Assembly: GCA_028282745.1 (NCBI GenBank)
Contig: JANQHJ010000114.1
Coordinates: forward strand, 1 to 64,000
Length of the DNA stretch: 64,000 nucleotides
Source of the DNA: Sedimentisphaerales bacterium
Lineage (GTDB): Bacteria; Planctomycetota; Phycisphaerae; Sedimentisphaerales; Anaerobacaceae
Direction: 5' to 3'
In this document: piece by piece, positions 1 through 64,000 of the stretch
How the letters are laid out: every line of letters starts with the position of its first letter
Position numbering within the stretch: position 1 is the stretch's first letter
The notes under the pieces: generated by a model
Told to the model about the DNA's origin: nothing
The model's database searches: none
Seen by the model: only the letters and a program-made list of their open reading frames with translations
Program-made: the position numbers and the translations under genes

Positions 1-1
1 T

Positions 2-259
2 TCCTCACTTCGGGTTGAATATGTTATCGATATGGCCAAAGATGTTATCAATGACATTGAATTCCAAAAAATAGATGATCGTATCTTTAACGGGCGCATA
101 TCTTTTAAATATTTCCAGCAACTGGATGACTCTATCGAAGATTTTAAAATGCCGGTGATAGCTAAGCAATTAAAAGATTCCTCAATTGAACTAATGGATT
201 CACCTGGCTTCATATGGCTTGTTACTAATAAAGCAGCTTTGGTTGCTGATATGAACTGA
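2..259 (+). CDS. C-terminal end of an unidentified protein (cut by window start)
   Basis: The reading frame is open from the first complete codon to a TGA at 257-259, so this is the 3' end of a gene that begins upstream; the ATG at 32 is probably internal. About 85 residues are visible: mixed helix/strand, charged, without signal peptide, membrane segment or a motif I recognise. It lies 24 bases ahead of the moxR-like gene on the same strand, so it may be the first visible member of that operon. Function unknown. Confidence 0.55.
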   Translation, partial: SSLRVEYVIDMAKDVINDIEFQKIDDRIFNGRISFKYFQQLDDSIEDFKMPVIAKQLKDSSIELMDSPGFIWLVTNKAALVADMN

Positions 260-283
260 TTTTTAAATATTGGGAGAAGAGCA

Positions 284-1318
284 ATGGCGCTTCAGGAGAC
301 ACAGCTAAACACAGAAAACAACCATCTCGAAAAAGATGAGAAAATGTTAGAGCGTTTACAACACGGCTATAAAACGCTCAAAGAACAGATACACAAAGTA
401 ATTGTTGGTCAGGATGAGGTAATTGACGCCGTTCTGTGCTCGATTCTCGCCGGTGGACATTGCATGGTTCAGGGGGTTCCTGGGCTGGCAAAAACATTAC
501 TGGTACACTCGATTAGCGAGGCCCTCGATCTTAAGTTCAGCAGAATACAGTTCACGCCCGACCTTATGCCGTCCGACATCACCGGTACCGACATTATCCA
601 GGAAGACAAACAAACCGGCCATCGTTCATACAGATTTCTAAAGGGCCCGATCTTTGCTAACGTCATTTTAGCTGACGAAATTAACCGTACACCGCCTAAA
701 ACACAAGCTGCTATTCTCCAGGCCATGCAGGAGCGTGAGATCACAGTTTCAAGCAGAACATATAAGCTCGATGAGCCTTTCTTCGTTCTCGCGACACAAA
801 ACCCCATCGAGCAGGAAGGAACATACAGCCTGCCCGAAGCGGCCCTTGACAGGTTCATGTTCATGGTTTTGATCGGTTACCCGGATGCCGATGAAGAATT
901 CCAGATCGTAAAGAAAACAACGAGCGGAAAAAAGATAACAGTTGATCCGATCCTTAAAAAGGAAGATGTATTACTGTTCCAGTCGATAGTTCGCCTGGCG
1001 CCCGTCAGCGACCGTATCATTGAATACGGTGTTGCCTTAACTCGCGCAACCCGTCCCGATGACCTTCTCGCTCCCGAAGCTGTTAAGAAATACCTAAAAT
1101 GGGGCGCCGGCCCTCGCTCGGGCCAGTTCATGACGCTTGGCGCAAAAGCCTACGCCCTGATCAATGGCAGGGTTACACCTGGCTACGACGATGTCCAGAA
1201 GATATGCAAGATGGTATTGAGGCACAGGATAATTTTAAATTTCAACGCCGAGGCGGACGGAATAACTACAGACGAGGTTATTGAAGAAATTGTAAAATCG
1301 GTGCCGTTGCCGAAATAA
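284..1318 (+). CDS. MoxR-family AAA+ ATPase
   Basis: A 344-aa cytoplasmic AAA+ chaperone-like ATPase of the MoxR family, which in many bacteria acts with vWA proteins to assemble or activate other complexes. Visible motifs are Walker A GVPGLAKT (64-71), Walker B with ILADEINR (about 128-135), sensor-1 ATQNP (170-174) and the family motif EGTYSLPEAALDRF (178-191). Length is normal. A purine-rich GGGAGAAGAG stretch lies just before the ATG. It opens a same-strand run with DUF58, BatA-like and vWA genes, the usual genomic partners of MoxR. The client of this particular system is not evident. Confidence 0.95.
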   Translation: MALQETQLNTENNHLEKDEKMLERLQHGYKTLKEQIHKVIVGQDEVIDAVLCSILAGGHCMVQGVPGLAKTLLVHSISEALDLKFSRIQFTPDLMPSDITGTDIIQEDKQTGHRSYRFLKGPIFANVILADEINRTPPKTQAAILQAMQEREITVSSRTYKLDEPFFVLATQNPIEQEGTYSLPEAALDRFMFMVLIGYPDADEEFQIVKKTTSGKKITVDPILKKEDVLLFQSIVRLAPVSDRIIEYGVALTRATRPDDLLAPEAVKKYLKWGAGPRSGQFMTLGAKAYALINGRVTPGYDDVQKICKMVLRHRIILNFNAEADGITTDEVIEEIVKSVPLPK

Positions 1319-1349
1319 TCTATCGATGGAACATTAGAAGAAGGTTCGG

Positions 1350-2264
1350 TTGGCAATGATAAAAACGCGCCGTAAACAAAATAAATATCTCGACCCGGTG
1401 ATGCTGGGCAAGCTCAAAAACATGGAGCTGATCGCTCGCTGTGCCGTTGAGGGATTCTACACAGGGCTGCACCCGAGCCCTTTCCACGGCTTCAGCGTCG
1501 AATACAGCGACCATCGCGACTATCAGCCCGGCGACGAGCTTCGATACCTGGATTGGAAAACGTTTGGCCGCAGTGACAAGCTATACGTAAAACAATTCCA
1601 GCAGGAAACAAATGTAAACGTCTATATCTTGCTTGATTCCAGCAAAAGCATGGCCTTTGGCAGTGAAGGTAGTGTTCGCAAGATCAATTATGCCTCATAT
1701 CTGTCCGCTGCCTTATGTTATATGATGCTTAAGCAAAACGACTCGGTTGGTTTGGCTACTTTTGCTCAGGACATTATGCAGTGGATACCGCCGCGTTCGA
1801 GATATACTCACCTGCACCAGTTGCTGGTTGCTCTCGAACAAAACGAACCAAAGGGCCAAACTTATCTGGCGCAGGTACTGCATACTATAGCCGAGCGTTC
1901 ACGAAGAAGGGGTATAGTGATATTGATTTCCGATCTGCTCGACGACGTCGAGAACATAAAGAGCGGCCTTGCCCATTTGAAATACCTGAAGCACGATGTC
2001 ATCGTATTTCACACTTTGGATCGACAGGAACTGGAGCTTGATTATGAGGGCCAAATCCAGTTCGAGGACATGGAATCTAAATCTGTGATCCGGGCATTCC
2101 CTAAATCCGTCCGGAAGACTTATCGAAAAAACGTTAAGGATTTCTTAGATGAAGTCCAATACTCAGCGGGCATCAGCGAAATCGACTATTTCTTAACAAA
2201 CACCTCAGAGCCTCTGAACAAGGCTCTATTAGCTTACCTGAATCGACGAAGGAGGCTGGGTTAA
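1350..2264 (+). CDS. DUF58 domain protein (vWA-like)
   Basis: A 304-aa DUF58 protein, the standard partner of MoxR. The family signature YQPGDELRYLDWK is at about 58-70, and a vWA metal-binding (MIDAS) DxSxS motif DSSKS at 96-100 follows a hydrophobic strand. No signal peptide is seen. The start is ambiguous: TTG at 1350 sits about 6 bases after the AGAAGAAGG ribosome site, while the ATG at 1356 (MIKTRRK) is about 12 bases away. I keep the TTG because of spacing, but the ATG is possible. Role inferred: soluble or membrane-associated partner of the MoxR ATPase. Confidence 0.93.
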   Translation: MAMIKTRRKQNKYLDPVMLGKLKNMELIARCAVEGFYTGLHPSPFHGFSVEYSDHRDYQPGDELRYLDWKTFGRSDKLYVKQFQQETNVNVYILLDSSKSMAFGSEGSVRKINYASYLSAALCYMMLKQNDSVGLATFAQDIMQWIPPRSRYTHLHQLLVALEQNEPKGQTYLAQVLHTIAERSRRRGIVILISDLLDDVENIKSGLAHLKYLKHDVIVFHTLDRQELELDYEGQIQFEDMESKSVIRAFPKSVRKTYRKNVKDFLDEVQYSAGISEIDYFLTNTSEPLNKALLAYLNRRRRLG

Positions 2265-2267
2265 GCG

Positions 2268-4334
2268 ATGGGATTCACACAGTTCTTATTTATGTTAGGC
2301 TCTCTTGCCGTAGCTGGTCCGATCATGGCCCATCTATTCAATCGCACCCGCTACAAACGCGTACCTTTTACTATGGTGCGTTTTCTCGAACTCAGCCATA
2401 AGCAAACCCAGTCGCGCCGCAGGATAAAAGATATGCTTATACTATTGCTTCGCTGCGCAATTATATGTCTTATAGCCTTTCTCTTTACCAGGCCGTTCTA
2501 TTATTCCTCTATCCCAGCCGAAAGCACGACTGACATTCACTTTCTCGTCATCGACGATTCACTGTCAATGACATGTACCCAGGAATCTGATAGCTGCTGG
2601 GATCGTATGCTCGATGCTGCCCGGCAATATATAAAGAAAAACGATAGGCCCCGGAACGTTTTCTATTTATATTCAGCAACCACCGGCTTTTTAGGCTCAC
2701 GTCACACTGCCCAGTCTGCTCAAAGCGAATTAAAGCAGTTAAAACCCGGCACAGGCCGAACAGAATTGCTCGCGCTGGCGACTCGCCTGAATCAGGAATA
2801 CAAGAGCAAAGGCACAGCCGACAATATAAACGTTTTTGTTATTAGTGACTTTACCCCCTCTTTCATCGATACCATGAGCAAACAAACCCAGTCTTATACG
2901 GTCAACGAACTTGGTTATCAGGTCATACACCCACAGGATGAGGCTGATAACATGGCTATAACTCACGGTGATTTTATAAAGTTTGTCGATAACAAGCTTA
3001 TTCTTTCGGCTACCATAACTAATCACGGCTATGTCTCCGGGCGGCGTTTAATAAAAGCTGCAATAGGTTCTTTAAATTCGAATGAATATTTTATCACTCT
3101 CGAGCCCGGCCAGAGCGAAACAAAAACGCTGACCCTTGATATAACTGATTCTCTCAAAGATAAAACAGTCTTACCTGTCGAACTTTCGTTAACACCAAAT
3201 GATGACCTGCTATTAGACGATAAATACTCAATAGCCGTGAATATTAATAAGCAGCGAGAAAAAAAAGTGCTTTTATTGGGCGATAATTATGAGCAAACAT
3301 TTTTAATGAAAACAGCTCTGGAAACGCTCTCCGGCTCTTCGCATCAGAATTTTCTAACTGTCCACACGCTGAACTTCGATGAATTTTCGGCCGCTTCGCT
3401 AAGGGCAATAGATATTTTATTCGTTTCAAGAATCCATCCCGTATTGGCCCGCCACAGCAACCAGTTAAAACAGTTCTTAAAAGCAGGCGGAAACACGGTC
3501 TTTTTCACAACCGGTGATTTAGATTCCTCTGCTATTACTGAGCTTTTCGACAAAGGTATAATTGCTGCTGCCCCCCGGAGAAAAGTTGAAAAGATCGTAT
3601 CTCCTAAGCCCATAGAACCGTATAGTTTTTCTGACGATAATATTTTTGAGCCCGCGGCATTATCTATTCTGAACCAGTATAAGCCTCAGGCAATCCCGAT
3701 GTGGTCATATTACCAATCACTTGCTGCTCCTGACGCTTTGACTTTATGTAATATAGATCCACAGGCATATCTGATATACGCAAAACCTCTTGAGGCAGGC
3801 AGAACTATGCTCATCAATAGTGGCATAGATGACAGCACTTCGGCATTGCTGAAAAGGCCTATCATCCTTGCCCTTTGCCGTTTATTATTAGGGCCGCAGC
3901 AGAGCATTTCTACATTTAGCTTTTCAACGGATGAAGACATCGTATTGCCAGTCGGCTCGAATTTTTGGGATCGAATGTCAAAAAAAGAAACTTATATTTT
4001 TTACGACGAAAAAAACAAAAAGCAAGCCCACACTTCAGGCAGTCATATCGTCTGTCCTGCCCCGCATCCTGTCGGATGGGCAAGGACAATCTCTCAGCCT
4101 GTTTACTATGCCGGTATCTGCCCGATAGAGAAAGAAACCCTTCTCATCCGAAGTGATACCGAGCATGTAGAAGCTATCCTCGGCTCGGTTTTTAAAACTA
4201 CTGAAAGCGAAAGAAAGTTTGTAGAAGCCTCGGTTGTCTTTAAACAGAAACGCGAGCTTGATAAATATATTGTGATATTATTACTGTTCTTGATCATACT
4301 GGATATGACGATTGCAAACAGGATGCAAAGATAA
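2268..4334 (+). CDS. BatA-like membrane protein with vWA-like domain
   Basis: A 688-aa protein with the BatA/aerotolerance-type N-terminus: a membrane segment at about 5-24, a conserved RTRYKRVPFTMVRFL stretch at 26-40 and a second membrane segment at about 56-75. A vWA-like domain follows, with DDSLS at 96-100 fitting the DxSxS MIDAS pattern. The middle holds predicted beta-rich and Rossmann-like stretches, and a C-terminal membrane helix lies at about 665-683. It starts 3 bases after the DUF58 stop, and its TAA overlaps the next ATG (TAATG), so translation of the two is probably coupled. Exact role unknown. Confidence 0.88.
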   Translation: MGFTQFLFMLGSLAVAGPIMAHLFNRTRYKRVPFTMVRFLELSHKQTQSRRRIKDMLILLLRCAIICLIAFLFTRPFYYSSIPAESTTDIHFLVIDDSLSMTCTQESDSCWDRMLDAARQYIKKNDRPRNVFYLYSATTGFLGSRHTAQSAQSELKQLKPGTGRTELLALATRLNQEYKSKGTADNINVFVISDFTPSFIDTMSKQTQSYTVNELGYQVIHPQDEADNMAITHGDFIKFVDNKLILSATITNHGYVSGRRLIKAAIGSLNSNEYFITLEPGQSETKTLTLDITDSLKDKTVLPVELSLTPNDDLLLDDKYSIAVNINKQREKKVLLLGDNYEQTFLMKTALETLSGSSHQNFLTVHTLNFDEFSAASLRAIDILFVSRIHPVLARHSNQLKQFLKAGGNTVFFTTGDLDSSAITELFDKGIIAAAPRRKVEKIVSPKPIEPYSFSDDNIFEPAALSILNQYKPQAIPMWSYYQSLAAPDALTLCNIDPQAYLIYAKPLEAGRTMLINSGIDDSTSALLKRPIILALCRLLLGPQQSISTFSFSTDEDIVLPVGSNFWDRMSKKETYIFYDEKNKKQAHTSGSHIVCPAPHPVGWARTISQPVYYAGICPIEKETLLIRSDTEHVEAILGSVFKTTESERKFVEASVVFKQKRELDKYIVILLLFLIILDMTIANRMQR

Positions 4335-7300
4335 TGAACGTTAATCAAGATAATACGAACTTGCTGGACCACCAGTCTATTCTTAACGGCCTGCTCGCCA
4401 GGGTAAAACGTGTCAGAAACCGTCTGGTTATAGAGGCTCTTCTGAAAACGCTGGCCTTTGGCCTTATCATTGTCCCTGTTTATGTAATACTGTATTCATG
4501 GCTGGATCATCACTATCACCTTACTCTTACTTTGCGAGTCACCGCCTTTATAGTACTTTTGCTTGCTATAGCATGGCTGTTGATTTCTTGGGCTAAGGTT
4601 TTCATTTCGCACATCTCTCTTAGCCAGGCTGCTAACTACATTGAAAGCAGGCATACGTTTCACCAGCAGCTTGTAGCTGCTATCGAGTACCATGAGCAAA
4701 AAGCAGACTATCCCTACTCCAAAAGCCTGACAAGGCACATGATAAGACAACTTCAGGCTGAAGCATCCGACGTTAAATTCTCTTCAACTGTTTCCAGGAT
4801 TAAACCTTTGATACTGCTGTTAGTTGTAGTTGTAGCTATTTTATGTTTCGGATACCTTGTTAAAAGCAACATGAAATTCTACAAACGATATACCTCTCGC
4901 CTTGTCCAGCCGACAGCCAGCATTGAGCCTTTGCCTGCCACTAACCTGTTTAATATCTCCGGCGACATAACTGCCGAACCAAATGAAAGATTCTCACTCT
5001 CAGCCGGGATAAAAGGGCGTATTCCTGCTCAGGGCCTTGTAATGATTGAAAAAGAATTAGTTACTGCTGATGCCAATGACCCCAATTCACGGCAAGGCAC
5101 CACTTACACTCTTTTACCTCAGACTGACAAAGACTCAAAGGATATATTCCAAACTAACTTAGCTATCGAAGAAAAAGGCAATTACAGATACCGCTTCGAG
5201 GTTGGCGGTGGAGTTAGCCCATGGCAGAAATTAAAGATTGCCAATTTCCCTAAGATAAAAAGCGTCACTGTCGAAGTCACCACAAACAGTAAATGGATCA
5301 AACCATTCACAAAAGATGTAAACGATTACACTCTTTCCGTTTTTGAAAATTCTTACGTAAAGCTCACCGTCCATGCCACACAGCCTCTTGTCGATGCCAA
5401 TATTACTCTTGCCAATGACGCCAAGATCAAAGGCATTGTCGAAGACGATAAATTCGAAGTCACGTTCCAGGCCAGGGATCCCGGCGAGATCGCTTTTAGT
5501 ATGACCAATCAAGAAGGACTAAAAAGTCGCTCACTGCCAAGTGTGACAGTACTTCTTAAAAATGACCAGCCGCCGAAATTCAAATTATTGAGCCCGCAAT
5601 CGGACTATACATGCACAAATGTCGCCAGCGTACCGATAGCTTTTGAAATTACTGACGACGTGGCCCTGCAAGACGCAAGGCTGTTTGTTGAGTTAAACAC
5701 AGGAAAAGTTATCCCGGTTCCCATCGATGTTCAAAAAGGTCAGAAAAAAGCATCGGTTGATTTTACTCTCGAACTTGAAATGTTCGATCTGGATATAAGT
5801 GACAGCCTTATCTTCTATGCCGAGGCCAATGATATAGATACCGGCCTGGGCCTTGGAAATCCAACCGCGAGAAGCGATCCATATTTTATTGAGATAAGGC
5901 CATACCGAAAACTCGTCATGCAGGTTAAACCGATGCCTCCGTCAATGCAAGAGCAGGGCATGAAGATGCCCAAACCACATGACAAGCTGCGCGAGATTCT
6001 CGAGTATAACCGTGCTTTTCTCAAAAAGACCTGGTCACTGGCACATAAGAAAAAACTCGAAAAGCTCGACAAAAAAAGACTCGACTCGATTACTGACGAC
6101 GTTCAATATACTGCCGAGCACCTCTCAATGATCCGCGACGATCCGGGATACGGATTTACACCTGAGCAAATTCAATCTATTAATTCGATACTGGGTGATT
6201 ACGACGATGCAGCAAAAACCTTGACAAAATACCAACCAAACAAAGCCGTACCTCCTGAGAAAAGCGGCTACTACAAGGTTCGAAAACTGATCCAGGATCT
6301 TGCTGTAATAATTCCGCCGCCAGGACAAAATAAACAAAAAGAAAAACCTGATAAGCATAAAATAAAAGAAGAAATGCATCTTACACGTTTCGAGAAAGAA
6401 CGTATCGAGTGGCAGCTCGAGCAGATCAAACAGAAACTTGCAGAGCTCGCAAAGGAGCAGGAAGAACTGCTGAAAGAATTCGATCATTTTCTGAAGCAGC
6501 AGGAAAAAGAAACCCTAAAACAACAGGCCAACAACCGGGACTCCTGGACAGGAAAAGATAAATTCGAATCGCCCCAAAGGCCTCCTTCTGAACAATCCGA
6601 ACAACAAAAGCAAATTGCAAAAAATCAGAAATCACCAGTTACAATAGAAGGTCCTCAACCACAGACCGATGCTCAGGCTCAGGAACAGGGCCGGCAGCAA
6701 AACAAACAGAAGAATCAACAAAAACAAAACGATCAAAACCAGGAAAAAGCCCAGGAACAAGGTAAGCAACAAGGCGAAAAACAAGAAAAACAGCAGGGTC
6801 GGGAGCAAGGAAAACAAAAGGGCGCTCAAAAAGGAAATGGCAGTGGCAAAGGCTCCGCTAATATTAACGATATGCTTCGCATGATGCGGGCTCAGCAGAA
6901 CCAGCTTCAGAAACAACTTGCCCAACTCGGCGAACAATTAGAAAACATGCCGGTACCTGATGACCCGAACTCAGGGACATACCGGGCTTCTCAAACAGCG
7001 AGACAGGATGCAAAAAAGCATTTACAGAAAGCATTCGAACAAATGAATGAATTTGACAAGGGTCTTGCTAACCAGTACTACGAAGAAGAACTCTCTGCAA
7101 AGGATCTTAAAAACGCTCAGAAAAACTTGGCAAAAGCTACCGACCATGTCAATAAGGCTAAACTGGCTCTTGCTCATGAGACTGCAAACAGAAAAGAAGC
7201 CTTCGCAATACTGGCGGAGGAAATGGCCAAGAAAATGCTCGAACTCGCGAAAGCTTATGACAAATCTATAACGCAGGATCAGAGAAGGGAATTTGAGCAA

Positions 7301-7690
7301 ATGCTGATTGAAGCTGATGAGCTGCTTGATGCTATGCCGGATGATGTGCTCAAAGACCAAAATAAGCGGGATTTTTTGGCGCAGGCCTTGAAAAATAATA
7401 AACACCATGCTGATAATCAACAGGCAAAAAATAGTAATCAATCCGGCCAGGGCGATACCGGCAAGGCTGGCACTACTATGACCGCGCAAAATAGAAAAAC
7501 CGATGAAGGCATCGTTGATAAAGAGGTATTTGTCAACGTCGCAAGAGTGCTCTGGTCGGCCTCTATTGAGGTAAAGAAAAAAGCTTCAGCACTGCCGGAA
7601 AAGCAGTTTTCACATCCGGTTTACTCTGAGCAGGAAACAGAATTCTTTGAGAGATCAGCTAATTACGACCAACATCAGGAAAACAAATGA
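4334..7690 (+). CDS. Large DUF4175-like membrane protein with Gln/Lys-rich linker
   Basis: A 1118-aa protein with three N-terminal membrane helices (about 39-60, 70-90 and 156-176), a beta-rich presumed periplasmic region (about 190-530), a helical/coiled-coil stretch (about 550-720), a very Gln/Lys/Glu-rich low-complexity linker (about 722-836) and a helical C-terminus. The architecture resembles the DUF4175 proteins that accompany MoxR/vWA operons; I assign this by layout and context, not by a decisive motif. It overlaps its upstream neighbour by one base and its downstream neighbour by four (ATGA), so expression is likely coupled. The linker may be a spacer or an interaction region in the cell envelope. 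Confidence 0.75.
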   Translation: MNVNQDNTNLLDHQSILNGLLARVKRVRNRLVIEALLKTLAFGLIIVPVYVILYSWLDHHYHLTLTLRVTAFIVLLLAIAWLLISWAKVFISHISLSQAANYIESRHTFHQQLVAAIEYHEQKADYPYSKSLTRHMIRQLQAEASDVKFSSTVSRIKPLILLLVVVVAILCFGYLVKSNMKFYKRYTSRLVQPTASIEPLPATNLFNISGDITAEPNERFSLSAGIKGRIPAQGLVMIEKELVTADANDPNSRQGTTYTLLPQTDKDSKDIFQTNLAIEEKGNYRYRFEVGGGVSPWQKLKIANFPKIKSVTVEVTTNSKWIKPFTKDVNDYTLSVFENSYVKLTVHATQPLVDANITLANDAKIKGIVEDDKFEVTFQARDPGEIAFSMTNQEGLKSRSLPSVTVLLKNDQPPKFKLLSPQSDYTCTNVASVPIAFEITDDVALQDARLFVELNTGKVIPVPIDVQKGQKKASVDFTLELEMFDLDISDSLIFYAEANDIDTGLGLGNPTARSDPYFIEIRPYRKLVMQVKPMPPSMQEQGMKMPKPHDKLREILEYNRAFLKKTWSLAHKKKLEKLDKKRLDSITDDVQYTAEHLSMIRDDPGYGFTPEQIQSINSILGDYDDAAKTLTKYQPNKAVPPEKSGYYKVRKLIQDLAVIIPPPGQNKQKEKPDKHKIKEEMHLTRFEKERIEWQLEQIKQKLAELAKEQEELLKEFDHFLKQQEKETLKQQANNRDSWTGKDKFESPQRPPSEQSEQQKQIAKNQKSPVTIEGPQPQTDAQAQEQGRQQNKQKNQQKQNDQNQEKAQEQGKQQGEKQEKQQGREQGKQKGAQKGNGSGKGSANINDMLRMMRAQQNQLQKQLAQLGEQLENMPVPDDPNSGTYRASQTARQDAKKHLQKAFEQMNEFDKGLANQYYEEELSAKDLKNAQKNLAKATDHVNKAKLALAHETANRKEAFAILAEEMAKKMLELAKAYDKSITQDQRREFEQMLIEADELLDAMPDDVLKDQNKRDFLAQALKNNKHHADNQQAKNSNQSGQGDTGKAGTTMTAQNRKTDEGIVDKEVFVNVARVLWSASIEVKKKASALPEKQFSHPVYSEQETEFFERSANYDQHQENK

Positions 7691-9858
7691 TTTTTGCAGA
7701 CTATCCCGGACATTTTATTACGATAATTGTTGTCATAGCTTTGGCGTCGGCGCTGACCTGGACATTCATGACCACCAACTTAAAAAGACTGGGCGCTAAG
7801 CGTATTCTGTTCGCATTGATTGCTTTTCTGCCATTACTGGCATTGCTCATAATTTCATGGAATCCATCGAACCTGACAACAACCGAGCAAACACAAAAAT
7901 GTTGCGTACTGGTCTTCTTCGATACCAGCAGAAGTATGTCCATCGAGGATCAAGATCATCAGCAAACAAGGCTCGATTCTGTCATAGATATTTTTAACAA
8001 AAAGTTTTTTACAAAATCCAAGGACAAGCCGGAGTACAGAATATTTGGTTTTGACAAAGATACTTATTCTGTCAATTCGGCAAAACACCTGCTGCGATGG
8101 GGCCAAAGATCCGATCTTCGGGATTCATGGAAAGCTGTCTGTAAAGAGCTTAATAGCTGCACAGGTGAAGATACCCGCAATAAAGAAGTATCTGGAGCGA
8201 TAATCTTCACCGACGGCCAGGCCGACAATCAGAACCTGACTTTTTATGAGCCGTTAAAAAATAAGGACATCCCGGTAATGTTCGTTGGCGTCGGCTCAAA
8301 CGAAAAACAGCCTGACCTGAAATTGATTTCAATGTCGGCACCTGCGCGGGTAGCCGTGGATACTACTTATCCGGTTACTGCAAAGTTAAATACTTATGGT
8401 ATGATGGGCAGTAATGTAAAGGTCGATATCTTCCAAAATGATTATCTGATCGATACCAAAACAATAACGCCTTCTCAAAGCAACTCTAACCATGAGTTCA
8501 AATTCTCCCTAAGTTCCTCCGCTAAAGGCAACGATACGATTACTGTTAAAGCTTCCACAGAGGCAAAAGAGCTCAACATCGCAAATAACACCATGTCTAA
8601 AATAATCCGGGTCGAATCTGATAGCCGAGTAAAGGTTCTTTTCTACTCACAGGTCGCGAATTTTAATCTTGGTAAGATCAGGCAGATATTACTTAGAGAT
8701 CAAAAAGTCGATTTGGATTTCAAAATGGATGTCGTTATTGATCCGCTGGTTATTCGCGACAATCCGAATGCTAACATTCACGTTAAGTTCCCTGAAGATA
8801 AAACCAAATTAAACAGCTACGACATCCTCCTCTTCGGCCCGACCAATTTCAACATGTTTTCGGATAATACCCTCAAAAACATTTATGATTTTACAACCCA
8901 GCGGGGCGGCACTATGATTTTATTGCCCGGCAAAGATAATTTCGCCATGTCGAGATTCAAACAACCGCTCATCTCGAACTTACTACCTGTCACATTCACC
9001 TATGCCGATTCCATTTTCGACCGAGGCGATATTGACATCCCGGTACTTCAAACCTCCGAAGCTATTGCCGCTTCGGTCTTTTCCAAAGAGGCTTTCAAAT
9101 CACAAATACAAACTTCATTACCTGCCTACTCCGGCATGAAGAAAAAGCCTGCTGCCACAACTTTACTAACTCTCGCCGAGGAGCCTTTCTTATGTTTCCA
9201 CCGCATTGGAAGAGGCCGCGTCTGTGTTATCAACAGCGACCTGCTCTTCCAGTGGTACCGAGAGGATCAGCAGGGCGGTTTCCTGCATCAGTTCTTTGCG
9301 AACTTAACATCTTATCTCGCACAGGTAACATCTACCAGTTCTCGTATTGACATTGTTGCCCGCAGGGACAATAAAAATAACGACATTATCGTCGAAGCAT
9401 TCGTGCGAGGTCTTGATTATGAGCCCATCAGCAATGCCACGGTACTAATGGATGTAAATAATGAGCTTATAAAAATGTCACCGGCGTCCGACGGAAGATA
9501 CATAGGCCGCCTAAGCGACTATAGCGAACAGTCCTTTCTAATGAAAGTCAAAGCTGAAAGCTCCGGTGTTTTCCTTGGCGAAGAAGTAGAAGTTATAGAC
9601 CTTCCTCAAAAAAAGAATGAAATGTCCGAGCCAAGGGCCAACAAGCAATTTCTCGAAAAATTAGCAAGACACACGGGTGCGAAATATATCAATTCTTCGA
9701 AAGTAACTCAAAAAGATGCTTCTATATTTAGAGTCGAAAGAACTATTACCAGGACTAAAGAGATTTCCTCTATATGGCAAAAATGGTCCATACTGATTTT
9801 TATTTGTTGCTTATTGACTTTTAACTGGTTCATACGCAGAACAGTTGGGCTGGTATAA
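7687..9858 (+). CDS. vWA domain membrane protein
   Basis: A 723-aa protein with two N-terminal membrane helices (about 5-30 and 38-57), a vWA domain whose MIDAS motif DTSRS is at 79-83, an Ig/CARDB-like beta region, a glutamine-amidotransferase-like Rossmann region around 340-500 with no catalytic triad that I can see, a further beta domain and a C-terminal helix at about 697-717. It overlaps the preceding gene by ATGA. With the MoxR, DUF58 and BatA-like products it probably forms one envelope-associated complex. Confidence 0.85.
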   Translation: MIFADYPGHFITIIVVIALASALTWTFMTTNLKRLGAKRILFALIAFLPLLALLIISWNPSNLTTTEQTQKCCVLVFFDTSRSMSIEDQDHQQTRLDSVIDIFNKKFFTKSKDKPEYRIFGFDKDTYSVNSAKHLLRWGQRSDLRDSWKAVCKELNSCTGEDTRNKEVSGAIIFTDGQADNQNLTFYEPLKNKDIPVMFVGVGSNEKQPDLKLISMSAPARVAVDTTYPVTAKLNTYGMMGSNVKVDIFQNDYLIDTKTITPSQSNSNHEFKFSLSSSAKGNDTITVKASTEAKELNIANNTMSKIIRVESDSRVKVLFYSQVANFNLGKIRQILLRDQKVDLDFKMDVVIDPLVIRDNPNANIHVKFPEDKTKLNSYDILLFGPTNFNMFSDNTLKNIYDFTTQRGGTMILLPGKDNFAMSRFKQPLISNLLPVTFTYADSIFDRGDIDIPVLQTSEAIAASVFSKEAFKSQIQTSLPAYSGMKKKPAATTLLTLAEEPFLCFHRIGRGRVCVINSDLLFQWYREDQQGGFLHQFFANLTSYLAQVTSTSSRIDIVARRDNKNNDIIVEAFVRGLDYEPISNATVLMDVNNELIKMSPASDGRYIGRLSDYSEQSFLMKVKAESSGVFLGEEVEVIDLPQKKNEMSEPRANKQFLEKLARHTGAKYINSSKVTQKDASIFRVERTITRTKEISSIWQKWSILIFICCLLTFNWFIRRTVGLV

Positions 9859-9872
9859 CAGAAAGGAATTAT

Positions 9873-10706
9873 ATGAAATTTTTCAAAGCTATATTTCTTA
9901 TAATATTACTCCAGACAATTTTTGCTTCTGCACCTGTCGCCGTGGCGACAGATGTAAGCGGCAACAAAGCAAAGACTTACGTGGTTATTGTCAGTGGCAT
10001 CAATAAAGATCCCGAAGAAAAGCAAAGCAAGGGTATGACCACTCTTATTCTGAAATATTTCTTCGATGACGAAACTAATGTCGAGCCGGAGAACATATTT
10101 GTACTCGTACCGAAAAATTCTTTTGCAAGAAGAGACTATACGATTGATTGCACTAAAAAAACTCTCGAAAGCATTCTTAACAAATTAGCAAAAACCATTC
10201 AGCCTCAAGACACTTTCATTTTTTATTACACCGGTCAGGCTAATATCGTCAAAAAGAAGCTGCGTTTGAATATACCCGGCACCGATATTAGGCACGACCA
10301 GTTAGCGAAATTGTTAAAAAAGATAAAAGCCGAACAATCCCTCATTGTTCTCGATTGCCCCGGTTCAGGCCTTGCCGTAAAGTCTTTAATGAATCCAGGT
10401 CGAGTCATAATAGCAACCGCCGGAAGCGATCAGCACTTTAGTACATCTTTCAGCGGATACTTTGTACCAGCCATGACAGATAGCTTGGCTGATTATGACG
10501 AGGATATGAGAATATCATTACTTGAAGCCTTTAGATACGCTTCAATCCAGATGGATGAATATTATAAAGAAAACGAGCTAATGAAAACCGAGGCCCCTTT
10601 ACTGGAAGACGACAACGACGGTACCCCGAGTCAAAGACCATGGACTTTTAAAACATCCGGCAAAGACGGCCTGATTGCTTCACAATGGTTTCTAAGCGAG
10701 TTCTGA
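9873..10706 (+). CDS. Secreted caspase-like protein lacking the catalytic pair
   Basis: A 277-aa protein with a signal peptide (hydrophobic 5-20, likely cut near 26) and a caspase/peptidase C14-like core. The strand that normally ends in SGHG reads FIFYYTGQA here (115-123), putting Gln122 where the catalytic His should be. The strand that normally ends in DxCxSG reads IVLDCPGSG (158-166): by alignment on the final SG, Pro163 occupies the Cys position and the only Cys is shifted to 162. The fold call rests on these two strand-motif pairs and their spacing. It is probably catalytically dead, or uses Cys162 in an altered way. It follows the vWA gene after 14 bases with an AAAGGA ribosome site. 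Confidence 0.6.
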   Translation: MKFFKAIFLIILLQTIFASAPVAVATDVSGNKAKTYVVIVSGINKDPEEKQSKGMTTLILKYFFDDETNVEPENIFVLVPKNSFARRDYTIDCTKKTLESILNKLAKTIQPQDTFIFYYTGQANIVKKKLRLNIPGTDIRHDQLAKLLKKIKAEQSLIVLDCPGSGLAVKSLMNPGRVIIATAGSDQHFSTSFSGYFVPAMTDSLADYDEDMRISLLEAFRYASIQMDEYYKENELMKTEAPLLEDDNDGTPSQRPWTFKTSGKDGLIASQWFLSEF

Positions 10707-10732
10707 GACTAAGAGCAAAATTATTTATAGAA

Positions 10733-10761
10733 ATTGTTATGGATTTGATACTATATATAAT
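10733..10761 (+). promoter_or_regulatory. Possible sigma-70 promoter before the DUF4159 gene
   Basis: TTGTTA at 10734-10739 and TATAAT at 10756-10761, separated by 16 bases, lie in the 77-base gap between the caspase-like gene and the DUF4159 gene. The -10 box is perfect; the -35 box matches 4 of 6. The surrounding gap is AT-rich, so chance occurrence is possible. Confidence 0.35.
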
Positions 10762-10783
10762 AACAAATTGATTAGAGAAGATT

Positions 10784-11620
10784 ATGTTGAACCAAAACAA
10801 TAAATCAACAAGGCGCGATTTCATTATTAACACTGCCAAAGTTGCCGGCGGTTCTATACTAACTGCCTCTGCTCTTGCGAAGTCCGGAAAATCAAGGCAA
10901 GCCCGGATAGAGCAGGACATCCACGACCTCAACAATTATGATTTTATCCTGGCCCGCGCCAAATTCGCAGCCGAAAGCTCCGCCCCATGCCGCTGGAACA
11001 CTCTGCCGATCGGCGACAAACATCTTTTAGAAGATTTGAGCAGGGTAGTTAGATGCAAGGTAAAAGAAGTACCTCGCGTCAGTAAGGGGCTTGTTAATGC
11101 TCGAGAAGAATATTTCAACGCCGTTGTTTCTTTCGAAGATTTTGAAAGAGTCAGGCGATTTCCATTCGTCTTTATGACCAACGAAGGAGACTTTAGATTC
11201 ACCCAGAAAGAGAAAGACAATTTCAAAGCTTACATTGAACAGGGCGGTTTTGTTCTTATGGACGATTGTGTCTTGCATGATGTCGGTGACCACTTTTACC
11301 GTGGCTGCTACGCTCTTTTGATCGAATGCTTCGGCCCTGGCTCGGTTCAGCACGTGCCTAATGACCACGAAATTTTCCACAATGTTTATAACCTTGGTGA
11401 TTTCGGCTTGCCATTCGTCCAGGGTGTTAAGCACGGCCCTAAAGCATTGTTTATAAATAATCGCTTGGCTGTTTTCTTAAGTTCCGGGGACATACATTGC
11501 GGATGGGTTGACCGCGACCACGGCTGGTATGGAGCCGACGGCAGGGGGCCCGGATGTGCCGGATACCAAAAGTGCATCGAAATGGGCATCAATATTATCA
11601 TGTACGCTATGACTCATTGA
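10784..11620 (+). CDS. DUF4159 domain protein with Tat signal
   Basis: A 278-aa exported protein. The N-terminus has a twin-arginine motif STRRDF (8-13) followed by a hydrophobic stretch, so Tat export is likely. The body carries DUF4159 features: FVFMTNEGDFRFT, a GGFVLMDDC strand and a His/Asp-rich C-terminal half. DUF4159 genes commonly sit in MoxR/vWA clusters, and this one is in the same run. The domain resembles a glutamine-amidotransferase fold; its activity is not established. The use of Tat rather than Sec suggests it folds, perhaps with a cofactor, before export. Confidence 0.85.
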   Translation: MLNQNNKSTRRDFIINTAKVAGGSILTASALAKSGKSRQARIEQDIHDLNNYDFILARAKFAAESSAPCRWNTLPIGDKHLLEDLSRVVRCKVKEVPRVSKGLVNAREEYFNAVVSFEDFERVRRFPFVFMTNEGDFRFTQKEKDNFKAYIEQGGFVLMDDCVLHDVGDHFYRGCYALLIECFGPGSVQHVPNDHEIFHNVYNLGDFGLPFVQGVKHGPKALFINNRLAVFLSSGDIHCGWVDRDHGWYGADGRGPGCAGYQKCIEMGINIIMYAMTH

Positions 11621-11634
11621 TATGAGAATTCTAA

Positions 11635-13014
11635 ATGAAATATAAGTCCTGCATTGGTTTTGTCTTCTTCCTGGTTATTTGTACTAATTGCCTTGCCAAA
11701 TACTCCGGCCGTATTATCGACTGGAGCGGCAATCCTCTCTCTGGCACTGTTGTTTACGATCTGACAGATCATGCCTTAAAAATCCAAAACAATAAGCCAT
11801 TTCTCACCGAACAGATACCAAGAACCATTTCAGACAATAATGGCATCTTCGAGCTAAACAATAATAGCCGGCAGCTATTCATACTTTTGAAAAATATATA
11901 CGGCCATTATGCTTTTTTTACCCTTGACGGCGATCGTCAACCACTCGACATTATGATGCCAAAGGCCGCACAGTTGACAGGCAAGCTAATGGAAGGCCCC
12001 AATCCCGTTCCAGCTACCGAAATACAGGCATATTTCTTGCCTGAGGGAGAAGAAGCTGCCAAAAGGATGCGATACAATTTAACCGCAAAAACAAACAAAA
12101 AAGGCATCTTCAAATTCAAAAACCTTTTGCCCGGCAAATACTCCATTCACGTATCACAAGAGGTGCCCCAGGTCGGATGCTGCTTCAATCAGGTCATCAC
12201 AAAGCAAAAGCTCATAACTTTAGCACCCGGCCAAAAAAGGGAAGTAACATTGGGAGGCACTGATCTGCCGTCATTGCACGGCCGAATGACTTCCGCTGAC
12301 GAACTGCCTCTGCATGGCGTTTGGATACAGTTATTGCCAAAAGGCAAAGATCCCAATCTATGCTCGACTAATGGCCAAAACATCTGGGCCGCGGTTACAG
12401 ACCCCAATGGAAACTATAATATCTATGACATCCCGCCTGGCCAATATGAAGCTACCTGCTATAGGCGTCTTGCCGGAAATTCATATTCCAAAACATTCAA
12501 AAAAACACTCGATGTCAATATTGTTGATTTAGAGCAAAAACGAAACAACTTTGATATTAAGGTTGATCTCGAACCCTTTATGCCCCTGAAATATGGCTCA
12601 CTCGCCCCTGACATCGAAGCTAAACTGCTCGATGGAACATCTTTCAAACTCTCCGATCATAAGGGCAAGGTTGTTGTGTTGTATTTTTACATAAGTACCT
12701 GCCGGCCCTGCGTTTCTTCGATTGATTACTTTGAAGAACTACATAAGAAATATCAGGACCGAGCTAAATTCGTATGTGTCAATCTTGATAAAACACTCTT
12801 TATATGTGATGAGTTTACAAGTAAAAAAGGCCTGACACTACCTCAAATATATAACGGCCCAGCCCAACAAAACTCAATCGCCAAAGCTTACAAAATTTCA
12901 GAGGTACCGACCTCTTTCATCATTGATGCTAATGGAAACATTGCACAAATTGACCTCTTCGGCCCAACCCTCGAAAAATTCATCGACGAAAATCTGCTAA
13001 ACAACTCAAACTAA
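11635..13014 (+). CDS. Secreted thioredoxin-like protein with carboxypeptidase-regulatory-like domains
   Basis: A 459-aa protein with a Sec signal peptide (about 1-22), one or more CarboxypepD-regulatory-like beta-sandwich repeats (about 25-310, with phrases such as GKFKFKNLLPGKYSI and GNYNIYDIPPGQYEA) and a C-terminal TlpA/AhpC-type redoxin domain. The redox motif CRPC is at about 355-358, and a cis-Pro region EVPTSFII lies near 420. Probable role: extracytoplasmic disulfide reductase. It starts 14 bases after the DUF4159 stop and is the last gene before a terminator-like hairpin. Confidence 0.85.
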   Translation: MKYKSCIGFVFFLVICTNCLAKYSGRIIDWSGNPLSGTVVYDLTDHALKIQNNKPFLTEQIPRTISDNNGIFELNNNSRQLFILLKNIYGHYAFFTLDGDRQPLDIMMPKAAQLTGKLMEGPNPVPATEIQAYFLPEGEEAAKRMRYNLTAKTNKKGIFKFKNLLPGKYSIHVSQEVPQVGCCFNQVITKQKLITLAPGQKREVTLGGTDLPSLHGRMTSADELPLHGVWIQLLPKGKDPNLCSTNGQNIWAAVTDPNGNYNIYDIPPGQYEATCYRRLAGNSYSKTFKKTLDVNIVDLEQKRNNFDIKVDLEPFMPLKYGSLAPDIEAKLLDGTSFKLSDHKGKVVVLYFYISTCRPCVSSIDYFEELHKKYQDRAKFVCVNLDKTLFICDEFTSKKGLTLPQIYNGPAQQNSIAKAYKISEVPTSFIIDANGNIAQIDLFGPTLEKFIDENLLNNSN

Positions 13015-13029
13015 CCAACTGACCTTATC

Positions 13030-13077
13030 ATTCCCGCGAAGGCTGAAAGTGCCTTAGGTGCGGGAATACATGTTTTT
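13030..13077 (+). terminator. Hairpin plus T-run after the vWA operon
   Basis: ATTCCCGC (13030-13037) pairs with GCGGGAAT (13060-13067), and an inner AAGGC/GCCTT stem (13039-13043 with 13051-13055) closes on a 7-base loop. A TGTTTTT run follows at 13071-13077. It sits 15 bases after the thioredoxin-like stop codon and suits a plus-strand intrinsic terminator, though the T-run starts a few bases late. Confidence 0.6.
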
Positions 13078-13145
13078 AAAATTTGAATTTTGGTTATTCG
13101 ATCTTGTTTTGTATTTGGGATTTAGAAATTAGGATTTATTAAGTG

Positions 13146-13175
13146 AAAAAAGGGCAGCTTAGGAATAAGCTGCCC
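13146..13175 (-). terminator. Intrinsic terminator of the PEP-CTERM cluster
   Basis: GGGCAGCTTA (13152-13161) and TAAGCTGCCC (13166-13175) form a perfect 10-bp stem with a GGAA loop. Read on the minus strand it is followed at once by six T (complement of 13146-13151). It lies about 70 bases past the stop of the first LamG/PEP-CTERM gene, ending the minus-strand transcript. Confidence 0.85.
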
Positions 13176-13246
13176 CCAATACCCCCCCGGGGATATTCTC
13201 ATCGTTACCACCCCTAACTTTGTCACCCCCGCAGGCGACTATAAGT

Positions 13247-14077
13247 TCATTCCATCCGTCTCCTCCTGAGAAGCCCGAATCCGCCCAGCCCCAGCATCAC
13301 TAAAGTGCAAGGCTCAGGAACACAGGTGGTTGCGAAATCATACAAATCAGCGATTTCCTGCTCACTTAAAACGCTGTCATAAATAACTACTTCATCCATA
13401 CAGCCGGAGAAAAATCCGGTCAATGGAGTGACCTTACCATCATCGCTTAGCCATGTGTTTGCACCTAAAGCTATCGGCTCGGTATTGTTTTCGATGCCGC
13501 CGGTATAGTCGTTGGTATCTACGATACCGTCATTGATATAAAGCTCCATTCCGCCTGAGCCGAATGTCAGTGTGACTAAGTACCATGTATCAAGTACAAT
13601 TGGAGTGCTGTTTACTACATAGTAATTATCAGCATCGCTTTGCAATCTAACAGAGAGCTGCTGTGTAGCCGCATTTGTCATAAAGGTCAAATGTCCACCA
13701 TCGTCGAAATTCTTAGAGTCTTTAGAAAAGATAGCCGAATCAGTAATCGTATTCAGGTCCTTGAACCAGAACTGGACAGTCCCTTCATCGAGCTCATAGG
13801 CGTCGCTATGATCTATCTCTACATAAGCATTGATAAAGCAAGCTGCTTTATTATCATTACACTTCAATGACAATGCGCCTTCCTGACCGAGTGTAACATT
13901 ATTATAGGTGCCGTCCTGAACACCTTTTTCATCGCTGGCAACATTACCGCTTGTCTCATCGAGCCGCCAATAACTCACCGGCCCAAGAGCGTTGACCATG
14001 TCCACATAGTTAGCTGAACTAACTGCTATCATTGTTATAATGCAGATTAAAACCGTTATTACATTTCGAGCTTTCAT
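13247..14077 (-). CDS. PEP-CTERM protein with LamG/concanavalin-like domain
   Basis: A 276-aa exported protein. It has a signal peptide (about 1-22) and a LamG-like jelly-roll domain (about 28-245; typical phrases LGPVSYWRLDE and GCMDEVVIYDSVLSEQEI). The end is a PEP-CTERM tail: VPEP, a hydrophobic LVMLGLGGFGLL segment and RRRR. The tail is the recognition signal for an exosortase, which in related bacteria links proteins to exopolysaccharide-associated surfaces. AAAGGGA lies 8 bases before the ATG. It is the last of four consecutive PEP-CTERM genes. No exosortase gene is in the window. Confidence 0.9.
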   Translation of the reverse strand: MKARNVITVLICIITMIAVSSANYVDMVNALGPVSYWRLDETSGNVASDEKGVQDGTYNNVTLGQEGALSLKCNDNKAACFINAYVEIDHSDAYELDEGTVQFWFKDLNTITDSAIFSKDSKNFDDGGHLTFMTNAATQQLSVRLQSDADNYYVVNSTPIVLDTWYLVTLTFGSGGMELYINDGIVDTNDYTGGIENNTEPIALGANTWLSDDGKVTPLTGFFSGCMDEVVIYDSVLSEQEIADLYDFATTCVPEPCTLVMLGLGGFGLLRRRRME

Positions 14078-14104
14078 GATTAATATCCCTTTGATAAGAA
14101 GTTA

Positions 14105-14782
14105 TTATTTTTTACGCCTTAATAATGCTAATCCACCAAATCCCAGCATTGCGATTGTTGCAGGTTCCGGTATGACATTCTCACCGTAGTAAACTTCGTC
14201 TATTGCGTAACCATCTACTTTGCAGGGATTGTAATTTCCGTAATTGTCTGAAGATATACGCTCACGGTCCAGGTAAACGGTGTCAAAAGCAATGTCGCTT
14301 ATTATGCCGAAGAATAATTCTGTTCCATTGCTTTGTGGTGCCACTGCGATTGTAAATACCTCGTTATTTTCGTTGCTGAAAACCAGTTGTCCATAACCTT
14401 CGTCACCCCAGTCGATAATATTCAAACCGAATACCTTTATGGATTTATCGAAGGCGAACATTAAATTTCTTGTTATGGTCGCTACGTACTGATCACCGTC
14501 TGTCGCGTGAAGTCCAACATATTCCTCATCAAGAACTGCCAGGTTACGGGTGCCGTCAATAATGCTGAAATCTGCCACATCCACACTCGTTCTGGTGAGA
14601 TCACCTGCGGTCAAAACACTGCCTGCATCATCAGGAATAATTCTTTCGAAGCTTTCCATCAAAACAGGCCCAGCCGCTAAAAGAAAATCGGCTTCATTGT
14701 TATAGCTGATAGCTCCAAAGGATGCTGCTGACATTATAATTGCCGCGATAATGCTGATTGTTACTATTCTCTGTGTTTTCAT
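14105..14782 (-). CDS. PEP-CTERM protein
   Basis: A 225-aa exported protein with a signal peptide (about 1-23) and a beta-rich body that resembles the single-domain 'calcium-binding/choice-of-anchor' type of surface proteins. The C-terminal tail reads IPEP, a hydrophobic AMLGFGGLALL segment and RRKK. It follows the next PEP-CTERM gene by 86 bases. That gap contains an AGAGCT...AGCTCT hairpin and a TCGCTTTAAGCGA hairpin followed by a purine run leading to the ATG. The ligand or role of the body is unknown. Confidence 0.85.
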   Translation of the reverse strand: MKTQRIVTISIIAAIIMSAASFGAISYNNEADFLLAAGPVLMESFERIIPDDAGSVLTAGDLTRTSVDVADFSIIDGTRNLAVLDEEYVGLHATDGDQYVATITRNLMFAFDKSIKVFGLNIIDWGDEGYGQLVFSNENNEVFTIAVAPQSNGTELFFGIISDIAFDTVYLDRERISSDNYGNYNPCKVDGYAIDEVYYGENVIPEPATIAMLGFGGLALLRRKK

Positions 14783-14868
14783 TTTCTTTCTCTTTCTCGC
14801 TTAAAGCGAATTCTTGGTAAGAGCTGAAACTCTCCTGTGTTTAAGCTCTAAACCATATCTTGCATTAA

Positions 14869-15546
14869 TTAACTGCGCTTCCTGCGAGCTAAGAACATTC
14901 CACCAAGTCCGAGCATTGCTATTGTTGCAGGCTCAGGTACACACCATGTATCTACTGCTAAGGCATCAACATATATGTTGCCGCTGATGATAAATTTCTC
15001 CCATTCCGGGTTAGACGGATAACGCCATACATAAGTACTTTTCATCCAGCCGCAGCCTAATTGAACCGGGTCACCAAGAAGTCGAGGCGGGTAATTATGA
15101 GCAGGCCTGGGCTCCAAACATTCAAAGATTGGAACATCATCACAATCCTGTGGTTTCCATATAAGCGAAACATGCATAAGCTTCCAATCATTTGGACGAT
15201 CAAAGTTATCAACTAAAACTTCGATCTCACCGGACAATGCCCATACGCCCCTTCTACGGCTGTCATCGGCCTCCATAGTTTCGATCCAATGACTGCTGAC
15301 CTCTACTACCTTGGTATCAGGCAAATAACCAAGTGAACCAGGCTGCGGTGAGCTGGGGCTAACAGGGCCATCGGGTGCAATATTAAATCGCTGGTCTGTG
15401 TTGAACAGCCAGAATTGCGATGTTGTGCCATCTTGGCCGCGCCAATCTGGCCCACTACTGGTAATATCACTTATTTCTGTAGCGGATGCCCCAGCCGTTA
15501 ATACCAGTGCAACAATGATTGTTAGCATGATTCTTTTCTTTTTCAT
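14869..15546 (-). CDS. PEP-CTERM protein
   Basis: About 225 aa from the ATG at 15546 (MKKKRIMLT); a longer frame to 15585 exists, but the MKKKR start gives a proper signal peptide and has AAAGG just upstream. The body is beta-rich with many Pro, Trp and acidic residues and no domain I can name. The tail reads VPEP, a hydrophobic AMLGLGGMFLA segment and RRKRS. It is transcribed with its PEP-CTERM neighbours. Surface location is inferred from the tail. Confidence 0.85.
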   Translation of the reverse strand: MKKKRIMLTIIVALVLTAGASATEISDITSSGPDWRGQDGTTSQFWLFNTDQRFNIAPDGPVSPSSPQPGSLGYLPDTKVVEVSSHWIETMEADDSRRRGVWALSGEIEVLVDNFDRPNDWKLMHVSLIWKPQDCDDVPIFECLEPRPAHNYPPRLLGDPVQLGCGWMKSTYVWRYPSNPEWEKFIISGNIYVDALAVDTWCVPEPATIAMLGLGGMFLARRKRS

Positions 15547-15595
15547 TTCCTTTTCCCTTTCTGCTTTAGTATTGAGTTTCTCCATTATTATTTAT

Positions 15596-16432
15596 TTATG
15601 GTCGATTGCGTTTACGTCGTAACACTGACAGTGCTCCTACGCCAAACAATGTCATTGTCATTGGTTCCGGGACAACTCCTCCCGAAGGTGATCCGAGCCC
15701 CAGGATGCTGCCTTCGTAATCATCTATGAAGGTAAATGTTACGTCTTCTGCCGTCAGATCAATGTTGATCTCGTACAACTTCCCGATATGGGTTTTAAGA
15801 TCATTGCTTACGCCGAAAAGCTTACCGGCCTCTTCGTCGTACCAGATATCCGTAATTCTTTTCTCACTGGCAGAATCGAGATGCGTAGCTGCTCCGGTAT
15901 TAGGATCGATAAAATAAATCCTCGTACCGAACGATGTCTTGGTCATGGCGACCAGTTTATCTAATGATGCGTCATAATCTAACGCCCATGCCGCTCCATA
16001 AGCTCCCATCGCGCCGATATAAGTTGGTGTTCCGTTAGTTGTGTTGATTGTGTAAAGCCCGACATAGTCAGAGCCATAAAGAATATCGTTCTCTTCATCA
16101 TAAGCTAATGCACAGATATATTTGTTCCCGTAACTGCCGACTTCTGTTACTTCCAGGGTGCTGGCATTGATCCGGTACAATGATCCCCCCTTACCGGTTG
16201 CATAGAATGAATCTTGGTGTTCGCTGCCTGCGTCTGTCGCTCCCCACCAGTCTTGGTTCGTTGTCCCAAGAAGAGTTGTTTGTCCCGAATTGAAATCTAC
16301 CTGGTAAATTCCATTATAATTACCGGTTCCGACTCCATAGGCTACTGATGCACAAGCACTAACAGGTATTGATACTATTATGACCAGTAGTATCAATAAA
16401 AATGATAGTTTGGCTGCTCTCTTTTGCTTCAT
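15596..16432 (-). CDS. PEP-CTERM protein with beta-propeller-like body
   Basis: About 278 aa from the ATG at 16432 (MKQKRAAK), preceded by GGAGG at a spacing of about 9 bases; the frame extends to 16447 but that start overlaps the ribosome site. It has a signal peptide, then a body made of repeated short blades with Tyr/Gly and DEENDILYG-type phrases, like YVTN/SMP-30 beta-propellers. The tail reads VPEP, a hydrophobic TLFGVGALSVL segment and RRKRNRP. It is the first PEP-CTERM gene on this strand, directly downstream of a solitary copy of the hairpin unit at 16485-16640. Confidence 0.85.
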   Translation of the reverse strand: MKQKRAAKLSFLLILLVIIVSIPVSACASVAYGVGTGNYNGIYQVDFNSGQTTLLGTTNQDWWGATDAGSEHQDSFYATGKGGSLYRINASTLEVTEVGSYGNKYICALAYDEENDILYGSDYVGLYTINTTNGTPTYIGAMGAYGAAWALDYDASLDKLVAMTKTSFGTRIYFIDPNTGAATHLDSASEKRITDIWYDEEAGKLFGVSNDLKTHIGKLYEINIDLTAEDVTFTFIDDYEGSILGLGSPSGGVVPEPMTMTLFGVGALSVLRRKRNRP

Positions 16433-16484
16433 GAATACTTCCTCCATACTTGTATTTCTATTCTTCCTGGTTTCTATTTATTAT

Positions 16485-16640
16485 CACAGCCTGAGCCGTG
16501 CGATTTCTAAATGCTGGGCTGAAGACCTCACTTTAGTTATAATTGGTTCTACGGCCTCGAACCCAGCTTGGGGGAGAAAACTCCTCGTGAGCTTATATAA
16601 ACGTGACTATCTGTCACGACCGCTCTCAAATGTAATACTT
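16485..16640. repeat. Solitary copy of the two-hairpin unit (unit A)
   Basis: A separate copy of the array unit lies between the pseudo-receiver gene and the first PEP-CTERM gene. Hairpin 1 is CACAGC/GCCGTG (16485-16490 with 16495-16500). Hairpin 2 is GCTGGG/CCCAGC (16513-16518 with 16562-16567). Then come GGGGAG/CTCCTC (about 16571-16586) and a perfect CGTGAC/GTCACG hairpin (16602-16607 with 16613-16618). The tail after hairpin 2 is nearly identical to that of the last array unit (17794-17818). Strand of function is unknown. Confidence 0.7.
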
Positions 16641-16674
16641 TTTAAAGAACCAAAATTTATATTCAAAAATCTGC

Positions 16675-17076
16675 TTATGATTTAAATTTGTATCTCGCAC
16701 CGACACGAACAGGCGCTTCTAATCCCAGTATTCCACATACCGTATTGATCAACAGCTCACCGCCGCAATCTTCGGTCAGCACTGCCGTTGCCCCTGTACT
16801 GCGGGCCAGGATCTCTTGCTCCGAATTGCCCGGATCAATTAAAACGATAGTGCTCAGATCAGGCTTGACCATCCGTAGCCGTCTTTGAAAAAGACCATCA
16901 CGCATATCGTCAAGCTGCCATTTGCTAAGGACTACCTCAAACCTCTCATCCCGCAAAAACCGAACAGCCTCGATCGCATTTTCGGCCTCTATCAAACGAA
17001 TTGGCAGTTCTCTAAGGCTTCCGACATATTCTTCAAGCCCAACCGCCAACATATTTGCCTGTATCAAAATTTTCAT
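16675..17076 (-). CDS. Pseudo-receiver (response-regulator-like) protein
   Basis: About 133 aa from the ATG at 17076 (MKILIQANM), with GGAG about 9 bases upstream. A longer frame reaches 17151 but would run into the hairpin array. The order of strands and helices fits a CheY-like receiver: KILIQAN, IRLIEAENAIEAVRFL, FEVVLSKWQLDDM, STIVLID, GATAVLTED. The acidic pair after strand 1 is missing (QAN), and the usual phospho-Asp at the end of strand 3 is Ser/Lys. It is therefore probably not phosphorylated in the normal way. It stands alone, with no output domain, between the array and the PEP-CTERM genes. Confidence 0.6.
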   Translation of the reverse strand: MKILIQANMLAVGLEEYVGSLRELPIRLIEAENAIEAVRFLRDERFEVVLSKWQLDDMRDGLFQRRLRMVKPDLSTIVLIDPGNSEQEILARSTGATAVLTEDCGGELLINTVCGILGLEAPVRVGARYKFKS

Positions 17077-17144
17077 TGTTAATAACTCCGTATATTGCCG
17101 TGTCCAATTTCCCACAGCCGTTTTTGCGCGTACTATTTCTATAT

Positions 17145-17880
17145 CTATCACGGTTATTCCGTGTCTGTTTCCTGTGCTGGGAAGATTCTTTTTGGGGGCT
17201 GATTCTTGCCCAGCGTTGAAGGTGAAAGAGGGTTTAAGTTTTTAAGTTTTGAGTATTTAAAAGTTTTTGGTTTCTGATTTTCATTTATAATTCTCACAGC
17301 CGAAGCCGTGCCTGCTTTAAGGCTGGGCGGGCGCCGTCAGCATATTGCCGATAAACGCAAGCCCAGCGAAGAAGAACTAATTAATCTATAATTATCATGG
17401 CCTTAACCATGCTTAATTGTACCCGCTGGGCCCGGTCAACATGCGTCGAATCAAACCCAGCGAAGAAGAGGAGAGAGAGAGTTCGTTAAATGCTTTATCT
17501 TGATCACGGATTACTCCGTGCAATTTACCGCTGGGTTAGCCATTACTTGCGTCGAAATTACTAACCCAGCGAAGAAGAGGAGAGTGAGAGTCGTCGTCTC
17601 TGCTAATTTATTCAAAACATGACTATGTCACGATTGAGGTCTGCTGGGCTTGCCATTACTTGCGTCGAAATTACAAACCCAGCGAAGAAGAGGAGGAGAA
17701 AAAATGAGATTCTCTGCCTGTATAATAAACACGGCCTAAACCGTGAAGGCTGCGTGCTGGACTTTCGAGTCAAAACAGACTAAAAAGCCCAGCTTGGGGG
17801 AGAAAACTCCTCGTGAGCATATATGACATCGCGATAATACCATCGCGTTCGCTCTCCAGATAAAGCGACCTGGCTTAAGT
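17145..17880. repeat. Tandem array of two-hairpin units (candidate structured RNA)
   Basis: Six consecutive units, GCTGGG landmarks at 17176, 17322, 17425, 17530, 17643 and 17756 (GCTGGA in the last), spacing 146, 103, 105, 113 and 113 bases. Each has hairpin 1 with changing sequence but kept pairing: CACGG/CCGTG (17149), CACAGC/GCCGTG (17295), CATGG/CCATG (17396), CACGG/CCGTG (17505), TGAC/GTCA (17620), CACGG/CCGTG (17730). Hairpin 2 is GCTGGG...CCCAGC with a stem of 6-11 bp; three loops share TGCGTCGAA. A purine tail follows, GAAGAAGAGGAG in three units. The last unit has a GGGGGAG/CTCCTC tail instead. No long ORF crosses it. Strand, transcription and role are unknown. Confidence 0.75.
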
Positions 17881-18030
17881 AACTTTTATGACAGCCTGAC
17901 GATTTGAGTTTTCTCCCGGCCGTCAGTTTACTCTCGCTGACATCGCTGTTTGGTATTCTAATTTCAAAGAGCCGCTTCTGTTTCTTTTTCTCTTCAAGGC
18001 TTACTGTTATTTGCCTTCGCCTTTATATAA

Positions 18031-18046
18031 AGCGAATGCCGTGCCA
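18031..18046 (-). promoter_or_regulatory. Candidate sigma-54 promoter
   Basis: The minus strand reads TGGCACGGCATTCGCT, which matches the TGGCACG-N4-TTGCW consensus at all but one position and keeps GG-N10-GC. It points toward the hairpin array, the pseudo-receiver and the PEP-CTERM genes. PEP-CTERM genes in other phyla are often under a sigma-54 system (PrsK/PrsR), which is why I note it. Caution: a GCACGGC core also occurs in the hairpin-1 stems of two array units, so this could be a degenerate hairpin. Confidence 0.35.
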
Positions 18047-18216
18047 AACTCATGCCGGAAAAAATAAAAACCTTATCTCTTTATACTGCAAGTAGTTACG
18101 TCTTGCAATTTTTGTGTCACTTTCTCTTTGTTGAAAATGCAAAATCGACCGATCAGGCCGCTGATTTTGGAGTTTTATGTTTGTAAGATATGCTTTTTGC
18201 GCCGGTTGAATTCAAA

Positions 18217-18254
18217 CCGACCATTTTCGTCGCCACCGACCATTCACGTCGCAT
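18217..18254. repeat. Two 19-bp direct repeats
   Basis: CCGACCATTTTCGTCGCCA (18217-18235) is followed directly by CCGACCATTCACGTCGCAT (18236-18254), a tandem pair differing at four positions. It lies just past the stop of the FHA-GAF gene. Tandem spacing of about two helical turns is typical of operator half-sites, but no regulator is known. Confidence 0.5.
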
Positions 18255-18269
18255 CAATTTATAAGTTGT

Positions 18270-19151
18270 TTATTTAATCAAATTTTTGATGATCCCGGCA
18301 GTATGGATAGCCAGGAACATGAGGTAGTCAAGGTCGCTGAGGCTATAGTGTTTCTGTATCATTGCGTTGTCGCAATAGAGCAGACCAAACAAACCTTCCT
18401 TGCGAATGACTGGTGCGATCAAGGCTGAGCGGATACGGTCTTTAGATTCCATCTGGGCTGAAACTCTCGGCAGTACGAGCGATTGCTTATTCTCTATTGA
18501 TTGTTTTATTTTCTCCATCAATTGCAGGTCGGTCAATCCGATCTGTTTTTTGTCTCGTCGTTTGCCGGCATGGTAAGGCATGGGGCCGGACGGCTCTTTT
18601 CTAAGTGCGCACCATACATGCGAAGCGTCGAACTGCTGCATTATAATATCGATGAGCGAACGCAGCAGGGCATCGAGGCTATCAGCTTCACAAAGAGTCT
18701 GTGTTGCTTCAGAAAAATTCGTCAGTCTTTTAGCGGGAAGCCGCATAGCAGGGGCGTGCTGTGAGTCCGGTTTTCTTATAACGGTTTCGCTCTTTGGTGT
18801 CGTAAGCGATGCTTCAAGGTTCATTGTTTCAGCGGCCTGGTCGATTACCTTGGCCTTTTTGTCCTGCAGATCGATGTCGATAACAAATTCACCTATTTGT
18901 ATAATGTGGCCGCTGTGCAATTGGGCTTTTGTAATTGGTTTGTCATTCAGGAAAGTTTTGTTGGCAGAGTCGAGATCCTGTATGGTCCACTGTTCGGTCA
19001 TTCCGTCATAATTGATCTTGGCATGTTGTCGGGAAACAAGTCTGTCGTCGAGTAAGATATCACAATTTGGTTCTCTACCGAGGCTCACGGCATGTTTGGC
19101 GATCTGAAATTCTTTTATCAGGTCACCATTTTTTTTCACGATCAGACGCAT
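18270..19151 (-). CDS. FHA-GAF signalling protein
   Basis: A 293-aa cytoplasmic protein. The N-terminal FHA domain (about 1-95) has GREPNCDILLDDRLVSRQHA, with the phosphothreonine-binding Arg26, Ser40 and His43 in place; the GTF-type motif is degenerate (NKTFLND). The C-terminal half (about 145-293) is a GAF domain with a ligand pocket I cannot assign (VWCALRKEP, IRSALIAPVIRKEGLFGLLYCDN). FHA-GAF proteins usually sense kinase signalling; in planctomycetes they are often found near sigma-54 or Ser/Thr-kinase systems. No kinase or output domain is present. The ATG lacks a strong ribosome site. Confidence 0.88.
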   Translation of the reverse strand: MRLIVKKNGDLIKEFQIAKHAVSLGREPNCDILLDDRLVSRQHAKINYDGMTEQWTIQDLDSANKTFLNDKPITKAQLHSGHIIQIGEFVIDIDLQDKKAKVIDQAAETMNLEASLTTPKSETVIRKPDSQHAPAMRLPAKRLTNFSEATQTLCEADSLDALLRSLIDIIMQQFDASHVWCALRKEPSGPMPYHAGKRRDKKQIGLTDLQLMEKIKQSIENKQSLVLPRVSAQMESKDRIRSALIAPVIRKEGLFGLLYCDNAMIQKHYSLSDLDYLMFLAIHTAGIIKNLIK

Positions 19152-19229
19152 GTTCAGGTGCCTTAACGCCAGCTAACATGAAGAAATATATGCTAATAAA
19201 ATACTAACATAATTTTGGAAAAAGTCAAC

Positions 19230-19727
19230 CTATTTTCTGCTGACCATTAGCTCGAGGTCTTCCTTTAAGGCTTGCAGATCCTCTTCGTGCTCGACTTCCT
19301 GCTCGATTATCTGTAGAGCAATATTATAAGTTACCGGGTCGGCGGTTTGAGTTATGTCCATGAGTTTTTTGTAAACGCCGATAGCGCACTGCTCGCCTTT
19401 GATGTTCTGTTCGAGCAGTGTTCCGACGTATGGGTCGTCTGGTGCATCGTAGCCGCAGTTTGTCCATGTGTACCAGTCTTTCGGTGTGGTGATGGGTGTA
19501 CCGCCGAGCTGGATGATGCGATTTGTCAGCAGCAGAGCGTGGCCAAGCTCTTCTGTGGCGTGCTGTTCGAGCTCTGCGATGACGGCGTCTTTCATTGGGC
19601 CTTTACAAACTTTGGCGCCCAGCCAGTATTGATAATATGCCAGCCATTCGTCACAGTAAGCTTTGTTTAAAAGTTCCAACAGCTCATTGACATCCATTGA
19701 GACTATTTCGGTTCCCTTGGTTCCCAT
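19230..19727 (-). CDS. Ferritin-like diiron protein (Dps-like/bacterioferritin-like)
   Basis: A 165-aa four-helix ferritin-like protein. Probable metal ligands: Glu27 (helix 1), Glu60 and His63 (EELGH), Glu112, and Glu144 with His147 (EQEVEH). Two Cys (25 and 114) sit close to the ligand helices, and a loop at 77-100 has extra Tyr/Trp. This resembles the Dps-like (DPSL) branch, which has a Cys pair near the active site and protects anaerobes from peroxide. That subfamily call is tentative. AAAGGAG lies 7 bases before the ATG. Confidence 0.8.
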   Translation of the reverse strand: MGTKGTEIVSMDVNELLELLNKAYCDEWLAYYQYWLGAKVCKGPMKDAVIAELEQHATEELGHALLLTNRIIQLGGTPITTPKDWYTWTNCGYDAPDDPYVGTLLEQNIKGEQCAIGVYKKLMDITQTADPVTYNIALQIIEQEVEHEEDLQALKEDLELMVSRK

Positions 19728-19828
19728 TTTCAGGCTCCTTTATTTAAAAGGTGTATGAGTTATTCGCCTAATTTGAATTTTACCTGTTGGGATGATTGTT
19801 TTAAAGGAAAAAATGCAGAGGAATCGGC

Positions 19829-20530
19829 CTACATTTCATTATCTTCTTCGATAATGCCGAGGGCAATCAGTGCATTGAAAGCAGCTTTCTGTTCAGCCTC
19901 TTTCTTATTATTGCCCCAGGCACTTTTGAAATGTTTGGCGCCGATGACAGCCTCGGCCTCGAAGCATTTATTATGGTCGGGGCCTTTTTCGTCCAGCATC
20001 GCGTAAATCGGAGTTGTGCCGATGTTCTGTTGGGCGTGTTGCTGAAGCATTGATTTATAATTTCCGTGGGATTGCTCGGCGTCGGCGGCACTGATGATGG
20101 AATCAAAACTATCGACTACGAACTTCTTGGCCTGTTCGAATCCGCCGTCGAGATAAATGGCAGCTATCAATGCTTCAAGTAGTCCGGCAGCAAGTGAGCC
20201 GGTTATGGCTCTGCTGCCAGCCATTCCTTTTCCTACGGCAAGGTATTCCTGCAGACATAGTTTTTTGATTATTCTCGAGCAGGTTCTTCTCGATACGAGC
20301 ATGGATTTAATTTTTGTAAGGTCGCCTTCGAGGTATTGCGGGAACCTGTTAAACAGAGCTTCGCAGATGGCGATGCTAAGGATGGCGTCTCCGAAGAATT
20401 CGAGCCTTTCGTTACTTAGGACACGATTTTGAACAGATGAGGAATGGTGAAAGGCCTGGTCAAGAAGGGCATCGTCCTTGAATTTATAACCAATAATCTT
20501 TTCAATCTCACGGAGATCTTCAGGGTTCAT
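19829..20530 (-). CDS. rnc: Ribonuclease III
   Basis: About 233 aa from the ATG at 20530 (MNPEDLREI), with AGGA 8 bases upstream; a TTG at 20551 would add seven residues. The RNase III signature NERLEFFGDA is at about 40-49, the second acidic cluster is at LLEALIAAIYLDGG (about 115-128), and a C-terminal double-stranded RNA-binding domain (about 155-228) ends in NNKKEAEQKAAFNALI. It cleaves structured RNA, including rRNA precursors. It stands alone between the ferritin-like and STAS genes. Confidence 0.95.
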   Translation of the reverse strand: MNPEDLREIEKIIGYKFKDDALLDQAFHHSSSVQNRVLSNERLEFFGDAILSIAICEALFNRFPQYLEGDLTKIKSMLVSRRTCSRIIKKLCLQEYLAVGKGMAGSRAITGSLAAGLLEALIAAIYLDGGFEQAKKFVVDSFDSIISAADAEQSHGNYKSMLQQHAQQNIGTTPIYAMLDEKGPDHNKCFEAEAVIGAKHFKSAWGNNKKEAEQKAAFNALIALGIIEEDNEM

Positions 20531-20635
20531 CGCTTTGTCCTGTTTTTTCAAATCTCTACGAGCAGATTACGAATGTCGCTGCCTCCAGCGAATTTCGTAG
20601 CCGGCTCGACGTTTAAATCAACGTCATTTTAGCAA

Positions 20636-20673
20636 AACTTCAGCGGTCAAGTCAAGGCTTGGCCGCTGAAGTT
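20636..20673 (-). terminator. Intrinsic terminator of the STAS gene
   Basis: AACTTCAGCGGTCAAG (20636-20651) pairs with CTTGGCCGCTGAAGTT (20658-20673), a 16-bp stem with one G-T pair and a 6-base loop. It lies immediately past the STAS stop codon at 20675. On the minus strand a short TTTT follows the stem. On the plus strand GTTTTT follows, so it could act in both directions. Confidence 0.85.
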
Positions 20674-20674
20674 T

Positions 20675-21013
20675 TTAGTTAGCAGTCATCTGTAAACTCG
20701 CCAAAGCTACGAATTTGTCGTCCACGAATTCGAAGACATCGTCGAGGCCTGTTACGATGAATACACCCTTTGTTGCCGGTGCGACGCTGCAGAAGATCAG
20801 GTTGTGCCCGCAATCGGTCATCATCTTCCTGAGCTTGAGGAGTTTCGACAAGCTGGAAGAGGTGATAATATCAATCGCGGAAAAATCGACAACTACATCG
20901 CAATCGCCACGGTCACGCACCGTTTGAGTCAGTGATACAACTTCATCGCCCAGATCGGGTTCGGGTACCAGATCAACGAGAATAACATCGTCTGACCAGT
21001 TTTGAATCCCCAT
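20675..21013 (-). CDS. STAS domain protein (anti-anti-sigma-like)
   Basis: A 112-aa single STAS domain: strand VVVDFSAIDIITSSSLSKLLKL (about 40-61) has the conserved Ser at about 52-53, in the site phosphorylated in SpoIIAA-type proteins. Typical role is a phospho-switch for an anti-sigma factor or another partner; no cognate kinase gene is adjacent. AAAGGA precedes the ATG by 6 bases. The leader upstream of it contains a perfect TAGCAGGG/CCCTGCTA inverted repeat. Confidence 0.85.
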   Translation of the reverse strand: MGIQNWSDDVILVDLVPEPDLGDEVVSLTQTVRDRGDCDVVVDFSAIDIITSSSLSKLLKLRKMMTDCGHNLIFCSVAPATKGVFIVTGLDDVFEFVDDKFVALASLQMTAN

Positions 21014-21412
21014 TCTAAATCCTTTCTTTATGCAATTCTGTTTTTACGGATTTTTTTACTCTTACGATGCCTTTATCGGCATATAGCAGGGGCAGGTTAA
21101 CCAAAACCACCCTGCTAATATTTCAGTATCCGGCGGATTTGGGGCCTATAAAAATGGCCCAATTTTTACAATAATATAGTTTGTTAGCAGTTTATATTTT
21201 TACCTTAGCCGGGCATATTTATTGCCTGGGCAAAAGCCCCTGTTAAAGCATAACGTCAATATTGTAAATGTGGAAATTGATATGGATAATTTTCGGCAAT
21301 ATTCTTCGAAACGGCAGCCCCCGGGCGGGCAAATTATGAGAGTAAGGTACTTGAAGAATGGCGGCCGATAGGTTATATTATTATTGAGAAGTTAGATGAT
21401 GGGGGCGTTACC
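21014..21412. other. 400-bp divergent intergenic region with hairpins
   Basis: Between the STAS gene (minus) and the unknown 273-aa gene (plus) I see no ORF with a ribosome site. It holds TAGCAGGG/CCCTGCTA (21084-21091 with 21110-21117) with an inner GGTT/AACC stem. A GGGCC/GGCCC hairpin follows (21142-21146 with 21156-21160), with AATTTTT after it. A GGGC-AAAA-GCCC hairpin lies at 21228-21239. These suggest regulatory leaders for one or both genes. Confidence 0.4.
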
Positions 21413-22234
21413 ATGAGCGATTTTAAAATGCATCACGTTGAGGACCCGAAGGTTGACATACTAAGCCACGGAAGAAGGAAAAACTCTGCGCATATCCTGA
21501 CACTCGATAAAGTGCTTGCCGAGGATGTTTATACTAGGCTGCACAGTAACGAGCAGATGAAGAGCTTCGAGTTTATATTACCTAAAAATCTTGGCCGAAA
21601 AGAGGGGGTCGAAGAGATCGATGCAATGGCCCCCGATACTGTTCGTTCCAGGATCATTATTATTGATGTTCGAACGAGCACGCTTACCTGGCTTCAGCAG
21701 GCTTACAACAAGGTTGTTGGCTATAACAGGCGTGACCTCAATACATCTGTTTTTAATGTATTGATAGGAGATGGGCCTGTTAATCTTTTCCAGAATGGCA
21801 ACAGTATGGATATGTTCGTCTCACACCTTGCTTCTTTAAGAGTCGATTATACGCCTGCGGCGTTTTTCTTCGATCCATTCATTCATTACGAGCCGGATGA
21901 GATACCACGGATGGGCGCTGAGCAGCAATTCCATATCAGTGATAAAGTACCGAAAAGATTGCTGCCTTATTTCACCGGCCATAGCGAGCCGACGGTTAGC
22001 AAGATAAGAAAATTCTTCCGCGCAGAAGGCAAGAGTGAAAAGGACAAACAGAAGAGGCTAAAGGTTCTGCGGTCGGTATTCGAACAAAGAGTCAAAAAGC
22101 AGTTTCCCAACCATATCCAAAAGCTCGAACAACTAATGAGCAAGGAGGGCATCCAGATATCGACCGAGAATATGCATGTCTATCCGATGTATTTTGAGGA
22201 CTGGATATACGAGCTATTCGTAAAGGCAAGCTGA
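21413..22234 (+). CDS. Unknown protein, 273 aa
   Basis: No family recognised. There is no signal peptide or membrane helix, so it is probably cytoplasmic. A hydrophobic strand IIIIDVRTSTLTWLQQ (about 81-96) suggests an alpha/beta core, followed by GDGPVNLFQ and a region rich in aromatic residues (AAFFFDPFIHYEP). A Lys/Arg-rich helical part (about 195-245) precedes the C-terminus. The strong hydrophobic strands and ordinary codon use argue for a real gene. It is separated from neighbours by long gaps and stands alone. Confidence 0.8.
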   Translation: MSDFKMHHVEDPKVDILSHGRRKNSAHILTLDKVLAEDVYTRLHSNEQMKSFEFILPKNLGRKEGVEEIDAMAPDTVRSRIIIIDVRTSTLTWLQQAYNKVVGYNRRDLNTSVFNVLIGDGPVNLFQNGNSMDMFVSHLASLRVDYTPAAFFFDPFIHYEPDEIPRMGAEQQFHISDKVPKRLLPYFTGHSEPTVSKIRKFFRAEGKSEKDKQKRLKVLRSVFEQRVKKQFPNHIQKLEQLMSKEGIQISTENMHVYPMYFEDWIYELFVKAS

Positions 22235-22316
22235 TTTCGATACTCGATTCTTTATGCTCGTAGGTCATAACATGTAGCGTTCAGGGGGGAGTTGGTAATC
22301 TCGTCCAGAGGCAGAA

Positions 22317-22337
22317 CCCCCAGCACAGGTCTGGGGG
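22317..22337. terminator. GC-rich hairpin between convergent genes
   Basis: CCCCCAG (22317-22323) pairs with CTGGGGG (22331-22337) around a 7-base loop. It lies between the convergent 273-aa gene and beta-helix gene. No clear T-run adjoins it on either side, so it may stop transcription or protect the mRNA end rather than act as a standard terminator. Confidence 0.4.
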
Positions 22338-22368
22338 CTAAACAATGAGGCGGTTTTGTTTATTCCAT

Positions 22369-25300
22369 TTAACGGCGGCGTTTTCGGCGGTTGGGGTTTT
22401 GGGAGCCAGCGGTATTAAGTTTTAAGTAGCCGGTGCCGTAGAAGTTTTGGCCTGACTTTAGTTGGCCTTGACATTCAACGGCGTTATTTCCAGGTGACAG
22501 ATGGCCAGTACATGTGTTTTTATCGAAGACGCCCAGGATGTATGTTCGTTTGCCGGACTTGTAGTTTATGTCATAGGCGAATTGCCTGCGGGCCTTGACG
22601 TTGCCGGGGTGGAAAGTTAGCTTTTCTGTCATATCGATGTCTGCTTTTGATATCTCAGGCGGCATCGAGAAAAGCATGAACATGTTTCTTCTTCGGCTGT
22701 TTGGGGTTAGGATTCTTGGGATGCAGAACATTTTTACCTGGATATCTTCAGGCTGGAATTCAAAGGCGCCAATATCGATGCGGCCTTGTGCTACACGTGG
22801 GTTGCCTTCATAGTCTGTTGGATAGTTAGGGTCGAGAACGGAATTGGGGTCGCCGGCGTTTATGCAGAGGGATTCGGGTTTTAGGTAATAGTCGCCATCT
22901 ACCCAGTAGTCATCATTTGCGTCAGCGGGAGTACCATTTGTATCCCAATAGCCAGGATCAACATAGCAAGGATCTGTGTCGATATTACCCGGGCCCCAGT
23001 TGAGGCTGTTCATATCATAGATATTCAAAGCACTCTGGCCGCCTGCAATGTTGCAGTAGCTTATATCAAGGCTTGTTTTACTCCAATTTTGGACACCAGC
23101 AATGCTGCCGTCAGCCTTTTTACCAATGATGGAATTTGTAATTATAGTATTAGAGTCATTATTAAAATACAACATCGAAGAGTTTTCCATACAATTGTTT
23201 TCGAATGTGCAATTATCTATGATAGTTTCACTATTGCCAGTATGTATAAGAGCCTTACGTTGATTGCCGCAAATAATCGAGTTTGTAAGATTAAAATAAT
23301 TTGAAGAACCCCGAAATTCAATTGCAGCTCCACCATATTTATTATCTGTAATTAAACAACGATTGATTGCGAGATTAGAGTTACCAGATCTTATAGCGGA
23401 GGGATAGCAATTTCTCATAGTGGAATTGCTAAGCCTGACATCTCCTCCAGAACAATCAATGCCACTCCAATGGCCACTGAAAGAATTTATATAGCAATTA
23501 TTTATGTCCAAATCTATTGAGCCATATTTACTAGTTCGAGTCCTAATACCTGCCCGATCCAAATAGCAGTTGTTTATGTCAATACTTCCACCCTTTGTTT
23601 CATACGTATCGCAAATAATCCCCCCGTTTTCGATAGAACAGCTTTCCACGTTTGCGGAGTTTCTGAAAAGCATGGGGCCTTTTACATTGCAGTTTTTAAT
23701 TAGAGGATTTCCATAAACCGATGAGACGGCGTAATCAGCTTCATTTGCATCGATAAAACAGTCGGTGATAGTTGGGCTGGAGCCGTAACAAAAGACAGTT
23801 GCTTCACGGGAATAGGGATAAGGTTTTACGTCAAAGCCTTTATTACCTATAAGGGTCAAGCCCTGAATCTTACAAGCAGGAGATTCACCGTTATCGAGAA
23901 GTAAGCACACCGAACTTCCAGGTGCCTTTACTATGGTGTTTAAAGTCACATTGGGATCGCAGGGATCAGTACCTCTTATGGTAATTGCCTTTCCATTTGG
24001 AGACAGGCCCCTATATAGAGAGATAGGTATATCTGGGTATTTACTATAATAGAAACTAGAATGCTGTCCCTCAGCGATAATAACAGTATCACTATGTTGA
24101 GCGAGGTTTAGAGCCGGCTGGATATTTTTCTTCGCTGTCGGCCAAGATAGGCCGTCACCAGAGTCGTCCGGTCTGTTGGCATCAACGTACCATGTGTTGG
24201 GGGCATGGTTCGGGTCGCTTGAATATATTTCATATTCTTCTATGTTGGTATATGGGTCGCCGTCTGGATTGTCATTTGGTTTGGCGATGCTTGTTGAACC
24301 AAAGTATTTTAGTTCCCACCAATCCGGCAGTTCGTCGCCATCAGTATCGATGAATTCATCGGCGCCGATATCGACGCCCAAAGCATATGGCCTTGGTTCG
24401 CCATCAATATCAAGGGCAGGGACATTAAAATCATTGCCTGCATCTATACAAGGAGAAGCTGCAGTCAGATGTCCATCCGGAGTAAGTAATGGATCGATAT
24501 CGATAGTGTCTGTTCCTTCGAAACCGCCCTGGATCAAGTTATTAGTGAATGTAGACTTGGGGAAGCGACGGATATCATGATCTTCAAAAATATCAGGTTT
24601 GTTTGCCCAGATGACGCAATTTTTGATGGAATTTTCCTCACCTCGGTCCAGCCAAATCAAAATATTATTACCATTTGTTTGTACATTTTTGTTCGAGATG
24701 ATAGTGCAATTAGAGGCGTTTAGAACAGCGTTATTCATAAAAAATAACGGACCAGTTGAGTTATTCCTAAAAATGCAGTTTTCAAGATTAACATTTGTTC
24801 CATATTTGCCTCCAATGGCCCCCAATAATGCATTGCCTGAACTAGGTATGCCAAAAGAATGACAACTGTTATTAAAAAATCGACAAGAATCGAAAGTTAC
24901 ATTAGTCTCAATAGTACTGTAATATGGATAAGAACCATTTGCAATTACAATTAAAGGAGGTGCACTGCCTAAGTTATTGGAAATTTCACAATTGACGAAG
25001 TTGACATCGGCAGCAGCAATGCAACGAATACCATAATGATATCTCTCATAATCACGTTCAACGTAACCAATGCCGGTAAATATACAATTATTAAAAACAG
25101 CGGAACCACTGTTTATAATTTCAAGGCCTCTATATGTTATATAACAATTATTGAATTTTGTGTTTCCCTTAGAAATCGCAAAATAGAGGAGATTGCTGTC
25201 GTTAACGGAATGGTGTCCATAGCAAGTCAAGGTACCGTAAAAATAAGGTAGGCGTTTATATCCTTTGTAATGGCAGTTATTTACTTCAGCACTGCCCCCG

Positions 25301-26988
25301 AATAAAACGATCGATTTTGAATTTTCGAATGTACAATTGGATATTACAGGTGAACTATTGTACGAGAATATTAAATTGTTTTTATTATCAAGGAAATGAC
25401 ATTTTTCAATCCTCGGGCTTGATAGATGACAGAGGATCGCACTAGCAAACTTCGGATAGCTATTTAAAAATTCTATGTCATATCTTATATATTGAAAGTT
25501 CGGGTCGGTTTTATAATTATCCTCAAAACCTTTTCCATTTTTGATAGTAATCCCGGAAAGTATAGTATTTTGAATTTCGCCATTGCGGAATACAAAGGCA
25601 CGTCTTTTATTTTGGCAATCAACGATAGTAGCAGCAACGACACATGGATCGTTAGGGTCAGCAGAACGCAGTGTAATTGCCTTTCCGAGGAAATCAATAC
25701 CGGTTTCGTTCCATGCATCATTATAAATTCCCGGTGAAAGTATGATCGTGTCATTGTTGCCTGGAGCGGTATCGATAGCGTTTTGTATAGTAAGTTTTGG
25801 GCCGCTTAGACCATTCCAAGCTTGTGCTTGGCCGTCATAGGAGTCATTACCGTCAACAGGATCGACGTAGTAAGTATTTGGGCCCTGAAACGGATTAGTC
25901 GCTAATTTGTATTCGATGAGATTTATGATATTATCCAAATCTCCATCGCCGTTGGGATCGGCTGCGGTTGCAGAGCCGAAGTATTTTAGTTCCCACCAAT
26001 CAGGCAGTCCGTCAGAATCGGTGTCTATAAATTCGTCAGGGCCAATGTCATATCCGGCACCAAAAGGCCTGGCATCGCCATCAACATCATGAGTCGGAGC
26101 GTTAATATCTGTCGCATTATTTATACATGGAGAATTAGCAGTCAAGTAGCCATCTAAAGTTAGCATCGGATTTGTCGAAGTATTTCCGGGGCCAGGCCAG
26201 CCGCCCTGTATTACAGAATAGCTAATGTTAGGATCAATACTTTTATTGAATAGAAGTAAACTATTTGAAAAAATAATAGAGTTTCGAAATGTTAAACTAA
26301 AATTACCATTATAGAAATCAAATAGTTCCTGTTTTTCCTCAGTTGAATAATTGTTCATAATCAAACAGTTAACAAATGTCGCATTAGAATCGTAATGAGC
26401 AAACATCACTCGGCCACGGCCTATCATATTGCTTTTGAGAGTGCAGTTGGTCAAATCAACCGAACTGTTATCTATATAGAACAACTCGTAAAATGAATCT
26501 CCTGCATTATCATTTATACGGCATGAATTAAGAATAAGATTGCTTTTATAAGCCATGATCAAACTAGATAAGGCCGTGTTTTCGGTTATATGACAATCTA
26601 TCAATTCTACGGATGGGGCATTTACGCATCTAATGGCTGCGCCATAACCTTCAAATCCATTTGTAATCGTAAGCCCTACCAATGTCACATTAGCATCAAT
26701 ATAAAAAGCTCTGTGGCGATCTGCATTGTTAGCTTCACAGTCAATAATACAATCAGCGGAGAGGTCTGCGCTTTGGATAGTGATATCCTTGAAGTTATTA
26801 ACGTCACGATTTCCGTCGCCGGTGTATCTTCCGGGGGCTAAAATAATAACGTCGCCGTCGTTGGCGTCATCGATTGCGGCCTGGATGGTTGGGTAGTCGC
26901 CGGTGCCGTTGGCATCGAGGTAGAAGGTGGCGGCGGGAGTTGATACGGTTAAAATAGTGAAAATTAGTGCGAAAGTGAGCTTTTTCAT
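22369..26988 (-). CDS. Giant secreted parallel beta-helix protein
   Basis: A 1539-aa exported protein with a signal peptide (1-20) and three right-handed parallel beta-helix modules (about 20-310, 375-870 and 935-1410). Each starts with a YVDANG/YVDPVDG-type phrase and a pectate-lyase-like TIQAAID-A-DGD-I-L-G-Y motif. Modules one and two end in a repeated, Asp-rich DPDWWELKYFGS-type linker (about residues 325 and 885) that looks calcium-binding. The C-terminal 120 residues form another domain ending in NRRKRRR. No catalytic residues are identifiable. AAGGAGG precedes the ATG. Likely a surface adhesin or polysaccharide-binding or degrading protein. Confidence 0.85.
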   Translation of the reverse strand: MKKLTFALIFTILTVSTPAATFYLDANGTGDYPTIQAAIDDANDGDVIILAPGRYTGDGNRDVNNFKDITIQSADLSADCIIDCEANNADRHRAFYIDANVTLVGLTITNGFEGYGAAIRCVNAPSVELIDCHITENTALSSLIMAYKSNLILNSCRINDNAGDSFYELFYIDNSSVDLTNCTLKSNMIGRGRVMFAHYDSNATFVNCLIMNNYSTEEKQELFDFYNGNFSLTFRNSIIFSNSLLLFNKSIDPNISYSVIQGGWPGPGNTSTNPMLTLDGYLTANSPCINNATDINAPTHDVDGDARPFGAGYDIGPDEFIDTDSDGLPDWWELKYFGSATAADPNGDGDLDNIINLIEYKLATNPFQGPNTYYVDPVDGNDSYDGQAQAWNGLSGPKLTIQNAIDTAPGNNDTIILSPGIYNDAWNETGIDFLGKAITLRSADPNDPCVVAATIVDCQNKRRAFVFRNGEIQNTILSGITIKNGKGFEDNYKTDPNFQYIRYDIEFLNSYPKFASAILCHLSSPRIEKCHFLDNKNNLIFSYNSSPVISNCTFENSKSIVLFGGSAEVNNCHYKGYKRLPYFYGTLTCYGHHSVNDSNLLYFAISKGNTKFNNCYITYRGLEIINSGSAVFNNCIFTGIGYVERDYERYHYGIRCIAAADVNFVNCEISNNLGSAPPLIVIANGSYPYYSTIETNVTFDSCRFFNNSCHSFGIPSSGNALLGAIGGKYGTNVNLENCIFRNNSTGPLFFMNNAVLNASNCTIISNKNVQTNGNNILIWLDRGEENSIKNCVIWANKPDIFEDHDIRRFPKSTFTNNLIQGGFEGTDTIDIDPLLTPDGHLTAASPCIDAGNDFNVPALDIDGEPRPYALGVDIGADEFIDTDGDELPDWWELKYFGSTSIAKPNDNPDGDPYTNIEEYEIYSSDPNHAPNTWYVDANRPDDSGDGLSWPTAKKNIQPALNLAQHSDTVIIAEGQHSSFYYSKYPDIPISLYRGLSPNGKAITIRGTDPCDPNVTLNTIVKAPGSSVCLLLDNGESPACKIQGLTLIGNKGFDVKPYPYSREATVFCYGSSPTITDCFIDANEADYAVSSVYGNPLIKNCNVKGPMLFRNSANVESCSIENGGIICDTYETKGGSIDINNCYLDRAGIRTRTSKYGSIDLDINNCYINSFSGHWSGIDCSGGDVRLSNSTMRNCYPSAIRSGNSNLAINRCLITDNKYGGAAIEFRGSSNYFNLTNSIICGNQRKALIHTGNSETIIDNCTFENNCMENSSMLYFNNDSNTIITNSIIGKKADGSIAGVQNWSKTSLDISYCNIAGGQSALNIYDMNSLNWGPGNIDTDPCYVDPGYWDTNGTPADANDDYWVDGDYYLKPESLCINAGDPNSVLDPNYPTDYEGNPRVAQGRIDIGAFEFQPEDIQVKMFCIPRILTPNSRRRNMFMLFSMPPEISKADIDMTEKLTFHPGNVKARRQFAYDINYKSGKRTYILGVFDKNTCTGHLSPGNNAVECQGQLKSGQNFYGTGYLKLNTAGSQNPNRRKRRR
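24290..26060. repeat. Internal duplication inside the beta-helix gene
   Basis: The DNA at about 24303-24370 and 25979-26045 is closely similar (shared AAGTATTTTAGTTCCCACCA followed by AAT-GGCAG) and encodes the repeated WWELKYFGS linker. The following beta-helix start phrases are also repeated. This indicates module duplication within the gene. Confidence 0.6.
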
Positions 26989-27064
26989 AATATGGCCTCC
27001 TTGTAATTAGTTTAGCGTTTTAGCTTTAGCGGCTAAAAAACGGGTACTCGCGTCAGCTTTTTCA

Positions 27065-27093
27065 TTGACAAATCCCCTCTGATATCGTATAAT
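27065..27093 (+). promoter_or_regulatory. Consensus sigma-70 promoter
   Basis: TTGACA (27065-27070) and TATAAT (27088-27093) are both perfect and separated by exactly 17 bases. It lies 68 bases ahead of the ATG of the GEVED/HAF/dockerin gene and predicts a start near 27100. It is one of the strongest promoters that can be read in this window. Confidence 0.8.
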
Positions 27094-27160
27094 TTTAGCA
27101 GTTAAGGTCGATAATAGGGGAGGTAGTGCGAGGAAGGGTTGGTGTCAGGAGATTAGAAAT

Positions 27161-29968
27161 ATGTACTGGGAAAAAGCGTTTTATCCATATATTTTCGTCA
27201 TCCTTTTTATATTCTTTTCAATATTCAGTTCTAGCTTAAATGCCGATTATTGCACAGCTTCCGGTGGTGGTGATGAATATATCGACTCTTTTACTTTTTA
27301 TACATATCAGAACAAAGGCACCGGCTACCACCCCTTTGGATATGATGGTCGAACCGGTAGTACTATAAACCTTCAGCGTGGTGAGTCATACCAATACGTG
27401 ATAATAAATGGTGACGCATATGAAGGTGATCAATGCAGGATCTGGATAGACTGGAACCAAGATGAAATTTTCGGTACCGGTGATGAGGAAATAACACCAG
27501 TAAACCATTTCCAATATTATTATGGAATGATAACGGTTCCCACAGATGCCGATCTTGGCAGTACAAGACTTCGGATCAGAATTAATTACACAGGAGAAAT
27601 GTCGCCATGCGGAGGAGCCCAATACGGAGAAGTTGAAGACTATACGATTAATGTAACTTTACCGGGAGAGTCTGAAACTGTTTTCGAAACCGCAAGCATG
27701 GGGCCGATGATGCAGAACACCGGCTATCAATTCGATAGCGTAGATTATTTGGCGGTCCGCTTCGAGTTGACCGAACCTACGACAATAACAAAGGTAGGCG
27801 CACATATCGGAGATTTCAGTACCGAAGATTTAGCGACAGTGACTTTTTACCTTGTTAAGCTGGCCAATGAGAATGCTTTTCCAAATTATAACATTTTTCC
27901 GACTAAAGAAATAACTCTTGGCTTTCCACCTAAAATAAGCATGGATTACAGACTTAATATTCCCTCGCCCCAGGAATTTGAACCCGGCTGGTACGCATTG
28001 ATCGTCGGCTACGATGATGATTATCCAGGAACAGGTCTGATGCCGACCGACGGCCAGACAAGAATCGGCAGCCCTACATTTATGAAAAGGGATTCTGTTA
28101 GCTGGACTAACTACTATCCCTTAGGCGCGTTAAGATTTGTGGTAGAAGGTATAACGACTCCAACCTGTGGCGATCCGAATACCCCGATCAATCCGGTACC
28201 CTGGAACAGAATAGAGGGGGTTAGTCTCGATCCTAATCTTTACTGGACGGAAGATAACGATTGGCCATGCGAAACTACTTATGATGTTTATCTCGATACA
28301 AGTAATCCTCCCACAACTTTGTTAGCATCTGATCTTAACGAATGCAGTTTTAGTTGCAGCGGGCTTGACGCCAATACGAATTATTTCTGGCAGGTGGTTG
28401 CCAAAACAGATTCGGGGCAGACTACAGGTCCTGTCTGGTCATTCAAAACTGATGATATGGCTGAGTTGCCGCAGATACCAAGGTACTATATTGTCGATCT
28501 GGGAATCATGGAGCAAGTGTATTGGTATGGCCATCCCGTTGGTGGAAGTCTCGCAAATGGGCTCAATGAAAAGGGGCATGTTGTAGGTGAAAGTCATACA
28601 GGTAATATTGTCAGTGCCCAGACATTCTTCTGGCGTGACGTTAATGATAATCGTCACGGCGACCCCAACGAGATGATAAGAGCGGAAGATATCCGTGAAA
28701 AGGGCTATAATAGCGCCTATGGTATCAGCAATAACGGATTAGTAGTTGGCAGAGTAGGAAGAAACTATTTTAGCAGCGAAGCGTTCAAATGGTGGGACCA
28801 AAATGGTAATTCTGAGGTAGATCCCGGAGAGTCTGAGGTTCTGCCTGTACCTACTCCAGCACCAGCTACTAATTATGCCAGTGCCGCTTTAGCTTGCAAT
28901 GATAATTTAATGGCTGTTGGTTATTGTGCAAACGATGTTGATGGAATTAATCGTACCCGGGCATGTTTGTGGGATGTTTCAGCCAACACATATACCGTCC
29001 TGGGAACACTTGGTGGTGAGGAAAGCTGGGCCAGAGCAATCAGTGATTGCAATATAGTAGTTGGAAGTTCAGATTGTACCGATGGTAATTTAACTCACGG
29101 CTTTATATGGGTTGACGGTGACGTGGATGGGGTCTGGCAGATGTCTGAGATGATCGAGATACCTACGTTTGGGGGCAAGCGCAGTTTACTCCATGATATA
29201 AATAAGAAGGGGCATGTTGTTGGCTATGCCAGGGATGTTAACGAAGCGACACGTGCTATATTTTGGGCCGATGTTAATGGCAATGGAAAATGCGAGCTCG
29301 ATGAGATGAAAAACATTCAAACGATAGATTCTAATGGTATTAGTATTTCTTATGCGATAAATGATCGTGACCAAGTAGTTGGCGAAAGACTTATAAAACC
29401 AGATAACTTCGGCGCCCGCAGAGCATTTTACTGGGACAAAAACACCGGTATGGTCGATCTGTTGGATCTTGTGTGTAATAAAGAGGATTGGTATTACCTT
29501 ATAACTGCCAAAGATATCAGTAACAAAGGCTGGATCGTTGGGTATGGTAGAAAGGCAAATGACACTCACCATGCGTTTTTAATGATCCCGGAGATAAACA
29601 TGGGTGATATTAATTGCGATTCGATCGTGAATTTATTAGATCTTGCCGCTGTAGCGGGGCAGTGGAACAGAGAGCGACAGATCGCAGATTTTTATCCCGG
29701 CGGGGGCGATGGATTAGCCAACTTGAAAGAATACGCGATTTTTGCACGTGCCTGGGGAAGTGAGTATCCACTCTGGCCTTATAATGATCTGGTTGACTTC
29801 AATTTTGACAAAGTGATTGATATGCAGGACTTCATCATTTTTGTAGATGGTTACATGAAGCCTGGCTGTTACAATGCTGATGTGGCACCATCACCAGCTG
29901 GCGACAAGGTTGTAGATGTCGAGGACCTTGCGACCATTGCCGAAAATTGGCTAATGACCACTCCTTAA
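27161..29968 (+). CDS. Secreted GEVED-HAF-dockerin protein
   Basis: A 935-aa exported protein with a signal peptide (about 1-28). A GEVED domain follows (about 29-165, with WIDWNQDEIFGTGDE and the motif GEVEDY at 156-161), then a beta-rich region and an Fn3-like part (about 340-440). A series of HAF-type repeats comes next (about 460-790; phrases such as LGTLGGEESWARAISDCNIVVG). The C-terminal dockerin-like segment (about 815-935) has two or three Ca-binding loops (DINCDSIVNLLDL, DFNFDKVIDMQDF, VVDVEDL). Dockerins bind cohesins, suggesting a cell-surface complex. AGGAG precedes the ATG. Confidence 0.85.
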   Translation: MYWEKAFYPYIFVILFIFFSIFSSSLNADYCTASGGGDEYIDSFTFYTYQNKGTGYHPFGYDGRTGSTINLQRGESYQYVIINGDAYEGDQCRIWIDWNQDEIFGTGDEEITPVNHFQYYYGMITVPTDADLGSTRLRIRINYTGEMSPCGGAQYGEVEDYTINVTLPGESETVFETASMGPMMQNTGYQFDSVDYLAVRFELTEPTTITKVGAHIGDFSTEDLATVTFYLVKLANENAFPNYNIFPTKEITLGFPPKISMDYRLNIPSPQEFEPGWYALIVGYDDDYPGTGLMPTDGQTRIGSPTFMKRDSVSWTNYYPLGALRFVVEGITTPTCGDPNTPINPVPWNRIEGVSLDPNLYWTEDNDWPCETTYDVYLDTSNPPTTLLASDLNECSFSCSGLDANTNYFWQVVAKTDSGQTTGPVWSFKTDDMAELPQIPRYYIVDLGIMEQVYWYGHPVGGSLANGLNEKGHVVGESHTGNIVSAQTFFWRDVNDNRHGDPNEMIRAEDIREKGYNSAYGISNNGLVVGRVGRNYFSSEAFKWWDQNGNSEVDPGESEVLPVPTPAPATNYASAALACNDNLMAVGYCANDVDGINRTRACLWDVSANTYTVLGTLGGEESWARAISDCNIVVGSSDCTDGNLTHGFIWVDGDVDGVWQMSEMIEIPTFGGKRSLLHDINKKGHVVGYARDVNEATRAIFWADVNGNGKCELDEMKNIQTIDSNGISISYAINDRDQVVGERLIKPDNFGARRAFYWDKNTGMVDLLDLVCNKEDWYYLITAKDISNKGWIVGYGRKANDTHHAFLMIPEINMGDINCDSIVNLLDLAAVAGQWNRERQIADFYPGGGDGLANLKEYAIFARAWGSEYPLWPYNDLVDFNFDKVIDMQDFIIFVDGYMKPGCYNADVAPSPAGDKVVDVEDLATIAENWLMTTP

Positions 29969-29975
29969 ATAAAGA

Positions 29976-30004
29976 TTTGCATTTTAGGATGATATTGGTA
30001 TAAT
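29976..30004 (+). promoter_or_regulatory. leu operon promoter
   Basis: TTTGCA (29976-29981) and a perfect TATAAT (29999-30004) are separated by 17 bases. The predicted transcription start falls at about 30010-30012, which coincides with the first ATG of the leader peptide at 30011. The leader peptide would therefore be translated with almost no 5' untranslated region. Confidence 0.7.
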
Positions 30005-30010
30005 CTTATC

Positions 30011-30085
30011 ATGATGGCGCGAAATGAGTTAACTCGTTCAATTATTGAGGCCCTGCTGGGTCTTAGCCTTCTACTGCGCCTGTAG
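30011..30085 (+). CDS. leuL: leu operon leader peptide (attenuator)
   Basis: A 24-codon ORF directly after the predicted promoter. It starts MMARNELTRS and its last ten codons before TAG read LLGLSLLLRL, seven leucines of ten, using CTG, CTT and CTA codons. Eight of 24 residues are leucine. Such a Leu-rich peptide placed 146 bases before leuA is the hallmark of ribosome-mediated attenuation: scarcity of charged tRNA-Leu would stall the ribosome on the control codons and change folding downstream. It appears leaderless. It is too short for normal gene calling. Confidence 0.8.
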   Translation: MMARNELTRSIIEALLGLSLLLRL

Positions 30086-30213
30086 GCGCGGATAAACTTC
30101 TACATATTCTCAAACAAACCCTAATTTATGCAAAATTCGTGGATTTTGCGCCCATTTCGGGTTAAACTACAGGATTCTTGAAATTTGGCAATGTAATAGC
30201 CGCTATGTAGCGG
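30076..30213 (+). promoter_or_regulatory. leu attenuator region with alternative hairpins
   Basis: GCGCC (30076-30080) pairs with GGCGC (30085-30089) over the leader stop codon. GGCGC can instead pair with GCGCC at 30148-30152, and CCTGTAG (30079-30085) with CTACAGG (30167-30173). GCAAAAT/ATTTTGC (30130-30136 with 30143-30149) and CCGCT/AGCGG (30200-30204 with 30209-30213, followed by ATTTT) form further stems. The last hairpin sits 5 bases before the leuA ribosome site and could be a weak terminator or a translation block. The mutually exclusive pairing fits an attenuator; the exact terminator is uncertain. Confidence 0.6.
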
Positions 30214-30231
30214 ATTTTGGAGATCAGAAAA

Positions 30232-31773
30232 ATGGCACAGGATAGAGTGATAATATTCGATACGACGTTGCGTGATGGTGAGCAGGCGGCTGGTACACGG
30301 CTTGGTGCTCGTGAGAAGCTGGAAATAGCTCGTCAGCTCGCAAGGCTCAAGGTCGATATCATCGAGGCAGGTTTTCCGGCTTCGTCGCCGGAGGACTTCC
30401 GGGCCGTTAAGCTGATATGTGAAAATATAAAGACCGCGACTATCTGCGGCCTGACGCGTGCTCGTGTTGAGGATATTGACATCTGCGGGAAGGCCATAGC
30501 CAAAGCCAAACGCTCTAGGATACATACGGGTATCGGGGTTTCCGATATTCATATCCGTGGTAAGTTCGGCGGTGCAAAGTACGGCAAGACTATCGGGCAG
30601 AAGAAGGCCAATATAATCAAGATGGCGGTCAAGGCAGTGAAGCATTCTCGCAAATATACCGATGACGTTGAGTTTTATGCCGAGGATTCCGGCAGGGCCA
30701 ATCGAAAGTTTCTCTACGAGATACTCGAAGCGGTCATCGACGCCGGTGCTACGACCCTGAATATTCCGGATACGACCGGTTACGCGATACCGGAGCAGTT
30801 CGGCGGTTTGATAGCTGATATTAAGGCGAATGTCCCTAATATCGACAAAGCTATTATAAGCGTGCATTGTCATAACGATCTTGGTATGGCTGTGGCAAAT
30901 TCATTAGCAGGTATTAAGAACGGCGCCAGGCAGATAGAAGGTACTATCAATGGTATCGGCGAGCGGGCTGGTAATGCGGCTATCGAGGAAGTGATAATGG
31001 CAATAAAGACAAGGAAGGATTTCTTCGGGATCGAGACTAAAATTAAGACCGAGGAGTTTTTCAGGACGAGCAGGATGGTCTCTGAGATGCTTGGTATGCC
31101 GGTGCCGGTTAATAAGGCAATCGTTGGTGATAACGCATTCGCGCATAGTTCGGGTATTCATGTTGACGGCGTGCTGAAAAAGCGTGAGACATACGAAATT
31201 ATGAAGCCTGAGGATGTCGGCTCGCCAAAGACCAAGGTGGTACTGACGGCTCGGACTGGCAGGCACGGCTTGAAGCACAGGCTCGAAGAGCTTGGTCATA
31301 AGCTCAATAAGAAAGAGCTGGACCAGACGTACGCGAGATTCCTTGAAATAGCTGATAAAAAGCATGAGGTGTTCGACGAGGATCTGATGGCTATTATCAG
31401 CGATGAGATATATGCCGCAAAGTATGTCTTTAAGCTCGATTACCTGCATGTGGCCTGTGGGACGGGGACGTTACCAACGGCGAGTGTTAAGATGACGGTT
31501 CGCGGTAAAGAAAAACAGGCAGCAGCTTGCGGTGACGGGCCGGTGGACGCGGCTTATGTGGCGATACGCGAGGCTACGGGTTTGTCGCCGAAGATAGAGA
31601 ATTACTCTATCCGCGCGGTAACGAGCGGCAAAGAGGCACTTGGCGAGGCGACCGTAAAGATCCGAGAGGATGGCAGAACGTTCCTTGGGAGGGGCCTTAG
31701 TACGGATATTATCGAGGCGAGCGCCAAGGCATATGTAGATGCATTGAATAGAGCAGAAGCAAGTAAAAAGTGA
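30232..31773 (+). CDS. leuA: 2-isopropylmalate synthase
   Basis: 513 aa from the ATG at 30232, with GGAG about 9 bases upstream; an upstream TTG at 30217 overlaps that site and is unlikely. It condenses acetyl-CoA with 2-oxoisovalerate, the first committed step of leucine synthesis. Motifs: FDTTLRDGEQ (9-18) with catalytic Arg14 and Asp15, metal-binding HCH at 212-214 and a NGIGERAGNA loop. The C-terminal third (about 390-513) has the leucine-binding regulatory domain features (GTLPTASVKM, AVTSGKEALGEA). It is preceded by the leucine leader and followed by a small ORF and leuC. Confidence 0.95.
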   Translation: MAQDRVIIFDTTLRDGEQAAGTRLGAREKLEIARQLARLKVDIIEAGFPASSPEDFRAVKLICENIKTATICGLTRARVEDIDICGKAIAKAKRSRIHTGIGVSDIHIRGKFGGAKYGKTIGQKKANIIKMAVKAVKHSRKYTDDVEFYAEDSGRANRKFLYEILEAVIDAGATTLNIPDTTGYAIPEQFGGLIADIKANVPNIDKAIISVHCHNDLGMAVANSLAGIKNGARQIEGTINGIGERAGNAAIEEVIMAIKTRKDFFGIETKIKTEEFFRTSRMVSEMLGMPVPVNKAIVGDNAFAHSSGIHVDGVLKKRETYEIMKPEDVGSPKTKVVLTARTGRHGLKHRLEELGHKLNKKELDQTYARFLEIADKKHEVFDEDLMAIISDEIYAAKYVFKLDYLHVACGTGTLPTASVKMTVRGKEKQAAACGDGPVDAAYVAIREATGLSPKIENYSIRAVTSGKEALGEATVKIREDGRTFLGRGLSTDIIEASAKAYVDALNRAEASKK

Positions 31774-32097
31774 ATGGTATATGGATTGCTGTATTTAAGA
31801 AGGAATCACAGTAAAGTAAGAGATAAAACCAAATTGAAATTCGGACAACTTAAAAGAAGTAAATACGATAGAATTCTAAGGCCATCTTTGACGGTAACTA
31901 TTGTATATGGTGGAACGTCAATAATGTGTACCTTTTTGCTAATATCATTGTTGATAGGGAAGGAATGGCTTTGGTCTATTTTTGAAGCATTTTTGGTATG
32001 GTACTTTATTAGTAATACTGTGTACTATTATAAGAAATATAAGGGCATTAGAAAAAGGCAATTAGAAAGAGCCAGCAGGTCAAAACCTATTGGTTAA
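31774..32097 (+). CDS. Small AT-rich membrane protein
   Basis: A 107-aa ORF whose ATG directly follows the leuA TGA (TGAATG), so translation could be coupled. Two hydrophobic segments (about 40-62 and 67-85) are flanked by basic residues, giving an inner-membrane hairpin topology. No family recognised. Base composition is clearly more AT-rich than leuA and leuC. It may be a recent insertion in the operon, or non-coding; I favour a real gene because of the membrane pattern and coupling. Confidence 0.5.
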   Translation: MVYGLLYLRRNHSKVRDKTKLKFGQLKRSKYDRILRPSLTVTIVYGGTSIMCTFLLISLLIGKEWLWSIFEAFLVWYFISNTVYYYKKYKGIRKRQLERASRSKPIG

Positions 32098-32132
32098 GAA
32101 GACACCAACAAATATATGGGACTTTTTGAATT

Positions 32133-33395
32133 ATGAGTATGACGATAACAGAGAAGATATTGGCAAGGGCAAGTGGTAAAGAATCGGTCAAGGCTGGCGA
32201 TCTCGTTGACGCTCAGATAGATGTAGTGATGTGTCACGATGTTACGACTCCGCCGGCGATAAGTATGCTGGAAGAAAAGGGCATTGATGTAGTGTTCGAT
32301 CCAGAGAAGATTGTTGTAACGCCGGATCATTTTCAGCCTGCCAAGGACATCAAGAGTGCACAGCTTATGAAGCGGCTGGATAAGTGGGCTCGTAAGTACA
32401 ATATAAAGTATTATTATAAGATCGGTCAGGCTGGTGTTTGTCACGCGCTGTTGCCGGAGCAGGGTCATATTCGGCCTGGTGAGGTGATAGTCGGTGGCGA
32501 TTCGCATACATGTACTTACGGGGCGTTCGGAGCGTTCAGTACCGGTATTGGTTCGACGGATCTGGCGGCTGCCATAGCGACGGGTAAGCTCTGGTTTAAA
32601 GTGCCTGAGTCAATAAAGTTTGTGCTTAACGGATCATTCAATAAGGGTGTTTACAGTAAAGATGTAATACTCGAAGCTATCAGGCTGATAGGTACGGATG
32701 GCGCTTTGTATAAGGCTATGGAATTTGTTGGGCCTTGCTTGAAAGAGATGTCGATGGAGGCAAGGATGTCGATAACTAATATGGCTATCGAGGCTGGCGG
32801 CAAGAACGGTATCATGGCCTTTGACGAGGTGACAAGGGAATATCTCAATGGTCGCCTTAAAGGCAAGACCGAATATGAACTGTTCGAGTCCGACGCTGAT
32901 GCCGAGTATTGTCAAACGATAGAGATAGATTGCTCGGTACTGGAGCCGATGGTGGCTCTGCCTCATCTGCCGAGTAATGGAGCCAAGATAAGCGAATGTG
33001 CCGGTAAGGAGATGGAGCAGGCGTATATCGGCAGCTGTACGAACGGCAGAATGGAAGATTTGAGAATAGTCGCTGATATATTGAAGGGCAAAAAGGTGGC
33101 GATAAGAACGCTTATCGTTCCTGCTACGCCGACTATATGGAAACAGGCTAAGGACGAAGGCTTGTTCGATATTTTTTACGATGCCGGCTGTGTAATAGCG
33201 GCTCCGACGTGTGGTGCGTGTCTCGGCGGATTCATGGGTATATTAGCTGACGAGGAAAGATGCGTTAGTACGACCAATCGTAACTTTGTAGGGCGTATGG
33301 GACATCCGACGAGCGAAGTATATTTGGCCAGTCCGGCTACCGCCGCGGCGAGCGCTATTGAAGGCAAACTCATTGACTGCAGAAACTACCTTTGA
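32133..33395 (+). CDS. leuC: 3-isopropylmalate dehydratase large subunit
   Basis: 420 aa of the aconitase family, archaeal/homoaconitase-like short type. With LeuD it isomerises 2- to 3-isopropylmalate. The [4Fe-4S] ligands are Cys302 (GSCTNGR), Cys360 and Cys363 (TCGACLGG). [18 protein letters not shown] and the CHDVTTPPA region near the N-terminus are also typical. The ATG at 32133 has only a weak ribosome site; the next ATG is at 32139. It is followed after 69 bases by leuD. Confidence 0.95.
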
Positions 33396-33452
33396 GAAAT
33401 CCTAATATCTAAATACTAATGAACCAAAATCAAAATACAAAACGATAAACTA
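33396..33452. repeat. Low-complexity intergenic repeat-like sequence
   Basis: The gap between leuC and leuD reads as AT-rich, short-period sequence (CTAATATCTAAATACTAATG and CAAAATCAAAATACAAAA). The same style of sequence appears near 13105-13140 (GGATTTAGAAATTAGGATTT, the reverse sense). It resembles interspersed non-coding repeats common in such genomes rather than a regulatory signal. Confidence 0.4.
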
Positions 33453-33464
33453 AGGAGCGAATTG

Positions 33465-33950
33465 ATGAGTAAAGCTCACGTATATAAACGAGATCATGTT
33501 AATACCGATGAGATAATTCCGGCGAGGTATCTTAATACGGATGACGAGCAGGAGTTGGCAGCTCACTGTATGGAGGACTTGGACGGCGATTTTGTTAGTA
33601 AGTGCAATGCCGGCGATGTTATCGTTGCGGGTGAGGATTTCGGCTGTGGTTCCAGCAGGGAGCATGCCGTATGGGCGATCCGAGGCGCTAAGGTATCTGC
33701 TGTGATAGCTAAAAGCTTTGCCAGGATATTCTATCGCAACGCCATCAACAACGGCTTTTATATTATCGAGACGCCGGATGTTGATAAGATAAATAACGGT
33801 GACGAAATAGATATTGATTTTACAACTGGTGTTATCAATAACAAGGCGACGGGCGATTCTATAAGCTTTAACCCGCTGCCGGATTTTGCTCTCGCAATAA
33901 GAAAAGACGGCGGATTGCTCGAGCATATTAAAAAGAAAAGCCTGAGATAA
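33465..33950 (+). CDS. leuD: 3-isopropylmalate dehydratase small subunit
   Basis: 161 aa from the ATG at 33465, with AAGGAG 7 bases upstream; a TTG at 33462 is less likely. Typical motifs are [12 protein letters not shown] near residue 14, [13 protein letters not shown] (about 51-63) and the swivelling-domain core [13 protein letters not shown]. It completes the leuC enzyme. A short non-coding gap separates it from the sulfatase gene. Confidence 0.95.
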
Positions 33951-34045
33951 GCTTTATCGGGCGATAATGGCTGTTTTCGGGGTTGGTTCGGGAAAAACTT
34001 GCATAGAAGCTTCAATTCGCTAAGATAAAGGGCTCTCTATAAGTG

Positions 34046-34064
34046 TTTCCGCCTGATGCGGAAA
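34046..34064 (+). promoter_or_regulatory. Hairpin ahead of the sulfatase gene
   Basis: TTTCCGC (34046-34052) and GCGGAAA (34058-34064) form a perfect 7-bp stem with a CTGAT loop, ending 30 bases before the ATG at 34095. It could be a 5' leader structure or an attenuating hairpin between leuD and the sulfatase; no T-run follows. Confidence 0.35.
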
Positions 34065-34094
34065 TGCATTTGTGTAAACAAGCAGGAGAAAAAC

Positions 34095-35570
34095 ATGAAC
34101 AGGCGAAGATTTTTAAAGTTTGCAGGGTTAGGCGTGACGGCACTGATCATGCCGGCAGGTTGTACGCCAGAGCAAAAGCGACAAGCTAAGAGACCAAATT
34201 TCCTTTTCATCCTGGTGGATGATCTGGGCTGGTCTGATCTTTCAAGCTCTGGAAGTACATTCTATGAGACGCCTAATTGCGACAGACTTGTGAAAGAGGG
34301 CATGAAGTTTACCGATGCTTATGCGGCGTGCCCAGTCTGTTCGCCGACCCGTGCGAGTATTATGGCGGGTAAGTACCCGGCCAGAATGGATACTACCGAC
34401 TGGTTCGGCGCTCCTCAGCCGGATACAGCTAAGGATCACTGGACGAAAAAGAAACCATTGCTGCCCGCTCGATATAATGACTTCCTGCCGCTTGGTGAAG
34501 TGACGATCGCGGAGACATTAAAAGAGGCCGGCTATAACACTTTCTTTGCCGGTAAATGGCATCTTGGCGAGACGGAAGAATACTGGCCTAAGAAGCAAGG
34601 CTTCGATATTAACAAAGGCGGCTGTCATAAAGGCGCGCCACCTATGGGAGGCGGGAGGTATTTTTCGCCGTATAATAATCCGAGGTTAGAAGACGGGCCA
34701 AAGGGGGAGCATTTGCCGGATCGTTTAGCAAAAGAAACCGCTGATTTTATCAAAACTAATAAGGATGAGCAGTTTTTAGCGTATCTGTCATTTTATTCGG
34801 TGCATACTCCTTTGATGAGCCCTAAAGAATTGACTGAGAAATACAAACAGAAGAAAAAGGAAATGGGGCTCAAGGCCAAGTGGGGCAAAGATGGTGACAG
34901 GAAAGTTCGCCTGGTGCAGGAGCATGCAGTTTACGCCGGTATGATGGAGTCTATGGACAAGGCAGTGGGCGTTGTACTTGATGCCCTTGAACGAGTTGGT
35001 GTTGCTGATAATACGATAGTCATTTTCATGTCCGACAACGGCGGTCTTAGTACCTCGGAGGGGCATCCGACTTCCAATCTGCCGCTGCGTGCGGGCAAAG
35101 GCTGGATGTACGAGGGCGGAATACGTGAGCCGATGATGATCAAGTGGCCGGGCGTTACAAAGCCGGGCAGTGTTTGCAGCGAGCCGGTTACAAGTACGGA
35201 TTTTTATCCGACTATGCTGGAAATGGCTGGGTTGCCGTTAAAGCCTAAACAGCACGTGGATGGTATATCGATGGTGCCGTTGCTTAAGGGGCGAAAGATG
35301 AATCGCGGGCCGATCTATTGGCACTACCCACACTACGGCAACCAGGGCGGGACACCATCAACGGCTGTTCGTGACGGGCAGTGGAAGTTGATCAGGTGGC
35401 ACGAAGATAAGCCAATTGAATTATATAATCTCAAAGATGACATCGGCGAAAAGAACAACCTGGCCGAGAAGAGGCCCGAGATAGTAAAAAAGTTGACCAA
35501 AATGCTTGACGTTTGGGTAAAGGAAGTGGACGCGAAGTTCCCATCTCCGAATCCGAACGCAAAGAAATAA
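34095..35570 (+). CDS. Tat-exported sulfatase (type I)
   Basis: 491 aa from the ATG at 34095 with AGGAG 6 bases upstream; the frame opens at 34056. The N-terminus has NRRRFLKFAG, a Tat signal, and a Cys in MPAGC that may be a lipoprotein site. The formylglycine motif CSPTR is at 82-86, with metal-binding LVDDLGWSD near 40 and a VHTP/MSDNGG pair typical of alkaline-phosphatase-fold sulfatases. Substrate unknown, probably a sulfated carbohydrate. It requires a maturase (anSME or FGE), not seen here. It lies between leuD and leuB. Confidence 0.9.
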   Translation: MNRRRFLKFAGLGVTALIMPAGCTPEQKRQAKRPNFLFILVDDLGWSDLSSSGSTFYETPNCDRLVKEGMKFTDAYAACPVCSPTRASIMAGKYPARMDTTDWFGAPQPDTAKDHWTKKKPLLPARYNDFLPLGEVTIAETLKEAGYNTFFAGKWHLGETEEYWPKKQGFDINKGGCHKGAPPMGGGRYFSPYNNPRLEDGPKGEHLPDRLAKETADFIKTNKDEQFLAYLSFYSVHTPLMSPKELTEKYKQKKKEMGLKAKWGKDGDRKVRLVQEHAVYAGMMESMDKAVGVVLDALERVGVADNTIVIFMSDNGGLSTSEGHPTSNLPLRAGKGWMYEGGIREPMMIKWPGVTKPGSVCSEPVTSTDFYPTMLEMAGLPLKPKQHVDGISMVPLLKGRKMNRGPIYWHYPHYGNQGGTPSTAVRDGQWKLIRWHEDKPIELYNLKDDIGEKNNLAEKRPEIVKKLTKMLDVWVKEVDAKFPSPNPNAKK

Positions 35571-35598
35571 ATTATGAAGGATTATTTTTCATAAACTT

Positions 35599-36567
35599 AT
35601 GAAGAAAACAATATTAATATCGTTATTTTGTTTGATTTATACTGTCTCAGGAAGACCTATCACGGTGCCTGTTGATTCAGGAGATATAATTGTATGTATC
35701 CCTTTGATGGGGCAATCTTGGGCATTTCCATCAGAAGAGCTTGACGGTTTTTTCTATTATCATGCGGCAGCATTAATGAGCTTTACAAATGGGATAAATT
35801 TTTATGATTTTAGAACCGGCACAGATACAGAGATCATAAGCGGCAGTAATGAAGACAGCGCTGGATATCTTGAAGACGAACTCGATAGCAAAAGATTGAT
35901 TGGCAAGGGGCCAGGATTTTCAGCTGGAGTAACGGGGCAAATTAATCGATTGTCCCTTTTAAATAATGGTTCATTGCTATTTGAAACTGAAGAATCTAAA
36001 TGGTATACGATTAATTTTGATGACCAAGAGCAATTAAAAGTATCTGATGCGAATGAAACTGTATTCGATCCGAATAATAACTTCGTTTTAAATGTTTATA
36101 ACCTGGATGAAAACAGCGTTGAGGAATTTAAATTTAAATATCGAGAAAAAGTTGAGGCTAATGATATTAAAATAGAATTTAAAGATCGAGAACTATCGAT
36201 ATTTATGGGAGAGAAACATTATCTAATTCAAGATATAAAATTCTCAGGAGTGCAATTATCACAGGATGCGAAGAAACTTGCTGTTTTTGGGGAAGTATCG
36301 GCGTTGGACATAATAAGCAATCCCGATTCAACAGAGCCCAAATTATTGTTTGCAACAGAAAAAGATAAAAAAGAAAAATTAAAAGAGATTCAAAAGGATC
36401 TTGATGTAGCAATAGCCGATTCAAATAGTTTGAGCTTAATGAAAGGAAGAGTACTTGAAAGATTATGTAAAGAAGTATGGAATATAAGTATAGTATATGA
36501 TTTATCCAAGCCACCTTTTGTAGAAAATGCGACGAGTCAAGTGGATGAAAAAAAGGACAATTTGTGA
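35599..36567 (+). CDS. Unknown exported protein, 322 aa
   Basis: It has a signal peptide (about 1-19) and a body of beta-strand and acidic segments with no recognised domain; Lys/Glu-rich helices lie near residues 255-275. Base composition is AT-rich compared with the flanking leuB and sulfatase genes, and the ribosome site is weak. It sits 28 bases after the sulfatase stop and 39 bases before leuB, so it is likely co-transcribed. Possibly foreign or rapidly evolving. Confidence 0.65.
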   Translation: MKKTILISLFCLIYTVSGRPITVPVDSGDIIVCIPLMGQSWAFPSEELDGFFYYHAAALMSFTNGINFYDFRTGTDTEIISGSNEDSAGYLEDELDSKRLIGKGPGFSAGVTGQINRLSLLNNGSLLFETEESKWYTINFDDQEQLKVSDANETVFDPNNNFVLNVYNLDENSVEEFKFKYREKVEANDIKIEFKDRELSIFMGEKHYLIQDIKFSGVQLSQDAKKLAVFGEVSALDIISNPDSTEPKLLFATEKDKKEKLKEIQKDLDVAIADSNSLSLMKGRVLERLCKEVWNISIVYDLSKPPFVENATSQVDEKKDNL

Positions 36568-36605
36568 AATTAGTTGTTAGAAAATATTGAAAGGGAAATT
36601 TTAAA

Positions 36606-37694
36606 ATGTCAAAGAGTTACAACATTGCTGTGATACCCGGTGACGGCACAGGCCCGGAAGTTACGGTCGAGGCTGTTAAGGTATTAAAGGCTGCTGCCGA
36701 TAAGTTCGGATTCAAAGTCGATCTTACAGAGTATGACTTCGGCGGCGAACGTTACAAAAAGACAGGCGAGACCCTGCCGGACAGTGCTGTGGAAGAGTTG
36801 AAAAAGTGTAACTCGATTTTGCTCGGTGCTATTGGTCATCCAGATGTTAAGCCCGGCATCCTCGAAAAGGGCATCTTGCTAAAGGCAAGGTTCGCGCTGG
36901 ATCAGTATATTAACCTTCGTCCTGTAAAGCTTTATCCTGGCGTACCTTGTCCGTTGAAGGATAAAGGCCCGAAGGAAATCGATTATGTTGTTATTCGTGA
37001 AAACACCGGCGGGCTCTATACGGGTTGTGGTGGATTCAGTATGAAAGATACACCGGAAGAAGTAGCTGTTCAGTCTGCAGTATATAATCGTCACCAGGTA
37101 GATCGCTGTCTTAAGTACGCATTCGAATATGCCAAGAAGTACGGCAAAAAAGCTCGCGGTGTCGGCGAAGAGAATACGCTCGCACTTAGTGGCAAGACAA
37201 ATGTTTTAACATATCTTTATGACCTCTGGGAACGTGGATTTAATGAAATGGGTGAAAAAGAATACCCGGATATTCGCAGAGATTATTATCATGTTGACGC
37301 GACCTGTATGTGGATGGTCAAGAATCCGGAATGGTTCGATGTGATCGTTACCGGTAATATGTTCGGCGATATTATCACCGATCTCGGCGCAATGACGCAG
37401 GGCGGTATGGGTATCGCAGCTGGTGGAAATATTAATCCAGATGGTGTCAGCATGTTTGAGCCGATCGGAGGAAGCGCACCGAAATATACCGGAATGGGAG
37501 TAATCAATCCATTGGCAGCTATTTGCTCGATGCAGATGATGGTTCAGACATTGGGCGAGGATGCAGCCGCTGAAAAAATCGAAAAAGCAGTGAAGTTTGT
37601 CACCGGTGAAAAGCTCGAATCTATGCAGGCAGGCAAGATGGGCTACTCGACAAGTGGAGTTGGTGACCTCGTAGCGCAGGCTGTTGCAGGCTAA
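36606..37694 (+). CDS. leuB: 3-isopropylmalate dehydrogenase
   Basis: A 362-aa isocitrate/isopropylmalate dehydrogenase family protein. N-terminal [13 protein letters not shown] (about 7-19) and the metal/substrate motif [13 protein letters not shown] (about 250-262) are clear, with Arg/Lys residues in the RENTGGLY and [10 protein letters not shown] regions. In this leuACD context the substrate is most likely 3-isopropylmalate; the family alone would also allow isocitrate or a tartrate. It is the last gene before a strong terminator. Confidence 0.88.
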
Positions 37695-37716
37695 GCTTAC
37701 ATTTTGTTTATAAGTT

Positions 37717-37747
37717 AAAAGGGCCTTGGTTTGACCAAGGCCCTTTT
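37717..37747. terminator. Bidirectional intrinsic terminator after leuB
   Basis: GGGCCTTGGT (37721-37730) and ACCAAGGCCC (37734-37743) form a perfect 10-bp stem with a TTG loop. It is flanked by AAAA before (37717-37720) and TTTT after (37744-37747), so it can end the leu operon on the plus strand and the pseudopilin gene on the minus strand. Confidence 0.9.
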
Positions 37748-37751
37748 GCTT

Positions 37752-38567
37752 TTAGTAATCTTTCAAGCTTGCCATCCACGTTGGCCATTTAGCATTTGGA
37801 TTTTCACTGGTCCATGTGCCATTGATATTAAAAGAACTATACCATTTAAATCTCCAGAGTTCCTTTAGCCCCACTTTTCTTGCCGAGCCGTCCATGAAAA
37901 CACAATTTTCATATCCACGATGCCTGTCCTGACATACCCGTTTCATTTGAGATATCTTGCTATTGCCATCCTCCCTCCAGGTTTCATCTACCGGATCAGG
38001 TGGTGGGCTACCCGGTTCAGGCCAGGCATCTATCCATTGAGCGTCAAGCATAAATGGTACCCGGTCGGCTTGTTTAATTTTTGTAACTCTACGCCAAAAA
38101 TATGACGGGTCCCTGCCCATATTTTTGTTTTTCCGAGGATTTAGAATCCATCCGTTTATACCATAGCTTCCGTAATCTTCAGTTTCAAAGAGAGGTTTGT
38201 CGTATCCCCATGCCCTGAAAGGAAGTCGCGCGTCGGTGGGATTCCCATCGATGTCATTTTCAGTTTTCGTGGCTGTCGGACAGCAGCGTATTTTGTCAAT
38301 ATCATCATAGTATTTACGAAGAGCGCTCACCCACCAGTTGCTTTTAATATTCGGATTCTCATAGTTGAAGCCTTCCCAGATGCTATCGTTATTATTGGCA
38401 GCATAAGTCTGGGCACAGAGGTACCATTGACGTAGATTGGAGTTACATATTACAGTCCGGGCATGACTTTTTGCGATGTTCAATACCGGAACAAGAATAG
38501 ACATTAATAAAGCGATTACTGCGATAACTACAAGAAGTTCAATTAGTGTAAATCCGTTTTTCTTCAT
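37752..38567 (-). CDS. H-X9-DG type II pseudopilin-like protein
   Basis: About 271 aa from the ATG at 38567 (MKKNGFTL), with GGGAG 6 bases upstream. The N-terminus is a class III prepilin leader: MKKNG cut before FTLIELL, with Glu at +5, followed by a long hydrophobic helix. A C-terminal HRGYENCVFMDG gives the H-X9-DG signature of the planctomycete/verrucomicrobial pseudopilin family. It is probably processed by a prepilin peptidase and exported by a type II-like pathway. A second, similar gene lies just upstream. Confidence 0.88.
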   Translation of the reverse strand: MKKNGFTLIELLVVIAVIALLMSILVPVLNIAKSHARTVICNSNLRQWYLCAQTYAANNNDSIWEGFNYENPNIKSNWWVSALRKYYDDIDKIRCCPTATKTENDIDGNPTDARLPFRAWGYDKPLFETEDYGSYGINGWILNPRKNKNMGRDPSYFWRRVTKIKQADRVPFMLDAQWIDAWPEPGSPPPDPVDETWREDGNSKISQMKRVCQDRHRGYENCVFMDGSARKVGLKELWRFKWYSSFNINGTWTSENPNAKWPTWMASLKDY

Positions 38568-38774
38568 AACATGCTCCCGTAAACATTCCCGCTTGATGAA
38601 AGATATATTTATAATGCCCAATATTCTTCCTTTATGAATATTATATAGTATAACTTGGATAAATTCAATTGTAATCATGTAAGTCGTTCCCTGTAAAGGG
38701 GATATGTGTTGAGGTGTGTTTGGTGGCAGGGGGTTTTCTAATTAGAGATTGTTTTTGATAAAAATGTATGGTTT

Positions 38775-39590
38775 TTAGTAATCTTTAAAACCTGCCATCC
38801 AATCCCGCCAGTTGGGGGTTTGACCATTGGCAGTCGTCCATTTTCCGTTGGTATCGAAAGACTTGTGCCATTTAAGTTTCCACAATTCTTTTAGGCCGAC
38901 CTTTCTGGAAGAACCATCCATGAATGAACTATCCATTGTTCCTCTATGTCTGTTCTGGCATACGCGCAGCATTTGATCATCAGGAACGTCTTTACGATTT
39001 GCTTCTTCATTTTCTTCATTTGGTGGTCTGCTATCGGGTTCGGGCCAGGCATCGATCCACTGCGCGTCGAGCATGAGCGGTACTTTATCGGCTTGTGATA
39101 TACTTGCGAGACTCCTCCAGTATTTTGAACTATCCCTTACTTTATTCTCCACCGCGTCAAGCAGCCATCCGTTAATACCATAACTGCCGTAATCGTCATT
39201 ACCGAAGAAGTCCGTTTCATAGCCCCATGCCCGGAAAGGCAAAACTCCGGCTCCGTGTATACCATTCTCGTCCCAGTGCCGCTTTTTTGCTTCCGGACAG
39301 CAGCGTATCTCATCTATATCGTCATAATAGTTACGAAGTGCTTTCATCCACCAATTATTTGCGTTAGGATCATCCTCTTTGAAGGCCCATCCCTGCCAGA
39401 TCCTTTGATTGTTATCTGCAGCGTAAGCTTGTGTGCACATAAACCATTGACGCAGATTTGAGATGCAGATAGTTTGTTTGGTCTTCTTTTTTGCTATATT
39501 CAGTGTTGGTACTAATATCGACATCAGCAGTGCGATAACGGAGATGACCACCAGTATCTCAACTAATGTAAAGGCTGTTCTTTTCTGCAT
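38775..39590 (-). CDS. H-X9-DG type II pseudopilin-like protein (paralogue)
   Basis: About 271 aa from the ATG at 39590 (MQKRTAFTL) with AGGCGG just upstream. It shares the length, the hydrophobic leader helix, the H-X9-DG motif (HRGTMDSSFMDG) and most internal phrases (LRQW, IDAWPEP, YGSYGINGW) with its downstream neighbour. It is clearly a tandem duplicate. At the cleavage site the residue before FTL is Ala rather than Gly, an uncommon variant. The gap between the copies is 207 bases with its own AT-rich leader. Confidence 0.88.
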   Translation of the reverse strand: MQKRTAFTLVEILVVISVIALLMSILVPTLNIAKKKTKQTICISNLRQWFMCTQAYAADNNQRIWQGWAFKEDDPNANNWWMKALRNYYDDIDEIRCCPEAKKRHWDENGIHGAGVLPFRAWGYETDFFGNDDYGSYGINGWLLDAVENKVRDSSKYWRSLASISQADKVPLMLDAQWIDAWPEPDSRPPNEENEEANRKDVPDDQMLRVCQNRHRGTMDSSFMDGSSRKVGLKELWKLKWHKSFDTNGKWTTANGQTPNWRDWMAGFKDY

Positions 39591-39743
39591 ATATAACCGC
39601 CTAATTCGATTTCCTTGACGATTCAAATCCTCTTTTTTACAATAGGATAAACTGAATTTTCGAATATCCTCTGTATAAATTAAGACGGGATTTCGTGGTA
39701 AAAGTTGCAGTATTTCTAATAATTTACATTAAAAAAGCAGATT

Positions 39744-40727
39744 ATGCCAGCAAATTTAACGCCAGAGTATCATAAAGCTGATAAGTGGTTCCGTTCGGCA
39801 GTGACAAACGAGGAAAAGATCCTCGCCCTTGAACAGATGCTGGCTGTTTGCCCGAAGCATAAAGGCACCGACCACCTCCGTGCCGACTTGCGTAAAAAGC
39901 TGAGCCGTCTTAAAGAGCATGGTCAGAGCAAAGGCTCGGTTAAACATGTTGATGTTTTTCATGTTGTTCAAAGCGGTGCAGGGCAGGTAGTATTGTTAGG
40001 CGTACCCAATTGCGGCAAAAGCTCGATCGTGGCAGAGCTCACAAACGCTCATGTCAATGTCGCGGATTTTCCATTTGCGACGGGGGCGCCTGTGCCGGGT
40101 ATGATGCAGTTTGAAGATATTCAGATACAGGTTGTCGATATGCCGCCAATAACTGCCGAACATATCGCACCGGGACAGGTGGGGACATATCGCAATTGTG
40201 ATCTGATCGGGCTTGTAATCGATCTTAGTGTGGATGTAGATAAGCAATTTGAGCCCTTAATGGATTTTCTCGAATCGCGGAGATTGCTGATAGACAAGGC
40301 CAATCCCGCAACGGACGAGCATGGAAATTCTCTCGGTAGAAAAGTTTTATGTATATGCGCGAAAGCTGATGCGGCTCGGAGTGGAGCATTCGAAAAAGTC
40401 AAAGCTATATCCGATTCAAGATTCGATTGTTTGGAATTTTCAATTTTAGAAGATGATAGTATTGCACAACTACGCAAAAAAGTTTTTGAAGAACTGAAAA
40501 TTATTCGTGTCTATTCCAAGCCGCCGGGCAAGAGGGCTGATATGACGGATCCCTTTACTTTGCCGGTGGGATCCACTGTAATGGACTTGGCAAAAACTAT
40601 TCACAGGGAGCTTGCCGAGAAGCTAAAAACGGCACGAATATGGGGCAGCGGCGTATATGACGGACAAAATTGCCATAGAACCCATGTGTTAAACGATAAG
40701 GATGTGATAGAATTACACTTTGGCTGA
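39744..40727 (+). CDS. DRG/OBG-like GTPase with TGS domain
   Basis: 327 aa. An N-terminal helical part (1-75) precedes a P-loop GVPNCGKSS (86-94). A DFPFATGAPVPG switch-I-like stretch and VVDMPP G3-like motif follow. CAKADA is a divergent G4-like motif, and the C-terminal TGS domain (about 255-327) contains FTLPVGSTVMDLAKTIH. It belongs with developmentally regulated/OBG-type GTPases, which associate with ribosomes or RNA. Such proteins are more typical of archaea and eukaryotes, with scattered bacterial members. No close operon partner apart from the small Cys-rich protein. Confidence 0.8.
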   Translation: MPANLTPEYHKADKWFRSAVTNEEKILALEQMLAVCPKHKGTDHLRADLRKKLSRLKEHGQSKGSVKHVDVFHVVQSGAGQVVLLGVPNCGKSSIVAELTNAHVNVADFPFATGAPVPGMMQFEDIQIQVVDMPPITAEHIAPGQVGTYRNCDLIGLVIDLSVDVDKQFEPLMDFLESRRLLIDKANPATDEHGNSLGRKVLCICAKADAARSGAFEKVKAISDSRFDCLEFSILEDDSIAQLRKKVFEELKIIRVYSKPPGKRADMTDPFTLPVGSTVMDLAKTIHRELAEKLKTARIWGSGVYDGQNCHRTHVLNDKDVIELHFG

Positions 40728-40754
40728 TTTGCAACTCAAAAAGGAGTAATATTG

Positions 40755-40949
40755 ATGGAATGTAAACAAGAGCAAAATATGAAATTCTGTAATTGTTCTT
40801 ATACCGGCTGCAGCAGAAAGGGTGTATGCTGCGAGTGTCTGCGATACCATTTAAAATCCAAGCAGCTGCCGGCATGTTGTTTTCCAGATGAATCAGAACG
40901 GACATACGACCGGAGCTTTAAGGCCTTTGCAAAAGCCTGGAACTTTTAA
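40755..40949 (+). CDS. Small Cys-rich protein (DUF6485-like)
   Basis: 64 aa from the ATG at 40755, with AAGGAG 8 bases upstream. Six Cys sit in a pattern CNCSYTGCSRKGVCCECL that suggests metal or Fe-S binding. I recognise the phrase pattern CSRKGVCCECLRYH as that of the DUF6485 family, whose role is unknown. It is 27 bases after the GTPase stop and on the same strand. Confidence 0.7.
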   Translation: MECKQEQNMKFCNCSYTGCSRKGVCCECLRYHLKSKQLPACCFPDESERTYDRSFKAFAKAWNF

Positions 40950-40960
40950 CCGTATTAAAA

Positions 40961-42550
40961 TTAACTTTTTAGTTCTTTTTTCTTTTTCTTGCCATTTGAG
41001 TTAGAAGGTTTTTTCCGTTTGATCAATTCACCTTTCGAGTTACGCGGATCGGACATTTCGCTTCGCCACTTCTTATAAGCAGCGGTCATTTCTTTAACTA
41101 TTGTCGGGTACTTGTCCGCGAGGTTTTTCTCTTCAGCTATGTCATCTTTAAGATTGAATAACAGCGTGCCTTTCGGGTAAACATATTCATGAGTGTCGCG
41201 AACGCAATTGCCATCTTTATCGAATTTATAATTTAAGTGCTTCCAGCCGATATTGCTGCATAACTTCCAGTAGCCTTTGCGTATCGTCCATGTGCCGTCT
41301 CCTTTTGACCAGCAAATCATGTTATGTTGGCTTTCCGCTTTACCTTTAATTAGAGGAATAAGGTTCTTGCCGTCAAGATTATTTGGCAAATCACCACCTG
41401 CGAGTGAGAGTATGGTTGGGAATATATCCATAGCCGAAACCAATGCCGATTTTTCCTGGCCTGCAGGTAACTTGCCCGGGTATGAAACCATTAAAGGAAT
41501 GCGGACTCCGCCTTCGCCGAACATATACTTATAGCCTCGAAGCGGGGCGTTATTTGAATATGTATTTATTGTTCCACCGTTGTCGGAGAGGAAGACTACT
41601 ATCGTGTTTTCTCTTTTGCCACTTCGATTGAGCTCATCGATAATTTTGCCTATGCCTTTATCCATCACCATAAGATGGGTCAAATATCTTTTCCTGCCGT
41701 CCGGATCAACTTCTCCGAGATGCCCCCATTTCTTATGCCACTGCCACCAGCTTTCTTTCTTCGGGTCCCAGAATGGGAATTGTTCTATGCCGAACTTTTC
41801 CAAATAATCAGGATGTGTGACGTAAGTTGGATGGTGCACCGCGTTGTATTCCAACTCGATATAGAAAGGCTTACCGCCATGGTCACGATTTATATATTCA
41901 ACAGCCTCGTTGGTAAAAATATCAGTTGTAAAGCTGTTTTCGTACGATGCTTTTTCTCTGTTTCTTATCAATGGCCCAATGCAGGCATTTTTAGCATTTT
42001 TCTTGCCGTAATGCTCTACATCTTTTTCGCTGAGCCTCAGATAATCCCATGTGTGGTGTATAAAGCCAAGAAACTCATCGAATCCGTGGTCCAGCGGATG
42101 CTGGACAGGGCCGCCGTTAAGGTGTGTCTTGCCGATCTTCTTGGAGACATAGCCGAGTTTCTTCAAAGCCTGCGGCAGCGTCAATTCATTAGCTGGTAAT
42201 CCACCTTGTCCATACCAGTAGTTGCCCCATCGCTGCTGATACCTGCCGGTTAACAAGCCGACCCTTGATGGGCTGCATATCGGCGAGGTAGAGTACGCGT
42301 CGGTAAAAAAAGTTCCGCTTTTGGCGAGGCGGTCTATGCCCGGTGTTTTTACGTCGGCGGGGCAATGAGGTCTAAAGCTCATATCCGCATAGCCAAGATC
42401 GTCGACTACGATGACTATAACATTGGGCTTTTTGAGTTTGACTTTTGCCGGTTTACCCAGAGATAGACACGAAGGGCAGAAACCTGCCGCTAAAAAACCC
42501 GCTCCGAATCTTAAAAATTCACGCCTTTTGATACTCCCGTCAGTATTCAT
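40961..42550 (-). CDS. Tat-exported sulfatase (type I)
   Basis: 529 aa with a Tat signal (KRREFLRFGAG, about 8-18), Asp-rich metal site VDDLGYADM (about 49-57) and the formylglycine motif CSPSR at 92-96, in a TSPICSPSRVGLLTGRYQ segment. SDNGG and HPTY motifs are in place. The end is Lys/Gly-rich. It is divergent from the other sulfatase in the window, so a different substrate is likely. It needs a formylglycine maturase, not seen here. Confidence 0.9.
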   Translation of the reverse strand: MNTDGSIKRREFLRFGAGFLAAGFCPSCLSLGKPAKVKLKKPNVIVIVVDDLGYADMSFRPHCPADVKTPGIDRLAKSGTFFTDAYSTSPICSPSRVGLLTGRYQQRWGNYWYGQGGLPANELTLPQALKKLGYVSKKIGKTHLNGGPVQHPLDHGFDEFLGFIHHTWDYLRLSEKDVEHYGKKNAKNACIGPLIRNREKASYENSFTTDIFTNEAVEYINRDHGGKPFYIELEYNAVHHPTYVTHPDYLEKFGIEQFPFWDPKKESWWQWHKKWGHLGEVDPDGRKRYLTHLMVMDKGIGKIIDELNRSGKRENTIVVFLSDNGGTINTYSNNAPLRGYKYMFGEGGVRIPLMVSYPGKLPAGQEKSALVSAMDIFPTILSLAGGDLPNNLDGKNLIPLIKGKAESQHNMICWSKGDGTWTIRKGYWKLCSNIGWKHLNYKFDKDGNCVRDTHEYVYPKGTLLFNLKDDIAEEKNLADKYPTIVKEMTAAYKKWRSEMSDPRNSKGELIKRKKPSNSNGKKKKKELKS

Positions 42551-42705
42551 AAGTACAACCCCGTTAAAAAATGTTTGTTATCTTTGCTAAGAACCCCAAA
42601 TATACATAATTTCAGGGCAATTATCAATATCGTGGTCATTATATCAACGTCCGGGTATATTTTTTATTTCAAACTTTTTCCATGCCGGTTAGTATAAATA
42701 TTATA

Positions 42706-43827
42706 ATGAATACCGGCTTATATATTCATATCCCTTTCTGCCGCACTAAGTGTCGCTATTGCGGCTTTTATTCCGAATGTATCGATAATTATAACTCTAA
42801 GAAAGTCATTGATGCTATATTGGTCGAGATGCAAAGACGAAAATCAACTGGGACTGTCGGCACAATATATATCGGCGGGGGCAGCCCGAGTTGTTTGACA
42901 GAAGATGATTTGCTGCAATTGGCAAACGAGGCTGTGAAGCAATACCCATCAATCGAAGAATTCACAATCGAGGCCAATCCAGGCCAGGTTGATAGCTTAT
43001 TACTCACCGAGCTTCAAAGTGCCGGAGTCACTCGTCTGTCTATTGGGGCTCAATCCTTTAATAAAAACGAGCTGGAAATTCTCGGCAGAGCCCACGATGT
43101 AAACTGCATCAGTCGGGCTGTTGATGAGGCGAGACAGGCTGGGTTTGAAAATATAAGCCTTGATCTTATCTTTGCAATTCCCGGCAGTGACCTTAGTTCG
43201 TACGAGCAGAACCTCGACTGTGCTATCGAGTTGGACGTTCAGCATATAAGTTCCTACGCTTTGACTTACGAAAAAAACACTCCCTTTATAAAGGCCCTGA
43301 TAGAAGGGCGCATAGAACCTGTTGATGAAGAAATCGACCGGGCAATGTATGAAATGACCATCGATACTTTAACTAAAGCAGGCTTTGAGCAATACGAGAT
43401 TTCAAATTTTGCCAAGCGCGGCTTCGAATGTAAGCACAATCTAAACTACTGGTCGAACGACCAGTACATCGGTATCGGCCCGGGCGCAAGTTCATACCTG
43501 AATCATGTCCGCTCTCATAACATCGCCGACATAGACAAATACACACAAGCTATAGCTAATAATGAAATAATAATAGCCGACAGCGAAACACTGACTGATA
43601 TTGAACGGGCGTGTGAGACAGCTATTCTAAATTTGCGAAGAATATCGGGTATTAATCTGCCTCAGTTCAAAGTCCAGACGAGATACGACGCAGAGCAGCT
43701 ATTTGCCGAGCCGATAGAAAAATATATTGCAGCCAGCCTGTTAGCTAAAAGAGATGACCATATATTCCTGACCCGAACGGCATTGCCCATCGCCGATTCG
43801 GTCCTTTGTGACTTCGCCGGTGTTTAG
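42706..43827 (+). CDS. hemW: HemW-like radical SAM protein
   Basis: 373 aa from the ATG at 42706 (MNTGLYIHIPF), which has a TATAAAT box ending about 7 bases upstream and no ribosome site, suggesting a leaderless message; the frame extends to 42682. The Cys triad CxxxCxxC is at 12, 16 and 19. HemW_C-type residues follow (GIGPGASSYLN). HemW is thought to deliver heme rather than act as a coproporphyrinogen oxidase. Its stop overlaps the stop of the convergent lepA by four bases. Confidence 0.88.
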   Translation: MNTGLYIHIPFCRTKCRYCGFYSECIDNYNSKKVIDAILVEMQRRKSTGTVGTIYIGGGSPSCLTEDDLLQLANEAVKQYPSIEEFTIEANPGQVDSLLLTELQSAGVTRLSIGAQSFNKNELEILGRAHDVNCISRAVDEARQAGFENISLDLIFAIPGSDLSSYEQNLDCAIELDVQHISSYALTYEKNTPFIKALIEGRIEPVDEEIDRAMYEMTIDTLTKAGFEQYEISNFAKRGFECKHNLNYWSNDQYIGIGPGASSYLNHVRSHNIADIDKYTQAIANNEIIIADSETLTDIERACETAILNLRRISGINLPQFKVQTRYDAEQLFAEPIEKYIAASLLAKRDDHIFLTRTALPIADSVLCDFAGV

Positions 43828-45620
43828 TCGCCGGTATCGAGGATGCTCATGAAGGCTTCCTGTGGTATCTGAACGGAGCCGATGTTCTTCATTCTCTTTT
43901 TACCTTCTTTTTGTTTCTTTAGAACCTTCATCTTTCGAGTAATGTCACCGCCGTACAGCTTTGAGGTGACGTCCTTGCGGTAGGCTTTGATGGTCTCGCG
44001 GGCGATGATCTTGCCACCGATAGCGGCTTGCAGCGGAATCTCGAACTGATGACGAGGGATGGATTTCCTTAGCTTGCTGATGAGCTTTCTGCCTCGAACG
44101 GCGGCGGTACTGCGATGGACGATGATCGAGAGGGCATCTACAACTATTTTGTTGACGAGAACGTCCATTTTGACAAGATCGCTTTTCTCGAAACCCATGA
44201 ACTCGTAATCCATAGTAGCGTAGCCGCGGCTCATACCCTTTAGCACGTCGTAGAAGTCGTAAACTATCTCGGCAAGCGGGGCCTTGTATTCGAGCATGAC
44301 GCGGGTCTGGCTGATGTACTCGGTTTTAATGAGCTTACACCTTCTGCCTTCCGCGAGTTTCATAATATTGCCGATCGAGTCAGAGCCGGTGATTATCTCC
44401 AGGCGGACGTAAGGCTCACGCAGCTCTTCTATCTTTGTAATATCCGGCAGGTCACTGGGCGAGTCTATCTTTTTGACTTTGCCGTCTTTTGTCATGACTT
44501 CATAGCTGACGGTAGGCGCTGTCTGTACAACGTCGATATCATATTCGCGCTCGAGCCGTTCCTGTATGATCTCCATGTGCAGCAGGCCCAGGAATCCGCA
44601 TCGAAATCCGAATCCAAGGGCTGGTGAGTTATGAGCGGAGAAGCTAAAACTGGCGTCGTTCGGCGCTAATTTCTCAAAAGCGCCGCGCAGGCGGGGATAA
44701 TCGGTGTTATTGCCCGGATAGAAATCAGAGAATACCATCTGCATCGGTTTTTTATAGCCTGCCAGCGGAGTATCAGCTGGGTCGTTAAAATCGGTAATAG
44801 TATCGCCGATAGTAACGTCGGCAATGTCTTTAATATTAGCTATAATGTACCCCACCTCACCGCAGCCAAGCTCATCAACGGCTGTCATTGCTGGGGTGAA
44901 TTTGCCGAGTTCGGTAATCAGGTAGGTTTTTTCAGTACCCATAAAACGAATTTTATGACGAAGCTTGAGCGAGCCGGAGAATACCCTGACATAGCAGATC
45001 ACGCCGCGGTAGTCATCGCAGTGGCTATCGAAGATAAGCGCAGCAGATTTATCGCCGCTTTTATCTTTTGGCGGAGGTAGAAGCATTACGATGGCTTCGA
45101 GCAGCTCTGAGACACCAATACCTGTTTTAGCACTTATCTTAAAGCATTCACTTGGACGAAGACCTATAGCATGTTCAATCTCCTCACTGGCGGCGTCGGC
45201 TTGGGCGGCGGGTAAGTCGATCTTATTTATGACACCGATAAGCTCTACATCATTCTCGATAGCCAGATGAGAATTCGCTACCGTCTGGGCTTCGACTCCC
45301 TGAGTCGCGTCAACGACTAATAGTGCTCCTTCACAAGCGGCTAACGCTCTGGATACCTCGTAATGAAAATCGACATGGCCGGGTGTGTCGATGAGGTTTA
45401 GCATGTATGTTTTTTGGTCGTGGGTATAGTTCAGGGTAACAGCTGAGGCTTTTATAGTGATGCCACGTTCGCGTTCCAGTTCCATATTATCGAGTAGTTG
45501 GTCCTTCTTCTCACGGTCGGATATGGCGCCGGTGAGCTCTAGTATGCGGTCGGCGAGCGTGCTCTTACCGTGATCGATATGAGCTATTATCGAAAAATTT
45601 CTTATGTGCTCTAAGGCCAT
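43824..45620 (-). CDS. lepA: Elongation factor 4 (LepA)
   Basis: 598 aa from the ATG at 45620 (MALEHIRNF), with GGAGA 6 bases upstream; the frame extends further 5' without a ribosome site. It has the G1 motif AHIDHGKST (13-21), the DTPGH G3 region, NKID G4, EF-G-like domains and the LepA-specific C-terminal tail (KKQKEGKKRMKNIGSV). It is a ribosome-bound GTPase that aids elongation. It ends against hemW, and a short gap separates it from a small membrane gene upstream. Confidence 0.95.
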   Translation of the reverse strand: MALEHIRNFSIIAHIDHGKSTLADRILELTGAISDREKKDQLLDNMELERERGITIKASAVTLNYTHDQKTYMLNLIDTPGHVDFHYEVSRALAACEGALLVVDATQGVEAQTVANSHLAIENDVELIGVINKIDLPAAQADAASEEIEHAIGLRPSECFKISAKTGIGVSELLEAIVMLLPPPKDKSGDKSAALIFDSHCDDYRGVICYVRVFSGSLKLRHKIRFMGTEKTYLITELGKFTPAMTAVDELGCGEVGYIIANIKDIADVTIGDTITDFNDPADTPLAGYKKPMQMVFSDFYPGNNTDYPRLRGAFEKLAPNDASFSFSAHNSPALGFGFRCGFLGLLHMEIIQERLEREYDIDVVQTAPTVSYEVMTKDGKVKKIDSPSDLPDITKIEELREPYVRLEIITGSDSIGNIMKLAEGRRCKLIKTEYISQTRVMLEYKAPLAEIVYDFYDVLKGMSRGYATMDYEFMGFEKSDLVKMDVLVNKIVVDALSIIVHRSTAAVRGRKLISKLRKSIPRHQFEIPLQAAIGGKIIARETIKAYRKDVTSKLYGGDITRKMKVLKKQKEGKKRMKNIGSVQIPQEAFMSILDTGD

Positions 45621-45834
45621 CATTTCTCCAGTTGGTACCAAAACCAGCATTGTAACATCTCCTTGCGGCAAATACAACCAAGGGCTTGATGTTAGATGTT
45701 CGATATATGATCGATGCCTCGTCTCTAAGAGTAACAAGAGCAAGGATTTCAAGGATAGGCAGGGAATTTAGGAGCGAAAAAGTAAAAGCGAAAAGCACAA
45801 AACTATAGCTTAAAATTTAGAATTACGGATGTGA

Positions 45835-46032
45835 TTAAGCTTTTTGGATATTTTCTGAATGTGCTTTGTTTTTCTTCTTTTCCTTTAAGGCTATAATGTT
45901 AATTATGGGACAAACAATCAATGAACCAAAGAAGAGCCAGTCCCAAAGGTGCATTGTTCCGGTCAATGTTGAAATAGTATATAGTGCTATTGCTATCCAA
46001 ATACAGTTTAATATTAGAGCTGGAATTCTCAT
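45835..46032 (-). CDS. Small membrane protein, 65 aa
   Basis: Two hydrophobic helices (about 3-23 and 32-49) and a Lys-rich C-terminal tail. AAAGGA lies 8 bases before the ATG, supporting translation. No family recognised. It is about 200 bases upstream of lepA on the same strand. Confidence 0.55.
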   Translation of the reverse strand: MRIPALILNCIWIAIALYTISTLTGTMHLWDWLFFGSLIVCPIINIIALKEKKKNKAHSENIQKA

Positions 46033-46116
46033 TGATTAGATCCTTTTCCGCATAAAAAATCACATTATGTTTTCCACTTTATTATGTCTATGATCCAGAT
46101 TAAAGGTAAGGAGGAA

Positions 46117-46180
46117 AATAAGAATTACGAATAACGAGTAGCGATTGACGAATTACGAATAGATATATTACAATAAAAGC
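46117..46180. repeat. Short-period repeat sequence upstream of mfd
   Basis: ATTACGAAT-type units recur: GAATTACGAATAACGAGTAG and GACGAATTACGAATAGATA. Such interspersed 'ATTACGAAT' arrays occur in intergenic DNA of many bacteria and may represent a simple repeat family. They lie just before the mfd GTG start, and no ribosome site is visible there. Confidence 0.5.
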
Positions 46181-49100
46181 GTGAATCTGGGGCGGGACAA
46201 GGTGGTAAGTGAAATAGTCGCTCGACTTGACGCCGCTGGCAGCGGGGGGGTGGTAAAAGTCGAAGGGACGTGGGGCTCTTTTGCGCCTTTGTTGGTTCAG
46301 CATATATCAAAACAGCTCGCTAGACCAATCCTATATATCCGTCCGCATATCGATGACGCAGATAAGGCAGTTGATGATCTTATAACGTTCGGGGCTGGGG
46401 ATGTTCAGCAGTTAGGAGCGTGGGAGGGCGAGGAAGATATAGCTGATGCGACGGATGAGATTCGGGCCGATAGGGCCCGAATCGTGAATCGTGTTTCGTG
46501 TTTAGTGAATCAGAATCCGAGCGTTGGTGGAAATCTCATAGTACCGTGTTCGGTGCAGGCGTTGTGTCAGCCGGTGCCTAGTGCGGCAAAGTTAGCGGAG
46601 GATTCTATCGCTCTGGCGGTTGGTCAGGAAGCGGGGCAGGATAAATTAGTGCAGTGGCTGGTGGATAATCAGTTCGAGCGGGTGGGCAAAGTAGATATGC
46701 CGGGTCAGTTTGCTCAGAGGGGCGGGATAGTAGATATATTTGCGCCGCTTATCGAGGGTGCGGAAGGTTCGCAAATGGCAGTGCGTGTAGAGTTCTTCGG
46801 CGATGAGGTTGAGAGTATTCGCCGTATCGATTTAGATAGTCAGCGAAGCAGTGGGAAAATAAAAGAGCTTAGAATAATATCTCCGGTGGCAGGTGGGCAG
46901 GGCGCGGAGCTATTCCTTAACGTATTGCCGGATGAGACACTGGTAGTGATGCATGAGCCGAACGATGTTCAGGAGGTTGCGACGGTTTATCTTGAACGGG
47001 TTGAAAACTCTAAGCGTATGTTCGAGTGGAGAAAGATATATAAGGCGATGCAGCGATTTACCAAGCTGGAGATAAGCAGATTTGCGGGGCAATCTAAGGA
47101 TGAATATCTGCGGGTAGATGTGAAAAGTGTGCAGCAGTATCAAGCGAGCGGGACAACGGCGTGGAGCGGACATAAGGAGTCGCTGGAGGAATTGATACAG
47201 AAGGCACGCGGGGGGAAGAATGTATATCTTTACTGCGAGGCGGCTGCGGAGATTGGGCGAGTTACGGAGATCATCGAGCAGAGCGGCAAGAGTATGCCGA
47301 AGAGGCTCAACCTTGTTAAGGGGTTTATCAATCAGGGATTTGTGGTCGAGTCGCTTGATACGATAGTTATAAGTCATCATGAATTGTTCGGGCAATTCGC
47401 TGTGCGGAGGAGACAGCGGCCTATCCGGGCCAGTGCGCCGGTGGATACTTTGGAAGATTTGCAGCCGGGCGACTATGTAGTACATGCTTCGTATGGAGTG
47501 GGTAAGTTTCAGGGCGTGACGGTTATCGAGGATAAGAAGGGGGCGAGCGAGTTTTTGACCATTGAATATGCCGACAAAGTGACAGTGCAGGTTTCGGTTG
47601 AGAATATATATCTTGTCCAAAAATATATCGGTACTAGTCCGAAGCGGCCTGGGCTTAGTAAAGTGGGCTCGAAGAAGTGGCTGAGGCAGAAGAAAAAGGT
47701 CGAGGATTCGGTTAAGGATCTGGCGGTGGAGTTGCTGGAGGTTCAGGCAAGGCGACAGGCTGCAGGCGGGATAGAATATGGTGAGGATTCAAATTGGCAA
47801 AGGGAATTCGAGGAATCTTTTGCCTATCAGGAAACAGCCGATCAGAGCACAGCGATCGAGCAGATAAAAAGAGATATGTGCCAGGGCGTGGCGATGGATA
47901 GGTTGTTGTGTGGGGATGTCGGATACGGCAAGACAGAGGTTGCTATGCGGGCTGCGTTCAAAGCTGTGGAGAACGGTAAGCAGGTTGCGGTTTTGGTGCC
48001 GACGACAGTTTTGTGCGTTCAGCATGGTCGGACATTTACAGAGCGGTTCGCGGATTTTCCGGTAAGGATTGAAGTGCTTAACAGATTCCGCACGGCTAAA
48101 GAAGCAAAGCGGATAGTAGCTGACGCACAAAGCGGTAAAATAGATATCGTGATAGGGACGCATCGGCTGGTTAGTAAAGATGTCGGATTTAAGGATCTGG
48201 GGCTGTTGATAATCGACGAGGAGCAGCGGTTTGGGGTAGCGCATAAGGAGAAGCTCAAAAAACTTCGAGTTGATGTTGACATTCTTACGATGACAGCTAC
48301 ACCGATACCGAGGACGCTGCACATGTCGCTGTTGGGTTTGCGTGATATCAGCTCGCTTGGTACGCCGCCATTGGACAGGCGGGCAGTTGTAACGAGCGTA
48401 GCGAATTATCATCCCGACCTTGTAAAGCGGGCGGTGTATCGAGAGATGAACCGGCAGGGACAGGTTTTCTTTTTGCATAATCGAGTCAAGAGTATCGAGA
48501 AGCGGATGTGGGAACTGCGGAAGCTTTTCAAAGATGAAGATATAAAATTCGATATTGCGCACGGCCAGATGAGCAAACGCGAGCTTGAAAACGCGATGAT
48601 AGATTTTGTCACAGGTAAGACGCATGTTTTGGTATGTACGACGATAATTGAATCCGGGCTTGATATTCCAAATGCCAATACAATATTCATAGACGATGCC
48701 GACCGGTTTGGGTTGGCGGAGCTTCATCAACTTCGCGGCAGGGTAGGAAGATATAAGCATCGAGCGTATGCTTATATGCTGCTGCCTCGGAACAGGTCTA
48801 TAACGCCGGTTGCAGGACGGAGGTTAAAAGCGATAGAGGAGTATTCGCATCTTGGAGCCGGATTTCGGATAGCTCTTCGTGATCTGGAGATACGTGGGGC
48901 GGGAAATATTCTCGGAGCAGAGCAAAGTGGGCATATCCAGATGGTAGGGTACCAGATGTATTGCTCACTGTTGACACAAGCTGTGAAGAAATTGAAAGGT
49001 CAGCCGGTCAAGGAGATAGCTTCGGCAATGATCGACCTGGGCTATCCGAGTTACATACCGAAGAATTATATACCGCTGGATCGAGCGAGGATGGAAGTTT

Positions 49101-49441
49101 ATCGCAAGATAGCTGTAGCAAGAACTAATGAGCAATTGAAGGAACTGGCAGCGGAGTTGGATGATGTTTATGGTGAAGTACCAGAAGAAGTAAAAGTGCT
49201 TTTAGAGATGGCAGAGCTTCGTGTGGCCGCGAGTAAACATGTGATAAAAAGCATTGTTGTAAGTGGTAATAATCTTGTGTTTTCATTTAAGAAAGATGCC
49301 AAGGTTGAGAAAGCAAAGCTTTTTGCTGATACCAAGGGTAAGGTCGATGAAGTTAAGCCGGGCGTAGTGTATCTACGACTGAGTAGTAGCTATTTTGAGC
49401 AGACTACTTTGATGATGGTGCTAAGAAATATACTGTTATAA
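46181..49441 (+). CDS. mfd: Transcription-repair coupling factor
   Basis: A 1086-aa Mfd. It has a UvrB-homology N-terminus (about 1-330), an RNA polymerase interaction domain (LQPGDYVVHASYGVGKF, about 428-444), a translocase with Walker A GDVGYGKTE near 580, DEEQRFGV and TATPIPRTL, a TRG motif LEIRGAGNILGAEQSGHI, and a C-terminal UvrA-masking domain. The start is a GTG at 46181; no clear ribosome site is seen, and an alternative start further upstream is closed. It ends 6 bases from the convergent small membrane gene. Confidence 0.95.
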   Translation: MNLGRDKVVSEIVARLDAAGSGGVVKVEGTWGSFAPLLVQHISKQLARPILYIRPHIDDADKAVDDLITFGAGDVQQLGAWEGEEDIADATDEIRADRARIVNRVSCLVNQNPSVGGNLIVPCSVQALCQPVPSAAKLAEDSIALAVGQEAGQDKLVQWLVDNQFERVGKVDMPGQFAQRGGIVDIFAPLIEGAEGSQMAVRVEFFGDEVESIRRIDLDSQRSSGKIKELRIISPVAGGQGAELFLNVLPDETLVVMHEPNDVQEVATVYLERVENSKRMFEWRKIYKAMQRFTKLEISRFAGQSKDEYLRVDVKSVQQYQASGTTAWSGHKESLEELIQKARGGKNVYLYCEAAAEIGRVTEIIEQSGKSMPKRLNLVKGFINQGFVVESLDTIVISHHELFGQFAVRRRQRPIRASAPVDTLEDLQPGDYVVHASYGVGKFQGVTVIEDKKGASEFLTIEYADKVTVQVSVENIYLVQKYIGTSPKRPGLSKVGSKKWLRQKKKVEDSVKDLAVELLEVQARRQAAGGIEYGEDSNWQREFEESFAYQETADQSTAIEQIKRDMCQGVAMDRLLCGDVGYGKTEVAMRAAFKAVENGKQVAVLVPTTVLCVQHGRTFTERFADFPVRIEVLNRFRTAKEAKRIVADAQSGKIDIVIGTHRLVSKDVGFKDLGLLIIDEEQRFGVAHKEKLKKLRVDVDILTMTATPIPRTLHMSLLGLRDISSLGTPPLDRRAVVTSVANYHPDLVKRAVYREMNRQGQVFFLHNRVKSIEKRMWELRKLFKDEDIKFDIAHGQMSKRELENAMIDFVTGKTHVLVCTTIIESGLDIPNANTIFIDDADRFGLAELHQLRGRVGRYKHRAYAYMLLPRNRSITPVAGRRLKAIEEYSHLGAGFRIALRDLEIRGAGNILGAEQSGHIQMVGYQMYCSLLTQAVKKLKGQPVKEIASAMIDLGYPSYIPKNYIPLDRARMEVYRKIAVARTNEQLKELAAELDDVYGEVPEEVKVLLEMAELRVAASKHVIKSIVVSGNNLVFSFKKDAKVEKAKLFADTKGKVDEVKPGVVYLRLSSSYFEQTTLMMVLRNILL

Positions 49442-49447
49442 GCAGAT

Positions 49448-49696
49448 TTAAGTTGTAGCAAGTTGTGCGACAATAATCAGGACAATTGAGGCTGCTATGA
49501 GAAAAGCAACGATCGAGATGAAGAGAAGGCCGGTATCTTTTATAAAATGCTTAGCTGTGATTTTGGGCACTTTTATAGCTTTATAAATAACAGCGATAGA
49601 AGCTGCTAAAGGAAGTGCCCACAGCAGCGATTGAGGATTCATCTTGATTTCCTCTGGTGCGGTGAAAGAGGCTAGGATATTTAATAAGCTAAGCAT
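49448..49696 (-). CDS. Small membrane protein, 82 aa
   Basis: Two hydrophobic helices (about 22-40 and 55-80). Its ATG overlaps the stop of the 146-aa gene (TAATG), so translation is probably coupled. No family recognised. It is the third gene of a three-gene coupled set with the PpiD-like protein, perhaps part of one membrane unit. Confidence 0.7.
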   Translation of the reverse strand: MLSLLNILASFTAPEEIKMNPQSLLWALPLAASIAVIYKAIKVPKITAKHFIKDTGLLFISIVAFLIAASIVLIIVAQLATT

Positions 49697-50136
49697 TATT
49701 GGTTATCCTCCTTTTCAGCGCATTTTACATGAGCCAGATAGGCACAGTTCAGGATGCAGAGCAAATTAAGCAGGCCTGATATACTTGTGTATAGCTGTCC
49801 AATCTCGGCGGGTTTGCCATAAACGGGATAAGAGCCTGCTGCTGTGGCGTTGCTGATAAAAAGTATCAAGGGGGAATTTAATATCTGTGCGAGGAACCAT
49901 GGATTCGTTGTTCCGAGCAGTCCCGGCGTATCAGAATGAGCGTCAATAACGCCAATCGATCCCGCATAGATACCGATAAGGAAAGTAATCAGGATCGTAA
50001 CAAAGACTATTGCTGCACGTTTTTTTTCGTTGATGATCCAGAAGCCTGCACCTGGAACTATCCAGCCTGCTGCTGTTACCAGCGGCAGAAGTATTAGCTG
50101 CGCCTTACCGGAAAATTTATCTATAATATTTAGCAT
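49696..50136 (-). CDS. Membrane protein, DUF6677-like
   Basis: 146 aa with about four hydrophobic segments. The stretch VTAAGWIVPGAGFWIINEKKRAAI looks like the planctomycete DUF6677 family, but I cannot confirm this without a search. Its ATG overlaps the stop of the PpiD-like gene, and its stop overlaps the next start (TAATG both times). Role unknown. Confidence 0.7.
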   Translation of the reverse strand: MLNIIDKFSGKAQLILLPLVTAAGWIVPGAGFWIINEKKRAAIVFVTILITFLIGIYAGSIGVIDAHSDTPGLLGTTNPWFLAQILNSPLILFISNATAAGSYPVYGKPAEIGQLYTSISGLLNLLCILNCAYLAHVKCAEKEDNQ

Positions 50137-52364
50137 TATTTATCCTGTGATTCATTAGTATCTGCTGGAACATTAGGATCTTTCTCTTTATCTTCGTCTT
50201 TTTGTATATATCTGAAGTTTGTTCGTTTGATAATGTTTTCAGGATTCAGTAGTACTGCAGAGAGGCTTTGATGCTGTTTTTCAGCCGTCCAAAAAGAAAC
50301 TTGTGCTTTTTCCCGAAGGTATCTGTTCTGATCTATACGGTTGATCGACATTTCCTTGACGCAGAAAACCTCCATAGTCGGTTTCATTTCAATGATAAAT
50401 GGCAACTCTTTGGGTTGGTTGGAATCATTCGGTATATTACTAAACAAAGAGTTCACAATTTCGATCCGGTTTAACTGTGCAATTTCGGCAAATTTCATAC
50501 CGGGATCGATCATGTCCTGGGTGTTTTTAATGTTTGCAAGATGCCTATTAGTATTATTCAATCTCGAATAGTCAACAAAATCGAAGTTGTTCGGTTCATT
50601 TGGCTCATTCGGCGGGTATTGTTTATTAAATTGATCGATTGCAAGCTCCCATTGCTGATCTTTTGCTATTTTGAGGAATTCCTCAGCCCTTTTTTTGGCT
50701 GTATTAATTGCTGATAGTTTTCTCAGGTCTTTAATAACCAGGTCTTTTACTTTAAAAGTTTCGTCTTCAGGCTTCTGTTCATCCAAAACAAGCCCTTTTT
50801 TGCTGACGGTCATTTCGATGTTCTTCGGTACCAGAGATTTTTTTGTTTCTACTACTCTTATCAATGCGATAATCTTGCGGTTGTTAAGTGGTCCGGCATT
50901 TTCGAAGAGCTTTATATTTTCAGACAAAGGTTTTTGTAGTGTATTTTCGCCAAGTTCTCTAGCAGTGAAAAGCAGCTCAGAAATGCTGGAGGGCAACTTT
51001 GCTGAAGAGGCTGGCCTTAAGAACAGGTCGTAAAGGTAATCGGATTTTTGGATATCCATCATGTCCAGCAGTCCTGTTTTTCCCGAATATACAGGCAATG
51101 CAAATTTTCTGGAAATCTCGCCGGCAATTGCTGAGTAATCGGTTGCGACAGCCCTTAATTGAGTGGAATTAGCGTCCCTGTCCAGCTCACTAAAAGGTTT
51201 TTCTGTGAGCAGTTTAGCTTCACTAATAATAGACTGAGCTTTTTCATTAAGTCTTTGATTTTTAAGTTCAGTTGAAATTTGCTTGGCAACTTGGCCGAAA
51301 GTTAGAGTGTACTCCTCCAGCAAGGAATTTGGATCGTTAGGGTCTATAGGTCTTTGGCTTCTGAACATTTCAGTGTTGGCCTGATAAAACCTTTCTTTTT
51401 CCTGTTGTGTAACAGGCGGAATTATTTTTTCAACGTCTTCGAATTTGAGGATAATATATTCGAAGCTAACCATATCATTGAGCTTATATCCAAAGCCATA
51501 TTGATTGTCTTTCGATAATTCGCCAGGTAAATAATTTTTATATTTTTGGAAATGATCGATAATTTGTTTTTCAGAGGGTTCAGGCTGTTTATCCAAGAAA
51601 AGCCGAGCACTAAATGGCACATATTTTATAGACATCGGCTGATACTCGTAGCTTATGGTTTTTGTCAACTGTGGTATTGTCAGGGGTTCCTGTTGACATA
51701 TTTTTCGGGAATATTGAATGATCGACAACAGAGTGGAATATGCAGATTGAATCGACTCCTCAGTGAATCCTCCCTGGATCAGGCGGTTTATTATATCTGG
51801 ATAACTTGCTCCTCCGAAAAGAAAAGGCAGTACTTGTTGCAATTCCATCAAGGCGATATCGTTTGTAATAAAGATTCCTGAATTTTGCGCTTCTTTTTTT
51901 AACAGTGCCCAATATATTTTATTTTGGTGTTGTTTCTGGTAAAGGCTTAAAATATCTCTGTCGGTGATCTGTAGCTGTTGTTCCATGACCAAACGCTTGA
52001 TCTCATTTACCATTTGCGGTGTAGGTGTGTTATCCGAGAACAAAAGCTCATGGAGCATTAGTCCTTTTACGCCGTGTACATAAGATTCGACTCGATTTGT
52101 ATATTGGTTACGTTTACTTGCTGTTTTTAACAATTGGTCAGCTCTTATTGCCTGTAGTATATTAAGTTCCTGTTCAGCTTCAAAGAAGTCTTTCAATGTG
52201 ATCTCTTTGTCTTTGCTATAAAGAGCTACCGCTTTTGAAGGATTGGCACTGTTTTTGAAGAAATACTGGAAGGATTGACCTCCGATAAAAGCTATCATGA
52301 TAGCAACAACGAAGATGGCCATAATTTTTCTGTTATTTTTGCGAAACCATTTTGTTAAGCTCAT
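50136..52364 (-). CDS. PpiD/SurA-like periplasmic fold helper
   Basis: 742 aa. One N-terminal membrane helix (about 12-32) anchors a large periplasmic part. The N-terminal segment after the anchor (ASKAVALYSKDKEITLKDF and helices that follow) resembles the SurA-N chaperone fold of PpiD. I see no clear parvulin active-site motif, so peptidyl-prolyl isomerase activity is doubtful. The C-terminus is Asp/Asn/Pro-rich (NEPNEPN, KEKDPNVPADT). It lacks a visible strong ribosome site and faces the divergent 52579 gene. Confidence 0.7.
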   Translation of the reverse strand: MSLTKWFRKNNRKIMAIFVVAIMIAFIGGQSFQYFFKNSANPSKAVALYSKDKEITLKDFFEAEQELNILQAIRADQLLKTASKRNQYTNRVESYVHGVKGLMLHELLFSDNTPTPQMVNEIKRLVMEQQLQITDRDILSLYQKQHQNKIYWALLKKEAQNSGIFITNDIALMELQQVLPFLFGGASYPDIINRLIQGGFTEESIQSAYSTLLSIIQYSRKICQQEPLTIPQLTKTISYEYQPMSIKYVPFSARLFLDKQPEPSEKQIIDHFQKYKNYLPGELSKDNQYGFGYKLNDMVSFEYIILKFEDVEKIIPPVTQQEKERFYQANTEMFRSQRPIDPNDPNSLLEEYTLTFGQVAKQISTELKNQRLNEKAQSIISEAKLLTEKPFSELDRDANSTQLRAVATDYSAIAGEISRKFALPVYSGKTGLLDMMDIQKSDYLYDLFLRPASSAKLPSSISELLFTARELGENTLQKPLSENIKLFENAGPLNNRKIIALIRVVETKKSLVPKNIEMTVSKKGLVLDEQKPEDETFKVKDLVIKDLRKLSAINTAKKRAEEFLKIAKDQQWELAIDQFNKQYPPNEPNEPNNFDFVDYSRLNNTNRHLANIKNTQDMIDPGMKFAEIAQLNRIEIVNSLFSNIPNDSNQPKELPFIIEMKPTMEVFCVKEMSINRIDQNRYLREKAQVSFWTAEKQHQSLSAVLLNPENIIKRTNFRYIQKDEDKEKDPNVPADTNESQDK

Positions 52365-52578
52365 TTAATTACTCCAAGTCAAATTTTTTACTGAATTTAT
52401 GAAACCCCACAATATAGGCTCAAGATGGTATTTTTGCAAGTAAATAGTGCCCGGTAAAACCGGTGATTGCCAGGCAAAAAGACAAAATTCTTGCACTGTG
52501 CGGTGGTATGGGGATAATAGTATCAGGATTTTGTTAAAGTACGGATTTTGGGCAATAAGATATTCGGGAGGCATAAAA

Positions 52579-53346
52579 ATGAGCGCCGAACATGAAAATG
52601 ACAGAGACCTTGTAAATACAACGGATTGCCTGGAGGCTGTGAGTGTATTTAGGTCGTGGAAAAACTTGTTTTTTGTTCTGATCGTTTTATGTCTTTTGGT
52701 ATTGCAGCTGTGTTTCTGGACACTGCACGTGGATTTGCTTAGCGACAAAGGCGAAGAATCTACAATGGTAGTGCTGGAAGACAGCAACTCAGTCAGGCAA
52801 ATAACACCTATAGAGACAGATCCAGATGCCCCCGAAATCGCCGAGACAGCCAGGCAGGTTACGGCAGATGCCAATATTCCGGTCGATCCCAATGCGGTTG
52901 TCGCCGGCGAAAAGCCGAAACTTAATTTAAGAGAAGTCCTGGAAGTAGTTCATATCTTGTGGACGATTAGAACAGTGAGCTTTTTAGCGATACTTCTGGC
53001 GATAATGTATTGTCTGACGATACTTTTCGCGTTCAAGATATCACTGGTCGGCAGACTCGGCGGGATCAACCATATTGCCAGGGCATTAGTTCTTTCCGGG
53101 ATATTTTTAGTTTTAATATTACCTTGGCAGGAAGTGCTTGGCTGGTTTACGGCAGGGGCGATTTATGCTCCTGGTGATCTGATCGAGGCGATAGGAAAAT
53201 ATGAGTCGTCCAAAGTGTTGGGGCAGGCCTTTTATTATGTCAGGTTTACCGGTTATCAGATGCTGGTGCTGGCAGTTCTTTTCTTTGCTCAGCTTCGAAC
53301 TCGTAAGTGGTCAGGGGCGACACTTCGCAGGCTCGAAATAGTATAA
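52579..53346 (+). CDS. Membrane protein of unknown function
   Basis: 255 aa from the ATG at 52579, with GGGAGG 7 bases upstream; an upstream frame exists but lacks such a site. About four membrane helices (30-50, 135-155, 175-195 and 225-240) and an acidic loop between the first and second. No family recognised. It is divergent from the PpiD-like gene and its stop nearly abuts the next gene's stop (convergent, gap of 2 bases). Confidence 0.75.
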   Translation: MSAEHENDRDLVNTTDCLEAVSVFRSWKNLFFVLIVLCLLVLQLCFWTLHVDLLSDKGEESTMVVLEDSNSVRQITPIETDPDAPEIAETARQVTADANIPVDPNAVVAGEKPKLNLREVLEVVHILWTIRTVSFLAILLAIMYCLTILFAFKISLVGRLGGINHIARALVLSGIFLVLILPWQEVLGWFTAGAIYAPGDLIEAIGKYESSKVLGQAFYYVRFTGYQMLVLAVLFFAQLRTRKWSGATLRRLEIV

Positions 53347-53348
53347 AT

Positions 53349-55358
53349 TCAAAACTGAACGTGACATTTTTGCTTTAGCTCTTGCAGCTTTTGCTGCCAT
53401 GGAGCAGGGATGTTTTCATTGCTTGCCAGCAGGACATCTATGACATGTTCAATATCCATTTTGGGAGTAGAAGTATTAAAAGAGCATAGAAGGTGGTAAT
53501 ATTTAGCTCGCCACCACTTCCATGCTGGTTTAGATGTATTGTTTTTCGAAGTGTTAGCTTTTACGACCATCCCCCAAAGTGTTGCGGCGTCATCAAATTG
53601 TCCGTTTCTTTGAGATACCCTTGCCAGTGCCCTTAAGGAGAGTGTATCTACTGCTGCAGTGTCATTTTGGTCCTGTATAAAAATGCTTCTTATCAAAGCT
53701 AATTGTTTTTTGTTAGTTTTGCTATCCAGCGCAGAGTATTCAGCGAGAATAGCAATGTTTGTACGATTTTTTTTGCAGTTGTATATGAATTTTGAAATTA
53801 TTTTCGCGTCAGAGATCGTCTTATCATAAATATCAGTTTCAGATTCCAGAATTTCTATATCTTCCAGGCAGCTATGCAAAAGAGTAGATATTGGATCGGA
53901 GTAGGTACAGCTATTTATTTCTGTCAACAGATCAGTAAGAGATAACAGCAGTGATGCGCGTATAGCCATATCCCCCCCCAGGGCTTCGGGGATAAAAGCA
54001 CTTAGCAGATCAAGTCGGGCTTTTTTCCAGTAGATCCCAGATTCGGGGGGGATTTTCATGAGCCATTTGTTTGCCAGATCAGCTTGGCCGCACAGGGTGA
54101 GAACCTGCGCATAAGTGTAAATTATTTTGGGCTTAGGCTCATCGCCGGCGAGATCGAAATAATTCTCAAAAGCAGCATGGGTAAGATCGCATTGATTAGA
54201 ATCGTTGAGAAAAATTTTATATGCCAATTCAACGGCTTTGGTGGAAATCTGCCGGGGAGTTGATTTAAGAAAATCACAAGGCTGGTCAGCGTGGATATTC
54301 GATACATTGATTAGCAGGTTGACTGCCAGCGGGTCATTAGTATCTGCAATTGCCATAGCAGCAGCGAAGTCAACAAGGGGATTAGCAGCGGTGTTGCTTT
54401 CTGCAAGTCTAAGAAGCAAAGTACTGTATTTTTCAGGGTTCTTATTTATGGCGGCCTGGGCGGCTAATTCCGCATCGAGAGGATTTGTTGTATTATTTCC
54501 CTCTGTGAGCCATCTTAATGTAATGTTGCTCGCTAATTTGCGTATGCGAGGATCCGATTCGAGCATTAACTTGTATTGCTCGGTCTTATTATGCTTGCGG
54601 AGCAGAAAAGCTGCGGGAAGAACTATATGCGGATCAGACTTATAAGAGCTTTTAATAATATCTCTTGCTAAGGCGATAAGTTTTTCATCCTGTGGTCTAT
54701 TAGTGAGTTTGAGAGCCTCGATAGTGATTAGAATATTCAGCTTTTTGTTTATGTGCGGGTCGAGACTTAGCTTTTGTAATTGCTTTTGGAGTTTTAGTTT
54801 TTGTCTTGGGTTTTCAGCGTTAATCAATGCGAAAGTCTTTGCTCGGATAAGCTTTAGTAAATTTGAGCTGTTTTCTTTCTCTAATTCGTCGATCTTTTTT
54901 AAGAGATCGACAGTAAAGGGCTGTTGTTTTTTCTTTGGAGCCGAAAGAGCTATGTAGAATTTGATGCTGCAGGCATTTAATTTTGTGGTAAACAATTGCT
55001 GGGAGACTTTTCGCCAAAGACCTGTCCGGCCGAATCTCTGCTCCCAGTCGTCACCTTGATGGGCCTCGATCTTGTTTTTAATATCGTTTAGCTGTCGTGA
55101 TACATCAGTTAAATGGTCAAGCGTTCTTTGAGCGTTTGTGTATAATAGCAACTTATCTTCTTCAGTAAAGAAATCATCGCTGAACTCGAATGCCATCCTG
55201 GTTTCGAGAGTCTCCTGGTAAAAAACGTCGGCGGTTAGTTGGGATAACTCTGTCAGTAAATTGACATCTTCGGAATCAGGTAATTGAGCATAGCAGGAGA
55301 AAGTAAATAATAAAAGCAGTATTAAAAAGTAAGTGATGATAGCGATATTTTTTGGCAT
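53349..55358 (-). CDS. Exported alpha-helical repeat protein
   Basis: 669 aa with a signal peptide (about 1-24, cut near CYA-QLP). The rest is mostly amphipathic helices in TPR-like spacing, with phrases such as AEYSALD and DDAATLWGMVV near the end. It is probably a periplasmic scaffold. It follows exbD on the same strand after 7 bases, so it is likely co-transcribed. No catalytic motif. Function unknown. Confidence 0.75.
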   Translation of the reverse strand: MPKNIAIITYFLILLLLFTFSCYAQLPDSEDVNLLTELSQLTADVFYQETLETRMAFEFSDDFFTEEDKLLLYTNAQRTLDHLTDVSRQLNDIKNKIEAHQGDDWEQRFGRTGLWRKVSQQLFTTKLNACSIKFYIALSAPKKKQQPFTVDLLKKIDELEKENSSNLLKLIRAKTFALINAENPRQKLKLQKQLQKLSLDPHINKKLNILITIEALKLTNRPQDEKLIALARDIIKSSYKSDPHIVLPAAFLLRKHNKTEQYKLMLESDPRIRKLASNITLRWLTEGNNTTNPLDAELAAQAAINKNPEKYSTLLLRLAESNTAANPLVDFAAAMAIADTNDPLAVNLLINVSNIHADQPCDFLKSTPRQISTKAVELAYKIFLNDSNQCDLTHAAFENYFDLAGDEPKPKIIYTYAQVLTLCGQADLANKWLMKIPPESGIYWKKARLDLLSAFIPEALGGDMAIRASLLLSLTDLLTEINSCTYSDPISTLLHSCLEDIEILESETDIYDKTISDAKIISKFIYNCKKNRTNIAILAEYSALDSKTNKKQLALIRSIFIQDQNDTAAVDTLSLRALARVSQRNGQFDDAATLWGMVVKANTSKNNTSKPAWKWWRAKYYHLLCSFNTSTPKMDIEHVIDVLLASNENIPAPWQQKLQELKQKCHVQF

Positions 55359-55365
55359 ATCATGG

Positions 55366-55848
55366 TCACTCCGTCATCTGAAAGGTTATGTCAGTCAGTC
55401 CCGATCCGCAAAGGCAGTTGTATATTTTGGCGAAGTGGTCCCACTCGATTTGTGAGTCGCAGGTTATCTCAACAGGGTCGTCGATGAATCTTTTTTGAGA
55501 TGTCATGATGAGATTGACGGCTTCAATTAGCGAGGACAGGTCTTGCCCGATGGTTTGGTTGTTGATTTGTACCTGTTTGGAGTTAGCTATATTAACCATA
55601 CAGCCGTTAGGCATGGCCGCAATATTTATATTCATAGGCTCAGGCTTTACCATGTTCACCGAACTGGTATTAGCGGCAGGTAATGTGAAGGGCAGGAATT
55701 TTTCCTGCGGTTTGTATTGGGCCGAGACGAGAAAAAAGATAAGCAGCAAAAAGATCATATCGATCATCGGTGTCATTTTCAGGGTGAAATTAGTCTTGTG
55801 CGGAACAAGCTGTCTTAGCCAACCTTTTTGTAGGGTTTCAATACTCAT
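55366..55848 (-). CDS. ExbD/TolR-family protein
   Basis: 160 aa. A short cytoplasmic part is followed by the signature MTPMIDMIFLLLIFFLVSA, with the conserved membrane Asp at about residue 30, and a periplasmic domain. ExbD/TolR proteins use proton motive force, together with an ExbB/TolQ partner, to energise outer-envelope processes. No ExbB gene is adjacent, so the partner is elsewhere. It lies 12 bases after the vor gamma-subunit gene on the same strand, an unusual companion. Confidence 0.88.
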   Translation of the reverse strand: MSIETLQKGWLRQLVPHKTNFTLKMTPMIDMIFLLLIFFLVSAQYKPQEKFLPFTLPAANTSSVNMVKPEPMNINIAAMPNGCMVNIANSKQVQINNQTIGQDLSSLIEAVNLIMTSQKRFIDDPVEITCDSQIEWDHFAKIYNCLCGSGLTDITFQMTE

Positions 55849-55860
55849 TTTATTAAGGCA

Positions 55861-56427
55861 TCACCCTGTTTTTGAAGCTACTTCGGCACCTCTTCGCAGG
55901 GCCTCGATATTGGCCGGCAATGTTTTATGGTATCTTTTAGCTAGGACTTTTGGCAGAGCTTCTGTAGCCTGGTCAACAGTCATTACGTTTCTTTTTATAA
56001 GGTAGGCCCCGAGCATGACCATGTTGGCGCCTCTTGGATTATTAATTTCGCCTGCGATGTCGTCAGCATTGACAGCGAGGACGTCTATAGAGCTGTTATG
56101 GCTCGGCAACTTATCAATAAGTGAGCTGTTATAAACTATCAGTCCGTTCTCCTCAACGCGAGGTGCGAATTTATCGGCAGAGGCTTTGTTCATAACAACA
56201 AGTGAAGTCGGATAGGTAATAACCGGCGAGGGGATCGGCTTGGAGGACATAATGATCATGCTGTTGGCGGTTCCGCCGCGGATTTCCGCGCCATAGCTCG
56301 GCATATATGTAACCTCGATACCAGCCTGCATAGCGGTTTGGGCGAGCAGTTTTCCTACGAGGATTATTCCCTGTCCGCCGAAACCGGCAATCGTTACTTC
56401 ATCGTGATAGTTATTATTTGTATCCAT
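55861..56427 (-). CDS. 2-oxoacid:ferredoxin oxidoreductase gamma subunit
   Basis: 188 aa with the gamma-domain start IAGFGGQGIILVGKLLAQ (about 13-30) and an acyl-CoA/catalytic-domain pattern. With alpha, beta and ferredoxin subunits it forms a CoA-acylating, thiamine-diphosphate-dependent oxidoreductase. The ATG follows the beta-subunit stop by one base. Strong match of the alpha subunit to VorB suggests branched-chain 2-oxoacids as substrate. Confidence 0.88.
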   Translation of the reverse strand: MDTNNNYHDEVTIAGFGGQGIILVGKLLAQTAMQAGIEVTYMPSYGAEIRGGTANSMIIMSSKPIPSPVITYPTSLVVMNKASADKFAPRVEENGLIVYNSSLIDKLPSHNSSIDVLAVNADDIAGEINNPRGANMVMLGAYLIKRNVMTVDQATEALPKVLAKRYHKTLPANIEALRRGAEVASKTG

Positions 56428-56428
56428 T

Positions 56429-57178
56429 CTATTTTTCTGGTTTATAGTCCTTGAAGCATCCGAGCGGGAAGGCCTTCATCATTTCCTGTTCGATCCATTT
56501 CAATGATTCAGCCGGTGTGATCCGCCATTGTGTTGGACAGGGCGATAGCAGCTCTACCAGTGATAAACCCGGTGCGTCGTCGATCTGTAGTTCGAAGGCA
56601 TGACGGATAGCCTTTTTGGCTTTGCGGATATTGCCTGGTTTGTGAAGGGCGCATCTTTCGATATAAATAGTGCCGGGCAGTATTGATAATAATTCGCAGA
56701 TATTCAAAGGAAAGCCGTTTGAGCTTACTTCTCTTCCACCGGGTGTAGTAGCTGTTACCTGGCCGAGAAGTGTTGTTGGGGCCATTTGGCCACCGGTCAT
56801 TCCGAAGATAGCATTATTTATAAATATGACAGTCAGATGCTCAGCTCGGTGTGCTGCATGAATGATTTCAGCTGTTCCGATAGCTGCCAAGTCGCCGTCA
56901 CCCTGGTAAGAAAAGACAATATTATCAGGGTTGGTTCTTTTCATACCTGTCGCGACAGCAGGGGCTCGACCATGTGCGACTTCGATCATATCGACGTCAA
57001 GATAATTATAAGCCAAAACAGCACAACCGACAGGGGCTATGCCGATGGTCCGCTCGCGGATGCCGAGTTCGTCTATTGCTTCTGCGACGAGTCGATGGGC
57101 TATACCATGACCACAGCCGGGACAATAATGTGTCGGCACATCCTTGTATGTTTTGGTTCTTGTAAAAACCTTTTTCAT
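56429..57178 (-). CDS. 2-oxoacid:ferredoxin oxidoreductase beta subunit
   Basis: 249 aa. PTHYCPGCGHG (about 16-26) is the conserved start of the beta domain, and the thiamine-diphosphate motif GDGD...N (YQGDGDLAAIG and NNAIFGMTGGQ) is clear. It binds thiamine diphosphate and, with other subunits, passes electrons to ferredoxin. It lies upstream of the gamma gene by one base. An S23 gene separates it from the alpha subunit. Confidence 0.92.
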   Translation of the reverse strand: MKKVFTRTKTYKDVPTHYCPGCGHGIAHRLVAEAIDELGIRERTIGIAPVGCAVLAYNYLDVDMIEVAHGRAPAVATGMKRTNPDNIVFSYQGDGDLAAIGTAEIIHAAHRAEHLTVIFINNAIFGMTGGQMAPTTLLGQVTATTPGGREVSSNGFPLNICELLSILPGTIYIERCALHKPGNIRKAKKAIRHAFELQIDDAPGLSLVELLSPCPTQWRITPAESLKWIEQEMMKAFPLGCFKDYKPEK

Positions 57179-57193
57179 AATATTTAAAGTAAA

Positions 57194-57630
57194 AACTAAA
57201 AGCTAATAGTGAAAAACCATAAGTTAAAAATTAAAACTATCTTTTCCCTCTCAGCGTTAATAAGCTTGCTCCAAGAATATTCGCTAATTCCTTGGTTTCA
57301 GTCAATAGGTATCTTAATTCAGGGGCTGTAATTTTCTTAGCGTCTCTTAATAAACCGAGCCAGTAGAGGCTTTCGTTAGCGGATTTCAAAGCATAATTGA
57401 AAAATTTAGCAAAATCTCTTTTGGAACTGGACGCATGGGCCTCAACCACATTTGCTCCTATAGAAGTTCCAGAACGAAGTAATTGGTTAGAAATAACCTG
57501 ACTTGAATTGCTACCCGGGATAGTATCTATAAACTCAATGAGCTTAATAGAATATTTATAAGCCCGATGCTTCAACTCGGTTTTTTGTTTTTCGCCTTGG
57601 TTTTGCATTTGTAGTTTTTAGCTTTTAGTT
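57194..57630. repeat. Inverted repeats flanking the S23 gene
   Basis: AACTAAAAGCTAA at 57194-57206 is perfectly inverted as TTAGCTTTTAGTT at 57618-57630, bracketing the S23 gene. Both ends sit in AT-rich low-complexity sequence. The pair resembles the boundaries of a small inserted segment, but no transposase or target-site duplication is seen. Confidence 0.45.
57237..57608 (-). CDS. Four-helix-bundle protein (S23/IVP-like)
   Basis: 123 aa, almost entirely helical, with the family phrases HRAYKYSIKLIEFIDTIP, SGTSIGANVVEAHA and NESLYWLGLLRDA. These proteins were first described from intervening sequences in 23S rRNA genes; their role is not firmly known. Here it lies inside the vor operon between alpha and beta subunits, flanked by inverted AT-rich repeats. 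This suggests an insertion that keeps the reading direction. Confidence 0.8.
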   Translation of the reverse strand: MQNQGEKQKTELKHRAYKYSIKLIEFIDTIPGSNSSQVISNQLLRSGTSIGANVVEAHASSSKRDFAKFFNYALKSANESLYWLGLLRDAKKITAPELRYLLTETKELANILGASLLTLRGKR

Positions 57631-58692
57631 GTCACTTAAGATACTAAGTTCTCTGATTTTGTCGAGTACCTGTTCCACTGTCGGTACTCCTCCGCCTGCT
57701 CTGCCGAAAAACGCAACGGGGCATTTACCTGCTACGGCAATTTTTACATCGTCGATCATCTGGCCGTGACTCATTTCAACAACGAGGAACATCTTCAAAT
57801 CCTGCGCTGCTGCGTTTATAACATCCATTGGGAACGGCCAGAGGCTTACTGGTCTGATCCAGCCTGCTTTTATTCCCTGTTCTCTTGCCAGGTCAACAGC
57901 GGTGCGAACGATCCTTGCCGATACCCCGTAAGCGACGAGAACAATATCAGCATCTTCTGTTTGGGATTGTTCACAGATGATTTCATTTTCTTCGATCTCT
58001 CTAAGCTTATCCTGAATTTTCAGGTTTAAATCTTCAAGAACACCATCTGCCAGCCACAGTGAGCGAACAATATTCTGCTCCCTGCCTTTACAGCCGGTCA
58101 GTGCCCAGTCTTTTTGGGGTAGCTTTCGGCCTGGTACGGTTTTGAATTCTATAGGCTCCATCATCTGACCGAGGATGCCGTCAGCCAAGATCATTACCGG
58201 ATTGCAATATTGATCTGCCAGGTCGAATGCCAGCGGCATCATGTCCACCCATTCCTGCACTGTCGATGGTGCGAGTGTAATTGTTCTATAGTCGCCGTGC
58301 CCGCCGCCGCGTGTGCCCTGGAAGTAGTCACTCTGTGATGGGGCGATATTGCCAAGGCCCGGGCCGCCGCGCATAACATTTACTATAACAGAGGGAAGTT
58401 GAGCTCCGGCGAGATAGCTGATGCCTTCCTGCATGAGGCTGATGCCGGGGCTGGATGATGTTGTCATTACTCTTTTACCGGTAGCGGCTGCACCGAAGAC
58501 CATGTTAATGGCAGCCAGTTCTGACTCGCACTGCACGAAAACCCTGTTCTCTTGGCCCATACGTCTTGCCATGTAAGCGGGGATTTCGCTCTGCGGGGTG
58601 ATGGGGTAACCGAAATATGCGTCGCAGCCGGCCCGGATGGCAGCTTCCGCCATTGCCTCATTGCCGCTCATTAGAATCCGTTCAGACACCAC
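57625..58692 (-). CDS. vorB: 2-oxoacid:ferredoxin oxidoreductase alpha subunit (VorB-like)
   Basis: 355 aa. The N-terminal GNEAMAEAAIRAGC and GYPITPQSEIP stretch, followed by SSSPGISLMQEGISYLAGA and GGPGLGNIAPSQSDYFQ, match the VorB family of 3-methyl-2-oxobutanoate:ferredoxin oxidoreductases closely. The C-terminal part has the VVEMSHGQM region. It would convert branched-chain 2-oxoacids to acyl-CoA in anaerobes, or run in reverse for amino-acid synthesis, linking to the leucine genes of this window. Confidence 0.9.
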   Translation of the reverse strand: MVSERILMSGNEAMAEAAIRAGCDAYFGYPITPQSEIPAYMARRMGQENRVFVQCESELAAINMVFGAAATGKRVMTTSSSPGISLMQEGISYLAGAQLPSVIVNVMRGGPGLGNIAPSQSDYFQGTRGGGHGDYRTITLAPSTVQEWVDMMPLAFDLADQYCNPVMILADGILGQMMEPIEFKTVPGRKLPQKDWALTGCKGREQNIVRSLWLADGVLEDLNLKIQDKLREIEENEIICEQSQTEDADIVLVAYGVSARIVRTAVDLAREQGIKAGWIRPVSLWPFPMDVINAAAQDLKMFLVVEMSHGQMIDDVKIAVAGKCPVAFFGRAGGGVPTVEQVLDKIRELSILSDN

Positions 58693-58737
58693 AACTTCCT
58701 AAACCAAGCATTAAGCGCAGGCGGCGGAATTAATCCA

Positions 58738-59007
58738 TTAGCCTGCTGCATTTTCCTTTTTCCCGACTTTGCTATCTTTGGATTTAATCTCTATTATATT
58801 GCTGTCCGCTTCGACCATAATGGCGGCTTCGGGACAGATGATCGCACACATAGCACAGCCTGTACACTTATTTTCGTTAGGTACGGCAGGGAAATATCCG
58901 CCTTTATTCGAGACGTGCGAGATGTCAATGCAGCTATGCGGACAAGTTATCACGCAAAGCTCACAACCCTTGCAACGTTCGATATCAATTGTAATTTTCC
59001 CAGCCAT
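58738..59007 (-). CDS. 4Fe-4S ferredoxin subunit
   Basis: 89 aa with two CxxCxxCxxxC clusters (CKGCELCVITCPHSC at about 13-27, CTGCAMCAIICPEA at about 48-61), a classic 2[4Fe-4S] ferredoxin. It is the delta subunit of the vor complex and is the first gene of its operon. The ATG at 59007 lies about 5 bases after the predicted transcription start and lacks a ribosome site, suggesting a leaderless message. Confidence 0.9.
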   Translation of the reverse strand: MAGKITIDIERCKGCELCVITCPHSCIDISHVSNKGGYFPAVPNENKCTGCAMCAIICPEAAIMVEADSNIIEIKSKDSKVGKKENAAG

Positions 59008-59018
59008 AATTGCATTAA

Positions 59019-59047
59019 ATTGTATCAGCAGTTTTACCTATTGTAAA
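59019..59047 (-). promoter_or_regulatory. Promoter of the vor operon
   Basis: On the minus strand TTTACA (complement of 59042-59047) and TACAAT (complement of 59019-59024) are separated by 17 bases. TGA before the -10 box gives an extended -10. Transcription should start near 59012, only a few bases before the ferredoxin ATG at 59007. Confidence 0.6.
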
Positions 59048-59132
59048 GACAAAACAAAGTTTGTATTATTATAGCGATTCTAATTTCTGATATATTAAGG
59101 GCTTATAAATGGATGTCGGCCCGGAGGAAAAA

Positions 59133-59243
59133 ATGGTCACAGGGATATGCGGTATTGGAACCCGTCGAATCTGCCGAAATTTACGTTATTTTTTGAAGAA
59201 AAACGGAAGCGGCGCGTCTATTACAGTACGCAAAGGTGTTTAA
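59133..59243 (+). CDS. Small ORF coupled to the ECF sigma gene
   Basis: A 36-codon ORF starting at an ATG 5 bases after GGAGGAAAA, one of the strongest ribosome sites in the window. The product starts MVTGICGIG and is basic (RRICRNLRYFLKKN). Its TAA at 59241-59243 lies 4 bases before the likely sigma-factor ATG at 59248. This placement suggests translational coupling. The protein resembles no family I know. It may be a real peptide or only a translation-control ORF. Confidence 0.5.
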   Translation: MVTGICGIGTRRICRNLRYFLKKNGSGASITVRKGV

Positions 59244-59247
59244 AACG

Positions 59248-59907
59248 ATGGAAACCGGCCCTGGTAAGGAAACAAAAGAGATGACCCAAAGCTGCTGCAT
59301 AGAGGAAGTAGAGCTCATCGAGCGTTGCCGCAGAGGGTCCCGGGGTGCTTTTGAACCTATCGTTGAAAAGTATATGAAAGACGCATACTACATTGCGCTT
59401 GGTTTAGTGGGCAATCGAGAAGATGCCCTTGACCTTTCACAGGAGGCCTTCGCCAAGGCCTATATCAACATCTCCAGTCTCAACTCTAAGTGGGGATTCT
59501 TCCCTTGGTTCTACCAGATATTGAGGAACCTTTGCTTTAGTCATCTTCGAAAGCGAAAGGTACGCCGGGCTCATTCTATCGAGCAGCTAACAGAAGATGG
59601 GGCGGTAGCTTTCGAGAGTGACTGTGAATCGCCGGAAGACCCGATTGAAGAGAAAGAAATGAAGCAGGGCCTGTGGGAGGCGATAGGGCAGCTCGATGAA
59701 AAACATAAAGAGGTTATTATTTTAAGGCACTTTAAGAATATGTCATACGATGAAATGGCTAAAGCGCTGTTCACTAATAAAGGGACGGTGACAAGCAGGC
59801 TGTATTACGCACGTCAAAAGTTGAAAGATATTTTAGAGCGTCAGAGGGACCCCCAAACGCGAAAAGAGGCGTTTGGGGAACCCCGGAAAGGAGGTCGGCA
59901 AGAATGA
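59248..59907 (+). CDS. ECF-type RNA polymerase sigma factor
   Basis: 219 aa from the ATG at 59248; a GTG at 59236 is in frame but overlaps the small ORF. It has sigma-70 region 2 (about 25-95, with EDALDLSQEAFAKAY and WFYQILRNLCFSHLRKRK) and region 4 (about 140-195, with LDEKHKEVIILRHFKNMSYDEMA and a helix-turn-helix ending in SRLYYARQKL). A linker rich in Glu and Asp lies between. The gene ends in ATGA overlap with the anti-sigma gene. Confidence 0.92.
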   Translation: METGPGKETKEMTQSCCIEEVELIERCRRGSRGAFEPIVEKYMKDAYYIALGLVGNREDALDLSQEAFAKAYINISSLNSKWGFFPWFYQILRNLCFSHLRKRKVRRAHSIEQLTEDGAVAFESDCESPEDPIEEKEMKQGLWEAIGQLDEKHKEVIILRHFKNMSYDEMAKALFTNKGTVTSRLYYARQKLKDILERQRDPQTRKEAFGEPRKGGRQE

Positions 59908-60350
59908 CTTGTCAGAATTATCAAGACCTGATGATGGGTTACCTTGACGACGAGCTCAGCAGCGAGCAGCGAAGGACCTTCGAGGAGCACCTCGAATCCT
60001 GCGAAGGCTGCCGCAGCGAGTTTGAGCAGTTCAAGAAGCTCAAGCGGATAACGGACTCGGTGCAATTAGCTGAGCCGGAAGATGAAATGTGGCAAAAGTA
60101 TTGGGGGGGCGTTTATAATCGTTTCGAACGCGGGATAGGATGGATACTCATGTCGGTCGCCGGGATCGCTTTGTTGATCTATGGTGGATTCAAAGCGGTC
60201 GAGGCGATCGTCAAAGATCCGACAGTCGGATTGATGCTGAAGATCGGTATTTTGGCCTTTATAGGCGGGGTCGCGATTTTGTTTGTTTCGATATTGAGAG
60301 AACGGCTGTACTTCTGGAAAAGAGACAGGTACAAAGATGTTCAGAAATAA
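59904..60350 (+). CDS. Membrane anti-sigma factor with zinc finger
   Basis: 148 aa. The N-terminal zf-HC2/ZAS-type domain has Cys3 and the HxxxCxxC motif at 29-36 (HLESCEGC), and two membrane helices lie at about 80-97 and 110-127. It overlaps the sigma gene by four bases and is its probable antagonist, releasing it on an envelope or redox signal. Confidence 0.88.
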   Translation: MTCQNYQDLMMGYLDDELSSEQRRTFEEHLESCEGCRSEFEQFKKLKRITDSVQLAEPEDEMWQKYWGGVYNRFERGIGWILMSVAGIALLIYGGFKAVEAIVKDPTVGLMLKIGILAFIGGVAILFVSILRERLYFWKRDRYKDVQK

Positions 60351-60409
60351 CTTTGAATATCGAGAATCAAGTATCCGATATCGAGGATCAAATATTAAGG
60401 AGATTGGAA

Positions 60410-60724
60410 ATGCTTTTATCAACAACGCCCTGGATAGAGGGCAAAAAGGTCGTTAAACATTTTGGATTAGTCAAAGGCAATACCATTCGAGCCAGGCATG
60501 TTGGACGTGATATTATGGCTGGTTTGAAGAATATTGTCGGTGGTGAGATTACCGACTATACAAAGATGATGGCTGAGTCGCGTGAGCAGTCGATAGACAG
60601 GATGGTCGAACAGGCTAAAGAGCGCGGCGCCAACGCGATAGTGGGTATTAATTTTTCAACTTCCATGATGATGCAGTCGGCTTCGGAAATTTTGGTGTTC
60701 GGTACAGCTGTACTTGTAGAGTAG
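60410..60724 (+). CDS. YbjQ/UPF0145 family protein
   Basis: 104 aa from the ATG at 60410, with AAGGAG 7 bases upstream. Typical sequence is GLVKGNTIRARHVGRDI, GGEITDYTKMMAESREQSIDRMV and GANAIVGINF. The family forms pentamers and has been linked to heavy-metal or membrane-associated functions, but its role is not firmly known. A longer upstream frame is an artefact. Next to the sigma/anti-sigma pair on the same strand. Confidence 0.88.
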   Translation: MLLSTTPWIEGKKVVKHFGLVKGNTIRARHVGRDIMAGLKNIVGGEITDYTKMMAESREQSIDRMVEQAKERGANAIVGINFSTSMMMQSASEILVFGTAVLVE

Positions 60725-60824
60725 TTTTAAACACGAAGACACTAAGACTCAAAAACACGAATATTAAATAATATAAGTTTAGTGCTCTTGGTGTTTTAGT
60801 GATTTAGTGCTATTGAAATTATAA
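60725..60824. repeat. Interspersed non-coding repeat-like sequence
   Basis: Short-period sequence (AAACACGAAGACACTAAGAC and, inverted, GTGCTCTTGGTGTTTTAGTG) forms a loose inverted pair over about 90 bases. Similar ACACGGATTAACACAG-type sequences lie at 61414-61432 and 61840-61925. These look like an interspersed repeat family and are probably not regulatory. Confidence 0.45.
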
Positions 60825-60842
60825 ATGAAAGGGGATTATAAA

Positions 60843-61406
60843 ATGGGTTTATGGATCGTTCTGGGAGTGATAGTAGTAATACTGATTTTCTTCGCGATGA
60901 TGTTCAATACGCTCGTCGGCAAAAAGAACCAGGTCATAAATGTGTTCGGCGGGATAGACGCTCTTTTGAAAAAGCGTTATGATCTGTTGCCTAAGCTCAT
61001 CGTAGCAGTCAAAGAGTACATGAAACATGAGTGTGGCACTATCGAAAAAATCACTGAGCTTCGGGCTAAGGCTGTATCAGGCAACCTTTCCGATGATGAG
61101 AAGGTGGCTATCGATAATCAGATGTCGAAAATGCTCGGCGGGATAATGGTAGCGGTCGAGAATTATCCCGATCTAAAAGCCAGCGAGAACTTCATGCACT
61201 TGCAGCGTACAATGAACGAGGTCGAGGAGCAGATTTCAGCTGCCCGTCGTGCCTATAACGCTGCTGTTACCGATTACAATAATGCCGTCGAGATGTTACC
61301 AACAAATATCATGGCGGGGATGATGGGCTATAAAACCAAAAAGGTCTTCGAAATATCCGAAGAACAACGACAGGATATTGACACCGAGGCACTGTTTAAT
61401 AAGTAA
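60843..61406 (+). CDS. LemA family protein
   Basis: 187 aa from the ATG at 60843, with AAAGGGG 8 bases upstream; the frame begins at 60825. An N-terminal membrane helix (about 3-22) is followed by a LemA-type helical domain (NTLVGKKNQVINVFGGIDALLKKRYDLLP and YNAAVTDYNNAVEMLPTNI). LemA proteins act at the cell envelope; the role is unknown. A DUF3137 gene follows, the common partner. Confidence 0.9.
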   Translation: MGLWIVLGVIVVILIFFAMMFNTLVGKKNQVINVFGGIDALLKKRYDLLPKLIVAVKEYMKHECGTIEKITELRAKAVSGNLSDDEKVAIDNQMSKMLGGIMVAVENYPDLKASENFMHLQRTMNEVEEQISAARRAYNAAVTDYNNAVEMLPTNIMAGMMGYKTKKVFEISEEQRQDIDTEALFNK

Positions 61407-61534
61407 TTGAACCACGGATTACACGGATTAACACAGATTTTGAATTATTAATGAACGAATACGAATGACAAAGGACGAGAAAATAAGCCAAAGAAAAAGA
61501 GGAGTATTTATAAAATAAGCACAAGAGGTGATAA
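61407..61534. repeat. Interspersed repeat-like sequence between LemA and the 81-aa gene
   Basis: AACCACGGATTACACGGATT and AACACAGATTTTG (61410-61440) are short-period, then AACGAATACGAATGAC. The complement-sense version TGTGTTCCCTGTGACTAA appears at 61840-61858. No gene is seen. Confidence 0.5.
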
Positions 61535-61780
61535 ATGGAAAACAGTAAGTTTAATAATTTGAATCAACTTCAAATAACAGAAAATGGTTCTTTGAAAGTC
61601 GAACTTATACCTATGCCAGGCGGAGACAATCCATGGAGAACAAGAGGAGATTATCTGCAAGAGCAAAAAAGAGATACCATTCGATTTTGGATTATGATTA
61701 TTACCTTGATAGTTTCTGTGGTCAGTGTAGCTTTAACCGCAATAATAGCTATAGCTACTATAAAAAATATGGCTACTTGA
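61535..61780 (+). CDS. Small single-helix membrane protein, 81 aa
   Basis: A soluble N-terminus (1-50) and one membrane helix at about 52-75. AAGAGGTGAT lies 5 bases before the ATG, a good ribosome site. No family recognised. It sits between LemA and DUF3137 and is flanked by repeat-like DNA on both sides, which suggests an inserted gene. Confidence 0.6.
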   Translation: MENSKFNNLNQLQITENGSLKVELIPMPGGDNPWRTRGDYLQEQKRDTIRFWIMIITLIVSVVSVALTAIIAIATIKNMAT

Positions 61781-61935
61781 TTAGGGTTTCGCTATCTTGA
61801 TAGGGAACATTTCTGGTAAACTGCTTGCTTTACATTTTCTCTGTGTTCCCTGTGACTAAACTTTTGTATTTTTTGTGATTTTTGTGGCTGTAAATTGATT
61901 TGTGGAAATTTGTGTTAATTCATGGCTAAAAAATT
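61781..61935. repeat. Interspersed repeat-like sequence ahead of DUF3137
   Basis: TTCTCTGTGTTCCCTGTGAC, TTTTTGTGATTTTTGTGGC and ATTTGTGTTAATTCATGGC are the complementary style of the ACACGGATT-type repeats seen before the 81-aa gene. Together they bracket that gene in inverted orientation. No gene or ribosome site is evident before the DUF3137 ATG. Confidence 0.45.
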
Positions 61936-62892
61936 ATGAAATCTCTCGAAGAGCTAAGACAATTTTACAATAGTGTGTTGATGCCTGATCTGCAGGCGTT
62001 GGAGAAGCAGCGTCGGAGTGTTTTTAATAATATTATCTACACAGCAGCGGGGGCGTTCGGTGTCGCGTTTGTTATTATTTTGATCACGGCAGCAAATGCG
62101 CCGGCGCTGCCTTGCTTTATCTTCCCGATATTCGGTGCGGTGGCAGTGACAGCTTTGGCGGGATGGTTTTATTCCAAAGGCTATAAAAGCGATTTTAAGA
62201 TGGCTATCATCGAGCGGATAGTAAAATTTCTCGATAGCGGCCTTGATTACGACCCACATGGATATATCAGCAAGTCGGAATTTGTGAATTCGAAGATATT
62301 TCATACCAAGCCCAATCGCTATAAAGGTGACGATCTTGTATGGGGTAAACTTGGTCATACTCAGCTAAAGTTTTCCGAGCTTAACGCAAGACATGAAAGC
62401 GGCTCGGGTAAGAATCGCCGGGTACGTACGGTGTTCAAGGGCCTGTTCTTTATTGGTGACTTCAATAAGCATTTTCATGGCAGGACGGTTGTTCTGCCTG
62501 ATACTTCGGAGAAACTATTTGGACGGTTAGGGCAAAAATTCCAGGAATGGAACATAGCAAGAGATGACCTTGTGAAGTTGGAAGACCCTGACTTCGAGCG
62601 GGAATTTGTTGTTTATAGTACTGATCAGATCGAGGCCAGGTATATTTTATCGACCAGTCTTATGAGAAGAATACTTGATTTTAAGCACAAGGCTGGTAAA
62701 AAAATTCATTTATCTTTTGTTGGCTCTCGGGTGCATGTTGCTGTCAGTTATACGAGAGACCTTTTCGAGCCGAGGATATTCAGGACATTGCTTGACTTTG
62801 GGCCGATAAGAGAATATTTCCAAGACCTGTCATCAGCGGTCGGAATTGTTGAAGATTTAAACCTCAACACCCGCATATGGACGAAGAATTGA
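61936..62892 (+). CDS. DUF3137 domain membrane protein
   Basis: 318 aa. Two membrane helices (about 32-52 and 57-76) are followed by a conserved cytoplasmic domain (SKSEFVNSKIF, GKLGHTQLKFSELNARHE, FKGLFFIGDFNKHFHGRTVVLPD), the DUF3137 pattern. This family regularly accompanies LemA; the role is unknown. The sequence between them contains an 81-aa gene and repeat-like DNA. Confidence 0.88.
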   Translation: MKSLEELRQFYNSVLMPDLQALEKQRRSVFNNIIYTAAGAFGVAFVIILITAANAPALPCFIFPIFGAVAVTALAGWFYSKGYKSDFKMAIIERIVKFLDSGLDYDPHGYISKSEFVNSKIFHTKPNRYKGDDLVWGKLGHTQLKFSELNARHESGSGKNRRVRTVFKGLFFIGDFNKHFHGRTVVLPDTSEKLFGRLGQKFQEWNIARDDLVKLEDPDFEREFVVYSTDQIEARYILSTSLMRRILDFKHKAGKKIHLSFVGSRVHVAVSYTRDLFEPRIFRTLLDFGPIREYFQDLSSAVGIVEDLNLNTRIWTKN

Positions 62893-63141
62893 CCTGTTGG
62901 ATCGTATCAAAGTCTGTATTTAACAGGTTTATTTCATATCAATTTTACATACTATCAGGGCGATTTATTGGCTGGTTTCCAGTCCTATAAGAATCGCAAA
63001 TCAATAAATATTGTGGGCTTAAATGCCTTCTACAGCCTTTTAAGGGGGTGTGCCATTAAGGTGGCAGTGGTATCAGCCGAATTTGGCGGTAATTAAAGCA
63101 AGATATATACACACATGTTTTTATAAGAGCAAGGGCTTCTA

Positions 63142-64000
63142 ATGTTAAATACTGTAAACGTTCCAGATGATTTTGAACCGATCTTTGAAAAGACCCAGGA
63201 GTTCGTAAAGAAGTATTTCAATGATATGAACTGCGAGCCTGCAAATGGATCGATAGAGATTTTTGGTGAGAGATACCTGCTTATTCGAGCTGCATCGATG
63301 TCGTCCGAATTTTTCGAAATAATCACGAATCTTTACGGTGGACTTGGCAATGACGAAGCTGTATCGGTCGCTCGTAATCTTCTTTTTGATATAGCCAAGA
63401 CGATCGGCAAAGTTGACGCGCGCAATTTTCATAAGAAAATGGGCCTTAAGGAGCCAATAGAAAAGCTTTCGGCTGGGCCGATCTATTTTGCTCATATGGG
63501 TTGGGCTTATGTGGATATATCGCCCGAATCAAGCCCTTCGCCGGATGATAATTTTTTCATGGTCTATGACCATCCTTATTCATTTGAAGCTGACGCATGG
63601 ATAAAAGCAGGTAAAAAATCAGATTTTCCGGTTTGCATAATGAGTGCGGGTTATTCTTCGGGCTGGTGCGAGGAAAGCTTCGGCATCAATCTTGTAGCTT
63701 CTGAAATAATGTGTAGAGCTAAAGGTGACAAAGTGTGCCAGTTTGTTATGGCGCATCCTTCAAAGATAGAGCAATTCATCGAGGACTACCTTAACAGTAA
63801 CTCTGAGTTCTCCGGCAAGATACAGGATTACTCGATACCGAATCTCTTCCAGCGAAAGTTGATGGAAGATGCACTTAGGGAGAGCGAAAGTAAAATACGC
63901 GCGATCCTGCAATCAACTGCTGATGGGATACTTGTTGTTGATAAGCAGGGGCATGTAGTCCAGGCAAACGATAGTTTTACTAAGCTATGGCGGATACCAT
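63142..64000 (+). CDS. XylR_N/V4R-PAS sensor protein (cut by window end)
   Basis: An ORF that runs off the window, with AAGGG about 7 bases before the ATG at 63142. The N-terminal 190 residues look like an XylR_N/V4R ligand-binding module: an activator-type N-terminus, GLGNDEAVSVARNLLFDIAK, then AGYSSGWCEESFGINLVASE and CRAKGDKVCQFVMAHP, the Cys-rich V4R end. A linker and a PAS domain start follow (ILQSTADGILVVDKQGHVVQ). The output domain is outside the window. It probably senses an aromatic or other small molecule; regulator, kinase or cyclase cannot be told apart here. Confidence 0.8.
   Translation, partial: MLNTVNVPDDFEPIFEKTQEFVKKYFNDMNCEPANGSIEIFGERYLLIRAASMSSEFFEIITNLYGGLGNDEAVSVARNLLFDIAKTIGKVDARNFHKKMGLKEPIEKLSAGPIYFAHMGWAYVDISPESSPSPDDNFFMVYDHPYSFEADAWIKAGKKSDFPVCIMSAGYSSGWCEESFGINLVASEIMCRAKGDKVCQFVMAHPSKIEQFIEDYLNSNSEFSGKIQDYSIPNLFQRKLMEDALRESESKIRAILQSTADGILVVDKQGHVVQANDSFTKLWRIP

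Follow-up and report, generated by a model that had tools for sequence, protein, structure and literature searches.

The window, by which we mean the whole 64,000-nt stretch of DNA analyzed, carries on its minus strand between positions 18046 and 16470 an ordered series of elements: a sigma-54 promoter, a boxA-like element, a head module, six tandem units, a pseudo-receiver gene, then a second boxA, head and seventh unit, leading into PEP-CTERM genes. The six tandem units occupy 17137-17807 and all were found by the covariance model R1 (E-values of 5.5e-17 to 1.3e-07), confirming the six two-hairpin units described in an initial annotation of this DNA. In the order of the transcript, unit 1 is joined to the head and lies at 17718..17807 (41.1 bits, E = 1.3e-07), unit 2 at 17606..17697 (70 bits), unit 3 at 17493..17584 (80.5 bits), unit 4 at 17384..17475 (69.6 bits), unit 5 at 17283..17381 (58.7 bits), and unit 6 at 17137..17228 (57.6 bits), ending about 60 nt 5' of the receiver ATG. 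Hairpin 2 recurs from start to start every 103-114 bases, close to the 103-113 reported before, with one interval of 146. The stand-alone pseudo-receiver gene follows at 16675..17076; its likely start is the ATG at 17076, and a GTG upstream at 17151 is also open. The seventh unit (16472..16581; 30.3 bits, E = 4.8e-05) forms the leader of the first of four PEP-CTERM protein genes, all matching PF07589, at 15596..16447, 14869..15585, 14105..14782 and 13247..14077, the last of which also has a Laminin_G_3 domain (PF13385). Array, pseudo-receiver and PEP-CTERM genes are all on the minus strand, so the array is upstream of these genes and co-directional with them, as had been proposed. The element extends past the interval originally assigned, 17145-17880: up to 18046, with promoter and boxA, and to a second, single-unit leader at 16472-16651. 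The promoter, the boxA, the head at the first unit of each leader and the stand-alone units described below are additions to the earlier description. Elsewhere in the window, repeats about 1.02 kb apart at 37750-39356 (37750/38773 and 38272/39289) suggest that a gene was duplicated in tandem.

Each unit reads, 5' to 3', as a CU run (CUCUCCUCUUCUUC), hairpin 2, an A-rich spacer of about 12 nt, hairpin 1, and the flank AUAANNAUAAA. Hairpin 2 is formed by GCUGGGUUUG and CAAACCCAGC (GCUGGG..CCCAGC) around a variable interior, and hairpin 1 by CACGG..CCGUG around a variable loop. The CU run is 89% pyrimidine and 2% G, with a mean predicted unpaired probability of 0.55. The purine tail noted earlier behind the hairpins is present as a tract, but because the transcribed strand is the minus strand, it is the complement of a pyrimidine run. 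We rejected hairpin 1 as a terminator, since the tails that follow it are 51% A and lack U tracts. In hairpin-2 interiors (alignment A7) we observed RGTGA in 47 of 150 units, where about 6 are expected, and its complement in none; the excess appears higher in distant families (for example CAGTGAT and CGGTGATC), and it is possible that RGTGA is a second recognition loop.

In the first unit of each leader, a head module, GAGAGC-hairpin-GCUCACGAGGAGUUUUCUCCCCC, stands in place of the CU run. This conserved head opens both the six-unit array, at 17796..17856 (GAGAGC, a CGCGAT/ATCGCG hairpin, then GCTCACGAGGAGTTTTCTCCCCC; minus strand), and the seventh unit before the first PEP-CTERM gene, at 16570..16627 (minus strand). 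A search for the head core with the loop left free (GCTCACGAGGAGNNNNCTCC, one mismatch allowed) gave matches in 14 of 60 relatives, in all of which the loop was TTTT. These results come from pattern searches and alignments A3 and A6, as MAFFT misaligned the variable hairpin of the head. The sequence GGGAGAAAACTC at 17906-17917 (minus strand), about 95 nt upstream, is a perfect complement of the head core GAGTTTTCTCCC; we discarded pairing between the two as a general feature, because it is present only in the window and in locus L037.

The GCTGGG/CCCAGC hairpin occurs beyond chance: the pattern GCTGGGN{15,45}CCCAGC was found 11 times in the 2.57-Mb genome, and six of these sites fall within this 1.2-kb stretch; a reversed control gave none. 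Compensated changes in hairpin-1 stems also proved real (CACGG/CCGTG, CATGG/CCATG, CGTGAC/GTCATG). In alignment A4, which holds 27 head-less units from the window and its relatives, 97% of cells were paired and 12 of 16 pairs showed double changes, a result that none of 500 shuffles equaled. Shifting the partner by one column lowered pairing to 37-39%, and unaided RNAalifold recovered the same 16 pairs. Among 150 aligned units, 97.2% of cells were paired and 14 of 16 pairs were doubly changed; this larger alignment was fitted to R1, so A4 is the cleaner test of covariation. The copies are old and diverged rather than recent identical duplications. The genome of the window has one further unit (G000:C24:3508-3603, locus L107), right behind a second activator/pseudo-receiver pair, and the hairpin-2 stem of this unit has an entirely different sequence with pairing kept.

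The initial annotation had left RNA and cruciform DNA side by side as the structure under selection. On the gene-sense strand of the aligned units, G.U pairs outnumber A.C pairs 230 to 18, an excess that is partly built in by model scoring that favors G.U; alignment A4, which was compiled independently of the model from a search permitting G.U pairs, leaned in the same direction. Given this excess and the strand specificity of both the CU run and the A-rich tail, the units are better read as RNA transcribed with the genes than as cruciform DNA. An RNA from the plus strand was ruled out by the direction of the genes, by the wobble asymmetry, and by minus-strand folds that are more stable than plus-strand folds in six of seven units. 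We conclude that the units are almost certainly a structured RNA family.

Across the window and related loci, R1 identified about 160 units. It matched 37 of the family's 89 genomes and 51 of the 161 in the order, these lying in families f1, f2, f6 and f7. Samples of the class and the phylum gave matches in 24 of 397 and 3 of 392 genomes, respectively, all from the same order and none from outside it. When about 85,000 species of bacteria and archaea were searched for the exact head pattern, 14 stretches were returned, each labeled Phycisphaerae, Phycisphaerales, Sedimentisphaerales or Planctomycetota/planctomycete. Scanning the window against Rfam 15 with cmscan gave no match at the gathering threshold, in line with the earlier statement that c-di-GMP-I, TPP, fluoride and glycine riboswitches do not fit, and in L030, L037 and L040, searched up to E = 5, tRNAs alone reached threshold. 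The open-licence literature on PEP-CTERM with riboswitch and on planctomycete RNA motifs yielded no description of these units. The unit family is a previously uncatalogued structured RNA, so far found only in one planctomycete order. The idea of a new RNA family is thus supported by homologues, by covariation and by recurrence near PEP-CTERM genes (see below).

The promoter, a -24/-12 sequence TGGCACGGCATTCGCT at 18031..18046 on the minus strand, is the only site of such score on either strand of the window. Relative to TGGCAC-N5-TTGCW it keeps the invariant GG and GC and has TCGC for TTGC. In 52 loci, the 800-nt region preceding the first unit was scanned for sigma-54 sites scoring at least 19. 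Sense sites, with TTGC or TCGC, were present at 33 loci, compared with a background of 1.1% of 800-nt tiles, and antisense sites at none of the 52; about a third of the loci have no recognizable site. The distance from site to first unit is about 50-240 nt if the array comes first and about 450-780 nt if the receiver gene intervenes. We conclude that the array very probably lies in the minus-strand leader of a sigma-54 transcript, and it is well supported that the array is a long untranslated part of that transcript. Upstream of the promoter, two intergenic copies of an 18-base direct repeat (ACCGACCATTNNCGTCGC), 19 bases apart at 18216-18252, could be activator-binding sites.

Between promoter and head, at 17961..17973 on the minus strand, lies the boxA-like element GGCTCTTTGAAAT, one of three boxA-like matches in the window. 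The consensus of a NusB/S10 boxA, in sense and early in the transcript, is YGYTCTTTRANA; across loci we used the pattern G[CT]TCTTT[AG]A[ACT]A. Sense matches occurred at 28 of 52 loci against a background of 0.4%, antisense matches at 0 of 52, and nearly half of the loci have no match. In two members of the family, the 16S rRNA leaders carry a boxA that this element resembles, TGCTCTTTGACAAGT at -216 (G030) and AGCTCTTTGACAAGT at -206 (G015). A second element in the window, GGTTCTTTAAAAA at 16639..16651 (minus strand), precedes the single-unit leader and includes the 11-mer GTTCTTTAAAA, which is identical to boxA in the CRISPR array of Legionella Lens (PMC7862264). Elements of this kind are known ahead of long non-coding RNAs, and there boxA raises read-through of the array (PMC7862264). 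We regard the boxA as likely to be functional as a NusB/S10 antitermination site.

A boxA in a non-coding leader is present in eight loci (the window, L033, L036, L037, L042, L093, L101 and L111). The remaining copies, in loci with the receiver gene ahead of the array, sit within that gene, where the same bases also encode Arg-Ser-Leu-Lys. In the 38 receiver genes, the Ser codon of this boxA (TCT in 27 of 31) was the most synonymously constrained position, and nearby Lys (AAA in 29 of 29) and Asn (AAT in 20 of 20) codons ranked third and fourth. Most receiver-gene copies also encode RSLK as a conserved protein motif. The codon constraint suggests that the boxA in the receiver gene is an antitermination signal embedded in an open reading frame. 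The boxA-like CGYTCTTTRAAAAAT lies in the receiver codons R-S-L-K-N of L090, L098, L106, L030, L041 and others.

The receiver itself lacks the acidic pair and has K or R at the position of the phospho-Asp (alignment A8); its fold family is supported by relatives that match PF00072. Just upstream of the pseudo-receiver, many relatives encode a sigma-54 activator (PF00158 and HTH_8) that has no receiver domain; in the window it is not adjacent. The activator of L041 scored 275.4 bits against PrsR (TIGR02915), over the AAA+ and Fis part only and below the full-length threshold of 502.6. Units were present in all 28 family genomes with the pseudo-receiver, compared with 9 of the 61 others. The array locus often shows conserved synteny with gluconeogenesis genes, with a GTP-dependent PEP carboxykinase upstream and/or a pyruvate phosphate dikinase-like protein of about 900 aa downstream (L031, L034, L036, L039, L041, L042, L090, L092, L101 and L109).

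Among 65 unit clusters, the next ORF was on the same strand in 48, and 22 of these 48 encoded PEP-CTERM proteins, compared with 10.5% of ORFs in these loci, bearing out the recurrence near such genes that had been anticipated. The next ORF was on the opposite strand in 14 clusters, and none of these 14 was PEP-CTERM. Units occur in three settings. In setting a, single units end 5-20 nt 5' of the ATG of individual PEP-CTERM genes (L094 and L096); setting b comprises tandem arrays of 2-7 units; and in setting c, a single unit runs directly into a strong intrinsic terminator and has no same-strand gene behind it. The setting c units of L103 and L104 adjoin hybrid-kinase/response-regulator operons. 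Other units precede a hemerythrin/hybrid-kinase operon (L099 and L091), and two units are flanked by a NarL-type response regulator and csrA, in two genomes of one genus (L095 and L119). We consider it reasonably likely that units cis-regulate PEP-CTERM genes. Because some arrays end without a PEP-CTERM gene nearby, however, such control is not their whole role.

How the units might act can be explained in several ways. One is that they are a multicopy antisense RNA whose CU run (CUCCUCUUC, like the 16S anti-Shine-Dalgarno) pairs with Shine-Dalgarno (SD) sequences, in cis or trans, to prevent translation in the manner of the LhrC small RNAs of Listeria, with arrays processed to single small RNAs. 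The composition of the CU run fits, in single-unit leaders it sits 5' of an SD able to pair with it, and in LhrC, as a precedent, CU-rich sites bind the SD without requiring Hfq (PMC4132741). Duplexes between the CU run and start regions were also slightly stronger for PEP-CTERM genes than for others (median -10.9 versus -9.3, p = 0.007), but this difference is confounded by the stronger SDs of these genes (p = 0.025). Moreover, any CU run can pair with any SD, and conserved hairpins and an A-rich tail are left unexplained. Support for the CU run as a targeted anti-SD is weak and confounded by SD strength, and we rate antisense action as a less likely alternative. A Rho-boxA attenuator is about as unlikely, if anything slightly more so. 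Here the G-poor CU and A-rich linkers would be rut sites that end transcription within the untranslated leader unless a boxA complex forms, and the array would gate read-through into the PEP-CTERM operon. The frequency of sense boxA, linkers poor in G and the read-through precedent above all favor it, yet boxA may simply protect the RNA, the strong conservation of hairpin 1 and tail has no place in it, and arrays or single units with no gene behind, such as the clusters facing an opposite-strand gene, are unexplained.

Three further readings are far less probable. A tandem riboswitch for a small molecule would suit the 5' leader position and the tandem two-hairpin unit; it is very unlikely because of the number of copies (up to seven), the stand-alone units with a terminator and no gene, the Rfam searches of the window and three relatives, which returned no riboswitch, and the lack of any invariant loop resembling a ligand pocket. 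A strict CsrA or Hfq sponge is no more credible. It draws on the two units upstream of csrA in two genomes and on CrcZ, an RNA that depends on RpoN and lifts repression by Hfq-Crc (PMC6292655). We rejected a CsrA decoy for its depletion of GGA, found in 82 of 150 units where 114 are expected, and the near-universal presence of CsrA with or without arrays makes its distribution uninformative. An Hfq decoy was rejected because Hfq (PF17209) was detected in none of the 89 family genomes by a search that was positive in five control genomes. That the units act as DNA, either as cruciforms or as tandem enhancers that the sigma-54 activator would bind, is the most improbable reading of all. The sigma-54 regulon context and the inverted repeats are compatible with it, but the units are downstream of the promoter, stems such as that at G000:C24 have been replaced wholesale with pairing kept, the CU run and tails are strand-specific, and the wobble excess, partly inherent in model scoring, is on one strand. 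Position and stem replacement also led us to reject the units as enhancers of the sigma-54 activator.

The best overall explanation, which we favor tentatively from sequence analysis, is that the unit is a module in mRNA leaders that binds a factor acting in trans, with multi-copy and stand-alone copies as decoys. A module for a trans-acting factor is the best reading because it fits settings a, b and c together, whereas a riboswitch covers a but not c and an attenuator covers b but not c. The explanation also draws on the covarying structure with its one-strand wobble, its spread through family and order, the sense-only enrichment of promoter and boxA, the likeness to rRNA boxA, the codon constraint in the receiver gene, and the tie between units and pseudo-receiver; against it weigh the low unpaired probability of the CU run, the arrays lacking a nearby PEP-CTERM gene, the loci with no recognizable sigma-54 site or boxA, and the conserved RSLK motif. 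NusB/S10 at boxA would carry RNA polymerase through the untranslated, G-poor array. The factor, probably an RNA-binding protein other than Hfq and CsrA, would then bind each unit as a module made up of the CU run, the two stiff hairpins and the A-rich tail. In PEP-CTERM leaders the module would govern either the translation of the following gene or the stability of its mRNA, and multi-copy arrays and stand-alone units would titrate the factor; a trans-acting factor with decoy arrays is, on its own, a possibility that we hold with somewhat less than even confidence. Activation of the sigma-54 regulon would both transcribe PEP-CTERM genes and tune their output, and the array RNA probably helps to control the timing of surface-protein production. 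More speculative, and on balance unlikely as a whole, is a boxA-protected sigma-54 tandem RNA recognized by a novel RNA-binding regulator, possibly involving the pseudo-receiver itself, that couples PEP-CTERM transcription to post-transcriptional control, with boxA written into the pseudo-receiver coding sequence.

Structured RNA families that covary strongly, occur in many copies, span an order and are absent from Rfam are uncommon, and among catalogued ones we found none associated with PEP-CTERM genes. Brought together here are sigma-54 enhancer-binding activators, a degenerate receiver, antitermination by boxA beyond rRNA and CRISPR, and the expression of surface proteins, all in bacteria without detectable Hfq. 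It offers a handle on how planctomycetes control large PEP-CTERM repertoires and a case of an antitermination signal apparently embedded in coding sequence.

Several known systems resemble this one in part. CsrB and RsmZ are decoys with repeated binding modules in non-coding RNA, and such modules also occur in mRNA leaders. Likewise, the units here are repeated in non-coding RNA and mRNA leaders, beside two-component regulators and, in one genus, ahead of csrA; unlike those decoys, which repeat GGA in loops, the units are depleted of it. CrcZ and CrcY are under RpoN and an enhancer-binding protein and carry repeated unpaired motifs (PMC6292655); the control and the repeats are alike, whereas here there is no detected Hfq, the units are structured with two hairpins, and Rfam gave no match. 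LhrC1-5 of Listeria also comprises several homologous copies with CU-rich sites and a two-component link, but each copy has its own promoter (PMC4132741), whereas arrays here share one leader and boxA. As in boxA-led rRNA operons and CRISPR arrays (PMC7862264), boxA precedes a long, untranslated, repeated RNA, with an identical 11-mer in the CRISPR case; the differences are a sigma-54 promoter and hairpin modules in place of CRISPR repeats or rRNA. The pan RNA motif also consists of tandem simple hairpins in leaders, taken as suggesting a protein-binding motif (PMC2864571), and differs in structure, genes and organisms. Finally, in the PrsK/PrsR system of proteobacteria, PEP-CTERM genes are controlled by RpoN together with an enhancer-binding protein of the Fis type (PMC9850573), as here, where the activator lacks a receiver domain, the pseudo-receiver is separate, and an RNA array has been added. 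The unit family fails the tested hallmarks of Csr, CrcZ and known riboswitches, and it shares a logic common to several of these systems.
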